This document shows, piece after piece, positions 1-64,000 of a stretch of 64,000 bases of DNA (the first letter of the stretch is position 1; each line of letters starts with the position of its first letter). The notes below the pieces were generated by a model that did not search any database, had not been told where the DNA came from, and saw only the letters and a program-made list of their open reading frames with translations. The translations under genes and the position numbers were made by a program. This stretch comes from Lineus longissimus (taxonomy: Eukaryota; Nemertea; Pilidiophora; Heteronemertea; Lineidae): NCBI RefSeq assembly GCF_910592395.1, contig NC_088319.1:6632001-6696000 (forward strand), read 5' to 3'.

Positions 1-205
1 TATCTCAAATCTCGTCCCCAATAGGCCCTCTAATATCAAATGTCAAGAATATTGAGAAATCGTTATAAGGGCAAAGTAGATGTTTGACACGATGGCAGGG
101 CAGAGGATTTTTCCGTTCTTTCCACTCACAAGAAATTACACATTATGAAATGAATTGGAGACTTTTTGCGTGAACTTAGAGGTAATATTTTTGAAATGAT
201 TTCAG

Positions 206-310
206 GGCCTTTGATGCTTGGCGAGCCATTGTACTTAGAAAGAAGATGGTCAACAGCATAAGATCTCACCATGATCAGGGACATGTCTTAAAAGCATTCA
301 AAATATGGAG
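206..310 (+). CDS. SFI1: SFI1-like exon A
   Basis: The acceptor is ttcag before position 206 and the donor is gtaaat at 311. It enters with one base completing a codon and exits with AG (two bases). The product includes AFDAWRAIVLRKK and ends AFKIWR, so two Trp motifs about 28 residues apart are visible. Further exons must lie to the left of the window. Confidence 0.75.
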
Positions 311-3300
311 GTAAATTAGACCACGTAGATGATGTAAACTTTCAGCTACCATCCTCCTACTGTTGGACTATGATCCAAACATTTTAAGAAATAACTTCCG
401 TAATCCAAGTGGGATTCCAAATTGTGCTCTGACCCAGACAGTTATGGTTGTGACTCCAAAACTGCTGCTGCTATTCATGTAATAAGGGTTAAATCATTTG
501 ATATTGAAAACATAGATACTTTGCAGCAAGGGTGTTTCAGAATTTCAGTCCTAATTTGAGCCCCAAGCCATAGAAGCCTACAGAATCTTTTGAGATTTTT
601 GTGAACACTGAAGTTTCTTGTGCGCTCACAACTCGGCAACACAAAGTTCGACATTGCAGAAGTAAATTTCTCAAAAGCTTATTAACACTTTGATTTCCAC
701 TTGCACATTTGGAGGTGGTTTTCAAATGCCCCAGTTTGCCTGATTTGATTGACAATTAGCTATTAGTGCGAGTGAAAGCAAGAATGGCTAGACTAAATAG
801 TATGGCTTTCGAGTGAACAAGGCGTATGTCAAGATTTTGATTTGTGGCGTTCTGTTGATTGCTGCAGATCCATTCAAGCATGGATATCTTGTCATGGAGA
901 TGCAGTCATGTGTGGTTGCTGGGTGGAAGCATTAATAAGTGCTCCGTCCAGCACTCTGCACATGTGAGTTACCCTGAACACTGGTCAGAAATTAGGCTGG
1001 TGGAAAGAATCTTTTGCTGAGACACTCGCCATTGGTCACTGCTTTCATGAATATCCACAGACTAGCGCAAACAGTGTCCACTATAATTCATTTATGTGTT
1101 TTTTGTTTTGCTGCAGAAAAGCACATGGAGATATCCAGCAATTGATCAGAGCGCGGCAACAGATTCTGTTGGGTGTTGAAAGGCGGGCACTGTGTGGCCT
1201 CCGTGAGGTTGTCTGCATGAAGAAGAAAGGCAAAGGTTACAATCAAGAGAGGTTGTTACGACAAGCTTTCCTAACCTGGAGGAATCAATTTCAAGAGAGG
1301 CAAGAAAAACGTTTTGCTGAAATTTGTGAAAAGGTAAAATATGACAAGATCCTCCCCAAATGTACGTGCAGTGTCGAATGTCATCTCACTCCTTGTAGCC
1401 CTGGCTAAAGGCAGTTTCATTCAGCTCAGTTGGTGACCCATCCGGCTGAACCATGGTTTTTTTGCTCTGTTACATTTGACGATGAATGTGGTGAAAGGTT
1501 GTTGTTTCCTTATGTTACCCACTGGCCCTGTTCCTTTGCTGCTGGGTATTAACACTGAATACTCATCCATGTACATATCGCTTATATCGATATCTATCTG
1601 GTACATATATATCAAAAAAGCTCTGTTAGACGGTCAAAGGGTTAATAGTATACATGGTATAGAATATTTTGATTTTGCTTGCAAGTTATCAAGCTTTCTG
1701 GTTGCATTCATCCTAGACAGACTTGAAAGGCGTAGTGAGTGAAATTGGCCACAATGATGCAGAGTGGAGTCCGATTTCTCCAGAAGACTATCGTCCATTC
1801 GTAAATGTTATGTATGCATCGTTTGGGGCTCTGGAGGGCAAACTACTGGTTGAATTAGTTTGGAGTTTGGTTTTTATTGGTCTTCACCTCAAAACCATTT
1901 TTTTTGGTATGCATTAGTGTACATTGACATAGTGCATTGAATTTGGACATTTTCTGCTCTGTACGGTTTATTTCTCGACCAATCTGGATGAACTGTTCAG
2001 GTTATTATTTTTTGCGTCAATCTACTTATGTGCCAAGAATGGATGTGAAATATCCAGAAACAAAATATGGCCTATCCAGGGGACCCTCAAAATGACCATT
2101 GAACTTCGTTGAAGATATTTTTTATTTCTGCATCAAGAATGCTGAATCCCTAAAATCATGTTTGGTTTTGAGGCAAGGATCATTAAAAACTTCAAAGTAA
2201 TCCAACCAGTAGTTTGCCCTCCAGAGCCCCAAACGATGCGGACATAACATTTACGAATGGACTACAGTGAGTTAATTTTTTTGTTGCTTTCAGTCTCGTA
2301 GGTGTGCAGTTCTCTCCTGCTACTTGCAAAAGTGGAGGCAGCGGGTCACCTCTAATCAGGATGAGGAAGAGGGGATTGTGATCATGGTGAGGCAGGAGGC
2401 CCAGAAGAGGATCATGAGGAGGTGCTTCCACATCTGGCAACGTGGTCTGCAGCTTGAAAGATTGATAAGGTGATTGTTTGATTTATCTGCAGAATCTATT
2501 TCACAACAGTGAAAGATTAGAATTAGAATTTTAAGTGAGATAAAGTTCATTATTTCCTGACGAAGAAAAACTTAATATTCAAAACTGTTTTTGTTTTTAC
2601 CAAATTTTACATTTAGAAAAACATTGTATGATTTATTAGAACAGTTTTAATAGTATGCCATTCATATTTGAAGAAAACTACCTTCCTCTGTTAGCAGAGG
2701 CAAAGACTCACAACAGATTGAAAGCTGACTGTCTGTAATGTGATTAGCTTTGATCACCATACCAGGACTGCATTTTAAAATTTTTCCAAATTTACCCTTA
2801 CAGAGATTTTCATCACTCTTCTCTGAAGAAGTTACTCAAAACCATGCTGAATTCATGGCACCGTTATGCAGAGTCTTCAGTCGCAGGAGCAGTTCATGAG
2901 TTTACCCTTCGCATGGACGGTCTGGCACCCCTGCATTCAACCGGTATCGAGTCTGGATGCATCAGGGAGCAGTCAAGGTCATCCACTGTGGCTAGTAGTG
3001 GTTTCCACAGTCACATGAATAGAGTGCCTCACGGTGGAGAGGAAAGTGGTACATTAGGTAAGAAAGTTATGAGCAAAAACCAGTTTTGTTCAGCTCTGTT
3101 TTTTAAATACCATACATCAAGTTCATTGGACCAGCATTAGATGGAAAACAGCCATTGTTAGGCCAGTTGGTTGACCCTGCTTGGATAATTGACATTACTT
3201 GGTGATTGCAAGGTGCGTGAGGTGGCACGTAACTCGTACATACGTCAAGCGTAATTTACGTGAAACGTAGAGAGATAAGCACGTCACCGATGCGTCATTG

Positions 3301-6300
3301 ACGTACGTTGCACGTCACTGACGCGAACCAGGAAGGACGGATGTCATTTGTGATTTGGACTGTATGTTCAAATATTCCTAATTCCACTTATGCTCAAGGT
3401 GCTAAACCTTTGGTATTTAATAGACTATAGTTTGGTTCGAGATGTTCAGAAATATTTTAAATCGCTCTCATTTCAAAAGTATCACTTCAAATTTCATCAA
3501 ACCTACCTCAAATAGTCAAATTGACCGTTAAATCTTGTCCCAGCTTTCAATACATTCAAAGGTTCGTTCTGACCACAACCGCACCAGAAAAAGGCCCGAT
3601 GTTCCAGCATAGGAACTTAATTTGCATAGGGGTTTCACACCATTGAAGAAATGTCCTGATTAATGACATTGGACAATCTCCAGACGCTCTGTTTGAAGCA
3701 GCGTCATCATGACGTGCCGTGTTTGACACATTCATATAGCATTGGGGCTCGTATCCTGCACAGAATCATCATTTTCTGGAGTGGTTGTGGTCAGAATGAA
3801 GTTTTGAAAGGAATAGAATGCTGGGACATAATGCAATGGTCAATTTGAAGTAGGTTGGATAACATTTTAAATGAAGGTGATTTGCAACATTTCTGTACAT
3901 CTTGAACCAATTATAGTAAGAAATGTTTTCATTTCCATAGATATCTTGGTAAAGGAAGTAGCCAGGCCTAGCATTGTGCAGCCCCTGACAACATGAAAAA
4001 TATGTCAGTTTTGATTGACTTTATTTTAGATTATGATGTAACGAGCCCCATAAACCATTATTAAACACAATTCTACAATTCAGTTGATAGAATTTGAAAT
4101 TCATTTTATAGCAAATTTTGTGAAGTCCTTCCTAAGAAACAAGGCTAATTATTTGTAAAGGAAAATTGGTAAAACTTTGTTGTTTCACCGAGCAAAGTTG
4201 TTGATGTCTTGGGCACCATAGAAGACACAAAGATAGAAGTGACGTCTAAATGTAGCTCATAAACTAAGCTGTTTGATTGCTTAAATAACTTCATATACCC
4301 AAAAAATGCAGCTTGCTACACATTTTGGTGTGATGGGTTACAAGATGAACCTTTTAATTAGATTGCTTAAACAGGTATATATACACTTTGTACATGTATA
4401 AATCAAAGCATACATGTAATTATGTTTTTAATGTTGCAAACACCATTTTACAAGTAGCTGTTATTTTCTTTTTAGGTGTCCCACAGCATCCTTGCGGTGG
4501 CTTTTCCCCCTCCTGTCTGATAGGTTCACCGATCGTGCAAGTGAACCTTCATTCCCCAGATGAAGGCTTTGAGATCAGCGTTGAGGTGACACCATGTGAC
4601 AGCGATGGCTCTGATGAATTTCTCACACCAAATGGAAGTCCGATGAAATGTGATGAGATCATGTTCAGGTTTGTTCTTATAATCTCTAAGTTTTCTTATT
4701 TAGTTTATGCATTTATCATATACCCTGGATGCATTGATCTGTCAGACAAGCTATGAAAATCCATAAAAAATTTACTGATTAATATGTGCAAACTCAAATA
4801 ATCCTGTTGTTTATTCGGGCTGTCAAAACTGTGGTGCCAGTGGTCCAGCACTTACAAATCAAACTGACCACAAGTCAAAACAGCACCACTTTTATGTTTT
4901 TAAATTCACTTCTGAGATTCTTATTGCAGTTTAAATTTTTGTTACGACTGTTTGTTATGATAGAGTTGAATTGAGTGAACACAGTGAGTTTGAAAATAAA
5001 GGTGACTGCCTTGGTGAAATTGGAGCAACTTGAAATTCTTTTTTTATTTCCAACCTGAACTTTTGACACTAAAAGTGCATGTAAAACGTTATGTTACTGT
5101 AAACACTAATAAAAAAATACTGTGTCCTAATCAATTTTAGAGTCAAATGTAAAGGTTTGCTTAACCCTTGAGCCGTTTCCCCCACCGCCGAACTGATAAT
5201 GGTAATTTTCTCTAAATCAACCAGAAATTTCGATCTCATAACACACCAAAAAGTTCTGCACCATCGTATAGCAAATACCCTGTCTAATGGCGGCCTTGCA
5301 CGTAATCGTCATTTTGTGATAGTGCTGCAGTATGGTGTTAGAATATTTAACTAAACTGGGCATGGTGAAAATTCGATGATCGTCGAAGTTGGCTTCTTGG
5401 CCAAGATTCGATGATTGTCGCAGTTGGCGTTTTAAGGGTTAAATTACAAATTTGATAGCTTCTTTTCTTTCTTTGTAAAAAAAGAGTATGCAAGTATGTG
5501 TGAAGTAATAAATGATTTTCGGCAGAAATTTAGGCGTTTTCGTTGAAAATTGAAATTTTCCCCCTCAAAATGTGAAAACTACAATATTTCCAATTTTAGA
5601 TACTAGAAATACGTTTAAGAGCTGTCAGAGATGATACCAGCTCTTTTTCATGAAGCATCCTCTTTAGGTCTCGTTAGGGAGTTTTTCTCAAATGTGCATG
5701 ATGATGATGTGTCCCGTTAACAGGACGTAACATCTATTTTAAATTACGTTTCCAAGGTGTTTGCATAAGGAAAATGCATTCATCTCATATATCACTGGAA
5801 ACGCCTGATTCCCATCTTTCTGCAGGATGTTAAGTCCGGTGTTTTATATCTTTGATTAAATCATATTCAGCATTGCCGCATTTGCTCCTAGCTCTGTTCT
5901 CCACCCCAAGTGGAAGTATTGCCAATTGGACTGCACAATCACGAAAAAACACAAAAATTCTACATTTCATTGTGGATAATTCTTACAGTGACCATTGTCC
6001 CGTGAAAGACAGTTGCTAAAGCTACACAAAACTTTTTTTTAAATCGAGGGCCGCCATTGGGCTTTTATGATAATTTGAATTTTTCACAAATCGGCAAAAA
6101 ACGCATCAACTGGCACTAGACGGCATTTCAACACGGGCCCGATGCACATCCCAAGTTCAGTGTACACATACGTCGGCACCAGCAGTAAAATGCGTAGTAT
6201 ATCAGCGTTTCAGACACTCCCAATAACATGTCTTTGCCAAAACAGTTATCAGATGAAACCGCGCGAAACAAGTTATGGGCTGAAAGAGTAAGGCAAGGTA

Positions 6301-9300
6301 GTGATGTGCCGATCCTGTTTTTGACTGTGTTGAGTCCTAGCTTTACCACTAGAGATGGCGTTTAAAACACCGATTGTTTCATTAGTAAAAAGTTTACAGT
6401 ATTTTTGAAGATGTGTTGTACCATACTTCGTTTCATCGGTTTCAGGTCACTAACTACAGAGAGGAAGGAGACAGTGGAGAAGATCAAGAGTTATCGTCAA
6501 GCACTGTCAGCCGAACAAGTAAATTTACAGCAAGAGGTGCATCGCATTCAAGCCAGAAGTTGCTCAAGGGATCTCTTCCCAGATGACCTGAGAAAATTGC
6601 ATGATAATCAAATGAGGCCAGAGAGAAAAAATCAAAGGGAACTTCTCTATCACATTTTGTTACGTTGGTGCAACTGGCCTGTCAGTATTGCCTTTGAGCA
6701 GTGGAAAGAATATGTGGAGATGGTGAAGGTCAATAGGTCAAGGATCAGGGTCGTTGGACGACGGTCACAGGTTCTGCTGAAGCAGAGAATGTTCTGTGGT
6801 TGGAAGAGTCAGTTTGTGTTGTCAGGAAGAGCAGAGGCACATAGGGTAGGTTCGCAGGGCTGTCTTGCAAGGTTACTAGGTTTAATACTTCAATGAAAGG
6901 AATCAGGCTCATCCCAAACTTGTGCTGATATCTTTGATCGCAGTGCAGGAATCCCTTTCAGTCAAGGGTGCTTTTGCACTGTGAAAAAGCAAATTGAATA
7001 ATTTCATTGCAAAACCAGATATAGCCATATTTCAGCCACTTTAAGTACATGCTGGCTGGCGTTAGAACAAAAATATGTTGAGAGCTCATAGTCACAAAGT
7101 TGATGAATGTATTCACTCATCACAGTTAGTTTTTTGGGAAAAACTAGAAATCTTCTAAAAACTGCACAACTTGCACCCCTGCAATGATAGCCCCAAAAAG
7201 TGTGAAAAAAACTATTTCAGAGTCCTACATGTATGAATTTCTAAAAAGTCTGAAGTAAGATCATATTTCTGCCTGTCACAGTTTCTGGACAACGGGTTTT
7301 TTTCTTCAATTTTCTGCAGCGTCAGAAAATTTCGGGTTTCTATTTTTAGTTCAGCTGACAAAGTCAGCAAAGCTGGTAATATTACTAAGGGAATGGTGTC
7401 TGTCCTTCCTTCCATGTCACTTTTGGGCATTTTGTAACCGCAAGGACTAGGCACTTCGTTGACACTGCTAAATTAGGCGTAACCCAAGATGAACTCGGAA
7501 AACCAAAAATCGGCGCGATCCGACCTACATTAAGCGAATGAGGTCATCGGGAAATTTAAACTTCATTCCTTTATACCTCGGTCCACAAAGGAAATATTGT
7601 TTTCACATCTGGACGAATATTTTTTGATAATTTTTCATTTTTACTTGTAATGGAATTAGTTTAGTTTTCACCGCCAGTTGGCGCAACAGGCACATTTAAC
7701 TGAATTTTTGACGATTCAAAAGCCCGGGCTATGACGTATAGTTGCGCAGTTGTATTCTGCGCATGGAATTGGCCAAGGAACCAGGCTATATTTCAGCATA
7801 CCCACTGTGACAAGTCTAACGTGTCTAAAAATGGAAGATTGATTTTGCAACATGGTAACCAATTTTCTGCTAAAAAGAAGTCAAGTAGGCGATATTATCA
7901 CTAGTTCCTTTCAGTGGGTAGTCATAAGGTCTTAAGGGACTACTTTCAGAAATTAGTTCTTGAAAATTTGGCCACAATTCTGTGAAAACGATATTAGAAG
8001 CGCATGCTCTGTTCGCGAATTATTTTGAAGTGGAGAATTCCCACAGTATGTGCAGTGAATCGGCATGATTCTGTTTGCATTTTAGTTTTTAGTACTACGA
8101 TTCTTACATGAGTAAAAAGTAGACAATCCAAGCAACACAATAATGTTACTCCCATAAAAATTGATTCAAAATTGACGGAGCTACGGCATTCTGTTCGGCA
8201 ATTGGCAGCGCTGATAAAATACATTGCATGCTAATGCATGCCAAATGGCACACTTTAAAAAGCGCTCATTGGACAACGTAGGGAATCACCAGAAATGATG
8301 TCATCGCTGGTCTAAATAAAAAATAGATGGGTTCCCGATCGACTCACTAGGCATACGCAGTAGAGCACAATGTCATGAAAAACGACCCTTTGTAAATTCC
8401 AATCACCTGCAGGACAGCCGAATCGGTAGATAACCTGGGTACCCCTAAAAGTTACCCAGGGCGATCCTGGGTACCTTTAAGGACACTATAAGTTACCCAG
8501 TTTAAAATTTGCACACTTTTGAAACCTGCCGACGAGGTTCTTGAAAACGGTACTTTAGCGTTTTGCAGTGCACGAAATCAGCTCAGTTCATCGAGAAGGA
8601 TCATCTGTTGATCTGTTGAAATCGTATTTTTTGCGCATAAACGGAGTGAAATGGATTTAATACGGCAATATGATGATAAACATTTCATCTTTGGATCTTG
8701 CTTGGATTCCTCGCAGATTTTGTATTTGCCGTCCACGACCTCAATTATCTTCTTCTTAATCTCTTTTCCCTTTGAAACACATTTCCCATCTCTTAGCGAT
8801 GGTATTGATTGTACATAGCCATCTTATTCATTGGCAGAAACTCGCATTTTGACCACGTGTGTTTTGACAGGTGTCAAAAATTCCAATGAATTCATGCACT
8901 GCAAAATGCTAAAGTACCGTTTTCAAGAACCTCGTCGGCAGGTTTCAAAAGTGCGCGAATTTCAAACTGGGTAACTTTTAGTGTCCTAAAAGGTACCCAG
9001 GATCATCCTGGGTAATTTTTAGGGGTACCCAGGACGACATCTACCGATTCGGCTGCAGGACAGGTCAATTTCTCTCAATAAAGTTAATTTTGTTGACTCC
9101 TGTAATCTCTACCTTAAAAAACAGTGGTGTTAGTCCCAAACTGGTCATTTCTGTTTATTTTGACCTCTGTTATCAGGATACCTCTCAATTACAGACAGCA
9201 TTTTGTATCATTGTGCTGTACAACCCAGCCTGGACATACTACAGTTGTCCATGGAGAAGTCTCATCCTCTGACACTTCTTGTCTGTAAAGCTACCGATAC

Positions 9301-12300
9301 AACATACTGAACTAGGGATATCTTCCATTGCCTCCTGTAATATTTACATACCATGGATGATTAGTTCAGTCATATTTCATCCAGCTGGCAGCTCTGCATT
9401 GGAAATTTCAGTGGTATAACGTGTTCTCTTCACCTTCAAACAGTAGTATAAAGCCGATATTTACTACTTCACACCCTCAGTCCTGTGTTATTAGGTCATC
9501 CAGCTGAGTGCCAGGCCTTTGGGCCTCTTGTTAAAATTCACTTGCATCCTTGAACTTTTGCCAATTCATGATTGCTCCAAATGAACTATGATACTACAAC
9601 ATGATTCTATATTGTTAGACTGGATTGGATTACTGATTTGTCCCTGTGGTAATATAGACTTTTTCAGAAGTGTGTAAATGTCCCTGTCCTTGTTTGGCAG
9701 CTGTGCAAAAAAACTATTGGGCTGATGTCTTCAAAGTTTGATTTTACTTCTCTCTCATATTGGAATCGGACATATCCTCGTGGTTAGAGATTCACAAATC
9801 CAGTAAAAAACAATATCTTCTTTGGAGCCCTTTGACGTTTTTGGAGGGCTGGAGAGGAGCCATTTTTTTCTATAATTGGATATTTTTAAAGGAAAATTGG
9901 CACATTCAAAGTAATCAATGTAGGCCTACACGGAAAAAAAAATAAACTTCATAACCATGGTAACTGAAATGTAAAAAATCCTCTTGGGTCCGAAAAATTC
10001 GATTTTAGAAAAAACGAAATTCAAAGGAATCAGCCCAGTAATTTTTGCACACCGGCCCCAAAGTATGTTGACATTTTTGACTTTAATTTGAATGAGTTTG
10101 TCCATTCCTTTTTTGCAGGGCCTTGTGCTCAAGCGGCATGCATTCGATGCCCTGATGATGTTCACTCATTTGAAAAAGAAGCAGGACGGGATGCAGCAGA
10201 TTGCAGCGGAGTGCTATGCATCAGCCATCATCTGCCGCAGTTTCAGCCTTTGGAAAGATAAGGTGGGGCCATCTTAAGGTTCCCTTTATTTAAGATACCT
10301 CAGCGCAGTGGTATAGTCTGAAGGGGCTTGCTGATACAATATACTTTGAGTTGATTGCTACTCTCTAGGCTATGGTTGGTATGGGTGTGTTGTTCTAAAA
10401 CAACTGGATTAAGAATGAACCGCACATTACAGTGTTAATGCACTATGCTCTACCTGAGCAGTTTGGGTGAGACAATCAATACCGACAGTGAGGTATCAAT
10501 TTCTATTCTAACATATCTCTCAATAGATTTCGAGTAATGTGGTTTTAAATGCTTTTGAAATGCTTCCACATTTTGCACCAACCCATGTGGTGGTGAAAAA
10601 GAGGCTATATACATTATCCATTATGAAAATGAAATATTCCCACTCGGGTGTTTTAGAATAGGCAACCCATAGGAGTGGTTTGTGTTTAGGCATCAATGGT
10701 CACATGGGTGGTTCGCAGGGAATGAAAGGGTCTGTGTTCAATTATGTAGGAAATCAAAGTGGTTTGCCCCCCCCCCCCACCTCCACTCTCCTTTTTTGCC
10801 AGGGAATTGTGTTTGAGTTTTGTCACCATCTTCGCTGATACGCTCCCAACCCCAATACTTTTCAGCACAGTGGAGATCACACACAAAGCAGGTGACACTG
10901 GGGGTATGTACATAACCACCATGCCACTGACCATTTCTTAAGTTCGTCTGCTGCATGTTTAAAACAATACATATGTCTTATGTCTCTCTTAGGCTGGTCG
11001 TAGACTACGATGGGAACAGATGCTCATGTACGAAGATACTCCAGCTGCCTGCCGGGTTGCTGACGCCTTCCAAGAAACTGTCCAAAACAAACATGTCAGG
11101 CAGTGTTTCCTGTTGTGGCGGGAGAGACTACGGCGGGTTACGATTGTCCGTGTCTACCATCAAAAGGATGTGATGCAGCGGTGTTTGTTAGGTTGGCACC
11201 ATTGGTCAGCAAGTCACAGTAGTCAGAGGTTACGGTGGCGGCAGTTTAGAATAAACTCCTTGCTGAAGCAGGTATGATTCTGTTATGTGTGGTCTAGTCG
11301 TTGTGTGATCAACCTGATACAAAAGCACTCGCTTGTAAGTTTGCAGATCTGTGGAACGAGGGGTCTCTGACCATCCCTAAATTTGCAGATCTCTTAACCT
11401 TGATTGGCTTATCTTTTGAATAAGTTATGTTCTTGAATTCAATGCCAGGGCTGGCAAAAGATCCACAGTAGGGATGTATTCTGCCTGTGACAAAATCAGT
11501 TGATTTATGTGTAAAACAAGTAATAAGATGCAATTGCAGAAAACTTCCATGTTGGAGTGAACACTGCTTTGTCAAAGGAAGAAGTGCATGGGAACATTTT
11601 GCTGCATGGGCACTTGGCTATAATGGCCTTCAAGATATAAAAAAGGTGATAGAATCACCCTCGTTTAGATATAGAAGTGAAAGCATTACCCAGAACTTTT
11701 CCATTTCAGAAATTCTCCACCTGGAGGTTGAGATTCTCTCTGATGCAGGAAACTGAGCGCAGATTCCAAAGGTGTCAGAAACTGAAGATACAGGATATGT
11801 TTGAGAGATGGCATCTTTGGACTGCAGGTAACAAACAAACACACACCGTTTAGAACATGATTTTAATGGTATTCAAGTGTCTTGAGGGACAAAAGGACTT
11901 GAATTCGGTGGGAGATTTGGACTGGTTCTTGAAAGCGTTACAATTATATTATCATCATATGCAAATACCCTTATAACCTTAATAAGGCATTTATGGCCTA
12001 TGCCCAATGTTTGCCATCTCATTGATGCAGTGTGGGAAATTTCATGTCAAAAATAATTTTTTGTAGAGAAATCCCTGTGTAAGCTTTTGCCATGTACTTG
12101 TGTTCTGTGAACAGAATCAGCTGATGAAAATGTTTGGTAATAAAATTCATTGAAAGTGCAATAAAAATCGCTAAGAAGCAACAAAATCTGCCAGAATCAT
12201 TGAAAATAAATCAATTCTGCCATATAGTCTCATGCAGACCGGGGCCGATTTCCTGAGATTATGATCATCAATTGCCGAGTCGAGTGCTGTGAAATTTGGA

Positions 12301-15300
12301 AGGGGACGTGACCAGATTAAAGGGAGTGAGGCAACTTGGCTAGATTCGGCTGGATTAAATGCATGACGGTTCAGTTACATGTGGACAATTGAAATAATTC
12401 CAAGAAAAAAAATCCAACAGTCGGAAAGAAATTCCTGATTCAGCAGTGTAAGGATCCAGGTCTCAAATTCAACCAACCAACTCGAGTATCTTTATCACAG
12501 CAGGTTTATTTCAAACTTGGAAAAATTTGGCGTCTTCGTATTATACTACTTCAGAGGACGTATCAAACCGGGGTATCAAACTTCAACCACACATCAAGAC
12601 TCAATTTGTCTCTAAACTCAACATCAATAAAGTCTATCCACAAGCTAACCCTATCAAATAATCTAATTCATCAAATTCATCAAAGACTACTTCAAAATAT
12701 AACCTACCCCACAGCAAATACCAGTCAGTCCTCTCACTCTCACCAACCTCAAGCTTCAACTCACTCCAATCACCTTCCATACAAGCAAACCCTACACCAA
12801 ACCTCCACCCAATTATATAACAACAAAGAAAGAGTAAACTCAAGGATTAAAACATGAATGTGTTTATTTACAAGTGAATTACGCATAACACACAATGAAT
12901 GGCCTCGGTAAGGATCAATGATTAAAACATGAATGGCACGAGTACTGGAAATTGTTACAAGCAGTAACTTTGAGGGGACTGGTAAAAATGCTGTTTTTGG
13001 ATCTGCTTGATGTGAGGGAGGGGGTTCTGTTTTGGTGAATACCATGACCTTTTTGCAAACAAACTTAATTTGACTTTTGCGTCTCTGTGACCTCTGCCTG
13101 GAGGACTACCTTTCCGATTCACTGAGAACAGTATTTCATCAGTCTGTCGGAAGGGTGTCTTTAATTGAGTAGTTTTGTTTTACTGGTCATTGTCTTTTAC
13201 AGAAACAAAGTCAAGACGTGAGATTGGTCTTCAACTCCAGAAGAAGTTTTCACTGAGAAAGAAGGCAAGAGCTTTCTGGTCATGGAAGCATACTTTCCTT
13301 CACCACAAGAAGATGGATGTGTTCTACCACAGTCACCTTGTGAAAAGGTCTGTTGAAAGTCATTCATGTACACGCTGTACTATCACTGAGATGATTTTGT
13401 GATTTTATATTGTAAACCATGACATTTTTGTGCTTAATGTTCTCAGAAATGTCCTTTCATGATTTTGCATATGAGTAACCTAATTTCAGCTGATTTTCAA
13501 ATGATACGACCAATACCAATAACTTGATGATTAGCTTTGCACATTGTTTTTTTTCTTGCGTTTTGAACCCAGGTCTTGAAATAAGCGAAAAGAAATCGTT
13601 CATAGTTTACAGTAATCTGGAACTTTTCTTTACAACCTTAAAATGATAATACCTGGTTTCACTTTTTACTGACCTGTACCTTTCTCAAGGTGCTTTGCAA
13701 TGACTGTCCCTATTAACAGATTTCCTCGCCACGGAATAAAAATATCAATCCGAATGTCTCCAGTGGTCACCTCGAGTCATCTGTCTCCGTCATCTCCTGT
13801 CTTCAACATCTCCTGTCTTCATCATATCCTGTCTTCATCATATCCTGTCTCCATCATCTGTCTTCATCATATCCTGTGTCTTCATCATATCCTGTCTTCA
13901 TCATATCCTGTGTCCGTCATCTCCTGTCCTCATCATATCCTGTCTTCATCATATCCTGTGTCCGTCATCTCCTGTCTTCATCATATCCTGTCTTCATCAT
14001 ATCCTGTGTCCGTCATCTCCTGTCTTCACTATATCCTGTCTCTGTCATCTCCTGTCCTCATCATCTCCTGTCTTCATCATATCCTGTGTCCGTCATCTCC
14101 TGTCTTCACTATATCCTGTCTCTGTCATCTCCTGTCCTCATCATATCCTGTCTTCATCATATCCTGTGTCCGTCATCTCCTGTCTTCACTATATCCTGTC
14201 TCTGTCATCGCCTGTCTTCATCATATCCTGTGTCCGTCATCTCCTGTCTTCACTATATCCTGTCTCTGTCATCTCCTGTCTTCATCATATCCTGTCTCTG
14301 TCAGCTCCTGTCTTCATCATATCCTGTCTCTGTCATCTCCTGATCTCCTGTCTTCATCATATCCTGTCTCTGTCATCTCCTGTCTTCATCATATCCTGTG
14401 TCCCCCCCCCCGTCCGTCTTCATCATATCATGTCTCCGTCATCTCCTGTCTTTATCATATCCTGTCTTCATCATATCCTGTCTCTGTCATCTCCTGTCTT
14501 CATCATATCCTGTCTTCATCATATCATGTCTCCGTCATCTCCTGTCTTCATCATATCCTGTGTCCCCCCCCCCGTCCGTCTTCATCATATCATGTCTCCG
14601 TCATCTCCTGTCTTTATCATATCCTGTCTTCATCATATCCTGTCTCTGTCATCTCCTGTCTTCATCATATCCTGTGTCCGCCCCCCCCCCGTCCGTCTTC
14701 ATCATATCATGTCTCCGTCATCTCCTGTCTTCATCATATCCAGTCTTTGTCATATCCTGCCTCCAGTGAATATTTCTTTCTCATAAACATGTCATTTCTT
14801 CAAAGTTTGGTTTATATATAAATGTCGTGTTTGTTACCAAACATGATTTTTTAATTTCAGTATTAACCGTAGCAAAACATTTTGGGGGGAATGTATTTGT
14901 GTGCATTGATGCAGTGCATTTGATTTAGACACTTATCTTGAAGAAATCTCCAGGTTATTTTTTGTGTCTATTTACCCATGTACCACGTATGAATGCAAAC
15001 TACCATGTAACAAAATATCATGGCCTATCCAGGTGACCCCAAAAATGACTGCTGGGCTTCACTGAAGAAAGTTTTGATTTTAATTTTTGCACTGATACCA
15101 GACTAACCTCGGCCCTAAAAATCCTGTTTCATTTTGAAGCTTGGATGAAATAAAAAAAACCTTGAAAGAATCCAACCAATATTCCCGGATATTTTTCTCA
15201 TACAGCCCTCACCTTAGCTGGACCTGTGACGAACAGAGTGGTGACCACACAGGTGTTTGAACCCACCTCTCTTGATAGTCAGATAAAGCTAGACACACTG

Positions 15301-18300
15301 CCCTCCAACATTTGTGAGAACACAAGCTTAAGGCTGTTGTTAGACAAGGATACATTTGATGAATGTCAGTGGATTCTATAGTACTGTCATTGTTCTGAAG
15401 AATAAGTGACCTAGCAAACACAGTGTCATCATCGATTAATCATCATATCACCTTTCAGTTGATGCTTTTGTTGTGGCTATGCAGCACAAGTGAAATGATA
15501 CATGATGTTACTGTTTTGATCACTTCTATCCTTTTCCACTAGCTGCCATTTTCTTTTCAAGGCATTTAAACGGCTGGAGGAATTACACTGACAAGCGGAA
15601 AGATCTCCAGAAAAAATTAGACATTTTGGCTCAAAGAAAACTCAAGAGAGTGACCCGTTTCGTCTTCATCCAATGGAGAGAAAACCATGCATCAGCTGTT
15701 GAGCTACGATTAGAGGAAGACAGGAGACTGAAGCAGCTCACTGTGAAGTATTACCTGAAGTGGCGTCGGTGTGTCATGGAAACTAGGATGGTCATCTTGT
15801 ATGAGACAAATCTGATGAGAAGGGTTAGTTCACTAGCTCGGACAAGTTCTGATGCAACATGAGGCAAGACAATGCGGACAAAACATAAACGAAATGACTA
15901 GAGGGCGCTCCAAAATACTTACATTTGGTGCGACAATTAAAACTGCCATTCGATGAGGTCGAATTTCTCTCAGTCTTGAACTTACGTTGTGATTTATGTG
16001 GTGAGAAGGCCTAGTGTGTCAAAGGCTTCCTATAAATCCATGATGGGCGCCAGGATCCAATCTTTGCTTTTCACAGTCTGCCCTATAACTCGAGAATCAA
16101 GTGAGTGACAGTCCTGAAGCTTCTGTGGTGTGATGACCTACTGTAGGGGAGGTTCCCTATTGAACCTGATCAAAATCCAACATGGTCACCAGGCCGCCAT
16201 CTTTGTTTTTACATTCCACCCTGTAACTCAAGAACTGAGTTAGTGACATACCTTAAACTCTGGTGGGTGATGGCCTAGCGTAGGGGAAGTTCGCTATTGA
16301 GTTTGGACCCAACCCCAAATCCAACATGGTGACCATCTTTGTTTTCACATTCCCAACCCACAATTGAAAGATGGGTTGAGTAGCAGACCTGAAACTTCTG
16401 TGAAGTGAAGGCCTATTGTAGGGGAGCTTCCCTACCAATTTATGACCTGACACGAAATCCAATGTGGCTGCCTGTGCCAGGCTGCCATCTTTGTTTTCCA
16501 CCCCATATCTTGAGAACCAGTTGAATGAAAGACCTGGAACATCTCGTGTTGCCCACGGAGCAGGCGCATACATTGTGGTTTGCCTTCATTTCATAATGTC
16601 TAGTTGTAATTTTGGTGCAAAATGTTATCATTTGCTGTGTGGTTAGCAGATTCTCCATGTTGAAAAAGGTACGTGTAGTAGTAAATTCAGTTTGGTTAGC
16701 CTTTCTGTTGCAGTCTGTATATTTTTGTTTCAGGTCTTCCAAGCATGGAGCCTACAAACCAGAAAAGGCATTCAACTGGCTGGAGTGCTGCGTGATGCTT
16801 TGACCATGTGGAGAAGACGGGTAACGATCAACCGTGCACTTCACCAGGCATCTGAGGAATGGTTGGAGCTGCACAGGTATGACAGACTGGAGAAAACCTT
16901 TGCTTGTTGGATGTGCAAGTTCAGAGCACGGGTTACGGCTGAACGACACTATGAGGCAGTGCTTCAAAAAAGGTATAATCATATAAACTACTTATCAGAA
17001 TATACTTTTGAATCTAAAGAGCAAAATTTAGCCATGGCTCATTCATCTTTTGTGCAACTTAACCTCTTGAATCCCGGTGACTGACCAGTCGGTCATTTTG
17101 AAATAACGTTTTTTTCGCAACGACCGACAGGCTGGTCTCAGTGATGTTTTTATTCCCTTGAGCTGGGACGCTAGTTTATTGCTTGTTTTAGCGTGCTTGA
17201 TGTACAGTAGGGTCAGTTAGAGCATGCGGGTGCTATATATCATGAAAGTCAGACCCAATTTCGCAACCACGTGAACACCCTGCGATCCCGGGATTTTCAA
17301 GTTATGGGATTCAAGAGGTTAATAATGTCCCATGCTAATCTTGGACGGTTAAAACTGAGGTTCCTTGTAATTGATGTCTATACCAGGGCAGACAAAGGAC
17401 CCTACTGAGTGAGAAAAATATAAGTAGCCCACGTTGACTTCACCTCTGGCAGAAGTTGAGATCACTATGGCTATTCGCCCAGTTGGCACGTAACTGTTGT
17501 GGCACTTAAACAGCTCAACCTGCCTTGGAGGTTGAATATATCCTGGTAAATGTCTTATCTATTGCTGAAACATGAAAAAAATCTGGTTGTCAGATTTGTA
17601 TTATATTCGATTATTTATTTCAGGATATTTTGCCACTGGGTTCAACACCTTAAAAAACAAAAGGAACTGCACAAGAGGGCAGGAAATCTTGTGTATAGGC
17701 AACAGTATAGACTGGTAAGTGATGATAATTTTCAAAAGTGATTGCACAATGTTTATTTCTTTTAGGCTATTTGTCACGTTTGTTGAAAAGAAATTGTAAA
17801 AAATGAATATTGTTTCAATTTGTTACGTTATAAAAACCTTCCTGATTGTTTCAATTGTAAACACAGCTGATCTGCAAGCGTATAAGGCAAACATCTGATT
17901 TGGATGTGTTATTTATTCCAATCCTCTGGGTAGTTTGTGATAATACATTTCACGTATCTGAAAGAGGAGAGTTCTATTCACAGGTCAACCAGTCAAGAGC
18001 ATGACTTACCTGGTAGTTTATTCAAAATTTACACTCCTGTTGGATTGCTGTTGAGTAGTCCTGTTGTAGTGTTGAATACCTCAGTTCTTCATTGGGCACG
18101 TGCAAAAGTCTCGTGTTTTCTCTAACTTAACAAGATTCTTTCACAGATCCTTGGATACAAAGATATTGTCTATCATAAGATTGCAATAAGCCCACATCCC
18201 ATGTCACACAGAGCTGTTTTTCATTGCGTACATTTGTAATGTTGGACTGATGTCAGGAAACGTTTCCTCACATCGGTCCATTATTACAACATGAAAAACA

Positions 18301-21300
18301 TTAACTCCATGGCGCTTGATCATCATGAAGACACTATCTTATATCGACTTCAGCAAGCATCTACCATACATTCCATAGCTATCTTTTCACTATCTATTCC
18401 TTTTTACAGATAAGATGTGCCTTCAAGAGATGGACTAACTGTTATGACGTCATCTGTGAGCAATACCAAGTACTGGAGTGCCACCTTGAGGCAAAAGATG
18501 TCAACACAAAAAGGACAATATTGTGCTCCTGGCATGAAATGTCTTTATGGAGACGAGCAGTTCGACACTGTAACATGGGGCTTAAGAAGAAACAGTTCAC
18601 TGCTTGGTGGAGTAGGACAGAAGGTGATGTGTCGTTCCTTTCACATAAAAGTGTCATACAGCAATCCAAACGATGGTACTGGTCATCAACTCTGTTTGAG
18701 GCAAGCTCAGGATATTTCGTGTGAATTATTTAAATGTGGTTCACTGATACACATTGAGTTCATATTAAAATGAGAGCACAGTTGGTGTAGTCCATGCTAA
18801 CTTTTGACAAAATCAGTAGCACGTTTCTTAGCTGCTCAGGCTGTGAACTTCCAATTTTGTACACATGACCCCTAGGTTAGATTGGAAAAGAAGATGCTGA
18901 CACACAAAAGCACAATTCTGTGTTCCTGGCATGTGATATCTTTGGGGAGATGAGCAGTTCGACACTATAACACTGAATTCACTGCTTGGTGGAGAACAAG
19001 GCAAAAGGTGATATGTCGTTACTTTTGCATAAGAGCGAAAGTAACAGCAATCCAAAAGATGGCGCTAGCTATCAGCTTTGTTCAAGGCATGCCTCTCCAC
19101 AATTGAAGGTGGTTACTGTCCATTGATGTATTATTTGCCTCTGTTTCCAGGTTGCTTAGCCAACAAGAAAAAAGCAACAGAGTTCAGAACTGAACATGAC
19201 CAAGTCTTACTGAGGAACAAATTTACTGTTTGGCAAGCAGAAACCGAGCAAGCTCAGACGGCAATTGTGCACTACCATAAAGCTTTGGAAGAAAGGTAGA
19301 TATACCAGTAACACTTATTTAGCTCCGTATCTTACTTGCCTAGATATGTGACTTGCGACAATGTAAGGGGTTACCTCTGTCCATCTTTGAGATTTCGGGT
19401 GAGAAAGTTTATCAATTTGCATAATTTTGGCAATTTTATGCAAATTATGCAAACGTTGTGTCCAAAAATCTCAGTGAATCATAACCCCCTTACCCCTTAG
19501 TACATTGTCACAAATTGTACCTCAAGGTGAATCTGGCAATAAGGAAGAACAGAACAAAAATTGATTCTTGGAGGATAATATTTTTCATCTTCAAACTATA
19601 AGCGCTTATGATGTGCAAATTAGGTTCAAAATCTTTGGGAGTTTGTTGGCATTAACCCAAGTTTTCCTGCAATATCATGATTGGTTTCACCAATGCAGGC
19701 AATCAGTCGATCTCTCCAATCCAGCTGCACAGAGATGCCTTACTCCATGGCGTGTCAACTCTACCAGTCCTGCCTAAAGCAGCTTTGCATTAAAATTTTG
19801 TGCCTTATACGGTCAAATTCACATCAACAATTCCAATTAAAGCGTTAATATGAGTCCTTTCTAAACAAACTCCATGTACATTTTAAGCTTAACTCTTTAG
19901 ATCTCAGGGGTCTCCCTAATACCAGGTCCCAAGCGATTTATGCTAAATTACTGGTTTTCACAAACTTAAGAAGCTAAGACCAACTCGTCATACCTCAGGA
20001 TGTTTAGTACCATCGGAAAGCTTGAACACAAAGCTTCAAGATGATTTATAGAAAGTCACTATATACAAAGTCTGTCTTTGAAAATATATATTCATGGAAA
20101 TTGAGTAAAAAAAGGACCAACATTTTTTTCGTAAAAATTGGCAAAAGATGTATAAATCTACTTATAAAACTGTCAAGTGCATTGTAAAGTTCTCCAAAAT
20201 GAATGAAAATGTTCTCAAAGATGTAACAATGACCATCAATTAGATCAATAAAAAGTTTTTCCATGATAAATGTGGAACATTTTCTTTGAAGTACCATGGT
20301 CTCTCCAAAAATCATACAGCACATGGAAATGCAGATGATTCTGATAAAAGGGACACCTAATAACAGAGAGAGTAACTAAAATTACAAATGAATATTTCTT
20401 CGTGGATACAGAATGACCTAAGGTGCTTTGGCGCAAAATTCAAATTGGGTTTAAAGGATCACTTGCATTATTAACTGCAATATTACCCAGCTGTGGCTGG
20501 CCAGTCACCTCCTATTGTATATGACATAAGTAGTTTCCATCAACAAATTGCACAAAAAAAATCAAAACCTGACTAAATTATCACGCTTTCCCGATATTGA
20601 ATCCAATTTGACCCGAGTTAGCTTTCCATGCTTTGATCATTTCCATGTGGAACGATGCACTAGTAAGGTGCTTCCTGGAGCCATGGATCTACCCTGTGAC
20701 GTCTTGGTGTAGATATTGATTATTCTGACGTCACGCTGATGGCACTTGATTACCCCGCTACTGTGACGATAATGGAAATGACGTTGCGTCGTAATAGTGG
20801 GGTGACGTGAACTCGGATCTCGGCGTGCCCTCACGTGGTGGGAAAGGTCTTTCGCGCCAAGACTTGTGCATACTAAACATATTAAAAACAGGTTTTTTTA
20901 CTACAAGGGCTGAAACAAAATTGGAAAAGCATCAAACACTTTCAGGAAAATAGTTAACTGAGGAACCAGGAGAAGAACAAACATGCTGCAGTAAAAAGCC
21001 ACCCATTCCTTTAAGAGGAGCTGTTTATGTTAACTGCACGAGTGGCTGATCCGAGTCACCAGATCGCATAAGATGATTTTCTGGATGACAAGGATTAGCC
21101 ACGACGGCAGATTTTTATTTATCGCACATACAACACATCCCCAGAAATATCGAGAAAATTACCATTATAGGGTGACTTTTCCTTCATAATATAAACTTGA
21201 ATGTTAAGTATGGTTCCAATCACTTTCTTATATTGTAAAATACTATCCCTTGTTCACCTTCCGTGATTTTGGATGGAACTTTCGGGGTGAAATTTTGCTT

Positions 21301-24300
21301 TTCTGTGGTTTTGTCTACTGGATCAATGCACTTAGGGTATATGATAAATACAGGGTCATTGGATTCAGCCGTAACCTGTAAACAGACCGCAGTATGGTCA
21401 TTAGACTGAAAAAATTAATGCACCTTAAAATTTTCACTCAAGTGAAGAATAGTCTAAAAATGCTAATGCCCCCACCATCCAGTCTTCTGGCTATTTGGAT
21501 AGGATAATGGCGATTGGTTTCAATATTTCACCATCATATCTTCATTCAGGGTAATAAAACAATGGTGTTCAGTCATTGTGAAGAAGAAGCAGCTGCAGAT
21601 ATTGGCTGCAGAATTGCAGACAACAAAAAGTGAGAAGCTTGTCAAGATCAGCTGGGAGGCATGGACCGGAGACTGGAGAAGACGGATTGACCTCCGGGAA
21701 CGACTGGATCGAGTAAGTACAGTTTCATCATCATTGAATCTTGGGTTTGTGACTGGAGGAGGGCAGATTGATCTCAAGGAACAAATTTATTGACAGGTAC
21801 AGGGTCCGTCCTCATTAAATTCGATATTGACTAGTTAGATTGGTAGATTGACTTCATGGATCGAATCTTGGACTAGTGACTGGAGAAGAAAGATTGACCT
21901 CAGGGAACGACTTCATCGGTTGGTACAGGGTTCATCTGCATCAAATCTCATATGGACTCATGACTGAAGGAGACAGATTGACCTCAGGAAAGGTACAAGA
22001 GGCTCATCACCGTCAAATCTTCTGACATGGGCTAGTGACTGGAGGAGACAGATTGACCTCAGGAAAGGTACAAGAGGCTCATCACCGTCAAATCTTCTGA
22101 CATGGGCTAGTGACTGGAGGAGACAGATTGACCTCAGGAAACAACTGGATTGGTAGGTACAGGGTTTATCACAGTCAAATCTTCTGATATGGGCTGGTGA
22201 CTGAAGGAGACAGATTGACATCAGGGAAAGACTTGATCAGTAAGTACAGGTTCATCACCATCAAATCTTTTGATATGGACTAGTGACTTGATGAGACAGA
22301 TTGACCTCAGGGAAAGACTGCATCGGTAGGAACAGGGTTCATCACCGTCAAATCTTCTGATATAGACTGGTGACTGAAGGAGACATATTGACATCAGGGA
22401 AAGACTTGATCAGTAGGAACAGGGTTCATCACTTTCAAATCTTCTGACATGGGCTAGTGACTGGATGAGACAGATTGACCTTAGGGAAAGACTGCATTGG
22501 TAGGAACAGGGCTCATGTGCAATCCATTTCCAAAATATATGCCAATCAGCCACTTTGAAAAATACTTTGTTATCATGCGTAGCAAGAATCACAACTCATG
22601 ATAGGCTGACTTTTATAGTGTAATACACCTAATGGGAGCCGATTTTCGGTAAAAAATAGTTGCTCTGTTTTGAGGTTTGCCTCTTCAAATGCATTTGTAT
22701 GCGGTTTTCAAATTTTTCCACTTTTCCACTTTTTGAATTAAAACAAATCAAGCTGACTAGTTTAATTTTCGAGCTTAGTTTTATGTAAAAACAATTAATT
22801 TTTCATCTTTTCTAAGCTTCAAGATCGCCTCGCTTTGAGAAAACAGGGAACTTCATTCAGAATTTGGCGGCTAAAATGTATTGAAGTCTTGAGGACTAAA
22901 AACTATCAGAAAAGAGTTTTGCAAAAGTACTTCCGTGTCTGGCATTGTCTGACAAGACAGAAGAGGGAGTTTAATGAGAGGGTGGATCTCTTGGAGAAGA
23001 AACGTCAAGAATACCTGCAGTCGGTCTATGGAACAATATGGAAGAACAGGGTGCAAGTGACAAAGTTTGCTGTTGAGTTGGTAAGTGTAAGGGGTTTAAT
23101 GCTCAAATAAATTGATGTCAATTCAGCGAGCGATTTTCAGTGGATATAGTTGTGAAATGCCACATACAGTAAATGCTCAGTTACCTCGGGATAGGCCTAC
23201 TTCAGATCAACTTAGTTTTTGGTATAAAATGGGGCCCAGAGAGGGTATTCATGTAAAATGTGACACTGATTTTTTAGTGAATAGAAGTGTACAGGCCTAT
23301 GGTTGATTGGTTTTCTGAAAGAGGACTTGAATGAGACGTGTCCTTTGCCAAGGCCTGGGTCTATTTCATACTATTGTAGGAGAAAAAGAATTAACCCTTT
23401 CTTGTTTTTTAGTGAAATTGGTTTCAGTCATTCAATACGCAGACCTCTGTCCAGTGACAATGATTACAACTTTTATCCACCTTTTCGTGTTGTTTGTACG
23501 TTTGGTTGTCTGCATGGATATGCCTAATGATGGTGAGGGTGATATGGAAGGTCATCGTCCTGGTACGTCTAGGCAACTCCATGGCTACCCTGTGGAGGCA
23601 CGTCTACGGCATGCATTAGACTGTCAGCATGCTATTGAACATGGTCAGGTTTTGAATGTCGCAGAGTATGCAAGGAGGCATAGATTGGCCAATTCAACTT
23701 TGCGCGGATGGATTCAGGACATTGACCACCTCATGGACCAGGCAGAACACAATGCTCACAGTCGAAGGGTGCGCATTGATCATGATGGATTATGGCCTGA
23801 GGTTGAAGATGCCGTGCACCAGTCATTTCTTGAGAGGAGGCAGAGAGCTCTGCCTGTATCCAGGTCTGATCTTCGCCAGGATGCTGTTGTAGCCTTTGAA
23901 AATTGGTGGGGTGAGCTTCCTGTCGAAAGACAGGATAAAATGAGGCACCAGCGCCCTGAAAGAGTGAACTTTGTTGCTAGTGATGGGTGGTTGTCAAGGT
24001 TCATGGCCAGAAAGTGCATCACGTTTCGTCGAAAGACCAAGGATACTGCCACATTACCACGTGATGCTGAGGAGAGGGTGGCTAGATTTCAAGAGGAGGT
24101 AGGGACTACTGTTCAGGAAAATAACGTCCACACTATTTTTAACTTTAATGAAACTTTTACCCAACTTGATTTTCCGCCAATGTATACTGCTGCAACAAAG
24201 GGGTCAAAGAACATTGATGTGCGGACATCGAGGGGGAACCCAAAACTGGGTTGTACGGTTGGACTTACAGTTGGGTCAAATGGAGAGAAAGCTCCAGCTC

Positions 24301-27300
24301 ATGTCGTTTTCAGGGAACCCGGTTTTGTTAGGGAAATCAGAGCCCTGCATGACATACCAGAAAATGTAAGGGTAACGTCTTCAAGGTCTGGGTGGGAGAA
24401 TGCAGGAACACTGCAGCACTGGCAGGAAGAAATCTTTTTTCCCTTTGTTGGAGACTTTAATCCAAATGAAATTTTGCTTTTGGTAGACAGATTTCGCCCA
24501 CATCAGGCCGAACAATTCTGCCAGCCTCTGGTTGAAGCTGGTATTTTACTTGATGACATCCCTGCCAGATGTACATCTCTCGCCCAGCCTCTAGACCTAA
24601 CCGTCATGAGGGGGTTTAAAACTTTGGTCCGTAAGTACTGGAAGGAATGGAAAAGCCAGCATACTAATGCAGATGGACAGTGTGACAAAATCCCTCTCCT
24701 ATCAGTTCTAGGAATTCTAAGTCATGCATGGGCTGATGTAAGTCCCAATGCAGCAATTCGGGGATTCCAAGTAGCTGGACTCATTCCACGTGAAAATGGA
24801 CAATACGCCGATGCTCAGGCGGAAGGAGGTCTTCTCCTTGATGAAGATGAACTGTCTGATGTGGAAGAGGATATTGTGTTTCATGATTACAATGAAGACA
24901 GTGACTGACTTGTAACAGAAGTCTGAATTTGTCATAAAGTGTTGACTTTTCGGCTCATGAGACTCATTCCACCAATCAATGTTGAAATTTGGTCTTTTTT
25001 AGTGTTGTAATGAGTTGTCTAATGCTGACTGATTTTGACTTTTCATTCAGTGTTAGGATACACTCCAATGCAGACAAGAGCGACCTATTCACTTTTATTC
25101 TATTACTCAATGAACTCCCAAGGGGTCTGACTTGAATAAACGAAATGAGCATGATGTTCTGACTTCATGTTAATTTAAACACCTATTGAAACAGCTGTCT
25201 CCATAAATAAGTGGTCAACTTTCTCTCCCCCATAAAGGCCTCATATTATGTGTTTGCAAAAATTGGCTGATCCCGAGGTAACTGAGCATTTACTGTATAT
25301 CTTGAATATGTAACTTATGTGTGATGACAGAGATACAAGCAAAAAACCATAAATTTTGATGTCACTTGTACATTTATGTGGGTCACAGAGAGGAGGCCAT
25401 ATGTTACGTCACCAACACTACACGTTTTTATTTAAGCTTTAACACCTTTCGTTTGTGTTTTGTGGTATGTTAAACAGAATGTATTAATGATTAAAAAATT
25501 AGTTTTTACACAATCAGTGTTAATCATCACCTTGACGTTTCAAATGGTTATACCATTCTTCTTCAGAAGTCAGAAGTCTGACCGCCCAGACTCTGATCCC
25601 ACACGTGACTTAGCCCCCTTCGTCTCGATTCATTTTTGTCGTTTTACGAATCCAAGTGGCCTCCTTCACCCATCTCTTAAAATCGTGTTGGCTCTCTCTC
25701 CACCACTTTGGTTTTTTGTGTGCTGCACGTATGTGTTCGTCTTCACTGGCCCCGTCGCTTTCCTCGGAAACCATGTTGTTTTTTTCAGTCGAACAGAGTT
25801 CTTATGACTGAAAGTTTGTGGTTTAAAGCGTTGAGTGACCCGAAGGTAAGGTACTGGTCCGTATGGTATACAGTAGTCTCAAGACTTCTGTCAACTTTCC
25901 TCGTAACCTGAACGTCAAGGAAAGGAAGCTGCTCGTCAATTTCCTCTTCATATGTAAACTTGATTTTACCCTCGTGGTCTATAGAGTCGAGATGTTCTGT
26001 GAGACTGTCAGACTATTTAAAGTCGCGTGTGGGATCAGAGTGGGCGATACGACATCTAGTGGTCAGACTTCTAACTTTTGAAGAAGAATGGTGTAGCTAT
26101 TTGAAACGTCGAGATGATGATTAACATTGATTGTGTATAGTATGGGAAACGCCCAACACCGAGTTAATACCAACGTTTCGCTTTTATTGAAGCTTCTTCA
26201 GGGTTCACAATTATATACGAAATACACGTTAAAACCAATTTATACAGTTTATATACTCTCGATGTGACGTAGCGTCATTAACACTGCAGTGGCGCAATCT
26301 GTTCCTCCGACCACGGGTCAATGTTGATGAGCCGTCAACGTCCCGGCCAATCCTGGAACAGGGTGAGAGGTCAGAGGTCATGAAATGTAAACAAACATTT
26401 GCTCTAATGGTACCAGGTTTGTCCAATAGGTGGTGTTTTTTGTTTGCAAGTGCTGGATCACAGCCAATTTGTGATACGGTTAAGTCTCTGGTAGAAAGAT
26501 GATAACATCTGAGTTTTGAGATATAGAGACAAAACAACACTATACAGACAGTAAATTGTCCATAACGTTCAGGGACCTGTTTCATAAAACTTTTTAACAG
26601 ACTTCCTTCAAGGTACCATAAAGGAAGGATATAACGTCTATTTAAAGCTGCGTATTAAAAGCGTTTCATAACTCGTTTTTACTCTGCCATTACATTAAAT
26701 TTAACAGGCCTGCCATTAATAAATGATTGTATGGTGTACCTCATTGGTGAAAAAAAAAACCAACTCGAACGCCGAGTGATTTATTGTGTTGAGATTCGTA
26801 ATACATGATCGGGCCGTGGCAAAATGTGTCAATTTCAGTGTCTTTGGTTCCTATACATTATATGAATGCCCTTTCGACATACGAAACTTCCTTTCCATGC
26901 ATTAACTCTGTGCTGGGAACATGGCCAAGAGACGGTGATCTCGCCGGCAATTGAACTGATACTGAATTTGATGTTTTAGTGGAGTTCTACTCAGAACTCA
27001 ATTACAAGCTGGTGAATTTGATTGCCGTTCACATCCATGTCTCGAGGAGGAACGTCATCATCCCCTGCTTCATCATCAGAGTCCTCGTCATCATCGTCAT
27101 CATCATCTGAATCCTCCACTAAGGGCAATCTATCCCGGACAGCAATGTTGTGGAGCAGGCAGCAGGACTGAATAATAATGCTTGCCTTTTGTGATGTGAA
27201 TTGAACCTCCTTGCGGAGGCATCTGAACCGCTGCTTTAGCCTTAGGAGACCGTTGCAACGTTCTGTGATGCATCTGGCTCATATTTGCATCATATTTGTA

Positions 27301-30300
27301 TCCTGGAATGCCCTTTCCTGTCTGGTTTGGGCATTGGCAAGAGGTGTCAGAAGCCACCTCTTGCAAGGATACCCCGAGTCTCCCAACATTCAACCATTCG
27401 GTGGATTGTTTTCAAATGCCTGGCCAAGGGCTGAACTGTGGAGAACGATAGCGTCATGAGACCCTCCTGGAAAACGTGCCAAACAGTTATTTATGATCAT
27501 ATCCCAATCACAAACTAGCATGACATTAATGCTGTGGTATCCTTTCCGATTGATATACACGTTTCCGTTGATGTGAGGCTTGCATATACGACAATGGGTC
27601 CCACCGATCGATCCAATTACTCTTGGAAAACCCGTGTTATCAAAAAATTTGGTTTTGACCTTCTGGAGGTCCCTCTCGAAGTGAACGTGTTGGTCAATGT
27701 GTGCTGCAAACGCAGATGGCACAGCGCCAATACACCTCGATGTTGTCGCAATGCTCACATGGTGAATATCACCGATACTAGATTGATCATGCCCAATTGT
27801 GAAATATCGTAATGCTATACACACTTGCAATGATACTGGGAGGGCGTCATTTCTCTGAGTAGGATGCTCCAACTCCTCCGACAGCCGATGACAAAAATCG
27901 AAACATATGTTCTTCGGGAAACGATATCTCTTGATGAATAAATCATCTCTCATGGAATCCAGCGGATTGAATCGATCCCTGAATACCCGTTCTCGTCGAA
28001 GATTTCGCCTGTTCCGTTCCTGAATCAAGTGCAACATGATTCCACGTTTACCCTGGACGAAGTCCTCGCGACTAAAGGAACTCTAGACTACCTTCAGGTT
28101 TAAAGGAACCGAATAAAATAAAGGCAGGATAAAACCACTACCTGAAACACTCTTAATGGTAACATTAACCTAGATATTCTAAAGGCACGTTTATGAAACG
28201 CGTTCTTCCTTTAAGGAGTGACTTTATCCTAGCATTAGGGCTAAAGGCACTTTATTAGGCTTTATGAAACAGGTCCCAGGCCTGTGGGTTTGTTGCTCCT
28301 GAGAGTATAGATCCAAAATGACTCCCTTTGTAGGAGTTGAGTGTTTAGGTTAACATCTGGTACAGTTTTGATTTTTTCTATGCCAGTGACTTTGAAGTCT
28401 TTGATTACATGGCCTGGTAAATTGAAACGGTTTGCCAATGTAGTGATTCTACCGCACCTTATATTAGGACGATGTTCGTTCATTCTCGCTTTGAGTTGCC
28501 TTCAGGTTTGACCTATGTATCGAGTGTTACATTCATCACAAGTTATTAAGTAGATGACATTCTTTGAGTTGCACTTGCAGTCTATTTTCTGACGAATGCC
28601 ATAGCGAGTATTAGTAATACTGCTTTGAAATTTGGAACCTTTCACCATAGATGGACAGTTAGTACACTTGTTTTGGAAGCATTTGCTGTTGCCTGGAGGT
28701 TGACTTATGGTGAAAAATGAGTTACTGGGACCCCTTGTGGGAGTGTCCTGTTTCATTCTGCTCTAGTTGTCCTTTAAAATTTTGCATTTCCGATAGCTAA
28801 CCAGTGGATTTGAATTCCTGAGAACAGATTTCAATCTTTCTGAGCTTAGTAGTACATCCCAATGTTCTTTAATGATTTTGTTGAGATCAGGTAGGCTTGG
28901 GTTGTAAGTAGTAACCAGTGGCAGTGGGATAATGTCCTTTTTAGTGCTATCTCTTCGATTTGCTTTCGTTATAAGCAGTGTCTCTCTATCTAACAGTCTA
29001 GCTTTCATTATAGACCTCTTAATGTCAGTCTTCTTGTGTCCCCTAAGTATTAACAGTTCCATTAGTCTATCTGTATGAAAATCGAAGTCCTTGACATTAG
29101 AGCATATTTTGCGTATTCTGATAGCCTGGCTGTAAGCTATTCCCTTCTTAGTATGGCCAGGGTGACAAGAATCAAAATGCAGGTATGTGTGGCAATCTGT
29201 GGGTTTGATGAAAAGATTGGTTGACAGTTTGTTGTATTCATCTAAGTGAGTTTTAACATCCAAAAAGTCAATCTCAGTATCACTGTATGTCATAGTGAAT
29301 TTGATGGTCGGATGGAAGTTGCTGAGATCTTTTGCAGTCTCTTTTAGTTGTTCCCATATAAAGTTGATGTCGTCAATGAAGCGGGCATAGACAGTTGGTT
29401 GGAGGGCTCTGTCTTTCTTGATTGTGTAACAACTAACTTTTTTATTGTTACATATTTCACAATCAGGTGAACGTTTTTGCAGAATGTGTTAATGTTTCAA
29501 TGTAGGGATGAACGGTGGCTTGTCTTGATGTGATGTTGCCTCCTTGCTGCTGTTCCCCGACATCTCGTTCAATGCAGCGGTCTGTGTAAATCTTCACCTC
29601 CCAACTTGTGCTCACACACTAATTTACACGCTCTGCCACATGGAAGTCTGCATTCATTTTTACACCCCCTTTATGCAAGTATCAATTCGTGTCTTGTACC
29701 CCCCCTCCTCAAGGGTACGACACCTTATCACCCTATAACGACATCTTAAGGCTCAAGCATCACCCTTTTTTCACCAATGCTACTTTTTCTTTCGTCAAGA
29801 CATCACCATCAACAATATATCAGTTATCACCGTCATATAAAGTAACCGAACTAATTTTACTGGGTAAGGCTGTATGTTCGACAAGACATCGACACATTAG
29901 CATCCTTATTCTTTCCAGCTTCGCCAAATTTTCACTAAAGGAAAAATAAATACTACTCAAGCATCGGCAAAGATTAGTGGTGATAGCTTAACTACCCTTG
30001 AGGAGGGGGGGGTACAAGAAACGAATTGATACTTGCATTAGGTAGGGGTGCGTAAGCTATACATGCGTGAAGGAATTAGTGCATTTCCATTAGAAATTCT
30101 CTGTATAGCTTGAAACAAAAATTTTTGGTCAAAAATGGCGCTGATAAATATGCGGGGTAGTTTCATGTGTCCCAGCGCATCGGTAGGTCGCGCCCCATTG
30201 GCTGAATTTTAATTTTCAAGAATTAATTTCAATTTTAGGGGGGTGCGGGGGGCCTTTCCCCCCAACACATGCCTAAAAAAATCAGGAAACATTTATTTGT

Positions 30301-33300
30301 ATTCTAATTAGAAAAACTGCCGCCTAAATCACGCATTACTCACAAAAATGCTGACGTTTTGTTTCAATTTTGCCGAGGTCACGTGACACATAGTTTATTC
30401 CACACACGCGCACGCTTGCCTGGTAACTGTTGCCAAGACGTGTTTCTTCAGTGTTTTCTCGAAATCACACTAAATCAACAATACAATATGATCCAAATAA
30501 TGCAAATACGCTTTTCGTACCATCTAACATGCACTTGACTGCCCACTGTGCGTGCAAATTAGCGAGAAAAAATTATTGTTATTGCCTTTTTTTTTGCCAA
30601 TATATACACACCTGCGGAACCATTTCAACATCGGCCGTGGCCTAATAATCCCAACAATTTTAGGGGGGTTCGGGGGGATTTTATCCCCCCGACACATACT
30701 TCAGGACAGATCAAAGAATTTCATTTGCATGACCGCCTTAACAGCTTAAATCCTGTACAAAAGTGCTGTTTATTTGCGGAATTCAATCAAAACTCGCGCA
30801 GATTCGTGAAACAAGTCTCAGTTGGCAAATTGGCCGAACTCTCAATATACACCATCTAGATTCTGCACCCTAGCGGACAGAGAACAAACTACTTTCCGCC
30901 GTCTGCTTCAGTGGCGTCCGCACACGAATGAAGACACGATTTCGATTCTTCCTTTCAAATTTTCAAAATTTCTTGCAATATTTAGTAACTCACACAACGT
31001 AGTGAGTGTAATGGTTACGTATGTATATAAAGTGTAAACAAAATTCATATATCCATCATGTCCATCGAATCTGAAAAAATTTGTGCAGACCCATGACAAT
31101 TCTGGTTCCGGTACAGTTTGTCGCATTCCATACGGGCCGCGCTTGCCGATCCTGCTTTCACGACGCACCGCAACCACAGTTACCATGATTCCCATTGTTT
31201 CCTTCCTCATGACGCAATTATTTCATGACGTCATGAGCCATTGACCATTCACGCAAGTAGATTTATTCACACCGGCGCCACTGAAGTGCGGGTGTGGGAC
31301 ATCATGTATTTAAAAATCGTCTGCTAGGGTCTCGTTAGGGAGTTTTTCCCAAATGTACGCGATGATGACGTGCCCCATTAACAGGACGTAACATCTATTT
31401 TAAAATGCGTTTCCAAAGTGAATGCATGAGAACAACCCATTTGTGTCGTATATCACTGGAAACGCCCGATTCCCCTGATTCTGCAGGATGTTAAATCGGG
31501 CATTTTATTTCTTTAAATAAATCATAAGCGTCGCATTTGCTTGTAGCTCTGTTCACCATCCCAAATGGCAATATTGCCAATTGGGCCGGACAATCACGAA
31601 AAACCCCAAATATTATACATTTCGTCCTGAATAATTCTTAGACAAAGAAAACGTCCTCTTCTTCTCGATTTACGTACTTGACTTCAAAAAAGTCAGTTTT
31701 AACACTACTACACAAATATAGAGTGGTCATAAAGTTCCATTTGGATAGAGATTTGACGGACTGATTTGGAAATTCATTCCAACCATGCAACTGTTTCAGA
31801 AATGAGAAAAAGCTCCTGGGTGTCATGACATGCATGGTGTGTCTTGCCTCTGCATTTTTGTACTCAGACATGTCAGAGGGTTTTCAACTTTCATATCATT
31901 GACGAAATAATTCATTCCAATCTACAAGTATATCAGTCACATCATTTATTTAAAAATCGTCTGCTAGGACATACAGGACAACGTCGGTGGAGACAGTTGT
32001 GACATTTCAATTTTCATTGCATAGAGATTTGACGGACTGATTTGGAAATTCATTCCAACCATGCAACTGTTTCAGAAATGAGAAAAAGCTCCTGGGTGTC
32101 ATGACATGCATTCAATTATTATTTCACCACAAAGAGCTGCTTCTGTCAGCAGATATGAGACAGCTACCGGGGCGGGGACTATTTCTTTATGGGGCCTTAT
32201 TGTTCAGCGTCTCCAGGGAATTCTATTTTTAGAGTCCAATAGGGGGGGTTGGGGGGGCCTTCCCCCCAATGTACTGACTAAAACCTGTCACTTTCAGAGA
32301 ACGGGGAGGGGGTTTGGGGGACTCATCCCCCAATGTACTGGCTATATATGTCAGAAGGACGGGGGTTTGGGGGGCTCCCCCATGTCAAACAGTTGTGTGA
32401 GTTCACTAGAGATTGCTCTTTACATATTAATTTTAACAGCAGTAAACCAATTCAATTGATCATTTTTACCATTGAGAACATACATAGAGACTTGGCAGTC
32501 ACAACCAAGTCCAAAGACAATTTAAACCAATTTATTTTGATGTCATAATGGCAGGCCTATAGGCTCAAAATCACCCAGTGAGTGGGTACACGGAAGGGTT
32601 AATTGACTGTCCAATGGCAATGGGGGGTTTGGGGGGCTTCTCCATTGCACTGGATAATATCAAATTCAAATTCTTTATTTGCACAACTATCACAAGTACA
32701 GATGACATCCATCGCCCCCCCCCCCCCCCCCCAGCGGTAAATGACATGGAAGGGCTAGTTGACTGTCCACCGGGGGGTTTGGGGGGGGGCTTCTCCCCAA
32801 CGCACTGGTTAAAACCTATGTCGACGGAGGGGGGTTTGGGGGTGTCCCCCCCATTATAACAGCTGTAGTTGTTAGAGCTTGCACTTAACATATGCTCGTA
32901 GGGGGGTTCGGGGGAGTTCCCCCGACATAAAGGGGGGTGCACTAAGTCTGTGACTTTACATATTAGCTCACCTACAAGGAGGAGGTGAGCTTTTCTTATG
33001 GTGCAGCGTATGTCGTCTTATGTTGTCCACCAGCAAGGCATGTTTTGTAACTTCTGGAGCTACATGTACCAACTTGAAACTTAGTACATATGCTCCCCTA
33101 TGTAATAACATCTTTGAGACCAAATATCGGTCTGGTTCGATTACTAATTTGGCCACCAGGTGGCTAAAACCGAAAACACAAAAAAGCGATATATCCCTTA
33201 CCCTGTCCCAGGATTTAATCAGCACCAAACTTTAATCAAAGGTACATGTAATTACAATGCATAACATATCACAGGGGTATTGATTTGACCAACTTTTTAA

Positions 33301-36300
33301 GGTCACAGAGGTCAAATAGCATAAATTGATCGATGGTGGCACATTTTGTAACTACTGGATCTTTGTATTGAGTCTGACTGAAAACTTGGTACATATGTAG
33401 CACTATGTATAAAAAATTGCAGACTAAATTTCGGTCTGGTTTGATTCCTGCTTCACCCACCAGGTGGCTAAAATTGAAAACACTGAAACTGTTTCATTGG
33501 CTTTAAGTACTTTTTTGGAAGTACTTGATGCTGTTCTTCCAACTATGCAGGTATTTAAAAGATAGTAGAAGAATATGATATTCAAAATTTTAAGCACGCA
33601 CTCGTGGCGAACCTGTCATGCTATGGGAGTACATCGCCAGTTTGGATTTTACGTCTCCCCGCTATTAAGAAGCCACTTCCTTTCCATTGTTGTTGCGGTT
33701 GCAGGCTAATGGACATGTTGTTGGTGTTCATGTTGGTCTTCAGGTCGAAGCAGTGAGTGTTCCCGTGCATCGATCAGCACAAAAATGACCCCAGTCGGGA
33801 TTAAAATCAGAATAGCGTAATTAATTCAGTCAGTTCTTGAATTTTTGCATTTAAGTATCATTTAATGATGGGAACTGCTACAGTAGAAAAGAAGGTGACT
33901 GGGCAGCTGACAGCTTGGTATTAATGCCCTTAACATTAATAATGCCATTTTTCTTTGTGTTATCTTCCAGGCTAAGCATAGATTCATGGAGACTTCATGG
34001 CAGCGATGGAGACAAGCTCTTATTCGAGAGAAGGGGTCACAAAGGTTCCTTGAATTGGATAACAAGCTTATTGTTAAAGAGGTAAGGGCATTAATTAGTC
34101 TCTATCAACCTACATACATGTATGTAGGGTTGAGAGGAGACTCCTGGTGTAGCTAGAAAAATGTTTCCCAAAATAATTACCCAATCCAGGTGGCTGTGGC
34201 GTATAAATGTGCAGTGCAACCCAGGTAACACAACCAGTGATGGGACCAAGATCGGATGGTATTGTTGCCGGGGTGGTCTGTCCGTGAGGTTGAGAATCAG
34301 AATATGAAATTCATGATTAGATTTTCCTCGCTTTATAAAAACAGCATCCCGGCATGTGTGTATATCAATTGTATTTCCATGAGTAATGCTGCCTGATCGA
34401 TATAATTGCACAATTGGTTCCTCCAAACTCCGTTTTCATGACAAGAACGGGATTCCCTTCTGGTGCAATTATGAATTTTTTCAAAACCCTTTCAGTGCTA
34501 GCCAGTAAATACCCTATAGTTTACGAGCCAAATTAGGCTTTTTAGAAGCTTTTAAAAAAAATACTGCTACTCCAAAACTAGACGAAATAAAAACAAAATT
34601 GAAATATCATCGTGGAAGGGACTTGATAGGCTTCCAGATTTTATGAGCATTCTTACATTATTAGGTCAACTAAACACGTGAGCTGATGGTGGACATCTTG
34701 GATTTTATATTTTACTTGTACATTAACATTTTATCAACATTACAACTTTAAGTTTTGGTGCAGTCTTGCAGCTTCTCATATAATCAGCTCTCACTAATCA
34801 ACATAGTTCATTTGTCAAAGAAACTTAACTGCATGCTTCCATGTCAACATTGAATTTTTTTTAAACCGGAGAAAATCCTCGTTAATGTTGGTAAAATTCA
34901 GTTGCGCTAACATTTTGATCAACCTTACAAAATGATCTTTTGTTTCATATCTATTCCCATTGTGTCCGAGGTGCTAATTATCACTGAATATCAATTTCTC
35001 CAAGTTTGGGGTATATCATATGGACCCTTTTTAGCTCACCTCTTAGCAGAGGTGAGCTTATCCCATACCGTGGCGTCCGTCGTCCGTCGTCGTCGTCGTC
35101 GTCGTCGTCCGTTAGCAGGGCACGTTTTGTAACTGTTAGAGATATTGAGTTGAAACTTGGTACACATGTAATGACACCTTGGAGACCAAGTTTCGGTCCG
35201 ATTCGTTTCATGGTTTGGCCACCAGGGGGCCAAGCGTTAAAAGTGAAAATATGCAATATCTCCCTTAATAGTAGTCGGGAAATTTTGAAAAAAATATGGT
35301 AGGTACTTCTAGCAAAGGTGCATCATATATCCTCCTGGTTTTTGATTTGACCTCCTTTTCAAGGTCACAGAGGTCTAATGGTGTAAATTGGCCGTTAGGA
35401 TGTAACGATGGCACGTTTCTAAACTGCAATGACTATTGATACCAAATTTGGTACACATTTACCCCTTAGTCAGGTGATCTCAGGGACCGAAGTTTGGTCC
35501 AATATGATTCACCACTTGACCACCAGGGGGCAAAATCCAAAAACCTTAAAAATGTGATTATTCCTTAACTTCTTGCCCGATTGCCACCAATTTGATATCA
35601 TGGGTACATCTAACCACCATACAGTATATGTCACACAGGTTTTTAATTTGACCTTCTTGTCAAGGTCACAGAGGTCAAATGGCGTAAATTCGCCGTCAGG
35701 CCGTAACTATGGCCCGTTTCTTAACTGCAATGACTATTGATCACAAATTAAGTACACATGTACCCCTTGGTCAGGTGATCTCAGGTACCGAAGTTTGGTT
35801 CGATCTGATTTGCCGTTTGGCCTCCAGGAAGGGGGCCAAATCCTAAATTCTTCAAAATGCCATTATTCCTAGTAATGACTTGCCCGATTGGCACCAATTT
35901 TATATCATAGGTACATCTAATTCTAACAGCCATTCAATGTGTCACCCGGGTCTTCTTTGATTTGACCTACTTTTCAAGGTCACAGAGGTCAAATGTACTG
36001 TAAATTGGCCATTTTGGGGAAATTGTAATTGCTTGGACCTACATCAAACCTAACACTACATGACACAATACCATGCTCTTTATCCATCTTTCCTCCACAT
36101 TAGGTGAGCACAATGGCCCTGGCCATTTCATTTTATCACCCAAAAACAACTGTTTAACCATTGCCCGCTAATTTGTCAAATGAAACTTCAGAATTTTTCA
36201 CACTTGGCCCTTAGCCTAACACTATAACAAAAATGCTCAGGAATTTCTATTGCCGTTGGTGGGTGCCATAAGGTGAAATTCCCTGACCAAAAAAAATGTG

Positions 36301-37273
36301 TTTTGCCTTGCCCTCAAAATCATTAGTGTCGAGCTCTTCTCAGAGATTAAGATCACTTAATAATCATTTGTTCCCTGGACATTCTATCCTATGACATTTA
36401 AAAAATTTGACACGTGACCTAGTGGACCGCGACGAGAGCCGTCAATTTCGACAGATACTCTGTGCTACCTACCGTTAAAGATTAAGACTCTTTCTGAGGT
36501 GACGTTTTCATAGCTCGATTGCCTGTAACGTTTGTAAAAAAAGACTCGTAGTCGACAGAGACTCAAGAGTTCGCCTGCAGATTCAAACGACACTTCGTGT
36601 TATTGAATTGTTTTTTTCTTCATATTAAAGGGACCTTTGTTTTGTTGATAGCTTCCCTATGTGAAGGAGCTAGAGGCCTTCAAAGTTGGTTTTTTTTAGA
36701 GAAAAGTTCACAATAATGTCCTATGACATGAACCCTTTTATTTGAAAAAGGATTCTCACACGTCATAGGACATTATTGTGACTACCTGTACACATAGATG
36801 GTGTGTGGAATTCTCGTTGAATACATTATGCCAAGAAGTGATCATGGAAAACTCAGGAGTCTTATCCTGGCTGATGAAGCGTAGGGGAGGGACTCCCATG
36901 CTAATCCGCAGTCTCTATCCATATGATGGAGCTTCTTAAAAACTTTGGTTTCAGTTTGAAGTTTTTTACTGGCCCATGTTTAGCTGGTGGTAAATTCCTC
37001 TGCCCTCCCCAGGCTGACGTCACCTTTCATGTTTTTCAGACTTTCGATGCCTGGAAGCAGTTCGTCCTACACAAGAAGAATGATAAAGCTTTCAAGAACC
37101 ATACTGATTCAGGGATGGTGCTCGATGATCCAGACACGCTCTCAGAGGTTGACACGACACAGTCCAGTCATAGGTCCAGTGGATTTTTTTCCGAGTCTGA
37201 TTCTGAGTTACATGCTGTTCATTCTTCTCCAAGCTGTTTGGTGTTGCCGGGAAAGTTGAAATTTTCATCCTAA
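206..37273 (+). CDS. SFI1: SFI1-like centrin-binding-repeat protein, 3' part of gene (21 exons, overview)
   Basis: This entry spans exons A-V, listed singly below. SFI1 proteins bind centrin through long helices made of repeats with a central Trp and act at centrosomes or basal bodies. The sequence shows many such motifs, for example AFDAWRA, AFLTWRNQF, CFHIWQR, AFKRWTN, SFRIWRL and YFRVWHC. They sit in Arg/Lys/Gln-rich helical sequence with no other domain. Exon lengths sum to 3,956 bp (about 1,318 codons), already longer than human SFI1 (about 1,240 residues) with the N-terminus still missing to the left. All splice sites are GT-AG and phases match at every junction except I/J. Exons E and F are Ser/Pro/acidic and lack Trp repeats. 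A different W-repeat protein such as a CCDC191-like family member cannot be excluded. Confidence 0.72.
311..867 (+). other. intron after exon A, nothing recognised
   Basis: The 557 bp are AT-rich with no long open frame of interest and no repeat that I can match elsewhere in the window. Confidence 0.5.
868..963 (+). CDS. SFI1: SFI1-like exon B
   Basis: The acceptor is gctgcag before 868 and the donor is gtgagt at 964. The phase matches exon A on the left (AG+A) and exon C on the right (AT+A). The translation contains SIQAWISCHGD and CGCWVEAL, giving two Trp residues. It is a shorter and less basic segment than the other exons, so confidence is a little lower. Confidence 0.6.
1117..1333 (+). 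CDS. SFI1: SFI1-like exon C
   Basis: The acceptor is ttgctgcag and the donor is gtaaaa. It exits in phase 0. The translation begins KAHGDIQQLIRARQQ and holds LLRQAFLTWRNQFQERQ, a textbook centrin-binding motif. It is very rich in Gln, Arg and Lys, as expected of a long single helix. Confidence 0.78.
1785..2275 (+). repeat. MITE-like inverted repeat in intron C/D
   Basis: Two arms of roughly 70 bp at about 1793-1865 and 2193-2262 are near-perfect inverted copies; both contain the stretch reading GGGGCTCTGGAGGGCAAAC or its complement. A related internal segment without the arms recurs at about 14885-15190 (shared 'ggcctatccagg' context). No clear target duplication could be fixed. The small open frames here are chance. 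Confidence 0.65.
2294..2469 (+). CDS. SFI1: SFI1-like exon D
   Basis: The acceptor is tttcag and the donor is gtgatt. It enters in phase 0 and exits with AG. The translation begins SRRCAVLSCYLQKWRQR and ends CFHIWQRGLQLERLIR. It carries two Trp motifs around a short Glu-rich linker (DEEEG). Confidence 0.77.
2804..3057 (+). CDS. SFI1: SFI1-like exon E (one Trp motif then Ser/Gly-rich linker)
   Basis: The acceptor is cttacag and the donor is gtaaga. It starts DFHHSSLKKLLKTMLNSW, then changes into a Ser/Gly/His-rich stretch without Trp that continues into exon F. This looks like a disordered insert between two blocks of helical repeats. It exits with one base (G). Confidence 0.7.
3226..3330. 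repeat. cluster of ACGT/TGACGT motifs
   Basis: In about 100 bp of intron E/F the tetramer ACGT occurs about ten times, often within ACGTCA or CACGTC. This resembles overlapping CRE/bZIP-type half-sites or a decayed short tandem repeat. No function can be assigned. Confidence 0.4.
3430..3890. repeat. foldback/MITE-like inverted repeat in intron E/F
   Basis: Arms at about 3475-3600 and 3770-3890 are diverged inverted copies; each has a 'gtggttgtggtcagaa' segment or its complement followed by 'gctgggac' and 'ggtcaatttga'. The element is old, with many mismatches. Confidence 0.55.
4476..4668 (+). CDS. SFI1: SFI1-like exon F (acidic/Pro linker)
   Basis: The acceptor is ctttttag and the donor is gtttgt. 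Entry phase matches exon E (G+GT). The translation includes SPIVQVNLHSPDEGFEISV and CDSDGSDEFLTPNGSPM. It has no Trp motif, many Asp/Ser/Pro residues and is probably a disordered linker. It exits with AG. Confidence 0.68.
5161..5442. mobile_element. piggyBac-like MITE (TTAA-flanked)
   Basis: TTAA at 5161-5164 is followed by CCCTTGAGCCG. The right end reads AAGGG followed by TTAA at 5439-5442. The 274-bp element has no coding capacity. TTAA duplication with CCC...GGG ends is the piggyBac hallmark, but the inverted termini are short and imperfect here. Confidence 0.5.
5667..5985 (+). repeat. dispersed repeat, copy 1 (second copy at 31328-31640)
   Basis: It begins ggtctcgttagggagttttt and ends near aattctta. 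It aligns over about 320 bp with 31328-31640 in the same orientation, at roughly 80% identity by eye. Neither copy encodes protein. The family is unknown to me. Confidence 0.7.
6446..6845 (+). CDS. SFI1: SFI1-like exon G (largest exon)
   Basis: The acceptor is ggtttcag and the donor is gtaggt. It enters completing AG+G and leaves in phase 0. The 133-codon exon resumes the helical block after the E/F linker. It contains KIKSYRQALSAEQVNLQQEV, then ILLRWCNWPVSIAFEQWKEY and RMFCGWKSQF, giving four Trp residues. Confidence 0.78.
7348..9532 (+). mobile_element. Helentron/HINE-like element, copy 1 (contains a nested MULE-type MITE)
   Basis: The left end AGTTCAGCTGAC...GTCAGC can form a hairpin. The right end carries GGCCTTTGGGCC followed by TCTTGTT. 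The same ends bound the 41155-45422 element, and related 5' hairpins occur at 32965, 35033 and 47561. The ends without inverted termini, a 3' GC hairpin and no target duplication (shown for copy 2) fit Helitron-group, specifically Helentron-associated, elements. The assignment is tentative and no Rep/helicase gene is present. Confidence 0.55.
8417..9053. mobile_element. MULE-like MITE with long terminal inverted repeats and 9-bp target duplication
   Basis: The 637-bp element begins GCCGAATCGGTAGAT and ends with its complement; the inverted arms extend about 160 bp (8417-8575 and 8895-9053). It is flanked by TGCAGGACA at 8408-8416 and 9054-9062. The uninterrupted site is present once in the sister repeat near 44931-44939. 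Long TIRs plus a 9-bp duplication are typical of Mutator-like elements. There is no coding capacity. Confidence 0.8.
10119..10262 (+). CDS. SFI1: SFI1-like exon H
   Basis: The acceptor has a strong pyrimidine tract (ccttttttgcag) and the donor is gtgggg. It is 48 codons, phase 0 to phase 0. It begins GLVLKRHAFDALMMFTHLKK and ends with FSLWKDK. The first motif has Leu/Met where Trp is usual. Confidence 0.75.
10263..10992 (+). other. intron H/I with a poly-C run
   Basis: A run of 12 C lies at 10767-10778. Otherwise nothing is recognised; overlapping short frames on both strands look like chance. Confidence 0.5.
10993..11271 (+). CDS. SFI1: SFI1-like exon I
   Basis: The acceptor is ctcttag and the donor is gtatga. 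It is 93 codons, phase 0 in and phase 0 out. It contains LRWEQMLMYEDTPAACRVAD, HVRQCFLLWRERL and RCLLGWHHWSASH, three to four Trp motifs. The phase 0 exit does not fit exon J as I read it (see findings). Confidence 0.75.
11540..11645 (+). CDS. SFI1: SFI1-like exon J (left phase unresolved)
   Basis: The acceptor is caattgcag and the donor is gtgata. In the frame that joins exon K it reads KLPCWSEHCFVKGRSAWEHF followed by AAWALGYNGLQDIKK, clearly SFI1-like. That frame needs two carried-over bases, whereas exon I supplies none; phase 0 would meet TGA after eight codons. A micro-exon, an alternative donor in exon I or a one-base error are the options. Confidence 0.55.
11710..11827 (+). CDS. SFI1: SFI1-like exon K
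   Basis: The acceptor is tccatttcag and the donor is gtaaca. It is phase 0 in and one base out. It begins KFSTWRLRFSLMQETERRFQ and ends MFERWHLWTA, with three Trp residues in basic helical context. Confidence 0.77.
12500..12860. other. G-poor, C/A-rich strand-asymmetric stretch in intron K/L
   Basis: About 350 bp of the + strand are almost devoid of G (for example 12690-12830) and made of C, A and T. The short open frames on both strands follow from this skew. The octamer-like phrase gattaaaacatgaatg recurs at about 12845 and 12920. Confidence 0.6.
13203..13347 (+). CDS. SFI1: SFI1-like exon L
   Basis: The acceptor is cttttacag and the donor is gtctgt. Entry phase matches exon K (G+AA) and exit is AG. 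It begins ETKSRREIGLQLQKKFSLRK and continues ARAFWSWKHTFLHHKKM, a strong Trp motif. Confidence 0.77.
13786..14765 (+). repeat. 16-bp minisatellite (about 60 units)
   Basis: The unit is about TCCTGTCTTCATCATA, with variant units TCCTGTGTCCGTCATC and TCCTGTCTCTGTCATC arranged in higher-order blocks. Three blocks contain a C-run (about 14403, 14565, 14680). Because 16 is not a multiple of 3 and the units lack stop triplets, all three + frames stay open for long distances. I do not regard any of those frames as genes. Confidence 0.9.
14885..15190 (+). repeat. second copy of the MITE interior seen at 1785-2275
   Basis: Shared segments include a 'tgcattgat..agtgcat' start, 'ggcctatccagg' in the middle and an 'aatccaacca' end. 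The long inverted arms of the first copy are absent. Confidence 0.55.
15562..15823 (+). CDS. SFI1: SFI1-like exon M
   Basis: The acceptor is cttttcaag and the donor is gttagt. It enters completing AG+G and leaves in phase 0. It contains HLNGWRNYTDKRKDLQKKL, RFVFIQWRENHASAVEL and YYLKWRRCVMETRM, three evenly spaced Trp motifs. Confidence 0.78.
16040..16560 (+). repeat. tandem repeat, unit about 130-140 bp, about four copies
   Basis: Each unit has 'cc(c)tat/gtaactcgagaac', then 'gacctgaa..ttctgtg', then 'gtaggggaggttccctat', then 'aaatccaacatgg', then 'gccatctttgtttt'. Copies are about 75-85% alike by eye, so the array is old. It lies inside intron M/N. Confidence 0.75.
16734..16972 (+). CDS. 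SFI1: SFI1-like exon N
   Basis: The acceptor is ttgtttcag and the donor is gtataa. It enters in phase 0 and exits with AG. Motifs are VFQAWSLQTRKG, ALTMWRRRVTINRAL, SEEWLELHR and TFACWMCKFRARV. Confidence 0.78.
17059..17322. mobile_element. piggyBac-like MITE with TTAA duplication
   Basis: TTAA (17059-17062) is followed by CCTCTTGAATCCC. The right end is GGGATTCAAGAGG followed by TTAA (17319-17322). The 13-bp termini are perfect inverted repeats around a 256-bp noncoding core. Confidence 0.75.
17624..17714 (+). CDS. SFI1: SFI1-like exon O
   Basis: The acceptor is ttatttcag and the donor is gtaagt. It completes AG+G and leaves in phase 0. It encodes RIFCHWVQHLKKQKELHKRA followed by GNLVYRQQYRL, one motif. 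Confidence 0.76.
17715..18409 (+). other. intron O/P, nothing recognised
   Basis: 695 bp without a convincing open frame or recognised repeat. A short imperfect inverted repeat around 18243-18290 ('gttggactgatgtcagga' and 'cacatcggtccattattacaac') may be a small MITE relic. Confidence 0.4.
18410..18623 (+). CDS. SFI1: SFI1-like exon P
   Basis: The acceptor is ttttttacag and the donor is gtgatg. It enters in phase 0 and exits with one base. It contains IRCAFKRWTNCYDVICEQYQ, ILCSWHEMSLWRRAVRH and QFTAWWSRTE. A decayed partial copy of this exon and its donor flank lies about 390 bp downstream. Confidence 0.77.
18883..19090 (+). pseudogene. decayed duplicate of exon P 3' half plus donor flank
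   Basis: Sequence from about 18883 aligns to 18495-18700: the counterparts of the LCSWHE and TAWW codons, the donor (aggtgat) and about 75 bp of following intron are all recognisable. Deletions of several bases and a stop-containing frame make it unusable as a normal exon. Confidence 0.75.
19151..19295 (+). CDS. SFI1: SFI1-like exon Q
   Basis: The acceptor is ctgtttccag and the donor is gtagat. Entry phase matches exon P (G+GT) and exit is AG. It encodes GCLANKKKATEFRTEHDQVL then LRNKFTVWQAETEQAQT. Confidence 0.75.
19340..19520. repeat. small imperfect inverted repeat
   Basis: 'gcgacaatgtaaggggtta' at the left and the complement of 'gtgacaatgtactaaggggt' at the right bracket about 150 bp. 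It is possibly a short MITE. No clean target duplication is visible. Confidence 0.35.
19521..21549 (+). other. long intron Q/S, no clear element
   Basis: About 2 kb of AT-rich sequence. One possible alternative terminal exon (19699-19777) is discussed under rejected items. Around 20650-20850 there is a short GC-richer patch with several CGT/ACG motifs but no gene. Confidence 0.4.
21550..21712 (+). CDS. SFI1: SFI1-like exon S
   Basis: The acceptor is ttcattcag and the donor is a consensus gtaagt. It completes AG+G from exon Q and leaves in phase 0. It begins RVIKQWCSVIVKKKQLQ and contains LVKISWEAWTGDWRRRIDLR. The last 45 bp plus the donor are the seed of the tandem array that follows. Confidence 0.75.
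21745..22520 (+). repeat. tandem array derived from the exon S/intron junction
   Basis: About nine or ten degenerate units of roughly 75-90 bp each contain a version of 'gactggagaagacagattgac', then 'ctcagggaacgactggatcg', then a GT(A/T)(A/G)GTAC donor-like step and 'cagggttcatcaccgtcaaatctt'. The same order is found across the exon S 3' end and its first intronic bases (21670-21750). Units start near 21752, 21880, 21962, 22037, 22113, 22199, 22284, 22371 and 22459. Confidence 0.85.
22817..23080 (+). CDS. SFI1: SFI1-like exon T
   Basis: The acceptor is ttttctaag and the donor is gtaagt. It is 88 codons, phase 0 to 0. It contains TSFRIWRLKCIEVLR, LQKYFRVWHCLTRQKREF, a charged heptad-like stretch and GTIWKNRVQVTKF. 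Confidence 0.78.
23167..25295 (+). mobile_element. pogo-type DNA transposon, structurally complete
   Basis: The left end CAGTAAATGCTCAGTTACCT is matched by its complement at the right end (25268-25295), giving about 27-bp near-perfect inverted termini. TA dinucleotides flank both ends (23165-23166, 25296-25297). It is 2,129 bp with one long transposase frame in the + direction. It sits in SFI1 intron T/U in the gene's sense orientation. TA target and CAGT termini are typical of the pogo/Tigger branch of Tc1/mariner. Confidence 0.92.
23514..24908 (+). CDS. pogo-type DDE transposase (first catalytic Asp replaced)
   Basis: I start at the ATG at 23514 (MDMPNDGEGDMEGH), giving 464 codons; the open frame extends upstream to 23331 but that part looks noncoding and hydrophobic. 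An N-terminal helix-turn-helix region (EARLRHALDCQHAIEHGQ to ANSTLRGWIQDIDHL) is followed by a CENP-B-type second HTH (VEDAVHQSFLERRQ, DGWLSRFMARKCITFR) and a DDE domain. Motif 1 reads FNFNETF where DET is usual, so the first Asp is Asn. Motif 2 is LLLVDRFRPH and motif 3 CTSLAQPLDLTVMRGFK, both retaining Asp. The C-terminus is acidic. The frame is otherwise unbroken. Confidence 0.88.
   Translation: MDMPNDGEGDMEGHRPGTSRQLHGYPVEARLRHALDCQHAIEHGQVLNVAEYARRHRLANSTLRGWIQDIDHLMDQAEHNAHSRRVRIDHDGLWPEVEDAVHQSFLERRQRALPVSRSDLRQDAVVAFENWWGELPVERQDKMRHQRPERVNFVASDGWLSRFMARKCITFRRKTKDTATLPRDAEERVARFQEEVGTTVQENNVHTIFNFNETFTQLDFPPMYTAATKGSKNIDVRTSRGNPKLGCTVGLTVGSNGEKAPAHVVFREPGFVREIRALHDIPENVRVTSSRSGWENAGTLQHWQEEIFFPFVGDFNPNEILLLVDRFRPHQAEQFCQPLVEAGILLDDIPARCTSLAQPLDLTVMRGFKTLVRKYWKEWKSQHTNADGQCDKIPLLSVLGILSHAWADVSPNAAIRGFQVAGLIPRENGQYADAQAEGGLLLDEDELSDVEEDIVFHDYNEDSD
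25500..26010 (-). pseudogene. Penelope-like retroelement fragment (RT piece plus GIY-YIG C-terminus)
   Basis: Read on the minus strand, about 26000-25840 encodes a piece like FTYEEEIDEQLPFLDVQVTR (the RT-to-linker region of Penelope-like elements). About 25740-25620 encodes KWWRESQHDFKRWVKEATW and ends MNRDEGG then stop, the usual C-terminal end after the GIY-YIG nuclease. The intervening region is deleted. The 3' tail carries the hairpin described next. Confidence 0.7.
25505..26140. repeat. inverted pair of Penelope-like 3'-tail hairpins
   Basis: About 80 bp at 25505-25590 (minus-strand sense) and 26052-26135 (plus-strand sense) are inverted copies. Both contain TGAAGAAGAATGG, a short loop, the complementary arm CCATT or CTATT, then TGAAACGTC. 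Two element ends therefore face away from each other, an arrangement seen with Penelope-like insertions. Confidence 0.75.
26573..28276 (-). mobile_element. PIF/Harbinger DNA transposon nested in the Penelope-like element
   Basis: Termini GGACCTGTTTCAT (left) and its complement (right) bound 1,704 bp. A 3-bp CAG duplication flanks it (26570-26572 and 28277-28279), supported because removing element plus one CAG restores the surrounding reading frame. It carries only the nuclease gene; the second, Myb/SANT-like Harbinger protein is absent, so it could not have been fully autonomous in this form. Confidence 0.85.
26991..28037 (-). pseudogene. HARBI1-like transposase, two nonsense codons
   Basis: From ATG at 28037 the product starts MLHLIQERNRRNLRRERVF. 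It contains FPRVIGSIGGTHCRICKP (normally IDGTH, so the first catalytic Asp is Gly), then LARFPGGSHDAIVLHSSAL and, after a TGA, LGDSGYPCKRWLLTPL, the typical third block. A second TGA follows NMMQI. The frame then runs on into an Asp/Glu-rich tail and stops at 26991-26993. About 345 codons is normal for the family. The loss of one catalytic residue plus two stops makes it inactive. Confidence 0.88.
29671..30042. mobile_element. MITE with about 40-bp terminal inverted repeats
   Basis: The left arm 'tgcaagtatcaattcg' continuing to 'cttgtacccccc..cctcaaggg' (29674-29717) is matched by its complement at 29996-30040. Flanking C-rich/G-rich stretches on each side are also complementary, so the arms may reach farther out. 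It is noncoding. Confidence 0.75.
31328..31640 (+). repeat. dispersed repeat, copy 2 (first copy at 5667-5985)
   Basis: It begins ggtctcgttagggag and ends ataattctta, colinear with the first copy. It is immediately followed by the directly repeated 91-bp unit region. Confidence 0.7.
31745..31835 (+). repeat. 91-bp perfect direct repeat, unit 1 (unit 2 at 32021-32111)
   Basis: It starts atagagatttgacggactg and ends tgtcatgacatgcat, identical to 32021-32111. A shorter phrase, 'tttatttaaaaatcgtctgctagg', also occurs twice (about 31308 and 31946), so the whole block looks like a recent tandem or replication-slippage duplication with partial deletion. Confidence 0.9.
32021..32111 (+). repeat. 91-bp perfect direct repeat, unit 2
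   Basis: Identical to 31745-31835 by eye over the full 91 bases. Confidence 0.9.
32965..33480 (+). mobile_element. Helentron/HINE-like element, copy 3 (3' end unclear)
   Basis: The 5' hairpin AGCTCACCT...AGGTGAGCT is followed by 'gttttgtaacttctggagc', 'ttggccaccaggtggctaaaa' and 'ggtcacagaggtcaaat', shared with the 35033 copy. I could not find the 3' GC-hairpin end. Confidence 0.5.
33971..34081 (+). CDS. SFI1: SFI1-like exon U
   Basis: The acceptor is atcttccag and the donor is gtaagg. It is 37 codons, phase 0 to 0. It encodes AKHRFMETSWQRWRQALIRE then KGSQRFLELDNKLIVKE. It follows a 10.9-kb intron filled with transposons. Confidence 0.78.
35033..36134 (+). mobile_element. Helentron/HINE-like element, copy 4, with internal ~300-bp tandem units
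   Basis: The 5' end is a 10-bp stem AGCTCACCTC/GAGGTGAGCT. The 3' end has AGGTGAGC, then ATGGCCCTGGCCAT, then TTCATTTT. A (CGT)n run lies at about 35079-35112. Inside, units of about 300 bp begin with 'ttgacct.cttttcaaggtca' at about 35346, 35650 and 35968. Confidence 0.6.
36708..36781. repeat. 20-bp perfect inverted repeat (hairpin)
   Basis: Arms TCACAATAATGTCCTATGAC (36708-36727) and its complement (36762-36781) enclose a 34-bp loop. There is no flanking poly-T on either strand that would suggest a terminator. Confidence 0.8.
37040..37273 (+). CDS. SFI1: SFI1-like exon V (terminal coding exon)
   Basis: The acceptor is gtttttcag. It enters in phase 0 and ends with TAA at 37271-37273. It starts TFDAWKQFVLHKKNDKAFK, the last Trp motif, then a Ser/Asp-rich tail (SSGFFSESDSELHAVHSS). 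A possible poly(A) signal ATTAAA lies at 37304-37309. Confidence 0.77.
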   Translation, partial: TFDAWKQFVLHKKNDKAFKNHTDSGMVLDDPDTLSEVDTTQSSHRSSGFFSESDSELHAVHSSPSCLVLPGKLKFSS

Positions 37274-37303
37274 AACTGACTAGTTATTCTGTTCTGGGGG
37301 TTG

Positions 37304-37309
37304 ATTAAA
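37304..37309 (+). promoter_or_regulatory. candidate poly(A) signal ATTAAA of the SFI1-like gene
   Basis: It is 31 bp past the stop codon and is the nearest poly(A)-signal-like hexamer. The true 3' UTR may be longer. Confidence 0.3.
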
Positions 37310-37524
37310 CCAGATATTTTGGCAGTCATGTCAAATGTGGAAAAAAATTGTTATATGTTGTACAATGGCCAGTCTTATAAATGTGTTGGTTTACTGTAAC
37401 CTGACCGAACTTATTGAAAGATCCTCTCAGTCTTACCAAACGTTTTGTTGACTAAAAGATACATAAGAGTTTTATAGCTTTCAAAAACCTTGTAATTTCT
37501 TTAAGTTGGCTATTTTCTGCTTTA

Positions 37525-38268
37525 AGCCCGGTCTACACTAGCCAACATGCACCAACAAATGTTGGCCAACATTGGCCAACATCGTGTTGGGCCTTGTTGC
37601 AGAGGCATGTTTGCTATTGTTTGCCAGTGTGGACGGGTCCAAAAACAAGTGAAAACATCAGCCAACTTGTTGGCCAATGTTGGCCTATGTTAGGCCATGC
37701 TACTTCTGAACAACATGTTGGTTGGTGTTGGGCAATCAGCAGCCAATCAGGGAACAGATTTGGATCATGTGATGGAGCTACTGGGACAAAATGGCAGCCT
37801 CAATGAAAGATAGAGAATGGCAATTTCAAGAAATTGAACACTTAATTTCAGAATACGAAAAGCTTCATCCATCCGCAGGAAATTCTTGAGGCTTTTGAAG
37901 TCTGAGGCCATTAACTCTTGAAGGAGGCAGTGATAGGCCCCATCATGCTTTTTCCACAAGTATGGCTTTTGTCAGTTGCGGCGGCGACGGGGGTTAATCA
38001 CAACTGAAAGAATTGCTGCTGAAGCACCTAGGCATGCTTTCTTCCTGTGGTTCTCCATTGTTTTAAAGAAAAAATGAAGAGAAATGACTGATTTTCCCTC
38101 CAAATTGCCCTCAAATTCATGCCAAACACGGTCAAACTTAGTCAAACTTGTTTGGCAATGTTTGCCTGTGTTTGATAGTGTGGACGGGTCCCCAAACATT
38201 CGCCAACATGATGTTGGCTCATGTTGGCCAACAATTGTTGGCGAATGTTTGCTAGTGTAGACCAGGCT
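37525..38268 (-). mobile_element. Harbinger internal-deletion derivative, copy 1 (TTA duplication)
   Basis: Ends AGCCCGGTCTACACTAGCC and the complement of AGCCTGGTCTACACTAGC, flanked by TTA (37522-37524, 38269-38271). On the minus strand it keeps an N-terminal transposase piece: RKKACLGASAAILSVVINPR, then HDGAYHCLLQELMASDFKSL and NFLRMDEAFRILK, matching Harbinger N-termini (the HGAYH..L.QEL..D block). The DDE domain is missing. The subterminal regions are full of TTGGCCAACA-type motifs. A near-identical copy in opposite orientation lies at 53198-53932. Confidence 0.85.
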
Positions 38269-38400
38269 TTAGATACAAAATAAGGAGTTATCCCACCTGC
38301 GTACCGTATCCCATTCTTTCACTCTTTATGAAGTGTTTGATGAGAAAGAAGGAACGTGAAGATACTATTTAGCTCACAATATACGACAGCGTGGTTTATT

Positions 38401-38481
38401 AACATAAAGAGTCAATACGCGTGCGCAGTACATAAGTAATACAAGGCGCTACATTTAAACCTCCATATCAATATATTACAC
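38401..38481 (-). repeat. Gypsy 3' LTR, first 81 bp shared with 5' LTR
   Basis: On the minus strand the LTR begins TGTAATATATTGATATGG just after a purine tract (AGGGGGAAAG, about 38484-38493). It contains the GCGCACGCGTATTGACTC segment. The rest of the 3' LTR continues left of 38400 with unclear end. Confidence 0.75.
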
Positions 38482-38483
38482 TG

Positions 38484-38493
38484 CTTTCCCCCT
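38484..38493 (-). promoter_or_regulatory. polypurine tract of the Gypsy element
   Basis: Minus strand AGGGGGAAAG sits three bases upstream of the LTR TGT, the expected location for plus-strand priming in LTR elements. Confidence 0.7.
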
Positions 38494-38710
38494 GATGAAA
38501 AAGGATTTAGAGCATTTACTTTTCTACATGAACTACAGAATAAATCCTTATTCATATAATATGGTGACAGTACATATTATTATATGTTCAATTTCTGGAC
38601 TGGTCTCCTGGCCCTTGCAGACCTTCTATGTTCAGGCCCTGGGGTGATTGGTGCAGGCACATGCACAGATTTTCAGCAGATACCTGGGTGTTCCTTACCG
38701 GTTGATGACA

Positions 38711-40333
38711 TCAGCTTTCTGCCCTAATGGCGTGTCTGGAGGAACAATGTTGTTCCCAACCCATACGCTTACAGGCATTGGTGCTAACTGAATTGGGGTC
38801 ATCTAGAAAATCTGGTACCACTGACTCATCAGCAATGTGTTGCTGGTCTGTGGCCTGATCGGTCACTGTAACCATGTGATCAGCATGAACTAACTTGCTG
38901 GATGATCCAATTTTGACAACATAATTTCTAGGTCCCCTGACCTCAACCACTGAACCAAGGAGCCATTTATCAAGGCTTGATGCTGCTCTAGTGTTTTTCA
39001 CACGCACTACCTCGCCAACCTCAAAATCCCTATTTTGTTTCCTATGACGATCAAATTGCACTTTCTGTGCCTCTTGTCTTTTCTCAACAATCCTAGCAGC
39101 ATTTGGCTTGATCAGAGTCAGCCTGGTTCGCAGTTGCCTTTTTGTCATTAACTCAGCAGGACTGACACCTGTGGTGCTATGGGGAGTGGTCCTGTACCGT
39201 AGCAAGAAATTGGCTATTCTGTGTTTTAGAGTTAAACCCTTGTTACCATCAATTACCTGCTTGGTAAATGCCTCTTTTACCAACCTGACCGCCCTTTCGG
39301 CCACACCATTTGAGGCAGGGTGATATGGTGCCACATGTGTGTGACGTATACCATTCTTCTTTATGAAAGTAGCAAACTCGAGGGAAGTAAATTGAGGACC
39401 ATTGTCAGACACCAACTGTTCCGGCAATCTGTGTTCAGCAAAAATGAGCCGAAGCTTATCTATTGTTCTGTCTGCAGTTGTGACATTCATGGCCTTTACA
39501 TCAACCCATTTAGAGTGGCTATCTACCAAAATCAGAAAAAATACTTTCTTGTCCTCACAAAAATCCATATGGACTCTTTGGAAGGGCCGACTACACCATA
39601 TCCAGGGATGCAAAGGCACTTTGGCCAGAGTTTGTCTGACCTTTTGGCAAGTAGAACTGTCTTTCACCTTTGCCTCAACTTCCTCGTCTAACTTGGGCCA
39701 CCAAACAAAACTATGGGCCAGCGCCTTCATGCTACAGATGCTTGGGTGTTCCCAGTGCAATTCTTCAAGAATTTTCTCCCGAAATTTCAGAGGAATAATC
39801 ACTCTGGTGCCCCAAAGGACACAACCTTGTTCGATCGAGAGTTGGTCTCGTCGATTAAAATAAGGCTTAAACGCCTCAGCCAGGCCATTACATTTCGTTG
39901 GCCAACCTGCTGAAACAAACTGGTGAACCTTGCTTAAAAGTGGATGGACCTTTGTTGCTCTCGCTATTTCTTCGGCCGACACTGGAAAATTGTCATCCAT
40001 CGTAGTAACAGCAAACAGTTTGCTCTCCATGCCCTCGTCACTGAAATCAGGACAGGGTAATCTTGACAGTGCGTCGCAATTGGCGTGTGATGTGGAGTCA
40101 CAATATTCAATATCGTAATCATATGCAGAAAGAATCAAGGCCCACCGCTGCATTCGTGTTGCAGCTATGGTAGGTATTCCAGACTTTGGCTCGAAAATTG
40201 CCAAGATGGGCTTGTGATCAGTAATCAAGGTAAATATTCTCCCATAAAGAAAATTGTGAAATTTCTTGACGCCAAAGATTATGGACAGAGCCTCTCGCTC
40301 AATTTGAGCATAATTTCTTTCACTTGGACTCAT
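38711..40333 (-). pseudogene. Gypsy pol: RNase H and integrase portion
   Basis: The 540-codon open frame starts in RNase H (ERNYAQIEREALSIIFGVKK, TLITDHKPILAIF, SHANCDALSRLP). It continues into integrase with a Zn-binding-like region and a DDE core: Asp in VHMDFCEDK, Asp in LVSDNGPQFTSLEF and Glu in SNGVAERAVRLVKEAF. A chromo-less C-terminus with VGEVVRVKN follows. Just upstream, separated by a TGA, lies the RNase H start (RLACDASSYGLGAVLSHEF). Confidence 0.9.
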
Positions 40334-40504
40334 TGTCCTGGATGCATATCAAATGGGCTTGTCTGTTTTCTTGTCAAATTCATGAGAGAGCACGGCTCCC
40401 AGACCATAGGAGGATGCATCGCAAGCCAATCGCAACTTCTTCTTTGCATTGTGATGCACTAACAGTGTGTCACTTGTCAACGCACTTTTACTATAGTATA
40501 TACT

Positions 40505-41014
40505 TTAGTATTTCCTACTCTGTTCATCAACATTAAACTGCGCATAAGTATGCGAAAGATCCAGCTTTGAAAATACCTTTGAGCCTGTCACCTGTTGGTA
40601 CAAGTCTTGGGTGGTAGGAAGGGTTGTCTGCTCGTCTTCCACTGCACTATTGACACTGACCTTGTAGTCACCACAGATTCGGACGGACCCGTCCACTTTT
40701 GGGACTACAACTATTGGGCTTGCCCACTCAGATCTATCGATCTTTTTCATTACGCCATTTTTCGCTAGTTTGTCCAGCTCAGCTTCAACCCTGTCGCGAA
40801 TGGCATAAGGACAGTTTCGCGGCTTGTGAAAAACAGGTGCAGCGTCGGGTTTTACCCTTATATGAGCTTCATGACCCTTCATACCACCATAACTGTCCTC
40901 GAACAGTCGACTATGTTTTCGAAGCAAAAGGTCTAGGCTTGCCTTGGCATTCCCCGTTCGTTTTACCGTGCTAACACTGAGTATTTGGCCCCAGTCAAGT
41001 TTCAACTTTGCCAA
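40505..41014 (-). pseudogene. Gypsy pol: 5' half of reverse transcriptase
   Basis: It includes KPRNCPYAIRDRVEAELDKL, WASPIVVVPKVDGSVRICGD and VFSKLDLSHTYAQFNVDEQ, RT blocks 1-3. The frame then ends. The next recognisable sequence is already RNase H, so roughly 130 or more residues containing the YxDD catalytic motif and thumb are deleted around 40490-40500. Confidence 0.88.
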
Positions 41015-41154
41015 CCAGTTCCGACCCAGAAGTGTGGCCCGGGCGATCTACATGATCTACAACTACCATCGGCAAGGTAACCTTTTGCTTGTTGTACACT
41101 ATGTTACAATCGAATGTGCCACATACTTTGATGTGGTCACCTGTATAGGTTTTT

Positions 41155-44100
41155 AGCTCAGCTGACAAAGTCAGCGGAGCTAGTCAAATAGCTATTCGAT
41201 TGGTGTCCGTCCTTCCATCATGCCATCTGTAGACAAAGTTGGGCATTTTGTAATCATACAACCGAGGCACTTCAAATCTAGTCTTGCTTATAAACACCGC
41301 AGAAAATGTTGCTTACGGAAAAAAATTTGGGCGATTCGACTCAAATTCAGCTCCCTAGGGGGCAAAATGCGTAAATGAAAAAACAATTTTTTGACGCTCT
41401 ATTCCAGCAGATAAAAGCTTGAAATAAAGTTGAAAAGGTCTTCATGATACAGAAGTTTTGATATAAAATAGATTAGTTTCGATTTATATCACCAGTTGGC
41501 GGTAGTGAGCAAAACTGTTGTTTGACCCCGGATGACCCCGCTTTAAATTTCCCGCCGAGGTTACCTGGAGAACTATCGTCAAGAAAATGGCGGTGACATT
41601 TTTATTTCTACCGGAGTGATGATTTTGTAAGTGACGAATTTTCTTTCTTAAGCCTTTACGGAAACGTATTTTGGTACGAAACTTCACACGTTTATAGAAA
41701 AGATCAACGAGAATGTGTTCAAATGCCCTCATAACGATGAGTTCAACAGAATTTGGTCAAAACAACCTTCGAATGGAGTCAACTTTCTTTGCGAAATTGA
41801 AGCGACGACCTCATTATTTATCGTAATTTATGCAGATCTGAGTCCAGCTGATGGGTGATGTTCTGATTTGTGTTCAAACTATTGGAAACTTCGGAAATTA
41901 GTTCTATTAGTTCTACTATTCTGCAGGAGTATATTATAGCCATTGATGTTGACAGCTAAAAGCACGAAAACTTTGTTCAGGTTTCTCGTCCAATCACGTG
42001 ACCTCTCCAACACTCGATAATGCACTCTTTTCGTCCACGTTTTAGGCCAATCTTCGGCCTGAACATGACAATACCAGAAATCCCCGACCTCGAACTTGCG
42101 CATGCGCACTAATTACCATCTCGGCCGATCAACGCAGTAGTGCGCTTAGCTTAGGGCAATCTCCAAAAGCAGAGTTAATCAGGCGGTGGGGAGCATTACG
42201 CACTTTGCCGATAGCCCATTGGTTTCCTCTAATGTCTAGCTAATACTGTGCGAAATTTCAGTGAATTTAGTCAAAAAAATCCTTTGTCCACCTTTGTACC
42301 GCCGCTTTGCATGCATTGATGAAGTTCTAACAGGGAAAATCAGGAAAATAAGCCTTTGAGGCGTTTTTACGGCTCAAAAACTGGCATTTCTAGCGATAAT
42401 ATTTTAGTTGCCGATAGATCCGCGAGAGGGCAATACCATCTAGAGTCATAATAACACTGCTTCTGGTGTTTTGGAAAAATTTTTTCTTTGTCCACTTGCA
42501 TGCCGAAATTGGAGGTTTTAATGATGTGACAGCAAAAAATTGAATTGGTCATTGCGAGGGGGTCACTAGGGAGCTTGGGGGGTTGATCTATGCAATATAC
42601 CTAGTTTTAAATCGTGCTTGTTTCATGCTAATGTGAAACACCATCATTCTGATACTACTGAGATTTAAATTTTTCACTCTAGATTTTAAATGAAGTTTGA
42701 AAATTCATTTTTCACTTGATGATCATGCTAATCATGACTGCATGAGTCCAGTTTCCCTGCACCCAAAGTTTATTACTGATGGTAGCTTTCCTATATCTAA
42801 TTGTCTAATGTAAAAAAGTTGGGCATTTTGTGGGGAGTGTACTGTGGTCTTGGCCTCTCCTACCTTGGGGGTGGGGTGGGGTGGAGGTTGGTCTTGTTGG
42901 CATCCAGGTTTGAAATTGATGTAGGCATTCCATATGATCCTTGAGATATCATAAAACTCTTGACTGGTGTTATTATGGACTACTCGTTTTTCTCTCTTGT
43001 AATTCGGCAATTTTATATCAGATAACAAAGCGTAATTCAAACGGATACCGCGTCTCGTTGAGGCTGCCATTGTGATTGATTGCTGCGAGCTGATTCGTCA
43101 ATGGCGGCACGTGACTGATTACACTGGCGGCCTCTATCGGACGGCGTTGGTCAGGTTTTTCTGGTGTTGAAATCTAATAAGCGCAGTACTTAAAGGCCGT
43201 GGTTTCCCTCGATGTTTCTCTCGCCTTGAAAACATTCCTGGGTAAAATCCATTGAGATTAGCCGAGTTAATCCACTTTTTCCGTGCCTAAATCTCTGCCG
43301 CTGAATTCTATAAATAGAAATTATTAACATCGCGGCAGTGTAGTTCCCATTGTGCGCCCTCCCACTTCACACCATGTCAGGAACTTTTACGGAGAGAGAG
43401 GGCGTGCGGTAAGAAGAATGGCCAAAATGACGTCACATTTTCCTGGCAATGTCTCTTGCCAGACCAGTGAAAGCATCTTTACAGACAACGTTAGAACTAG
43501 AAAACGAATATGTTAATTTGCAAAATTAAAAGCAGATTTCACCACTAACCAGCCAAATCGGAATACGACGGCGCAAAATGTTCTCGCTTTCCTCCTGCTA
43601 AAAAACCCTGTTCCCGCACTCCTATTTTAATTTATGCCAAGGAATATGATATGATCTGTTTTCACTTTTTTGTAATTAAATGGTATTCATATAATGAGAT
43701 CAATAGTAGTGTCCATGTCAGATCCCATCATGGAGGTATAAATAATTATTTATACCTCCATGATCACATCGTTCAACTAGTCTTCTCTCCCCAGGTGCCT
43801 CACACGGACCTTCACGTCCCCATACTCAAGACCAACTCTTACAATATCGCCCTCAAAACAACCCTGGAGTCATGAATTCACAGGTGCTCCTGTGAAATCT
43901 CAGTTCTAGTTTATTTATCAAACTTTATCGAGGGTTATCGAATCGAATGGATGTGTCGATCGTCGGGGCGGATTGATATGTGGTTAGGTTGTGCGTCCAA
44001 GGCGATTAGGTCATTCAGTTAGTTTGAGAAAGATCATGATCATGAAGATGCGTGTTGTGTTATCATAACTGGAAAATAAGTTGAAGTTATTATTAGTAGT

Positions 44101-45422
44101 ACTACGATTCTTACATGAGTAAAAAGTAGACGTTTTAAGCAACACAATAATGTTACTCCCATAAAAAAACTGTCAATTCTCCTTACCACTCACAGAAAGC
44201 AAGCCATTGCTGTTAAGTTATGCAGGGGCTTAATCAATTACTTGCACTCCATGTGGGGTGAATAACATTACCTTTGAACGGCTGGCTGTAGGAGGATGAT
44301 TGGAACAGCCGGTATACCTGCTGACCTGCTGAACCGAGGTTAATGTTATTTTCAATCCACGATTGCAGGTCACCTGATTTTCGAGATTTCGCGGGAAATG
44401 AAATTGTAAAGAAACGCATGTGTGCAGTTCAAATGTAAACAAAAATGTATTTTTGGCACCTTCGGTTGCTGGACTTGGGTTTTCCCGCAGTTAGGAGCTG
44501 GATCAAATTGGTGGTCTATTGTGCTGTTTTAGTCAGAGGTAGCCCTTGATTATGAAGGGATTTTCAAATTAAGGTGACCATAGTCTTTTATATGCTCAGC
44601 TCACCACAGCTTTCAATACTTGATGTATCTGAAGAGGCGCGCGGAACCTGACATGGCCTTACCAAGGAGCTGCTAACTTTCCCTTTTTGGCTGAGACATT
44701 GCTTCATGTAGGACTAGGAGGAGCACGCATTTTAATTTGTCTCTTCGATATTGCTCCTTTATTGCATTAGATTTTCATCGCAATTCGATCTATTCAAGAT
44801 ATAGCCAATTTGAACCTGTCTGCGCCAAGGATAGATTGGTTCCAGATCGACTCACTATGACTAGGAATACGCAGTAGAGCGCAATGTCATGAAAAACGAC
44901 CCTTTGTATTGTAAATTCCAATCACCTGCAGGACAGGTCAATTTCTCTCAATAAAATTAATTTTGTTGACTCCTGTAATCTCTACCTTATCAAAAAAAAA
45001 GAAAGTGGTGCTAGTCCCAAACTGGTAATTTCTATTTATTTTGACCTCTGTTAAATCATGATACTGTACCTCTCAATTACAGACAGCATTTTGTATCCTT
45101 GTGCTGTACAACCCAGCCTGGACATACCACAGTTGTCCATGGAGAAGTCTCATCCTCTCTGACACTTTTTTTCTGTAAAGCTACTGATACAACATGCTGA
45201 ACTAGGGATATCTTCCGTTGCCTCCTGTAATATTTACATACCATGGCTGATTAGTTCAATCATTTTTCATCCACCTGGCAGCTCTGCATTGGAAATTTTA
45301 GTGGTATAACGTGTTCTCTTGACCTTCAAACAGTAGTATAAAGCCGATATTTACTGCTTTATACCCTCAGTCCTGTGTTATTAGGTCATCCAGCTGAGCG
45401 CCAGGCCCTTGGGCCTCTTGTT
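41155..45422 (+). mobile_element. Helentron/HINE-like element, copy 2, inserted in the Gypsy protease region
   Basis: The left end AGCTCAGCTGAC...GTCAGCGGAGCT forms a strong hairpin. The right end is CAGCTGAGCGCCAGG, CCCTTGGGCC, TCTTGTT. It shares its first ~300 bp and last ~1.3 kb with copy 1 (7348-9532), including 'tactacgattcttacatgag' and 'ccatggagaagtctcatcc'. The Gypsy reading frame is continuous across the two flanks with no duplicated bases. The middle (about 42.0-44.0 kb) is unique to this copy and has no recognisable gene. Confidence 0.6.
43727..43764. repeat. 38-bp perfect palindrome
   Basis: The half ATCATGGAGGTATAAATAA is followed directly by its reverse complement, with no spacer. 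It lies inside the middle part of Helentron-like copy 2. Confidence 0.92.
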
Positions 45423-45604
45423 AGACGAATGTTTGACTTCTGAAGTTGGGTACCTGCAAACTTTGCATCGAAACCTGTTTTGCACATTATTGAAAAATCT
45501 GCTGCCGTGTCCACTTGTAACTCGCACGAGGTGCCGTTACAGTCTAACGTTACGAAATACCCAGTCTTTTCAGACGACACAGCATAGACATTGTAGATTC
45601 CCAA
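45386..45604 (-). pseudogene. Gypsy aspartic protease fragment
   Basis: CELQVDTAADFSIMCKTGF carries the retropepsin motif (DT-A at the usual DTGA site). The frame runs into the Helentron-like insertion at 45422; the remainder of the domain resumes at 41154. Confidence 0.75.
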
Positions 45605-45735
45605 TTCGTCATCGTCAGCTCCAAACTCATCAGTTTCGACAATCAGTTTGACACCACCGCTCTTGGACCTATAGTTCTTGTTGCGGTCGTCTCCAGTTGC
45701 CCTTCCGGTTGCAGATGTCTCGGATCTACAGCCAT

Positions 45736-46480
45736 TTATACAGCAAAATGCCCAGTCTTTCCAAATTTCCTACAGACAGCGTCCTTATGAGGACAGTTTG
45801 GCGCCAGGTGATAGGCGCCGCAGCGATAACACGCAACTTGTGATCGCTCGTCGCGACCACCCGATGGCGACTTTTTCATGTAATCGGACTTCCCGATTTT
45901 GCTGACGGTTCCATTGGAATTAGGTCTTATCTCCTTTGCCTGCTTGGACGCCATCTCCATTGCTGATGCTATTTGGCAGGCACGCTCGAATGTCAAATCC
46001 CCAGTATTTAGAAGTTTGTTTTGGATTTTCGAATCCAGGAGGCCGCAGACGAATCTGTCCCGTAATGCACGATTCAGATATTCTTGGAAACTACAATGCA
46101 CTGTCAGTTTCTTGAGGGCAAGAATGTAGTCACCCACATTCTCCCCTGACCTTTTACCAAAATATAAGCTTTCCGAAATTTCAAGCGGGGCTGGTTTAAA
46201 ATGTGCCTTAAGCACGGTGAAGAGTTCGTTTAATGTTTTATCCCTCGTCTTATCTGGGGACGTGAGATTTCCCAGAACTGTGTACACTTCTGCCCCAATT
46301 TCGCTTGGGAAAATTGCATTTTTCCTAGCGACCACCGCTGCTTATCGAAGGAGAGCCGCTGTCTCTGCACCAGGTATGTCTACAATGTTGTTAGCGAGGA
46401 AAAACATATCCAAACGGTCCGTATAAGAACAGAAAGTATCCTTAGTGTGGTCGAAATGATCCACACCGCCACATAGCCAT
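45736..46480 (-). pseudogene. Gypsy gag, frameshifted and with an internal stop
   Basis: A gag start ATG fits 46480, but a shift follows within four codons. The main frame reads VDHFDHTKDTFCSYTDRLDM, FFLANNIVDIPGAE, then TAA and VVARKNAIFPSEIGAEVYTV. It ends with a zinc-knuckle-like segment CYRCGAYHLAPNCPHKDAVC. The latter is typical of capsid-nucleocapsid proteins of Ty3/Gypsy elements. Confidence 0.82.
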
Positions 46481-46512
46481 GCTACCGAATCACCAAGAAC
46501 ATACAAACAAAG

Positions 46513-46593
46513 AACATAAAGAGTCAATACGCGTGCGCGGTACATAAGTAATACAAGGCGCTACATTTAAACCTCCATATCAATATATTACAC
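46513..46593 (-). repeat. Gypsy 5' LTR remnant, 81 bp
   Basis: Matches 38401-38481 with a single difference (A/G in GCGC[A/G]GTAC). Only about 32 bp separate it from the gag start, leaving no room for the remaining LTR. Confidence 0.75.
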
Positions 46594-47560
46594 CGACCTC
46601 ATGCCCTTGAGTAAAGACATAATGCTGTGGTCACAATCGAGTTTGAGACCGAATTGAATGCGCATTAAAACTTTAATATGTATTGGGGTGCCACACTCAA
46701 GTCGGTTCATACCATTTTCAAACCGCTTTAACCAATCAATTCCTGAATCCAATTGGATGCACTTTACCGAACTTGCATTAACCGATTCGCATTGAATGTT
46801 GTGTAGTGTGGGATGTTAATACATATGAAAACAGCCTATTGGCAGGGAGCATGTGCAATAGCTTGTTCCTGCCTTGATGATCTTCTAATTACAACAAAGG
46901 GCAGGGACATTCATCTGTGTAAGTTTTGTGAAACAACGATAATAGATAAATGGCACTTGTTTTGACAAATTTAACAAATTGATGATTTTTAACCAGTGTC
47001 ATTATAGGTCGTATTTTCAGTTGAAACGGTCATTACTATGTTCCCAAAAAAATTTGAATCTCTAATCAAGACTAGATGAAAGCCATCAACAATTTTGGGA
47101 GGGTGGGCACATCTGCAGCTAGTACGAGTAGCGGAAAACCAGTCTAATCACATGCCTGGGGAAATCGATAAAGGCTAAAAATAGAATGGGTCAGAAATGA
47201 CGGATTTCCCACTTAAAATGCCCTTAGCATTCTTCAAAAACAGCCCAGAAACTATACAATCATTCGTTACAATTATTTAGCTGAATTCGTTACCAAAAAA
47301 TACGTATATAATTCGCATATAATTCTGTCTGACACGCATTTTTCATTCATCGACTTATTGTTGACGAAAGGAAAGGTCACAGATTTTCTGACCGATTATA
47401 ATGGACACTTACGTGATCCAATAATTATTGCAATTTCATGTAAAAATTCAATGGAATTGGCATGGTAGTCAAGACGTGAGTTGATCGCATAGTTAAAATG
47501 TCAAGAGTACACACTCAACATTAAACAGTTAATTTGGCGACAGTAGCATTCAGTATTTTT

Positions 47561-47875
47561 AGCTCATCGTAGGGGAGTCTATACAACACCGCTGTGTCGG
47601 TCATCGTTGTCGTCGTCTGTATCATGTTTCAAAAACAGTGGCACGTTTCTTAACCACTAGGGCTATGAACTTGAAACTTTGTACACAGGACACCCAGGTC
47701 AGGTGAGCTCTGACTATGAATTTCGGTCCGATCTGTTTCAAAATTTGTCTGGGCATTACTGTATTGCTGACAATGAATTTTGGTTCGATTTGATTCAAAA
47801 TTTGTTTGGGCAATACTGCATTGCTGATGAGAATTGTTTTAAAGGCCCAATTTTCTCCACAAACTTAAAATAGTT
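47561..47875 (+). mobile_element. Helentron/HINE-like fragment, copy 5
   Basis: It begins AGCTCATCGTAGGGGAGTC, followed by a (GTCGTC) stretch, 'cagtggcacgtttcttaacc', 'gaaactttgtacacaggac' and two related 60-bp segments with 'aattt(c/t)ggt(c/t)cgat'. This is the same layout as copies 3 and 4. The 3' end is missing. Confidence 0.5.
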
Positions 47876-48826
47876 ACTTCTGTTAAAAGGTTGTATATGT
47901 CATTACACACAACATTCCTGTATACAAGAATAGAATTTGTATTTTAATTTATTCCAAAATATGCTTTATTCTATACGCTCATTTGTATAAATCTTTTTAT
48001 ACTAGTAATTTCTTATCATTCTTGCCAGTATGTATTTGTTGTAAACATTTGTATCATCAAAAGGGTATAAGTTTGCGCCTGCCGCATATATTTTTTCGAA
48101 CAATGAAAATCTGTAGGAGTTGAAAGTTTTTAAATTCTGTATTTGAACTTCAGTAGCCGGTCGGTACATGCCCATCTCATTGGGTAAACAACAACATCAT
48201 AATCTTTAGAAACTTATTGGTGTCTTTTTCTCTTAAATTGGAGATATCACAAACTATAGTAACAATCCTATCACCATGATCACAACGCTAGTGAACTGAG
48301 GTGTTTGCATGGAATTATTGCAGCATCTTTTGAACCAAGTTGATAGCGGGAACACCAAAAGATGTCTTTATTAGCCAGTGATAGCCTGGAGTCTTCCTGC
48401 AGTTACTGTGTCGATTCAAATGTTGCTGCAAATACATCTCCGCAAGCACCTCAATTTATTTAAATGAGTGGTGAAGTAATATCGACATATCATTGTGGTC
48501 TTGATGCACAATTTTTGAGTGGCGAGCAGACCAGCATGATGAGGCACATGTGATTGAATAGTATTTTTGCTTGGTTATTGGGATCACTTGTTCAAAACCA
48601 AGGCAATCACTGGTTCTCAAGGTTGTCCGCAGAGCAACAGGTTTAGTCGATGTAGTTTCAGCTGTAGCTTGAGTGGATGATTCAAATTTACTTGATAGAC
48701 AGCCTTCAGGAGACTTTGAATCCTCCATCTCCAGTGCCATGTCCCCACCTTAACTCATAATGTGATGGGGTGTTGATCATTGTGAGTGTAGCCTTGTTCT
48801 GCAGATGTTTCCAACAGTTAAGACTA

Positions 48827-49003
48827 CAGTGGAACCTCCCTTAGCGGACACCTCTCTATTAAGGACAACATCTCTATTAAGGACACTAGTTTTGGTCCCA
48901 AATTGGTAGTTTCTATTCAATTTGACCTCTCTAATCAGGACACCTCTCTATTAAGGACAGCACCTGCAGTCCCGAAGGTGTCCTTAATAGAGAGGTTCTA
49001 CTG
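48827..49003. mobile_element. pogo/Tc1-type MITE with TA target
   Basis: The left end CAGTGGAACCTCCCTTAGCG and the complement of the right end (CAGTAGAACCTCTCTATTAA) are diverged inverted termini, with TA on both outer sides. The interior repeats 'acctctctattaaggaca'. It is 177 bp and noncoding. Confidence 0.8.
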
Positions 49004-51582
49004 TATTTGCTAACAAATTTTGTTCAAATCACTGCAAACACAATGTAGGATCAATGTGCTATTGAAAGCTCTGGGCACTAGTTGTTTGTGTTGGTCATGC
49101 TAAAATCAAAATTTATGTTAGGTGATGCTTCAATTTGTATATTGTAAATATACCTTTCGATAGTTACCATGTTTCTGTTATTTTTTCACAGCCAAAAATT
49201 TTTAATACCAGTATTTCAGCTGAATGAATGCTCAGTCAATATTTATAGTTTTTGATGCATGGTATTATGATTAGTAATGATTTCCAGTCTTTGTGCAGTA
49301 GTTAATGTGAATTTTACACTTTATTTTTGTCTTTACTTGAAATACCCAAGCCTAGTGTTGACTGTCTGGCCTTTCATTTGCAACAGAGTGAAAAACTGGT
49401 GAACTTGTGGGTCTTCAAGCCTGGGGAAAAATGACTTCCTCGTGAAATGATATCCCATCCCAAAAAGTGTCGAAGCTGGCCCTTAGTTTCTTTTGCCGAG
49501 CGTCGAAAATTGGTGCCGATCATCTGATCATGCAGGAGGGTAGAGTTCACCTTGACTGCTGTATCAGTTAATTGTTGCCAAGTGCTGGACATTGGAAAGC
49601 GTTTGCTAAACAATTTCTATAGCATAATACCTGTTTTTTTCAAGATTTATCCTAATCATAAGTTGTCTGAAATATTCTCAATCTAGCTTAATATTGATCT
49701 CTCTTTTCCAATTGAGTGGTCCATAGAACCCAATTACATTAGATATAATTTGATGTCAACTCTTCTGTGGATCCTGCAATTCTTACTGCATAGACTATGG
49801 TTTAGAAGATGCTAAAACAAGTATGAAAGTGAGAGTCTTTGTATCATCTCTAGCTTTGCTGAATTAAATGACGGTTTATACAATGTTTTATTCCTCTTCC
49901 TTTCCAATAAAAGAAGGAGTGCAGTGCTGGCATCACTGTAATGTATATTAATGTAGATCCCACGATGTCTGGAAAGGCCCTCTTCTGGGATACTGCCAAA
50001 AGTGGACACAGTAGAATGACTTATTACAGGGACTCTGCGAGTGATGACCAGCAGTCATTTCTAGTACTCCTTCCCAACAGAATTCTTTAGATTCTCACGT
50101 TGTGTGAATCTTTTTGTTAAACTCAAGTCAATGATGTGTAAAATCTTCAATTTTGTCATGTTTTAAGAATAAATATTACGTTGAACTTGAGAATGTATTC
50201 TTCTTTTGTCTCTGCCATAGAACAGTCAACTTAAAGCAAGCCTGAGGTCGTAAGTTTCCTGATCCCATGCATGGAATAAGCAAATCAGACATCAGTGATG
50301 GTTGCAGTTTTTGGAAGGAACGAGATAACTGGATCAGAAGTGCTGGCTTGTTGGTCGTCGGCATCATGCCAACTTACCAGCAGTGAATGTCAATCCTAAA
50401 GACTCCTCCTTTCACCGCGACCCAATAGGGCGGGAAATCTGTCAGACGCACACAAATAACGGGTGGCCTATGAAATTGCTCGACATAAAGTAATTGAATG
50501 ACGGCCTGCATTGATAGTGCCAACCTCCGGATCGGGTTACCCTTCTTCTATACAACATGCACTGTGCATTTGGGTCAGGTCAGCATCCCTGGAGCTGTTG
50601 CCTACTGAACACCTGGTCTTCAATTATGATGATGGCTTTCAGTGCGTGTCTCGTGCGAGAGACAATAATACCACCAATGAATATTCATAGGTTGGAGGTT
50701 CCAGACCTATCAATTAGACGAGTGCATGTTTTTAACTATCAAGTACATATTTGGAGAGGTATTGAAAACATATTTGCTGTGGCAAGTCTACAGATATGAA
50801 TAAATTGTTTGGTAAAAAATTAACTTTGAATTTTGACAACCTGGCCATAGGGGGCGTTATTCAAATTTGGAGCCGAAATAGGTAAAACTGTCCACTTGTG
50901 TCAAACTTGTCAATTAAAAAAAAAATTCCGTGGTCAGGGCAGAGACATGATTGTATTCATCCACAGGCGGAAGTGTGGCACTGGCACATAGTCCGTACTG
51001 AACTGTGAAACTGTGGTAAATACATGACTGTGTTGGGTGGATTTATTTTTCAATCTTTGGTGGATTCTTAATCTACGGAGCCAGGCCATAACAGGGATAT
51101 ACTTTTTGATAATTAATTCAAGGAAATATAGTGTCACTGGCCAGTTTGGAACTTGTATTCTAATAGGCCCATATCAGTCCGCGAGTGACGATTTGATGGC
51201 AATGCTGGACACAAATCAATTTTTCTCAGGCAATCGGTATTGGAATGTTTTGAATTTTTGCTATTACTCTGATAAAAGCCTCTCTATAACACATATAAAA
51301 TTTGGTGGGAATTAAGCGCCCCTGGTGTACTTTTTTCAGTTATGTATTCTCATGGAGGGCTTCACCGACCAATGCATGTGCTTGAATATAAGATTTCGGA
51401 CACGTTATTTTCATTCATACTCGCTTGAACAGCTTCGTCGCATTACAGACGTGGTTGCGTGGTTGGGGCGCCCATCACACGACGAGTTCACGCGCACGTT
51501 CAATTGCTGCACGCGTACCAGCATTTATACCTCCCGACAATTGGCCCTTGTGATAACCCAAGGGGGATGTCTTAGAGGGTCT

Positions 51583-51600
51583 CTTCTTTCTTTTAGTTTG
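51583..51600 (-). promoter_or_regulatory. snRNA 3'-box-like element
   Basis: Minus strand CAAACTAAAAGAAAGAAGAG lies immediately after the U1 3' end, as the 3' box of metazoan snRNA genes does (consensus roughly GTTT-AAAG-AGA). Confidence 0.5.
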
Positions 51601-51602
51601 TA

Positions 51603-51744
51603 AGGGGATAGCGCGTACGCAGTCCCCCACTACCATAAATGCTGCACCCGAGTCACCCACATTTGGGGTGATCGCAAGGGTCAGCCCAACCGAAGTGCAA
51701 TGGAAAGGCCTCGCCCTGGGAGAACGTCCTTATTGATCAACGTT
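51603..51744 (-). ncRNA. RNU1: U1 snRNA gene, 5' end separated by LINE insertion
   Basis: Read on the minus strand, from 51744: a piece of stem-loop I (AACGT, loop, ACGTT), then TCTCCCAGGGCGAGG. Stem-loop II has the U1A-binding loop ATTGCAC. Stem-loop III is ACCCCAAATGTGGGT with compensated pairs TCA/TGA. An Sm site (ATTTATGG) and stem-loop IV (TGGGGGACTGCG, CGCGCTATCCCC) follow. This corresponds to human U1 nt ~22-164. The 5' splice-site-pairing end (nt 1-21) is absent here. In stem-loop I the usually conserved loop GATCACGAAGG reads GATCAATAAGG, so the locus may already have been a variant or pseudogene. Confidence 0.88.
51728..51744 (-). repeat. LINE target duplication, copy at the U1 side
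   Basis: Minus strand AACGTTGATCAATAAGG. The same 17 bp recur at 57937-57953 between the two LINE copies. Its first bases pair with the following ACGTT of U1 stem-loop I, which supports a U1 origin rather than a LINE origin. Confidence 0.75.
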
Positions 51745-52153
51745 TTTTTATCTTTTATTGTAACAACATGTAAAAGTAACAATGATAATGAGCTAGCTAT
51801 CCCTTACAAAGCTCAGGGAGTGGTCTACATCTCTTAGCAATCTAGGCGGCGCAAATCGGCCTGCGGAGGTTTTACAGTTTGTTCTGCCTAACGAGCTGTA
51901 GTTGAAAAGAAACACTTGACATTATTTTTACAGGTGATGCAGTTCTGTGATGGCTTGCTTGCTGGCCATATTGTTGTGCTGGAAGAGGGGATGGTTAGGC
52001 ATTCATTGTACAAACAGTGGCTTAGAAATTCTTTTATTGTGCTGAATAGTTATTTCAGGAGTGATTTTGGTGGAGGAAGTCGTGGTAACACTTAAGTTAA
52101 ACGTGTTGTTGTTAATGAATGAATGTCGCCAGAGTTAATAGGCTTATATACAG

Positions 52154-55100
52154 TTAGATGAAGTTTCTTCTGAGTTCAAAGGTATCCGTGTTACACAGGA
52201 TGTTATTGCAACACCAGTCGGTTTGGAAGACTAGACTTTGTGTCGGAGAACTTCCGGCTTTGGTCAATTCTTGTTTTAATCTGCTGATTACGTTTGCTTT
52301 GAATATTTGTACTAAGTTTGCCTTGGGTTTATCTGGTTCAGTGAGAATAATATTTCGGTTTCTCCAGAGTATGTGTTTTGCAAGAAAGATGAGGAAATTT
52401 GAAAGTTGTAGGTTTGGTTTGTCTGCCGCGATGGTGTTTTGAAATGAGATTCCGAAACAGATTTTATGCAAGTCTAACCTGCAGGGTTTGCCTAGAATCT
52501 GTTCGATTAAAGGGTTTATGCGCCCCCATAGGTTGAAAGCAACTGGGCAGTCTGTGAATATGTGCAAATTAGTTTCTTCTATATTAGTTGCACATGTTTC
52601 GCATGTGTCGTTTTCTGTCATTCCCCACTTTTTAAGTTTATCCTTGGTCGCAAGCGTCAAGTGGGAGAACCTCCATTGTAATTCTCTAGTTTTGTTGGCA
52701 CTTAAGGGGTTTTGTGCATTAAGCCAATTAATTTTCCAGTTGATTTCATCATTTATGATTTCTTGAAATGTTTGGTACGACTTGGGTGTGAAATCTCGTG
52801 TTGTTTCACTGATCAAGTGGTTGTAAATATCTGTTGATTTGAGTTTGTTGATGGGTTTTTTGTTAAGATTAATACTAAAATTTTGCGCTCCCTTTGTTTC
52901 GCTTGCTGTTATGAGTTTGATTTTCCATTCTCTAGGGATTTTAGAGTACAGATTTTCAAGTTTTTCTTCTCCATTTGGGATGTGTTTTATCTTGTCATTT
53001 TCCTCAAACTCTATGCGTTCGCCATTACAGAATATGTCTTTGACTTGTACCACATTAGCCTTTATAAACTGTTTTTCCGTGAGGTTCAGCTGGGTCTTTA
53101 GTTCCGTGTTATTGAAGAGGTTTTGGTGTAGCAGGTCACGGGCATTCCTGTATTTTGGCAGCTTAAAGCTTCTGTGTATTTGTTCCCAGTAACCTAAAGC
53201 CTGGTCTACACTAGCAAACATTCGCCAACAATTGTTGGCCAACATTAGCCAACATCATGTTGGCGAATGTTTGGGGACCCGTCCACACTATCAAACACAG
53301 GCAAACATTGCCAAACAAGTTTGACTAAGTTTGGCCGTGTTTGGCATGAATTTGAGGGCAATTTGGAGGGAAAATCAGTCATTTCTCTTCATTTTTTCTT
53401 TAAAACAATGGAGAACCACAGGAAGAAAGCATGCCTAGGTGCTTCAGCAGCAATTCTTTCAGTTGTGATTAACCCCCGTCGCCGCCGCAACTGACAAAAG
53501 CCATACTTGTGGAAAAAGCATGCATGGGGCCTATCACTGCCTCCTTCAAGAGTTAATGGCCTCAGACTTCAAAAGCCTCAAGAATTTCCTGCGGATGGAT
53601 GAAGCTTTTCGTATTCTGAAATTAAGTGTTCAATTTCTTGAAATTGCCATTCTCTATCTTTCATTGAGGCTGCCATTTTGTCCCAGTAGCTCCATCACAT
53701 GATCCAAATCTGTTCCCTGATTGGCTGCTGATTCCCCAACACCAACCAACATGTTGTTCAGAAGTAGCATGGCCTAACATAGGCCAACATTGGCCAACAA
53801 GTTGGCTGATGTTTTCACTTGTTTTTGGACCCGTCCACACTGGCAAACAATAGCAAACATGCCTCTGCAACAAGGCCCAACACGATGTTGGCCAACATTT
53901 GTTGGTTCATGTTGGCTAGTGTAGACCGGGCTTAAGGTTTGATTGAGGAATTTGCTTCCTGTTGTTTTGGCTTTGAAGTTCTTTTCCAGTAGAATATTGT
54001 CTTTGTTGTGGGCCCCGTATTGTGTTTGGAGTCTTTGATCGATGAAGCATTTCCATGCATAATTGTGGTTGTCCAGGTATCTCAGGATATGTTTAACTCT
54101 TTGGGTTTTTATTTTGTTTGTTATGTTAGTGAGATTTATACCTCCTTCGTTGAGAGGTTTATATAGAATATCTTTTTTCACCCAGTGCTTCCGGTTTTTC
54201 CAAATGAAGTTTTCGAAAGATGTCTGGATTTTGTTAATTTATTTGTCCGGCATTGGGTAGACCGTTGATAGGTACCAGATCTGTGAGGTTAAAAAGGTGT
54301 TGATGACTGTTGTTTTCCCCGTTATAGAAAGGTCCCTTTGTTTCCAAAGGTTTAGGATTCGCTGAATTTTTAGAATTTTGGGGGCCCAATTGTCTTCATC
54401 GTAACTTGTATTTCCGAAGAACATGCCGTATATTTTTATCTTGTCATTCTTCCAAGTTAAATTCATTGGCTTGTTCATGTTATTTTTGAAGGAGCCTATC
54501 CAGAGGCCTTCCGTTTTTTGTTTGTTTACTTTGGAACCGCTGGCCTGTTCGTATGTTTCTAGTACATCAAAGACGTGGGGTAGTGATTCAATTGTTGAAA
54601 GTGTTAATGTGTTATCGTCTGCATACTGTTTTATTTTGCTTGTTTTTTGGTTTGGTAGTTTTATGCCTTTGATGTTTTTATTTTTTCGTATTGTTTCTGC
54701 CAGTGTTTCCGCCACTAGTATATACAGCAGGGCAGATAAGCAACACCCCTGTCTGACTCCTTGTTCTAGTTTAAAGGCGCCTGATAGCCAGCCGTTGTTT
54801 TTTATGTGTGATTTTATGTCCGTGTAAAATAGTGTAACCCAGTTGATGAAATCTTCTCGAAAGTTGAAGGTTTGAAGTGTCTTGTACAGATAGTCCCACG
54901 AGACTTTATCAAAGGCCTTCATTTGGTCAAGGCACAACAAAAAGCCAGGTTTATTAGTTTGATTAACGTATTCAATAAGGTCTCTCGTGAAATGCGCATT
55001 ATCGTGTATTTGTCGACCTTCTATGCCACATGTTTGGTCACTGTGTATGATATGAGGAAGGACTTTCTTTAATCGGTTTGCTAGACATTTTGTGATGATT

Positions 55101-56746
55101 TTATAATCAATACAGAGTAGTGAAATGGGTCGCCAGTTTTTTAACAGAGTTTTGTCTCCTTTTTTATGGAGGAGGGTTATGACTCCTGTTCGCATTGTAT
55201 TTGATAAGAGTTTATTTTCAAAGCAATAGTTTGCCACTTCTAAGAGGTCCGGCCCAAAGAGATCCCAAAATGTTCGGTAAAACTCAATTGGAAGCCCATC
55301 TACTCCCGGGGATTTCCCAAGTTGGAAGCTTTTTTGTGAGATTGTTAGTTCTTTCAGAGTAAGTTTTCCCTCACAGGATTTACTTTGTGGTTCAGTTAGT
55401 TTTTTGTCTATGTTTTTGAGAATCTTTGTTTGTGCTTTGGGAGATGTTGGTGTTCTTTTGTATAATTCGGTATAAAAGCGAATTTGTTCTTTCGAGATTT
55501 CCTCTTGTGAGGTCACTCTTTTCCCTTCCGGGGTAGTGAGTTCATCGATTACTTTCTTTTCAGCATTTAATGTTTCCAAATTAGCGAAAAACTTCGTACA
55601 TTTTTCCCCTTCCTCACGCCATTGTATTTTGCTTCTGATTTTGATTCCTTCAAGCTTTTTCTCTTCTATTGATTTAATTAATTCTTTTACCTGGGTGTAT
55701 CTGTTTATGTGATATTCTGATTGATTTTCTGCCAAAGGCGTTATTTGTTCAAGTTCTTTAAGGAGTTTTTCTTTAAGTCTGTTTTCGTTTTTCCGTTTTT
55801 CTTTTGAGTATTGTATTGAGTGGTATTTTATCTTATTTTTACCAATGTCCCACCATTTTGCAAGGTCATCATATTCATGCCTCTTGGATTGCCATGATGC
55901 CCAGAGAGTATTTACTTTTTCTCGATATAGCGAGCTTTTTAGTATTTCTGTATTTAGATGCCACATGTTTGGTCCTCTTGGCCTTGTGGCGGGTGTTTTT
56001 AGTTGTAAGCTGGCTAAGTTATGATCTGATAATGGATATGGTTCGATTTTAACGTTTTCACAAGAATGGATTAAATTTTCTGAAACATAGATTCTATCAA
56101 TACGTGAGCTAGTGTCAAAGTTTTTGGAGTGTCTTGAGAAGACTTTTAAATTTGGGAATTGATACCTTAAGATGTCAGTCAAGTTTAGATCAGATGTTAG
56201 TTTTTGAATCTCATTTTTACCAATTAGACATTTTTTATTCTGCGAGAGACCGAGTCTGTCTAGTTCAAAGTTTTCAATGCAATTGAAATCACCGCCTAAG
56301 ATGAATTCAGTGGGTAGGTTACCAGTATTCTCAGCGTTTGTAGGTTTTAGTGTGAAGTTTTTGATACTACTTAGGAAGCGTTGGCGTTCGGCCGGAATAT
56401 TTGGTGCGTAAATATTTATCACATTTATAAATTTGTCTACAAGTTTATAAAGTACACTAAGGATTCGGCCATTTTTGTCTCTTTTCATTTTCGTTACATG
56501 TAGATTTTCACTTGAGATAATGGCCACACCATGTTTTCGGTTGTCTTCTGGTATGTTTGATGTGAGAATTTGTTTATTTTTTAGGTGTTTTAGAAGGCCC
56601 ATAGCTTCTTCATGGGTTTTAAAATGGGTTTCCTGTAAAAGAGTTATGGTAAATTTATTGGTAATTTCAGAGAGGGTATTCCGTTTTGTGTCTGATGACA
56701 CTAGACCGTCTACATTTAACGACACAACGCTTAGATCGTACTCCAT
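52154..56746 (-). pseudogene. LINE ORF2 of copy 1 (EN-RT), one nonsense codon plus MITE insertion
   Basis: The frame opens MEYDLSVVSLNVDGLVSSDT. It has an intact apurinic-type endonuclease (LLQETHFK, FILGGDFNCIEN, SSRIDRIYVSENL, PLSDHNLASLQL) and RT (SPGVDGLPIEFYRTFWDLFG, LDQMKAFDKVSWDYLY, QGVRQGCCLSALLYIL, QYADDNTLTLS at about residue 708). It stops at codon 836 where copy 2 has TAC. The remaining coding sequence continues to 52154, split by the MITE, and contains the C-terminal zinc motif CETCATNIEETNLHIFTDC. Confidence 0.9.
53198..53932 (+). mobile_element. Harbinger internal-deletion derivative, copy 2 (TAA duplication)
   Basis: Opposite orientation to and nearly identical with 37525-38268. 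It is flanked by TAA (53195-53197 and 53933-53935). The undisturbed LINE copy 2 shows the empty site with a single TAA (about 59404-59408), so the boundaries are certain. The N-terminal transposase remnant reads on the + strand here (ENHRKKACLGASAAILSVV and HGAYHCLLQELMASDFKSLK). Confidence 0.92.
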
Positions 56747-56868
56747 TTTAAATGATAAAACAACCTACACCAAGTAATATCCTATGCTTATGAATACTGG
56801 TTTGGATCTCATTTGCCAATTCAGTCAGGATTTTTATGTCGATCACATTTTTATGTTGAAAGTCACGT

Positions 56869-57894
56869 TTATTCTGTTTTGTAGCCATTACCGTCCTCCT
56901 TTGAGATGGTGTCAGAGTTATTCTTTGTCCGTTTGTTTTTGCGTTTCGGCCTCTTTATCTCCCACGTTTCTGTAGCTTTTTGTAATCCTAGTGGGATATG
57001 GTTTGCTGGTAATTGAACAGTGCTTTTTAGTGTCTTTTTCGACGGTGTTGCTCTTGGCGTAGTTTGTGAATCAGCTGAGGCTTCGCTCTCGCTGTCGTGC
57101 CCCCTCTTGCTAGTTGCAGTCGATATTGTCGACATCTTGTCTTCTTCTTTCTCTTTCTCTGCTTTGTTTGTTGTTTCCACATCTTGCAGCGTCACCTCCA
57201 TTTGGGGATCGGCATCTGGTACTGGTGCGTTATCAGCTTTGTCGGCAGCGTTTCGTCCTTCTAGTACCAGTTGATTAACTTGCTCTCTGCGGTATGCTCG
57301 CTGCCTGCAGTCTTCTTCACGATGATTCGGATGAAGGCATTCCTCCCTGCACTCGAACCACATGTGATCATCTTGTTTGCATATGCCGCACATCTTCGGC
57401 TGATCTTTGTAAAAAGCTCTAAATGAGACCTGCTCACCGTTATTTTTTTCTGCCCAGCAGGTCCTTGGTATAGGGGTTTTCAGCTCAATTTCAATAATCC
57501 GTTTAGATACATTGTACAGTTTCGTTCCATTAATAAGGGTAAAGCGGCATGGCGACGTTATCTTTCCATATTTCGCCAGTACATTATCGACATTTTCGTG
57601 CGCAACTATTGGGGATATCCCCTCCAGCGTAATGAAAGTTGCCAATTTCTCTGGGTCCTTGGCTTGAAGTGAAACGTTTTTGTATTTAAACACTTTCTCC
57701 AGAATGTTCTCTTTCGACTCCTCAGATTTGCAGAAAATTTTAAAGGAAAAGCGTTGTTGCTCAATCCCAATAATATCCTCCGGAAAAGTGGCCTCGAGAT
57801 CACCCGCAAAGTCCTCCAGAGTTGCCTTTTGAATAGCGGCCCTTGAAACCACGACCGCATACCGTTTAATTACATTGCTAGCCATTGTATACAC
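56869..57894 (-). CDS. LINE ORF1 of copy 1, zinc-knuckle RNA-binding protein
   Basis: 341 intact codons from MYTMASNVIKRYAVVVSRAA. An RRM-like N-terminal half (about residues 10-150) is followed by a CCHC knuckle CGICKQDDHMWFEC (C-x2-C-x4-H-x4-C) and a second Cys/His segment ECLHPNHREEDC. A Glu/Lys- and Ser-rich tail with a basic end (RPKRKNKRTKNN) follows. ORF1 proteins of L1/Tx1-type LINEs coat the element RNA. It ends 122 bp before ORF2. The counterpart in copy 2 is cut at 62392. Confidence 0.85.
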   Translation of the reverse strand: MYTMASNVIKRYAVVVSRAAIQKATLEDFAGDLEATFPEDIIGIEQQRFSFKIFCKSEESKENILEKVFKYKNVSLQAKDPEKLATFITLEGISPIVAHENVDNVLAKYGKITSPCRFTLINGTKLYNVSKRIIEIELKTPIPRTCWAEKNNGEQVSFRAFYKDQPKMCGICKQDDHMWFECREECLHPNHREEDCRQRAYRREQVNQLVLEGRNAADKADNAPVPDADPQMEVTLQDVETTNKAEKEKEEDKMSTISTATSKRGHDSESEASADSQTTPRATPSKKTLKSTVQLPANHIPLGLQKATETWEIKRPKRKNKRTKNNSDTISKEDGNGYKTE

Positions 57895-57936
57895 TACACA
57901 TGCAAGGAGGAGCGGAACAAAAACACGTCCGCTCAG

Positions 57937-57953
57937 CCTTATTGATCAACGTT
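57937..57953 (-). repeat. LINE target duplication between the two copies
   Basis: Minus strand AACGTTGATCAATAAGG joins the A-rich 3' end of copy 2 directly to the 5' leader (CTGAGCGGACG) of copy 1. It is identical to 51728-51744. Confidence 0.8.
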
Positions 57954-60900
57954 TTTTTTTATCTTTTATTGTAACAACATGTAAAAGTAACAATGATAAT
58001 GAGCTAGCTATCCCTTACAAAGCTCAGGGAGTGGTCTACATCTCTTAGCAATCTAGGCGGCGCAAATCGGCCTGCGGAGGTTTTACAGTTTGTTCTGCCT
58101 AACGAGCTGTAGTTGAAAAGAAACACTTGACATCATTTTTACAGGTGATGCAGTTCTGTGATGGCTTGCTTGCTGGCCATATTGTTGTGCTGGAAGAGGG
58201 GATGGTTAGGCATTCATTGTACAAACAGTGGCTTAGAAGTTCTTTTATTGTGCTGAATAGTTATTTCAGGAGTGATTTTGGTGGAGGAAGTCGTGGTAAC
58301 ACTAAGTTAAACGTGTTGTTGTTAATGAATGAATGTCGCCAGAGTTAATAGGCTTACATACAGTTAGATGAAGTTTCTTCTGAGTTCAAAGGTATCCGTG
58401 TTACACAGGATGTTATTGCAACACCAGTCGGTTTGGAAGACTAGACTTTGTGTCGGAGAACTTCCGGCTTTGGTCAATTCTTGTTTTAATCTGCTGATTA
58501 CGTTTGCTTTGAATATTTGTACTAAGTTTGCCTTGGGTTTATCTGGTTCAGTGAGAATAATATTTCGGTTTCTCCATAGTATGTGTTTTGCAAGAAAGAT
58601 GAGGAAATTTGAAAGTTGTAGGTTTGGTTTGTCTGCCGCGATGGTGTTTTGAAATGAGATTCCGAAACAGATTTTATGCAAGCCTAACCTGCAGGGTTTG
58701 CCTAGAATCTGTTCGATTAAAGGGTTTATGCGCCCCCATAGGTTGAAAGCAACTGGGCAGTCTGTGAATATGTGCAAATTAGTTTCTTCTATATTAGTTG
58801 CACATGTTTCGCATGTGTCGTTTTCTGTCATTCCCCACTTTTTAAGTTTATCCTTGGTCGCAAGCGTCAAGTGGGAGAACCTCCATTGTAATTCTCTAGT
58901 TTTGTTGGCACTTAAGGGGTTTTGTGCATTAAGCCAATTAATTTTCCAGTTGATTTCATCATTTATGATTTCTTGAAATGTTTGGTACGACTTGGGTGTG
59001 AAATCTCGTGTTGTTTCACTGATCAAGTGGTTGTAAATATCTGTTGATTTGAGTTTGTTGATGGATTTTTTGTTTAGATTGATACTGAAATTTTGCGCTC
59101 CCTTTGTTTCGCTTGCTGTTATGAGTTTGATTTTCCATTCTCTAGGGATTTTAGAGTACAGATTTTCAAGTTTTTCTTCTCCATTTGGGATGTGTTTTAT
59201 CTTGTCATTTTCCTCAAACTCTATGCGTTCGCCATTACAGAATATGTCTTTGACTTGTACCACATTAGCCTTTATAAACTGTTTTTCCGTGAGGTTCAGC
59301 TGGGTCTTTAGTTCCGTGTTATTGAAGAGGTTTTGGTGTAGCAGGTCACGGGCATTCCTGTATTTTGGCAGCTTAAAGCTTCTGTGTATTTGTTCCCAGT
59401 AACCTAAGGTTTGATTGAGGAATTTGCTTCCTGTTGTTTTGGCCTTGAAGTTCTTTTCCAGTAGAATATTGTCTTTGTTGTGGGCCCCGTATTGTGTTTG
59501 GAGTCTTTGATCGATGAAGCATTTCCATGCATAATTGTGGTTGTCCAGGTATCTCAGGATATGTTTAACTCTTTGGGTTTTTATTTTGTTTGTTATGTTA
59601 GTGAGATTTATACCACCTTCGTTGAGAGGTTTATATAGAATATCTTTTTTCACCCAGTGCTTCCGGTTTTTCCAAATATAGTTTTCGAAGGATGTCTGGA
59701 TTTTGTTAATGTATTTGTCCGGCATTGGGTAGACCGTTGATAGGTACCAGATCTGTGAGGTTAAAAAGGTGTTGATGACTGTTGTTTTCCCCGTTATAGA
59801 AAGGTCCCTTTGTTTCCAAAGGTTTAGGATTCGCTGAATTTTTAGAATTTTGGGGGCCCAATTGTCTTCATCGTAACTTGTATTTCCGAAGAACATGCCG
59901 TATATTTTTATCTTGTCATTCTTCCAAGTTAAATTCATTGGCTTGTTCATGTTATTTTTGAAGGAGCCTATCCAGAGGCCTTCCGTTTTTTGTTTGTTTA
60001 CTTTGGAACCGCTGGCCTGTTCGTATGTTTCTAGTACATCAAAGACGTGGGGTAGTGATTCAATTGTTGAAAGTGTTAATGTGTTATCGTCTGCATACTG
60101 TTTTATTTTGCTTGTTTTTTGGTTTGGTAGTTTTATGCCTTTGATGTTTTTATTTTTTCGTATTGTTTCTGCCAGTGTTTCCGCCACTAGTATATACAGC
60201 AGGGCAGATAAGCAACACCCCTGTCTGACTCCTTGTTCTAGTTTAAAGGCGCCTGATAGCCAGCCGTTGTTTTTTATGTGTGATTTTATGTCCGTGTAAA
60301 ATAGTGTAACCCAGTTGATGAAATCTTCTCGAAAGTTGAAGGTTTGAAGTGTCTTGTACAGATAGTCCCACGAGACTTTATCAAAGGCCTTCATTTGGTC
60401 AAGGCACAACAAAAAGCCAGGTTTATTATTTTGATTAACGTGTTCAATAAGGTCTCTCGTGAAATGCGCATTATCGTGTATTTGTCGACCTTCTATGCCA
60501 CATGTTTGGTCACTGTGTATGATATGAGGAAGGACTTTCTTTAATCTGTTTGCTAGACATTTTGTGATGATTTTATAATCAATACAGAGTAGTGAAATGG
60601 GTCGCCAGTTTTTTAACAGAGTTTTGTCTCCTTTTTTATAGAGGAGGGTTATGACTCCTGTCCGCATTGTATTTGATAAGAGTTTATTTTCAAAGCAATA
60701 GTTTGCCACTTCTAAGAGGTCTGGCCCAAAGAGATCCCAAAATGTTCGGTAAAACTCAATTGGAAGCCCATCTACTCCCGGGGATTTCCCAAGTTGGAAG
60801 CTTTTTTGTGAGATTGTTAGTTCCTTCCGAGTAAGTTTTCCCTCACAGGATTTACTTTGTGGTTCAGTTAGTTTTTTGTCGATGTTTTTGAGAATCTTTG

Positions 60901-62392
60901 TTTGTGCTTTGGGAGATGTTGGTGTTCTTTTGTATAATTCGGTATAAAAGCGAATTTGTTCTTTCGAGATTTCCTCTTGTGAGGTCACTCTTTTCCCTTC
61001 CGGGGTAGTGAGTTCATCGATTACTTTCTTTTCAGCATTTAATGTTTCCAAATTAGCGAAAAACTTCGTACATTTTTCCCCTTCCTCACGCCATTGTATT
61101 TTGCTTCTGATTTTGATTCCTTCAAGCTTTTTCTCTTCTATTGATTTAATTAATTCTTTTACCTGGGTGTATCTGTTTATGTGATATTCTGATTGATTTT
61201 CTGCCAAAGGCGTTATTTGTTCAAGTTCTTTAAGGAGTTTTTCTTTAAGTCTGTTTTCGTTTTTCCGTTTTTCTTTTGAGTATTGTATTGAGAGGTATTT
61301 TATCTTATTTTTACCAATGTCCCACCATTTTGCAAGGTCATCATATTCATGCCTCTTGGATTGCCATGATGCCCAGAGAGTATTTACTTTTTCTCGATAT
61401 AGCGAGCTTTTTAGTATTTCTGTATTTAGATGCCACGTGTTTGGTCCTCTTGGCCTTGTGGCGGGTGTTTTTAGTTGTAAGCTGGCTAAGTTATGATCTG
61501 ATAATGGATATGGTTCGATTTTAACGTTTTCACAAGAATGGATTAAATTTTCTGAAACATAGATTCTATCAATACGTGAGCTAGTGTCAAAGTTTTTGGA
61601 GTGTCTTGAGAAGACTTTTAAATTTGGGAATTGATACCTTAAGATGTCAGTCAAGTTTAGATCAGATGTTAGTTTTTGAATCTCATTTTTACCAATTAGA
61701 CATTTTTTATTCTGCGAGAGACCGAGTCTGTCTAGTTCAAAGTTTTCAATGCAATTGAAATCACCGCCTAAGATGAATTCAGTGGGTAGGTTACCAGTAT
61801 TCTCTGCGTTTGTAGGTTTTAGTGTGAAGTTTTTGATACTACTTAGGAAGCGTTGGCGTTCGGCCGGAATATTTGGTGCGTAAATATTTATCACATTTAT
61901 AAATTTGTCTACAAGTTTATAAAGTACACTAAGGATTCGGCCATTTTTGTCTCTTTTCATTTTCGTTACATGTAGATTTTCACTTGAGATAATGGCCACA
62001 CCATGTTTTCGGTTGTCTTCTGGTATGTTTGATGTGAGAATTTGTTTATTTTTTAGGTGTTTTAGAAGGCCCATAGCTTCTTCATGGGTTTTAAAATGGG
62101 TTTCCTGTAAAAGAGTTATGGTAAATTTATTGGTAATTTCAGAGAGGGTATTCCGTTTTGTGTCTGATGACACTAGACCGTCTACATTTAACGACACAAC
62201 GCTTAGATCGTACTCCATTTTAAATGATAAAACAACCTACACCAAGTAATATCCTATGCTTATGAATACTGGTTTGGATCTCATTTGCCAATTCAGTCAG
62301 GATTTTTATGTCGATCACATTTTTATGTTGAAAGTCACGTTTATTCTGTTTTGTAGCCATTACCGTCCTCCTTTGAGATGGTGTCAGAGTTA
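57954..62392 (-). mobile_element. Tx1/L1-type LINE, copy 2 (5' part cut off at 62392)
   Basis: It is collinear with copy 1 from the 3' tail through ORF2 and the ORF1/ORF2 gap into the last codons of ORF1, where homology stops at ...GTGTCAGAGTTA (plus strand). Beyond lies GGGGAGACCGGGG of a different sequence. Whether this is an insertion or a 5' truncation cannot be decided in the window. Confidence 0.88.
58364..62218 (-). CDS. LINE ORF2 of copy 2, intact endonuclease-reverse transcriptase
   Basis: 1,284 codons with no break. Domain order is as in copy 1: APE-type endonuclease (about 1-240), a charged linker, RT (about 470-770, YADD at about 708), then a long C-terminal region ending with a zinc-finger-like CETCATNIEETNLHIFTDC and LWGRINPLIEQILG. 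The protein nicks target DNA and primes reverse transcription on it. All catalytic motifs I can see are present, so the protein could be active even though its ORF1 partner is cut. Confidence 0.93.
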   Translation of the reverse strand: MEYDLSVVSLNVDGLVSSDTKRNTLSEITNKFTITLLQETHFKTHEEAMGLLKHLKNKQILTSNIPEDNRKHGVAIISSENLHVTKMKRDKNGRILSVLYKLVDKFINVINIYAPNIPAERQRFLSSIKNFTLKPTNAENTGNLPTEFILGGDFNCIENFELDRLGLSQNKKCLIGKNEIQKLTSDLNLTDILRYQFPNLKVFSRHSKNFDTSSRIDRIYVSENLIHSCENVKIEPYPLSDHNLASLQLKTPATRPRGPNTWHLNTEILKSSLYREKVNTLWASWQSKRHEYDDLAKWWDIGKNKIKYLSIQYSKEKRKNENRLKEKLLKELEQITPLAENQSEYHINRYTQVKELIKSIEEKKLEGIKIRSKIQWREEGEKCTKFFANLETLNAEKKVIDELTTPEGKRVTSQEEISKEQIRFYTELYKRTPTSPKAQTKILKNIDKKLTEPQSKSCEGKLTRKELTISQKSFQLGKSPGVDGLPIEFYRTFWDLFGPDLLEVANYCFENKLLSNTMRTGVITLLYKKGDKTLLKNWRPISLLCIDYKIITKCLANRLKKVLPHIIHSDQTCGIEGRQIHDNAHFTRDLIEHVNQNNKPGFLLCLDQMKAFDKVSWDYLYKTLQTFNFREDFINWVTLFYTDIKSHIKNNGWLSGAFKLEQGVRQGCCLSALLYILVAETLAETIRKNKNIKGIKLPNQKTSKIKQYADDNTLTLSTIESLPHVFDVLETYEQASGSKVNKQKTEGLWIGSFKNNMNKPMNLTWKNDKIKIYGMFFGNTSYDEDNWAPKILKIQRILNLWKQRDLSITGKTTVINTFLTSQIWYLSTVYPMPDKYINKIQTSFENYIWKNRKHWVKKDILYKPLNEGGINLTNITNKIKTQRVKHILRYLDNHNYAWKCFIDQRLQTQYGAHNKDNILLEKNFKAKTTGSKFLNQTLGYWEQIHRSFKLPKYRNARDLLHQNLFNNTELKTQLNLTEKQFIKANVVQVKDIFCNGERIEFEENDKIKHIPNGEEKLENLYSKIPREWKIKLITASETKGAQNFSINLNKKSINKLKSTDIYNHLISETTRDFTPKSYQTFQEIINDEINWKINWLNAQNPLSANKTRELQWRFSHLTLATKDKLKKWGMTENDTCETCATNIEETNLHIFTDCPVAFNLWGRINPLIEQILGKPCRLGLHKICFGISFQNTIAADKPNLQLSNFLIFLAKHILWRNRNIILTEPDKPKANLVQIFKANVISRLKQELTKAGSSPTQSLVFQTDWCCNNILCNTDTFELRRNFI

Positions 62393-62660
62393 GGGGAGAC
62401 CGGGGCTAGTTCGCCCCTTTTTCGCTAAAACGGCTATATTTCTGTTGATACTGAAGCAAATAGCTTCCGGATGCTTCTGTAGCATAGCCCTGGGTCTTGG
62501 CTATAAACTATTCCAATGGTATTTGTCCGAGTTCATAGTATTTCTATGAGTAATTCGCTGCTGAAAAAAAAATGTCGATGTAGGCGAACCTGCCCCGCAC
62601 CGGGGTAAGTTCGCCTCCCCCTCGGGGCAAGTTCGCCGTCAATAAAACTGATTGGAACAA
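62393..62660. repeat. terminal/subterminal repeat region of the element cutting LINE copy 2
   Basis: It starts GGGGAGACCGGGGCTAGTTC. Variants of GGGGCAAGTTCGCC appear near 62409, 62604 and 62624, with an inverted one (GGCGAACCTGCCCC) near 62582. Clustered direct and inverted short motifs next to an abrupt junction look like transposase-binding sites at a transposon end. Confidence 0.55.
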
Positions 62661-62904
62661 TCTTGTCATTTCATTACTTTTAATAATTAATTAATACAAA
62701 TAACATTTTAAACATTTGTACTGTATGTAGGTTTGAAATAAACTGGAGAAAAACAATAACTAGTTAACAACAATGGGAAAATAACAAGGCAGGACAAGGT
62801 ATTCTTGCAAATTTGAACGGTTGAAATAAGCGAACATTGAGGACTCTTAACCATATACATGTAGGTCCACATAGTCCCCCTTTAACAGAATGGGCCTACT
62901 AATC

Positions 62905-64000
62905 TCACTTGGCGTAGATTGATTCATCTGTATCACAATTGTGGCAAATGTAACTGCTATTGGCAGCCAAATACACACACTCTTCATGCGACCAACATTT
63001 ACAGACCCCACATTCTACCCACGATTCCTTTGGTCGGCTCTCGGACCACTTCCCCATGCACACAAGGCATTCGCTGTCATCATCTGCATATTGTAGGCCT
63101 AAGCTTCTTTTGGCTTGTTTGGCACTAGCTTTCTTCTTTGGTTTCTTAGTCGTCTTAGGCCCCCTCCTGGAAGTCAGGCCTTGGTCTTTGGCTTTCTTCG
63201 TTTTTCGATTTCGTTTTTCCTCCCGCAGGGCCTCCTTTTCTGGAGTATCGGTTAGAATTGCCGTCCTTCTCCGTTTCCTGCCATTTGTAGTTGATGAAGA
63301 CCTTGGTGGCGCCTTCGGATGGGGTCGCAAAGCCTCTGGAGAAAATACCGGTGGCTCTCTTTGGGACCATTGGCTCTCTTCGGGAGGAGACATCGGTGCT
63401 GGAGCGGCGGGATGAGCTGGTCCTTCATCAGCATCAGGGCATGGCTGAGATCCTTGGCCCTCTTCGGGAGGAGACATCGGTGCTGGAGCGGCGGGATGAG
63501 CTGGTCCTTCATCAGCATCAGGGCATGGCTGAGATCCTTGGCCCTCTTCGGGAGGGGACATCGGTGCTGAAGCGGCGGGATGAGCTGGTCCTTCATCAGC
63601 ATCAGGGCATGGCTGAGATGAGGAGGGTCTATGCGATGGAATGACTGCACCATAATGTGAAGTAACCCCACCACCTGTTAGGTACATATTGATGTTGAAA
63701 CTAGACACAACGCCCGGACGCCCGGGCGTGAGCATAGTCTCCCGGTAACCGCTACCTGGCAATTTTTGATAGACGTAGGCTGTTAATCCCAGGGCATTAC
63801 ATATCACTGTCAGAATGATATCACCTGTATCATTATTGTACATCCTTCTATAGACGTAGTCCTTTACTTCTTTTACGATGTTGGTGCCTGCAGATGAGAA
63901 ATCGTTGTAATATGCTTGGTGAATAGATACCTCCCTGATAATTGCCTGCGAAATTGTGAGCCTGTGGTGTCTTTGGCCCCCCTCTGCTGCATTTAATGCA
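62905..64000 (-). CDS. OTU-protease-like plus PHD-finger protein, partial (runs off right edge)
   Basis: The frame is open from the window edge to the stop at 62905. The edge part reads ALNAAEGGQRHHRLTISQAI then HQAYYNDFSSAGTNIVKEV, resembling the OTU fold just after its catalytic Cys, which would lie beyond 64000. YMLTP-like and MYLTGGGVTSHYGAVI supply the probable catalytic His. Then come three 28-residue repeats (SQPCPDADEGPAHPAA type), a Lys/Arg-rich stretch and a C-terminal PHD-like zinc finger: CLVCMGKW, WVECGVCKCWSHEECV, YICHNC. OTU enzymes cleave ubiquitin chains and PHD fingers read histone tails. The position next to transposon-like ends suggests element cargo. The family is not identified. 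Confidence 0.7.
   Translation of the reverse strand, partial: ALNAAEGGQRHHRLTISQAIIREVSIHQAYYNDFSSAGTNIVKEVKDYVYRRMYNNDTGDIILTVICNALGLTAYVYQKLPGSGYRETMLTPGRPGVVSSFNINMYLTGGGVTSHYGAVIPSHRPSSSQPCPDADEGPAHPAASAPMSPPEEGQGSQPCPDADEGPAHPAAPAPMSPPEEGQGSQPCPDADEGPAHPAAPAPMSPPEESQWSQREPPVFSPEALRPHPKAPPRSSSTTNGRKRRRTAILTDTPEKEALREEKRNRKTKKAKDQGLTSRRGPKTTKKPKKKASAKQAKRSLGLQYADDDSECLVCMGKWSESRPKESWVECGVCKCWSHEECVYLAANSSYICHNCDTDESIYAK
63378..63630 (-). repeat. 84-bp coding tandem repeat, three units
   Basis: Three near-identical 84-bp units ('gagacatcggtgctggagcg' etc. on the + strand) encode the 28-residue Pro/Ala/Asp-rich repeat of the OTU-PHD protein. The length is a multiple of three, so the frame is kept; the opposite-strand frames across it are artefacts. 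Confidence 0.9.

Follow-up and report, generated by a model that had tools for sequence, protein, structure and literature searches.

A U1 gene split by stacked LINEs

The window, that is the whole stretch of 64,000 nucleotides of Lineus longissimus DNA that was analysed (NC_088319.1, positions 6,632,001 to 6,696,000), carries on its minus strand the 3′ part of a U1 snRNA gene, which is preceded by copies of a LINE referred to here as family A (Table 1). The first-pass annotation had placed the 3′ end of a LINE against U1 and proposed that the match be scored with a covariance model; window 51602-51761 reaches 98.2 bits with Rfam RF00003 (E 1.9e-23; gathering score 69.5), and U1 proper begins directly after the A-tail of the copy termed W, at nt 23-25 (window 51742-51744), and reaches the U1 3′ terminus about 141 nt further on, at 51602. 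The U1A loop, the Sm site and the 3′ box, also named there, are visible by eye and were scored solely as part of the Rfam model. The whole 3′ flank of W differs from the U1 repeat unit by 5 mismatches and 11 gap positions. At its other end (57936), W adjoins a 15-bp U1 piece (57937-57951) followed by the 3′ end of a further copy, V, and not the U1 5′ part. The latter lies outside the window, 32 kb off (C12:6716065-6716085), where an array containing 22 intact U1 sequences ends; between the two halves are found W, V and then two copies of another family, D, the first of which contains a nested copy of a family B. In total, the array of 595-bp U1 units on contig C12 holds, besides the 22 intact sequences, 6 LINE-disrupted genes (28 counted), and these broken genes, 6 of 28, are the cost to the host.

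The two parts of W are 99.4% and 99.7% identical to a solo copy in the array (C12:6744068-6738604), and the 735-bp insertion which separates them is 98% identical to window 37522-38272, in inverse orientation. The ORF1 of W shows by eye a zinc-knuckle-like CxxC..H..C motif, while a Pfam search of it returned zero matches. From 62393 onward, V is broken up by a different element, itself bounded by inverted ends. Both ORFs are open in the solo array copy and in a copy on contig C16.

Table 1. Features at the split U1 gene (window coordinates).
Feature	Position	Strand	Basis or remark
Spacer following U1 in the 595-bp repeat unit, with some divergence (array end)	51341..51601	-	blastn match to unit ends C12:6683341
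U1 snRNA gene, 3′ part (nt 23-25 to end)	51602..51744	-	RF00003, 98.2 bits; comparison with the array's intact U1
Family A LINE, copy W; 5′ end CTGAGCGGACGTG, tail ATAAAAGATAAAA	51745..57936	-	identity to solo array copy
Open frame containing the W ORF2 3′ part past the insertion	52154..53254	-	ORF list
735-bp insertion in W ORF2, ends are inverted repeats	53198..53932		self-blast, boundaries, ORF split
ORF2 5′ part of W, 841 aa open	54239..56764	-	ORF list
ORF1 of W (LINE-internal part; open frame listed as 56869-57945)	56869..57936	-	ORF list
15-bp U1 target duplication CGTTGATCAATAAGG between V and W	57937..57951	-	junction read; sequence recurs at 51728-51742
Family A LINE, copy V, 3′ part	57952..64000	-	5′ end at C12:6699030, outside window
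ORF2 of V, 1290 aa open: Exo_endo_phos, RVT_1, zf-RVT	58364..62236	-	ORF list, domain search

Genomic copies of families A and D

Genome searches with two probes found five long copies of family A (W, V, the solo array copy, one at the array edge and the C16 copy), and all five sit in U1 at one nucleotide, in sense orientation, in agreement with the earlier suggestion that this LINE targets U1 within stem-loop I. All first-look candidates were scored, both for family A (7/7 with the 3′-end probe, 6/6 with the second) and for family D (5/5 and 2/2). When the 3′ flanks were inspected, as had been proposed, four of the seven A 3′-end matches adjoined U1 at the identical nucleotide (V via the 15-bp piece before W), one adjoined a U1 remnant (CGTTGATCA), and two, shorter and diverged, were without U1. 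The fragment at C16:766924 (302 of 424 bp, 93% identity) ends about 40 bp before the tail, so that its target is unreadable; the match at C14:10272372 (78%) reaches about 20 bp from the A 3′ end and then runs into non-U1 sequence, and may represent an older or related element which landed at another target.

Target duplications of 15-17 bp flank four of the five long copies, the array-edge copy retaining mere U1 scraps at both ends. The C16 copy is full-length and lies on another contig in a diverged U1, and both its duplications carry the local variant CACTAAGG, which indicates that the duplicated letters derive from the host locus. Four of the copies differ pairwise by 0.40-0.70%, and the edge copy by 2.2-2.3%; V and W (0.61%) are no closer to each other than the solo array copy is to W (0.53%), so they look like separate insertions rather than one copied block. 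A-tail lengths vary among copies. All copies come from one assembly, in which stacked, near-identical copies are spots where assemblies err.

Family D, whose ORF2 is 36% identical to that of A, occupies a different site in U1, nt 3-21. Its four copies, three of them with internal deletions, lie at this single site with a 19-bp duplication (4/5 3′-end matches and 2/2 mid-ORF2 matches fall in the U1 cluster); the fifth 3′-end match is a 35-bp stretch on C4 in a distantly related LINE with a non-U1 flank. The D target contains the region of U1 which pairs with the splice site and the A target lies in stem-loop I, both in the functional 5′ end of the RNA. Every A or D copy whose ends can be read is confined to U1, each family at one site, and no intact copy of either was found outside U1 in a search of the 391 Mb genome.

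Relationships of the families and the residence of family B in U2

The ORF2 proteins of A and D have Exo_endo_phos, RVT_1 and zf-RVT all above cut-off, in the order endonuclease, reverse transcriptase and zinc-binding domain; in B1 and B2 the first two are above cut-off and zf-RVT falls below it (22.6 and 27.3 vs. 27.5 bits). The placement of A in the L1 group, already made from the sequence, agrees with the best PDB match of its ORF2, human LINE-1 ORF2p (E 6.1e-73, against 1.6e-18 for the best R2 protein; A alone was compared), L1 being its nearest relative among solved LINE proteins. Among A, B and D, ORF2 identity is 29-36%. In a FastTree RT tree of 109 sequences, a sample chosen partly by list position and without labelled Tx1, Keno or Mutsu, A and D fall within one 44-tip clade (support 0.985) but in separate subgroups, A with P0001 and D with P0075-P0077, and B falls outside. 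A common U1 lineage for the three families is not supported by the topology of this sample, though a single origin may still hold for A and D.

B was considered as a third U1 family and dropped, since the genome search showed that it resides mainly in U2: all eight C7 loci examined adjoin U2, and that C7 array also accounts for every one of the best 46 U2 matches listed. In U2, its 3′ flank begins at nt 37 of the host genome's U2, which we take to be nt 36 in human numbering. B has also spilled into U1, with 17-18-bp duplications, and carries at its 5′ end a U2 sequence which ends at the base where the U2 flank of a U2-inserted copy ends. A comparable search with B2 yielded 41 matches, of which 39 fell outside the U1 cluster, so that scattered copies of A or D would have shown up.

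Insertion into U1 and comparison with known systems

Taken together, these data make it very probable (about 0.9) that A is an L1-group LINE specific for U1 genes, with an apurinic-type endonuclease, which inserts as follows. The endonuclease would most likely nick the U1 antisense strand at 5′-CCTTATTGATCAACGTT/AACTCC, a TT/AA site, and the A-tail would prime reverse transcription at the nick (target-primed reverse transcription, TPRT); with the other strand cut after U1 nt 39, the outcome would be a sense LINE with U1 nt 23/25-39 duplicated (15-17 bp). The duplication would leave the target complete enough for a further copy to insert next to an earlier one, as is seen with V and W. D would do likewise at nt 3-21. 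Both families are probably transcribed from the U1 promoter, as suggested by the sense orientation of all copies with readable ends, by the short leaders before ORF1 (51 and 87 nt in A and D, respectively) and by the copies of the U2-resident B elsewhere which bear the U2 5′ end. A 5′-terminal hairpin of A is more stable than its shuffled versions (z -2.57), but a hairpin common to both families was dropped given the value for D (z +1.06), and no processing signal is claimed.

The same arrangement might be expected if one chance insertion in U1 had been multiplied by unequal crossing-over. The near-identical U1 units do imply an array undergoing homogenisation, and the D copies are 99.7-99.9% identical over most of their overlaps, but the differing A-tails and the V-W distance fit such copying poorly, three families this divergent have copies in U1, at differing positions, and the C16 insertion, both of whose duplications show the variant of that locus, largely refutes this explanation, which we consider highly improbable. 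Any L1-type LINE might, instead, land in an open U1 array offering suitable nick sites, without recognising U1, and several unrelated families do occur there, including the mainly U2-resident B; yet A and D each use, in every copy with readable ends, one exact nucleotide and one orientation, and no intact copy of either was found elsewhere in 391 Mb. The scattering of B is the picture of weaker specificity, and we consider an open-chromatin bias very unlikely. Assembly is difficult in tandem arrays and where near-identical LINEs are nested, and LINE and U1 repeats could have been fused artificially; an origin of this kind is extremely unlikely in view of the proper target duplications at each site, the private base in both C16 duplications and the match to the U1 unit, with zero mismatches over 625 bp, on the 3′ side of the solo array copy.

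Beyond U1-specific insertion of A, a wider reading, for and against which we see about equal weight, is that U1 was colonised at least twice independently by L1-group lineages with exact recognition of nt 3-21 and nt 23-39, expressed as snRNA-promoter read-through, so that snRNA arrays would offer several LINE families both a home and a promoter, much as rDNA does for R1/R2, and U2-homed elements would leak into U1 tagged with the old host's 5′ end. Transcripts from snRNA promoters normally terminate at a 3′ box and lack a poly(A) tail, and these elements offer a natural test of whether such transcripts can serve as LINE mRNA. Target-primed insertion is studied and re-engineered with the help of site-specific LINEs, to whose known targets U1 adds a conserved one, in which two divergent LINEs use two distinct sites. 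Among site-specific LINEs, R2 inserts in 28S rRNA genes by means of a restriction-like endonuclease and is expressed by co-transcription with the host gene; A and D share with R2 a multicopy gene as home, and differ in endonuclease type and in not targeting rRNA. SINEU are reportedly short non-coding SINEs with snRNA-derived heads; in B, too, snRNA 5′ sequence heads a retroelement, but the U2 head stands on a LINE.

In the portions of the 2015 paper drawn on here, the snRNA-gene elements are Keno and Utopia (U2) and the Dada DNA transposons (U1, U6) alone, and U1 is absent from the targets given there for LINEs with an apurinic-type endonuclease (PMC4640811). Dada-U1, a DNA transposon with a DDE transposase found in zebrafish U1 genes with 6-7-bp duplications at CTGCGAA, resembles A and D in its single U1 site and same direction but is not a retrotransposon, and its site is 3′ of the LINE sites (PMC3706591). 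Utopia, with a restriction-like endonuclease, is U2-specific; it recalls the present case in its snRNA-gene home, families side by side, tandem copies and low copy number, and differs from A and D in endonuclease type and target gene (PMC4640811). Keno, U2-specific with an apurinic-type endonuclease, is like A, B and D a LINE of this type within a multicopy snRNA gene, and its 3′ flank is called identical to that of the Utopia site, U2 nt 39 (PMC4640811). B uses nearly the same U2 site and is akin to Keno in target and domain type. A and D differ from Keno in using U1 rather than U2, at two different sites, with all copies with readable ends in U1, and we judge them to be new U1-specific LINEs of the apurinic-endonuclease type; snRNA arrays would support a LINE community, as rDNA does.

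U1 genes and the C12 cluster

The genome searched comprises 391 Mb in 30 contigs (C followed by a number), and the U1 model matches it at least 39 times, 37 of them above the cut-off, a lower bound obtained with 42 of the 6,821 first-look candidates (preliminary search hits) scored in full. C12 holds 29 of these matches. The window corresponds to C12:6632001-6696000. On its minus strand, the A-run of the family A LINE leads directly into a U1 snRNA sequence that begins at nt 23-25 and continues to the U1 3' end, as the first-pass annotation had described, and this piece reaches 98.2 bits with the Rfam U1 model (gathering score 69.5). LINEs split six further U1 genes of the cluster, the largest being that of the window, whose two pieces are separated, in order, by two copies of family D, a second LINE family at another U1 site, and two copies of family A. 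The first of the two D copies carries a nested copy of B2, one of the two subfamilies (B1 and B2) of family B, mainly a U2-gene element.

Coordinates of the features discussed
Feature	Position	Length	Content
U1 array	C12:6716065-6750761		595-bp U1 units; 22 intact U1 sequences
Split U1 gene of the window, 5' piece	C12:6716065-6716085		
Split U1 gene of the window, 3' piece	window 51602-51744		
Family A solo array copy	C12:6744068-6738604	5,465 bp	ORF1 and ORF2 open
Terminal-inverted-repeat elements	window 53198-53932 and 37522-38272	735-750 bp	ends like GCCTGGTCTACACTAGC
Element with inverted ends	window 62393-64000, on to C12:6698012	3.6 kb	ends GGGGAGACCGGGGCTAGTT...; 861-aa open frame
Second U1 cluster (L015)	C11:18655906-18659915		3 near-canonical U1 genes, 3 diverged variants, mixed strands
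Diverged U1 copy	C11:11046594 (L017 4594-5044)		
U2 array	C7:15100380-15270685		all 46 scored U2 matches
B2 3'-end matches on C7	C7:15106353-15278894		27 of 41 matches
B2 copies at the H4 start codon (L045, L052)	C6:6000523, C6:6004813		
B-like LINEs (L061, L063)	C5, ends near 18708472, 18701778		common flank TTCTGCAAGGGGTGTCAAAACCGG
LINE piece with D-like 3' tail (L041)	C4:10598855		

In the second U1 cluster, all six sequences match the model end to end, and thus no LINE lies within U1. Elsewhere on C11 a diverged U1 copy precedes a 5S rRNA match by about 175 bp, both lying on one strand.

Families A and D at two U1 sites

The solo array copy of family A has an ORF1 of 355 codons, open from its 5' end, and an ORF2 of 1,290 codons, and is followed by 625 bp of U1 unit with 0 mismatches. 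U1...AACGTTGATCAATAAGG is followed at the 5' junction by CTGAGCGG, and A(n)(AA)CGTTGATCAATAAGG at the 3' junction by ACGTTC, from which it follows that U1 nt 23/25-39 is duplicated, a target duplication of 15-17 bp whose length varies with how the A-tail is read. In the genome, a 3'-end probe of 424 bp gives seven matches and a mid-ORF2 probe of 801 bp gives six, five of them strong and the sixth on C9 at 72% over 109 bp (every first-look candidate was scored for both probes). Jointly they give five long copies, which besides the array copy are W (the lower) and V in the window, a copy on C16 and another at the edge of the array. The earlier proposal that the family targets U1 holds for all five, each in U1 and sense to it, but two of the seven 3'-end matches show no U1, which counts against strict specificity.

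The strongest single result comes from the C16 copy, which is full length with both ORFs open and is 99.6% identical to the array copy. The U1 unit that surrounds it shares 93% identity with the array unit on the 5' side and 97% on the 3' side. The local variant GATCACTAAGG is present in both of its duplications, and, since this variant is private to the locus, the U1 sequence at the junctions derives from the target rather than being carried by the LINE. The array-edge copy, 2.2-2.3% diverged and split by a 5.4-kb insertion, retains CGTTGATCA on its 3' side, with U1 lost beyond, and on its 5' side AAGG, the letters with which the duplications of the other copies end. This AAGG adjoins the A-run of an apparently B-like LINE. 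A further C16 match (302 bp, 93%), in which U1 is not seen, ends about 40 bp before the tail, so that its target is unreadable; a C14 match (78%) comes to about 20 bp or less from the 3' end of A, continues into non-U1 sequence, and may represent an older or related element inserted elsewhere.

The two terminal-inverted-repeat elements of the window are 98% identical and in opposite orientation, one of them splitting ORF2 of W, and the 3.6-kb element is placed within ORF1 of V.

Family D starts with AGCGAGCGGACGTG and its insertion duplicates U1 nt 3-21 (ACTTACCTGGCACAGGAGT), a site that includes the 5' terminus of U1, the part known to base-pair with 5' splice sites. Its 3' end has five genome matches, four of them in the U1 cluster and every one of these at the nt 3-21 site, while the fifth, of 35 bp, falls in a distant LINE relative on C4; both mid-ORF2 matches are in the U1 cluster. 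Three of the four D copies have internal deletions; D3, a copy interrupted twice, has a full ORF2. The LINE piece on C4 is 34-38% identical to D in two ORF2 pieces. In the three deleted D copies (L020, L024 and L025) an internal part is missing with both ends kept, at differing breakpoints, which do not read as GT-AG introns.

Family B, a U2 element also found in U1

B1 and B2 are 80% identical in ORF2 and both are present in U1, where B2, in a 5'-truncated copy, has duplicated nt 33-50 and B1 has duplicated nt 36-52; B1 has two close matches, this copy and one on C5 not in U1. At least 41 places in the genome match the B2 3' end (of 49 candidates, 40 were scored), and they are concentrated on C7, in a region that proves to be the U2 array (46 of 14,949 U2 candidates were scored, and U2 copies on other contigs are possible). 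The 3' flanks were read at 18 fetched loci, eight on C7 and ten elsewhere. All eight on C7 enter U2 at GTATCTGTTCTTATCAG; outside C7 and C12, two of ten adjoin a histone H4 gene at its start (in one case only the first 18 nt of H4, then other sequence), five a GATTC..TTTGGA site, followed in four cases by a repeat with U2-like pieces, and three other sequence. The two C12 copies, located in U1 and in D respectively, bring the known flanks to 20 of 41, a tally by which B2 is a U2 element with relaxed specificity, in contrast to A and D.

The two H4-start-codon copies lie 4.3 kb apart, H4 being a multicopy gene too, and the histone 3' stem-loop at this locus scores 33.0 bits, slightly below the cut-off of 34. 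The repeat with U2-like pieces (CTCGGCCTATTGGCTAAGA), a further B2 site on C14 and C17 (L043, L044, L046, L048), has no Rfam match. The two B-like LINEs on C5 are different elements 6.7 kb apart, and their common flank may be an additional specific site or reflect local duplication.

Insertion, transcription and relatives

V and W stand head to tail in a single U1 with CGTTGATCAATAAGG between them, an arrangement that could come from a copied block or from two insertions into the same site. W diverges by 0.61% from V, 0.53% from the array copy and 0.50% from the C16 copy, and two insertions fit better. Two origins can be considered for the U2 sequence on family B. The D-nested B2 copy opens with a stretch of U2, about nt 7 through nt 51 (numbering of this genome; Rfam U2 52.1 bits, gathering score 46) and continues with its own sequence, and in the C7 copy with its 5' side read, U2 nt 1-51 is immediately 5' of the element; both thus break at the same U2 base. 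The B1 head resembles the start of U2 too, weakly, over approximately 27 nt (21.7 bits, under the cut-off). Template switching, as described for SINEU heads, is the alternative source, and the simplest reading is a B RNA that starts at the U2 promoter and brings along the U2 5' end.

The antisense-strand junction of A, ACGTT/AACTCC, has the TT/AA context that is the L1 endonuclease consensus, and the A-tail could pair there; the D and B junctions are less L1-like. Insertion would be by target-primed reverse transcription. Wherever the ends can be read, A and D are inserted sense to U1, and their leaders ahead of ORF1 (51 and 87 nt, respectively) are short for an internal promoter; both families would be transcribed from the U1 promoter.

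A 2015 paper names Keno and Utopia (U2) and Dada DNA transposons (U1, U6) as the elements of snRNA genes, and no later U1-targeting LINE was found among the open-access papers searched; unpublished or unlisted entries, for example in Repbase, are possible. ORF2 identity is 36% between A and D, 31% between A and B, and 29-30% between D and B. Closer relatives are found among unnamed proteins: P0001 for A (58%), P0075-P0077 for D (77, 69 and 60% over residues 300-900) and P0195-P0197 for B2 (53, 52 and 45% over residues 60-900), groupings recovered in a tree of 109 RTs with support of 1.0, 0.998 and, for B as a whole, 1.0. A and D fall within one 44-tip clade (0.985), with B outside. Among solved structures, the best relative of A is human L1 ORF2p.
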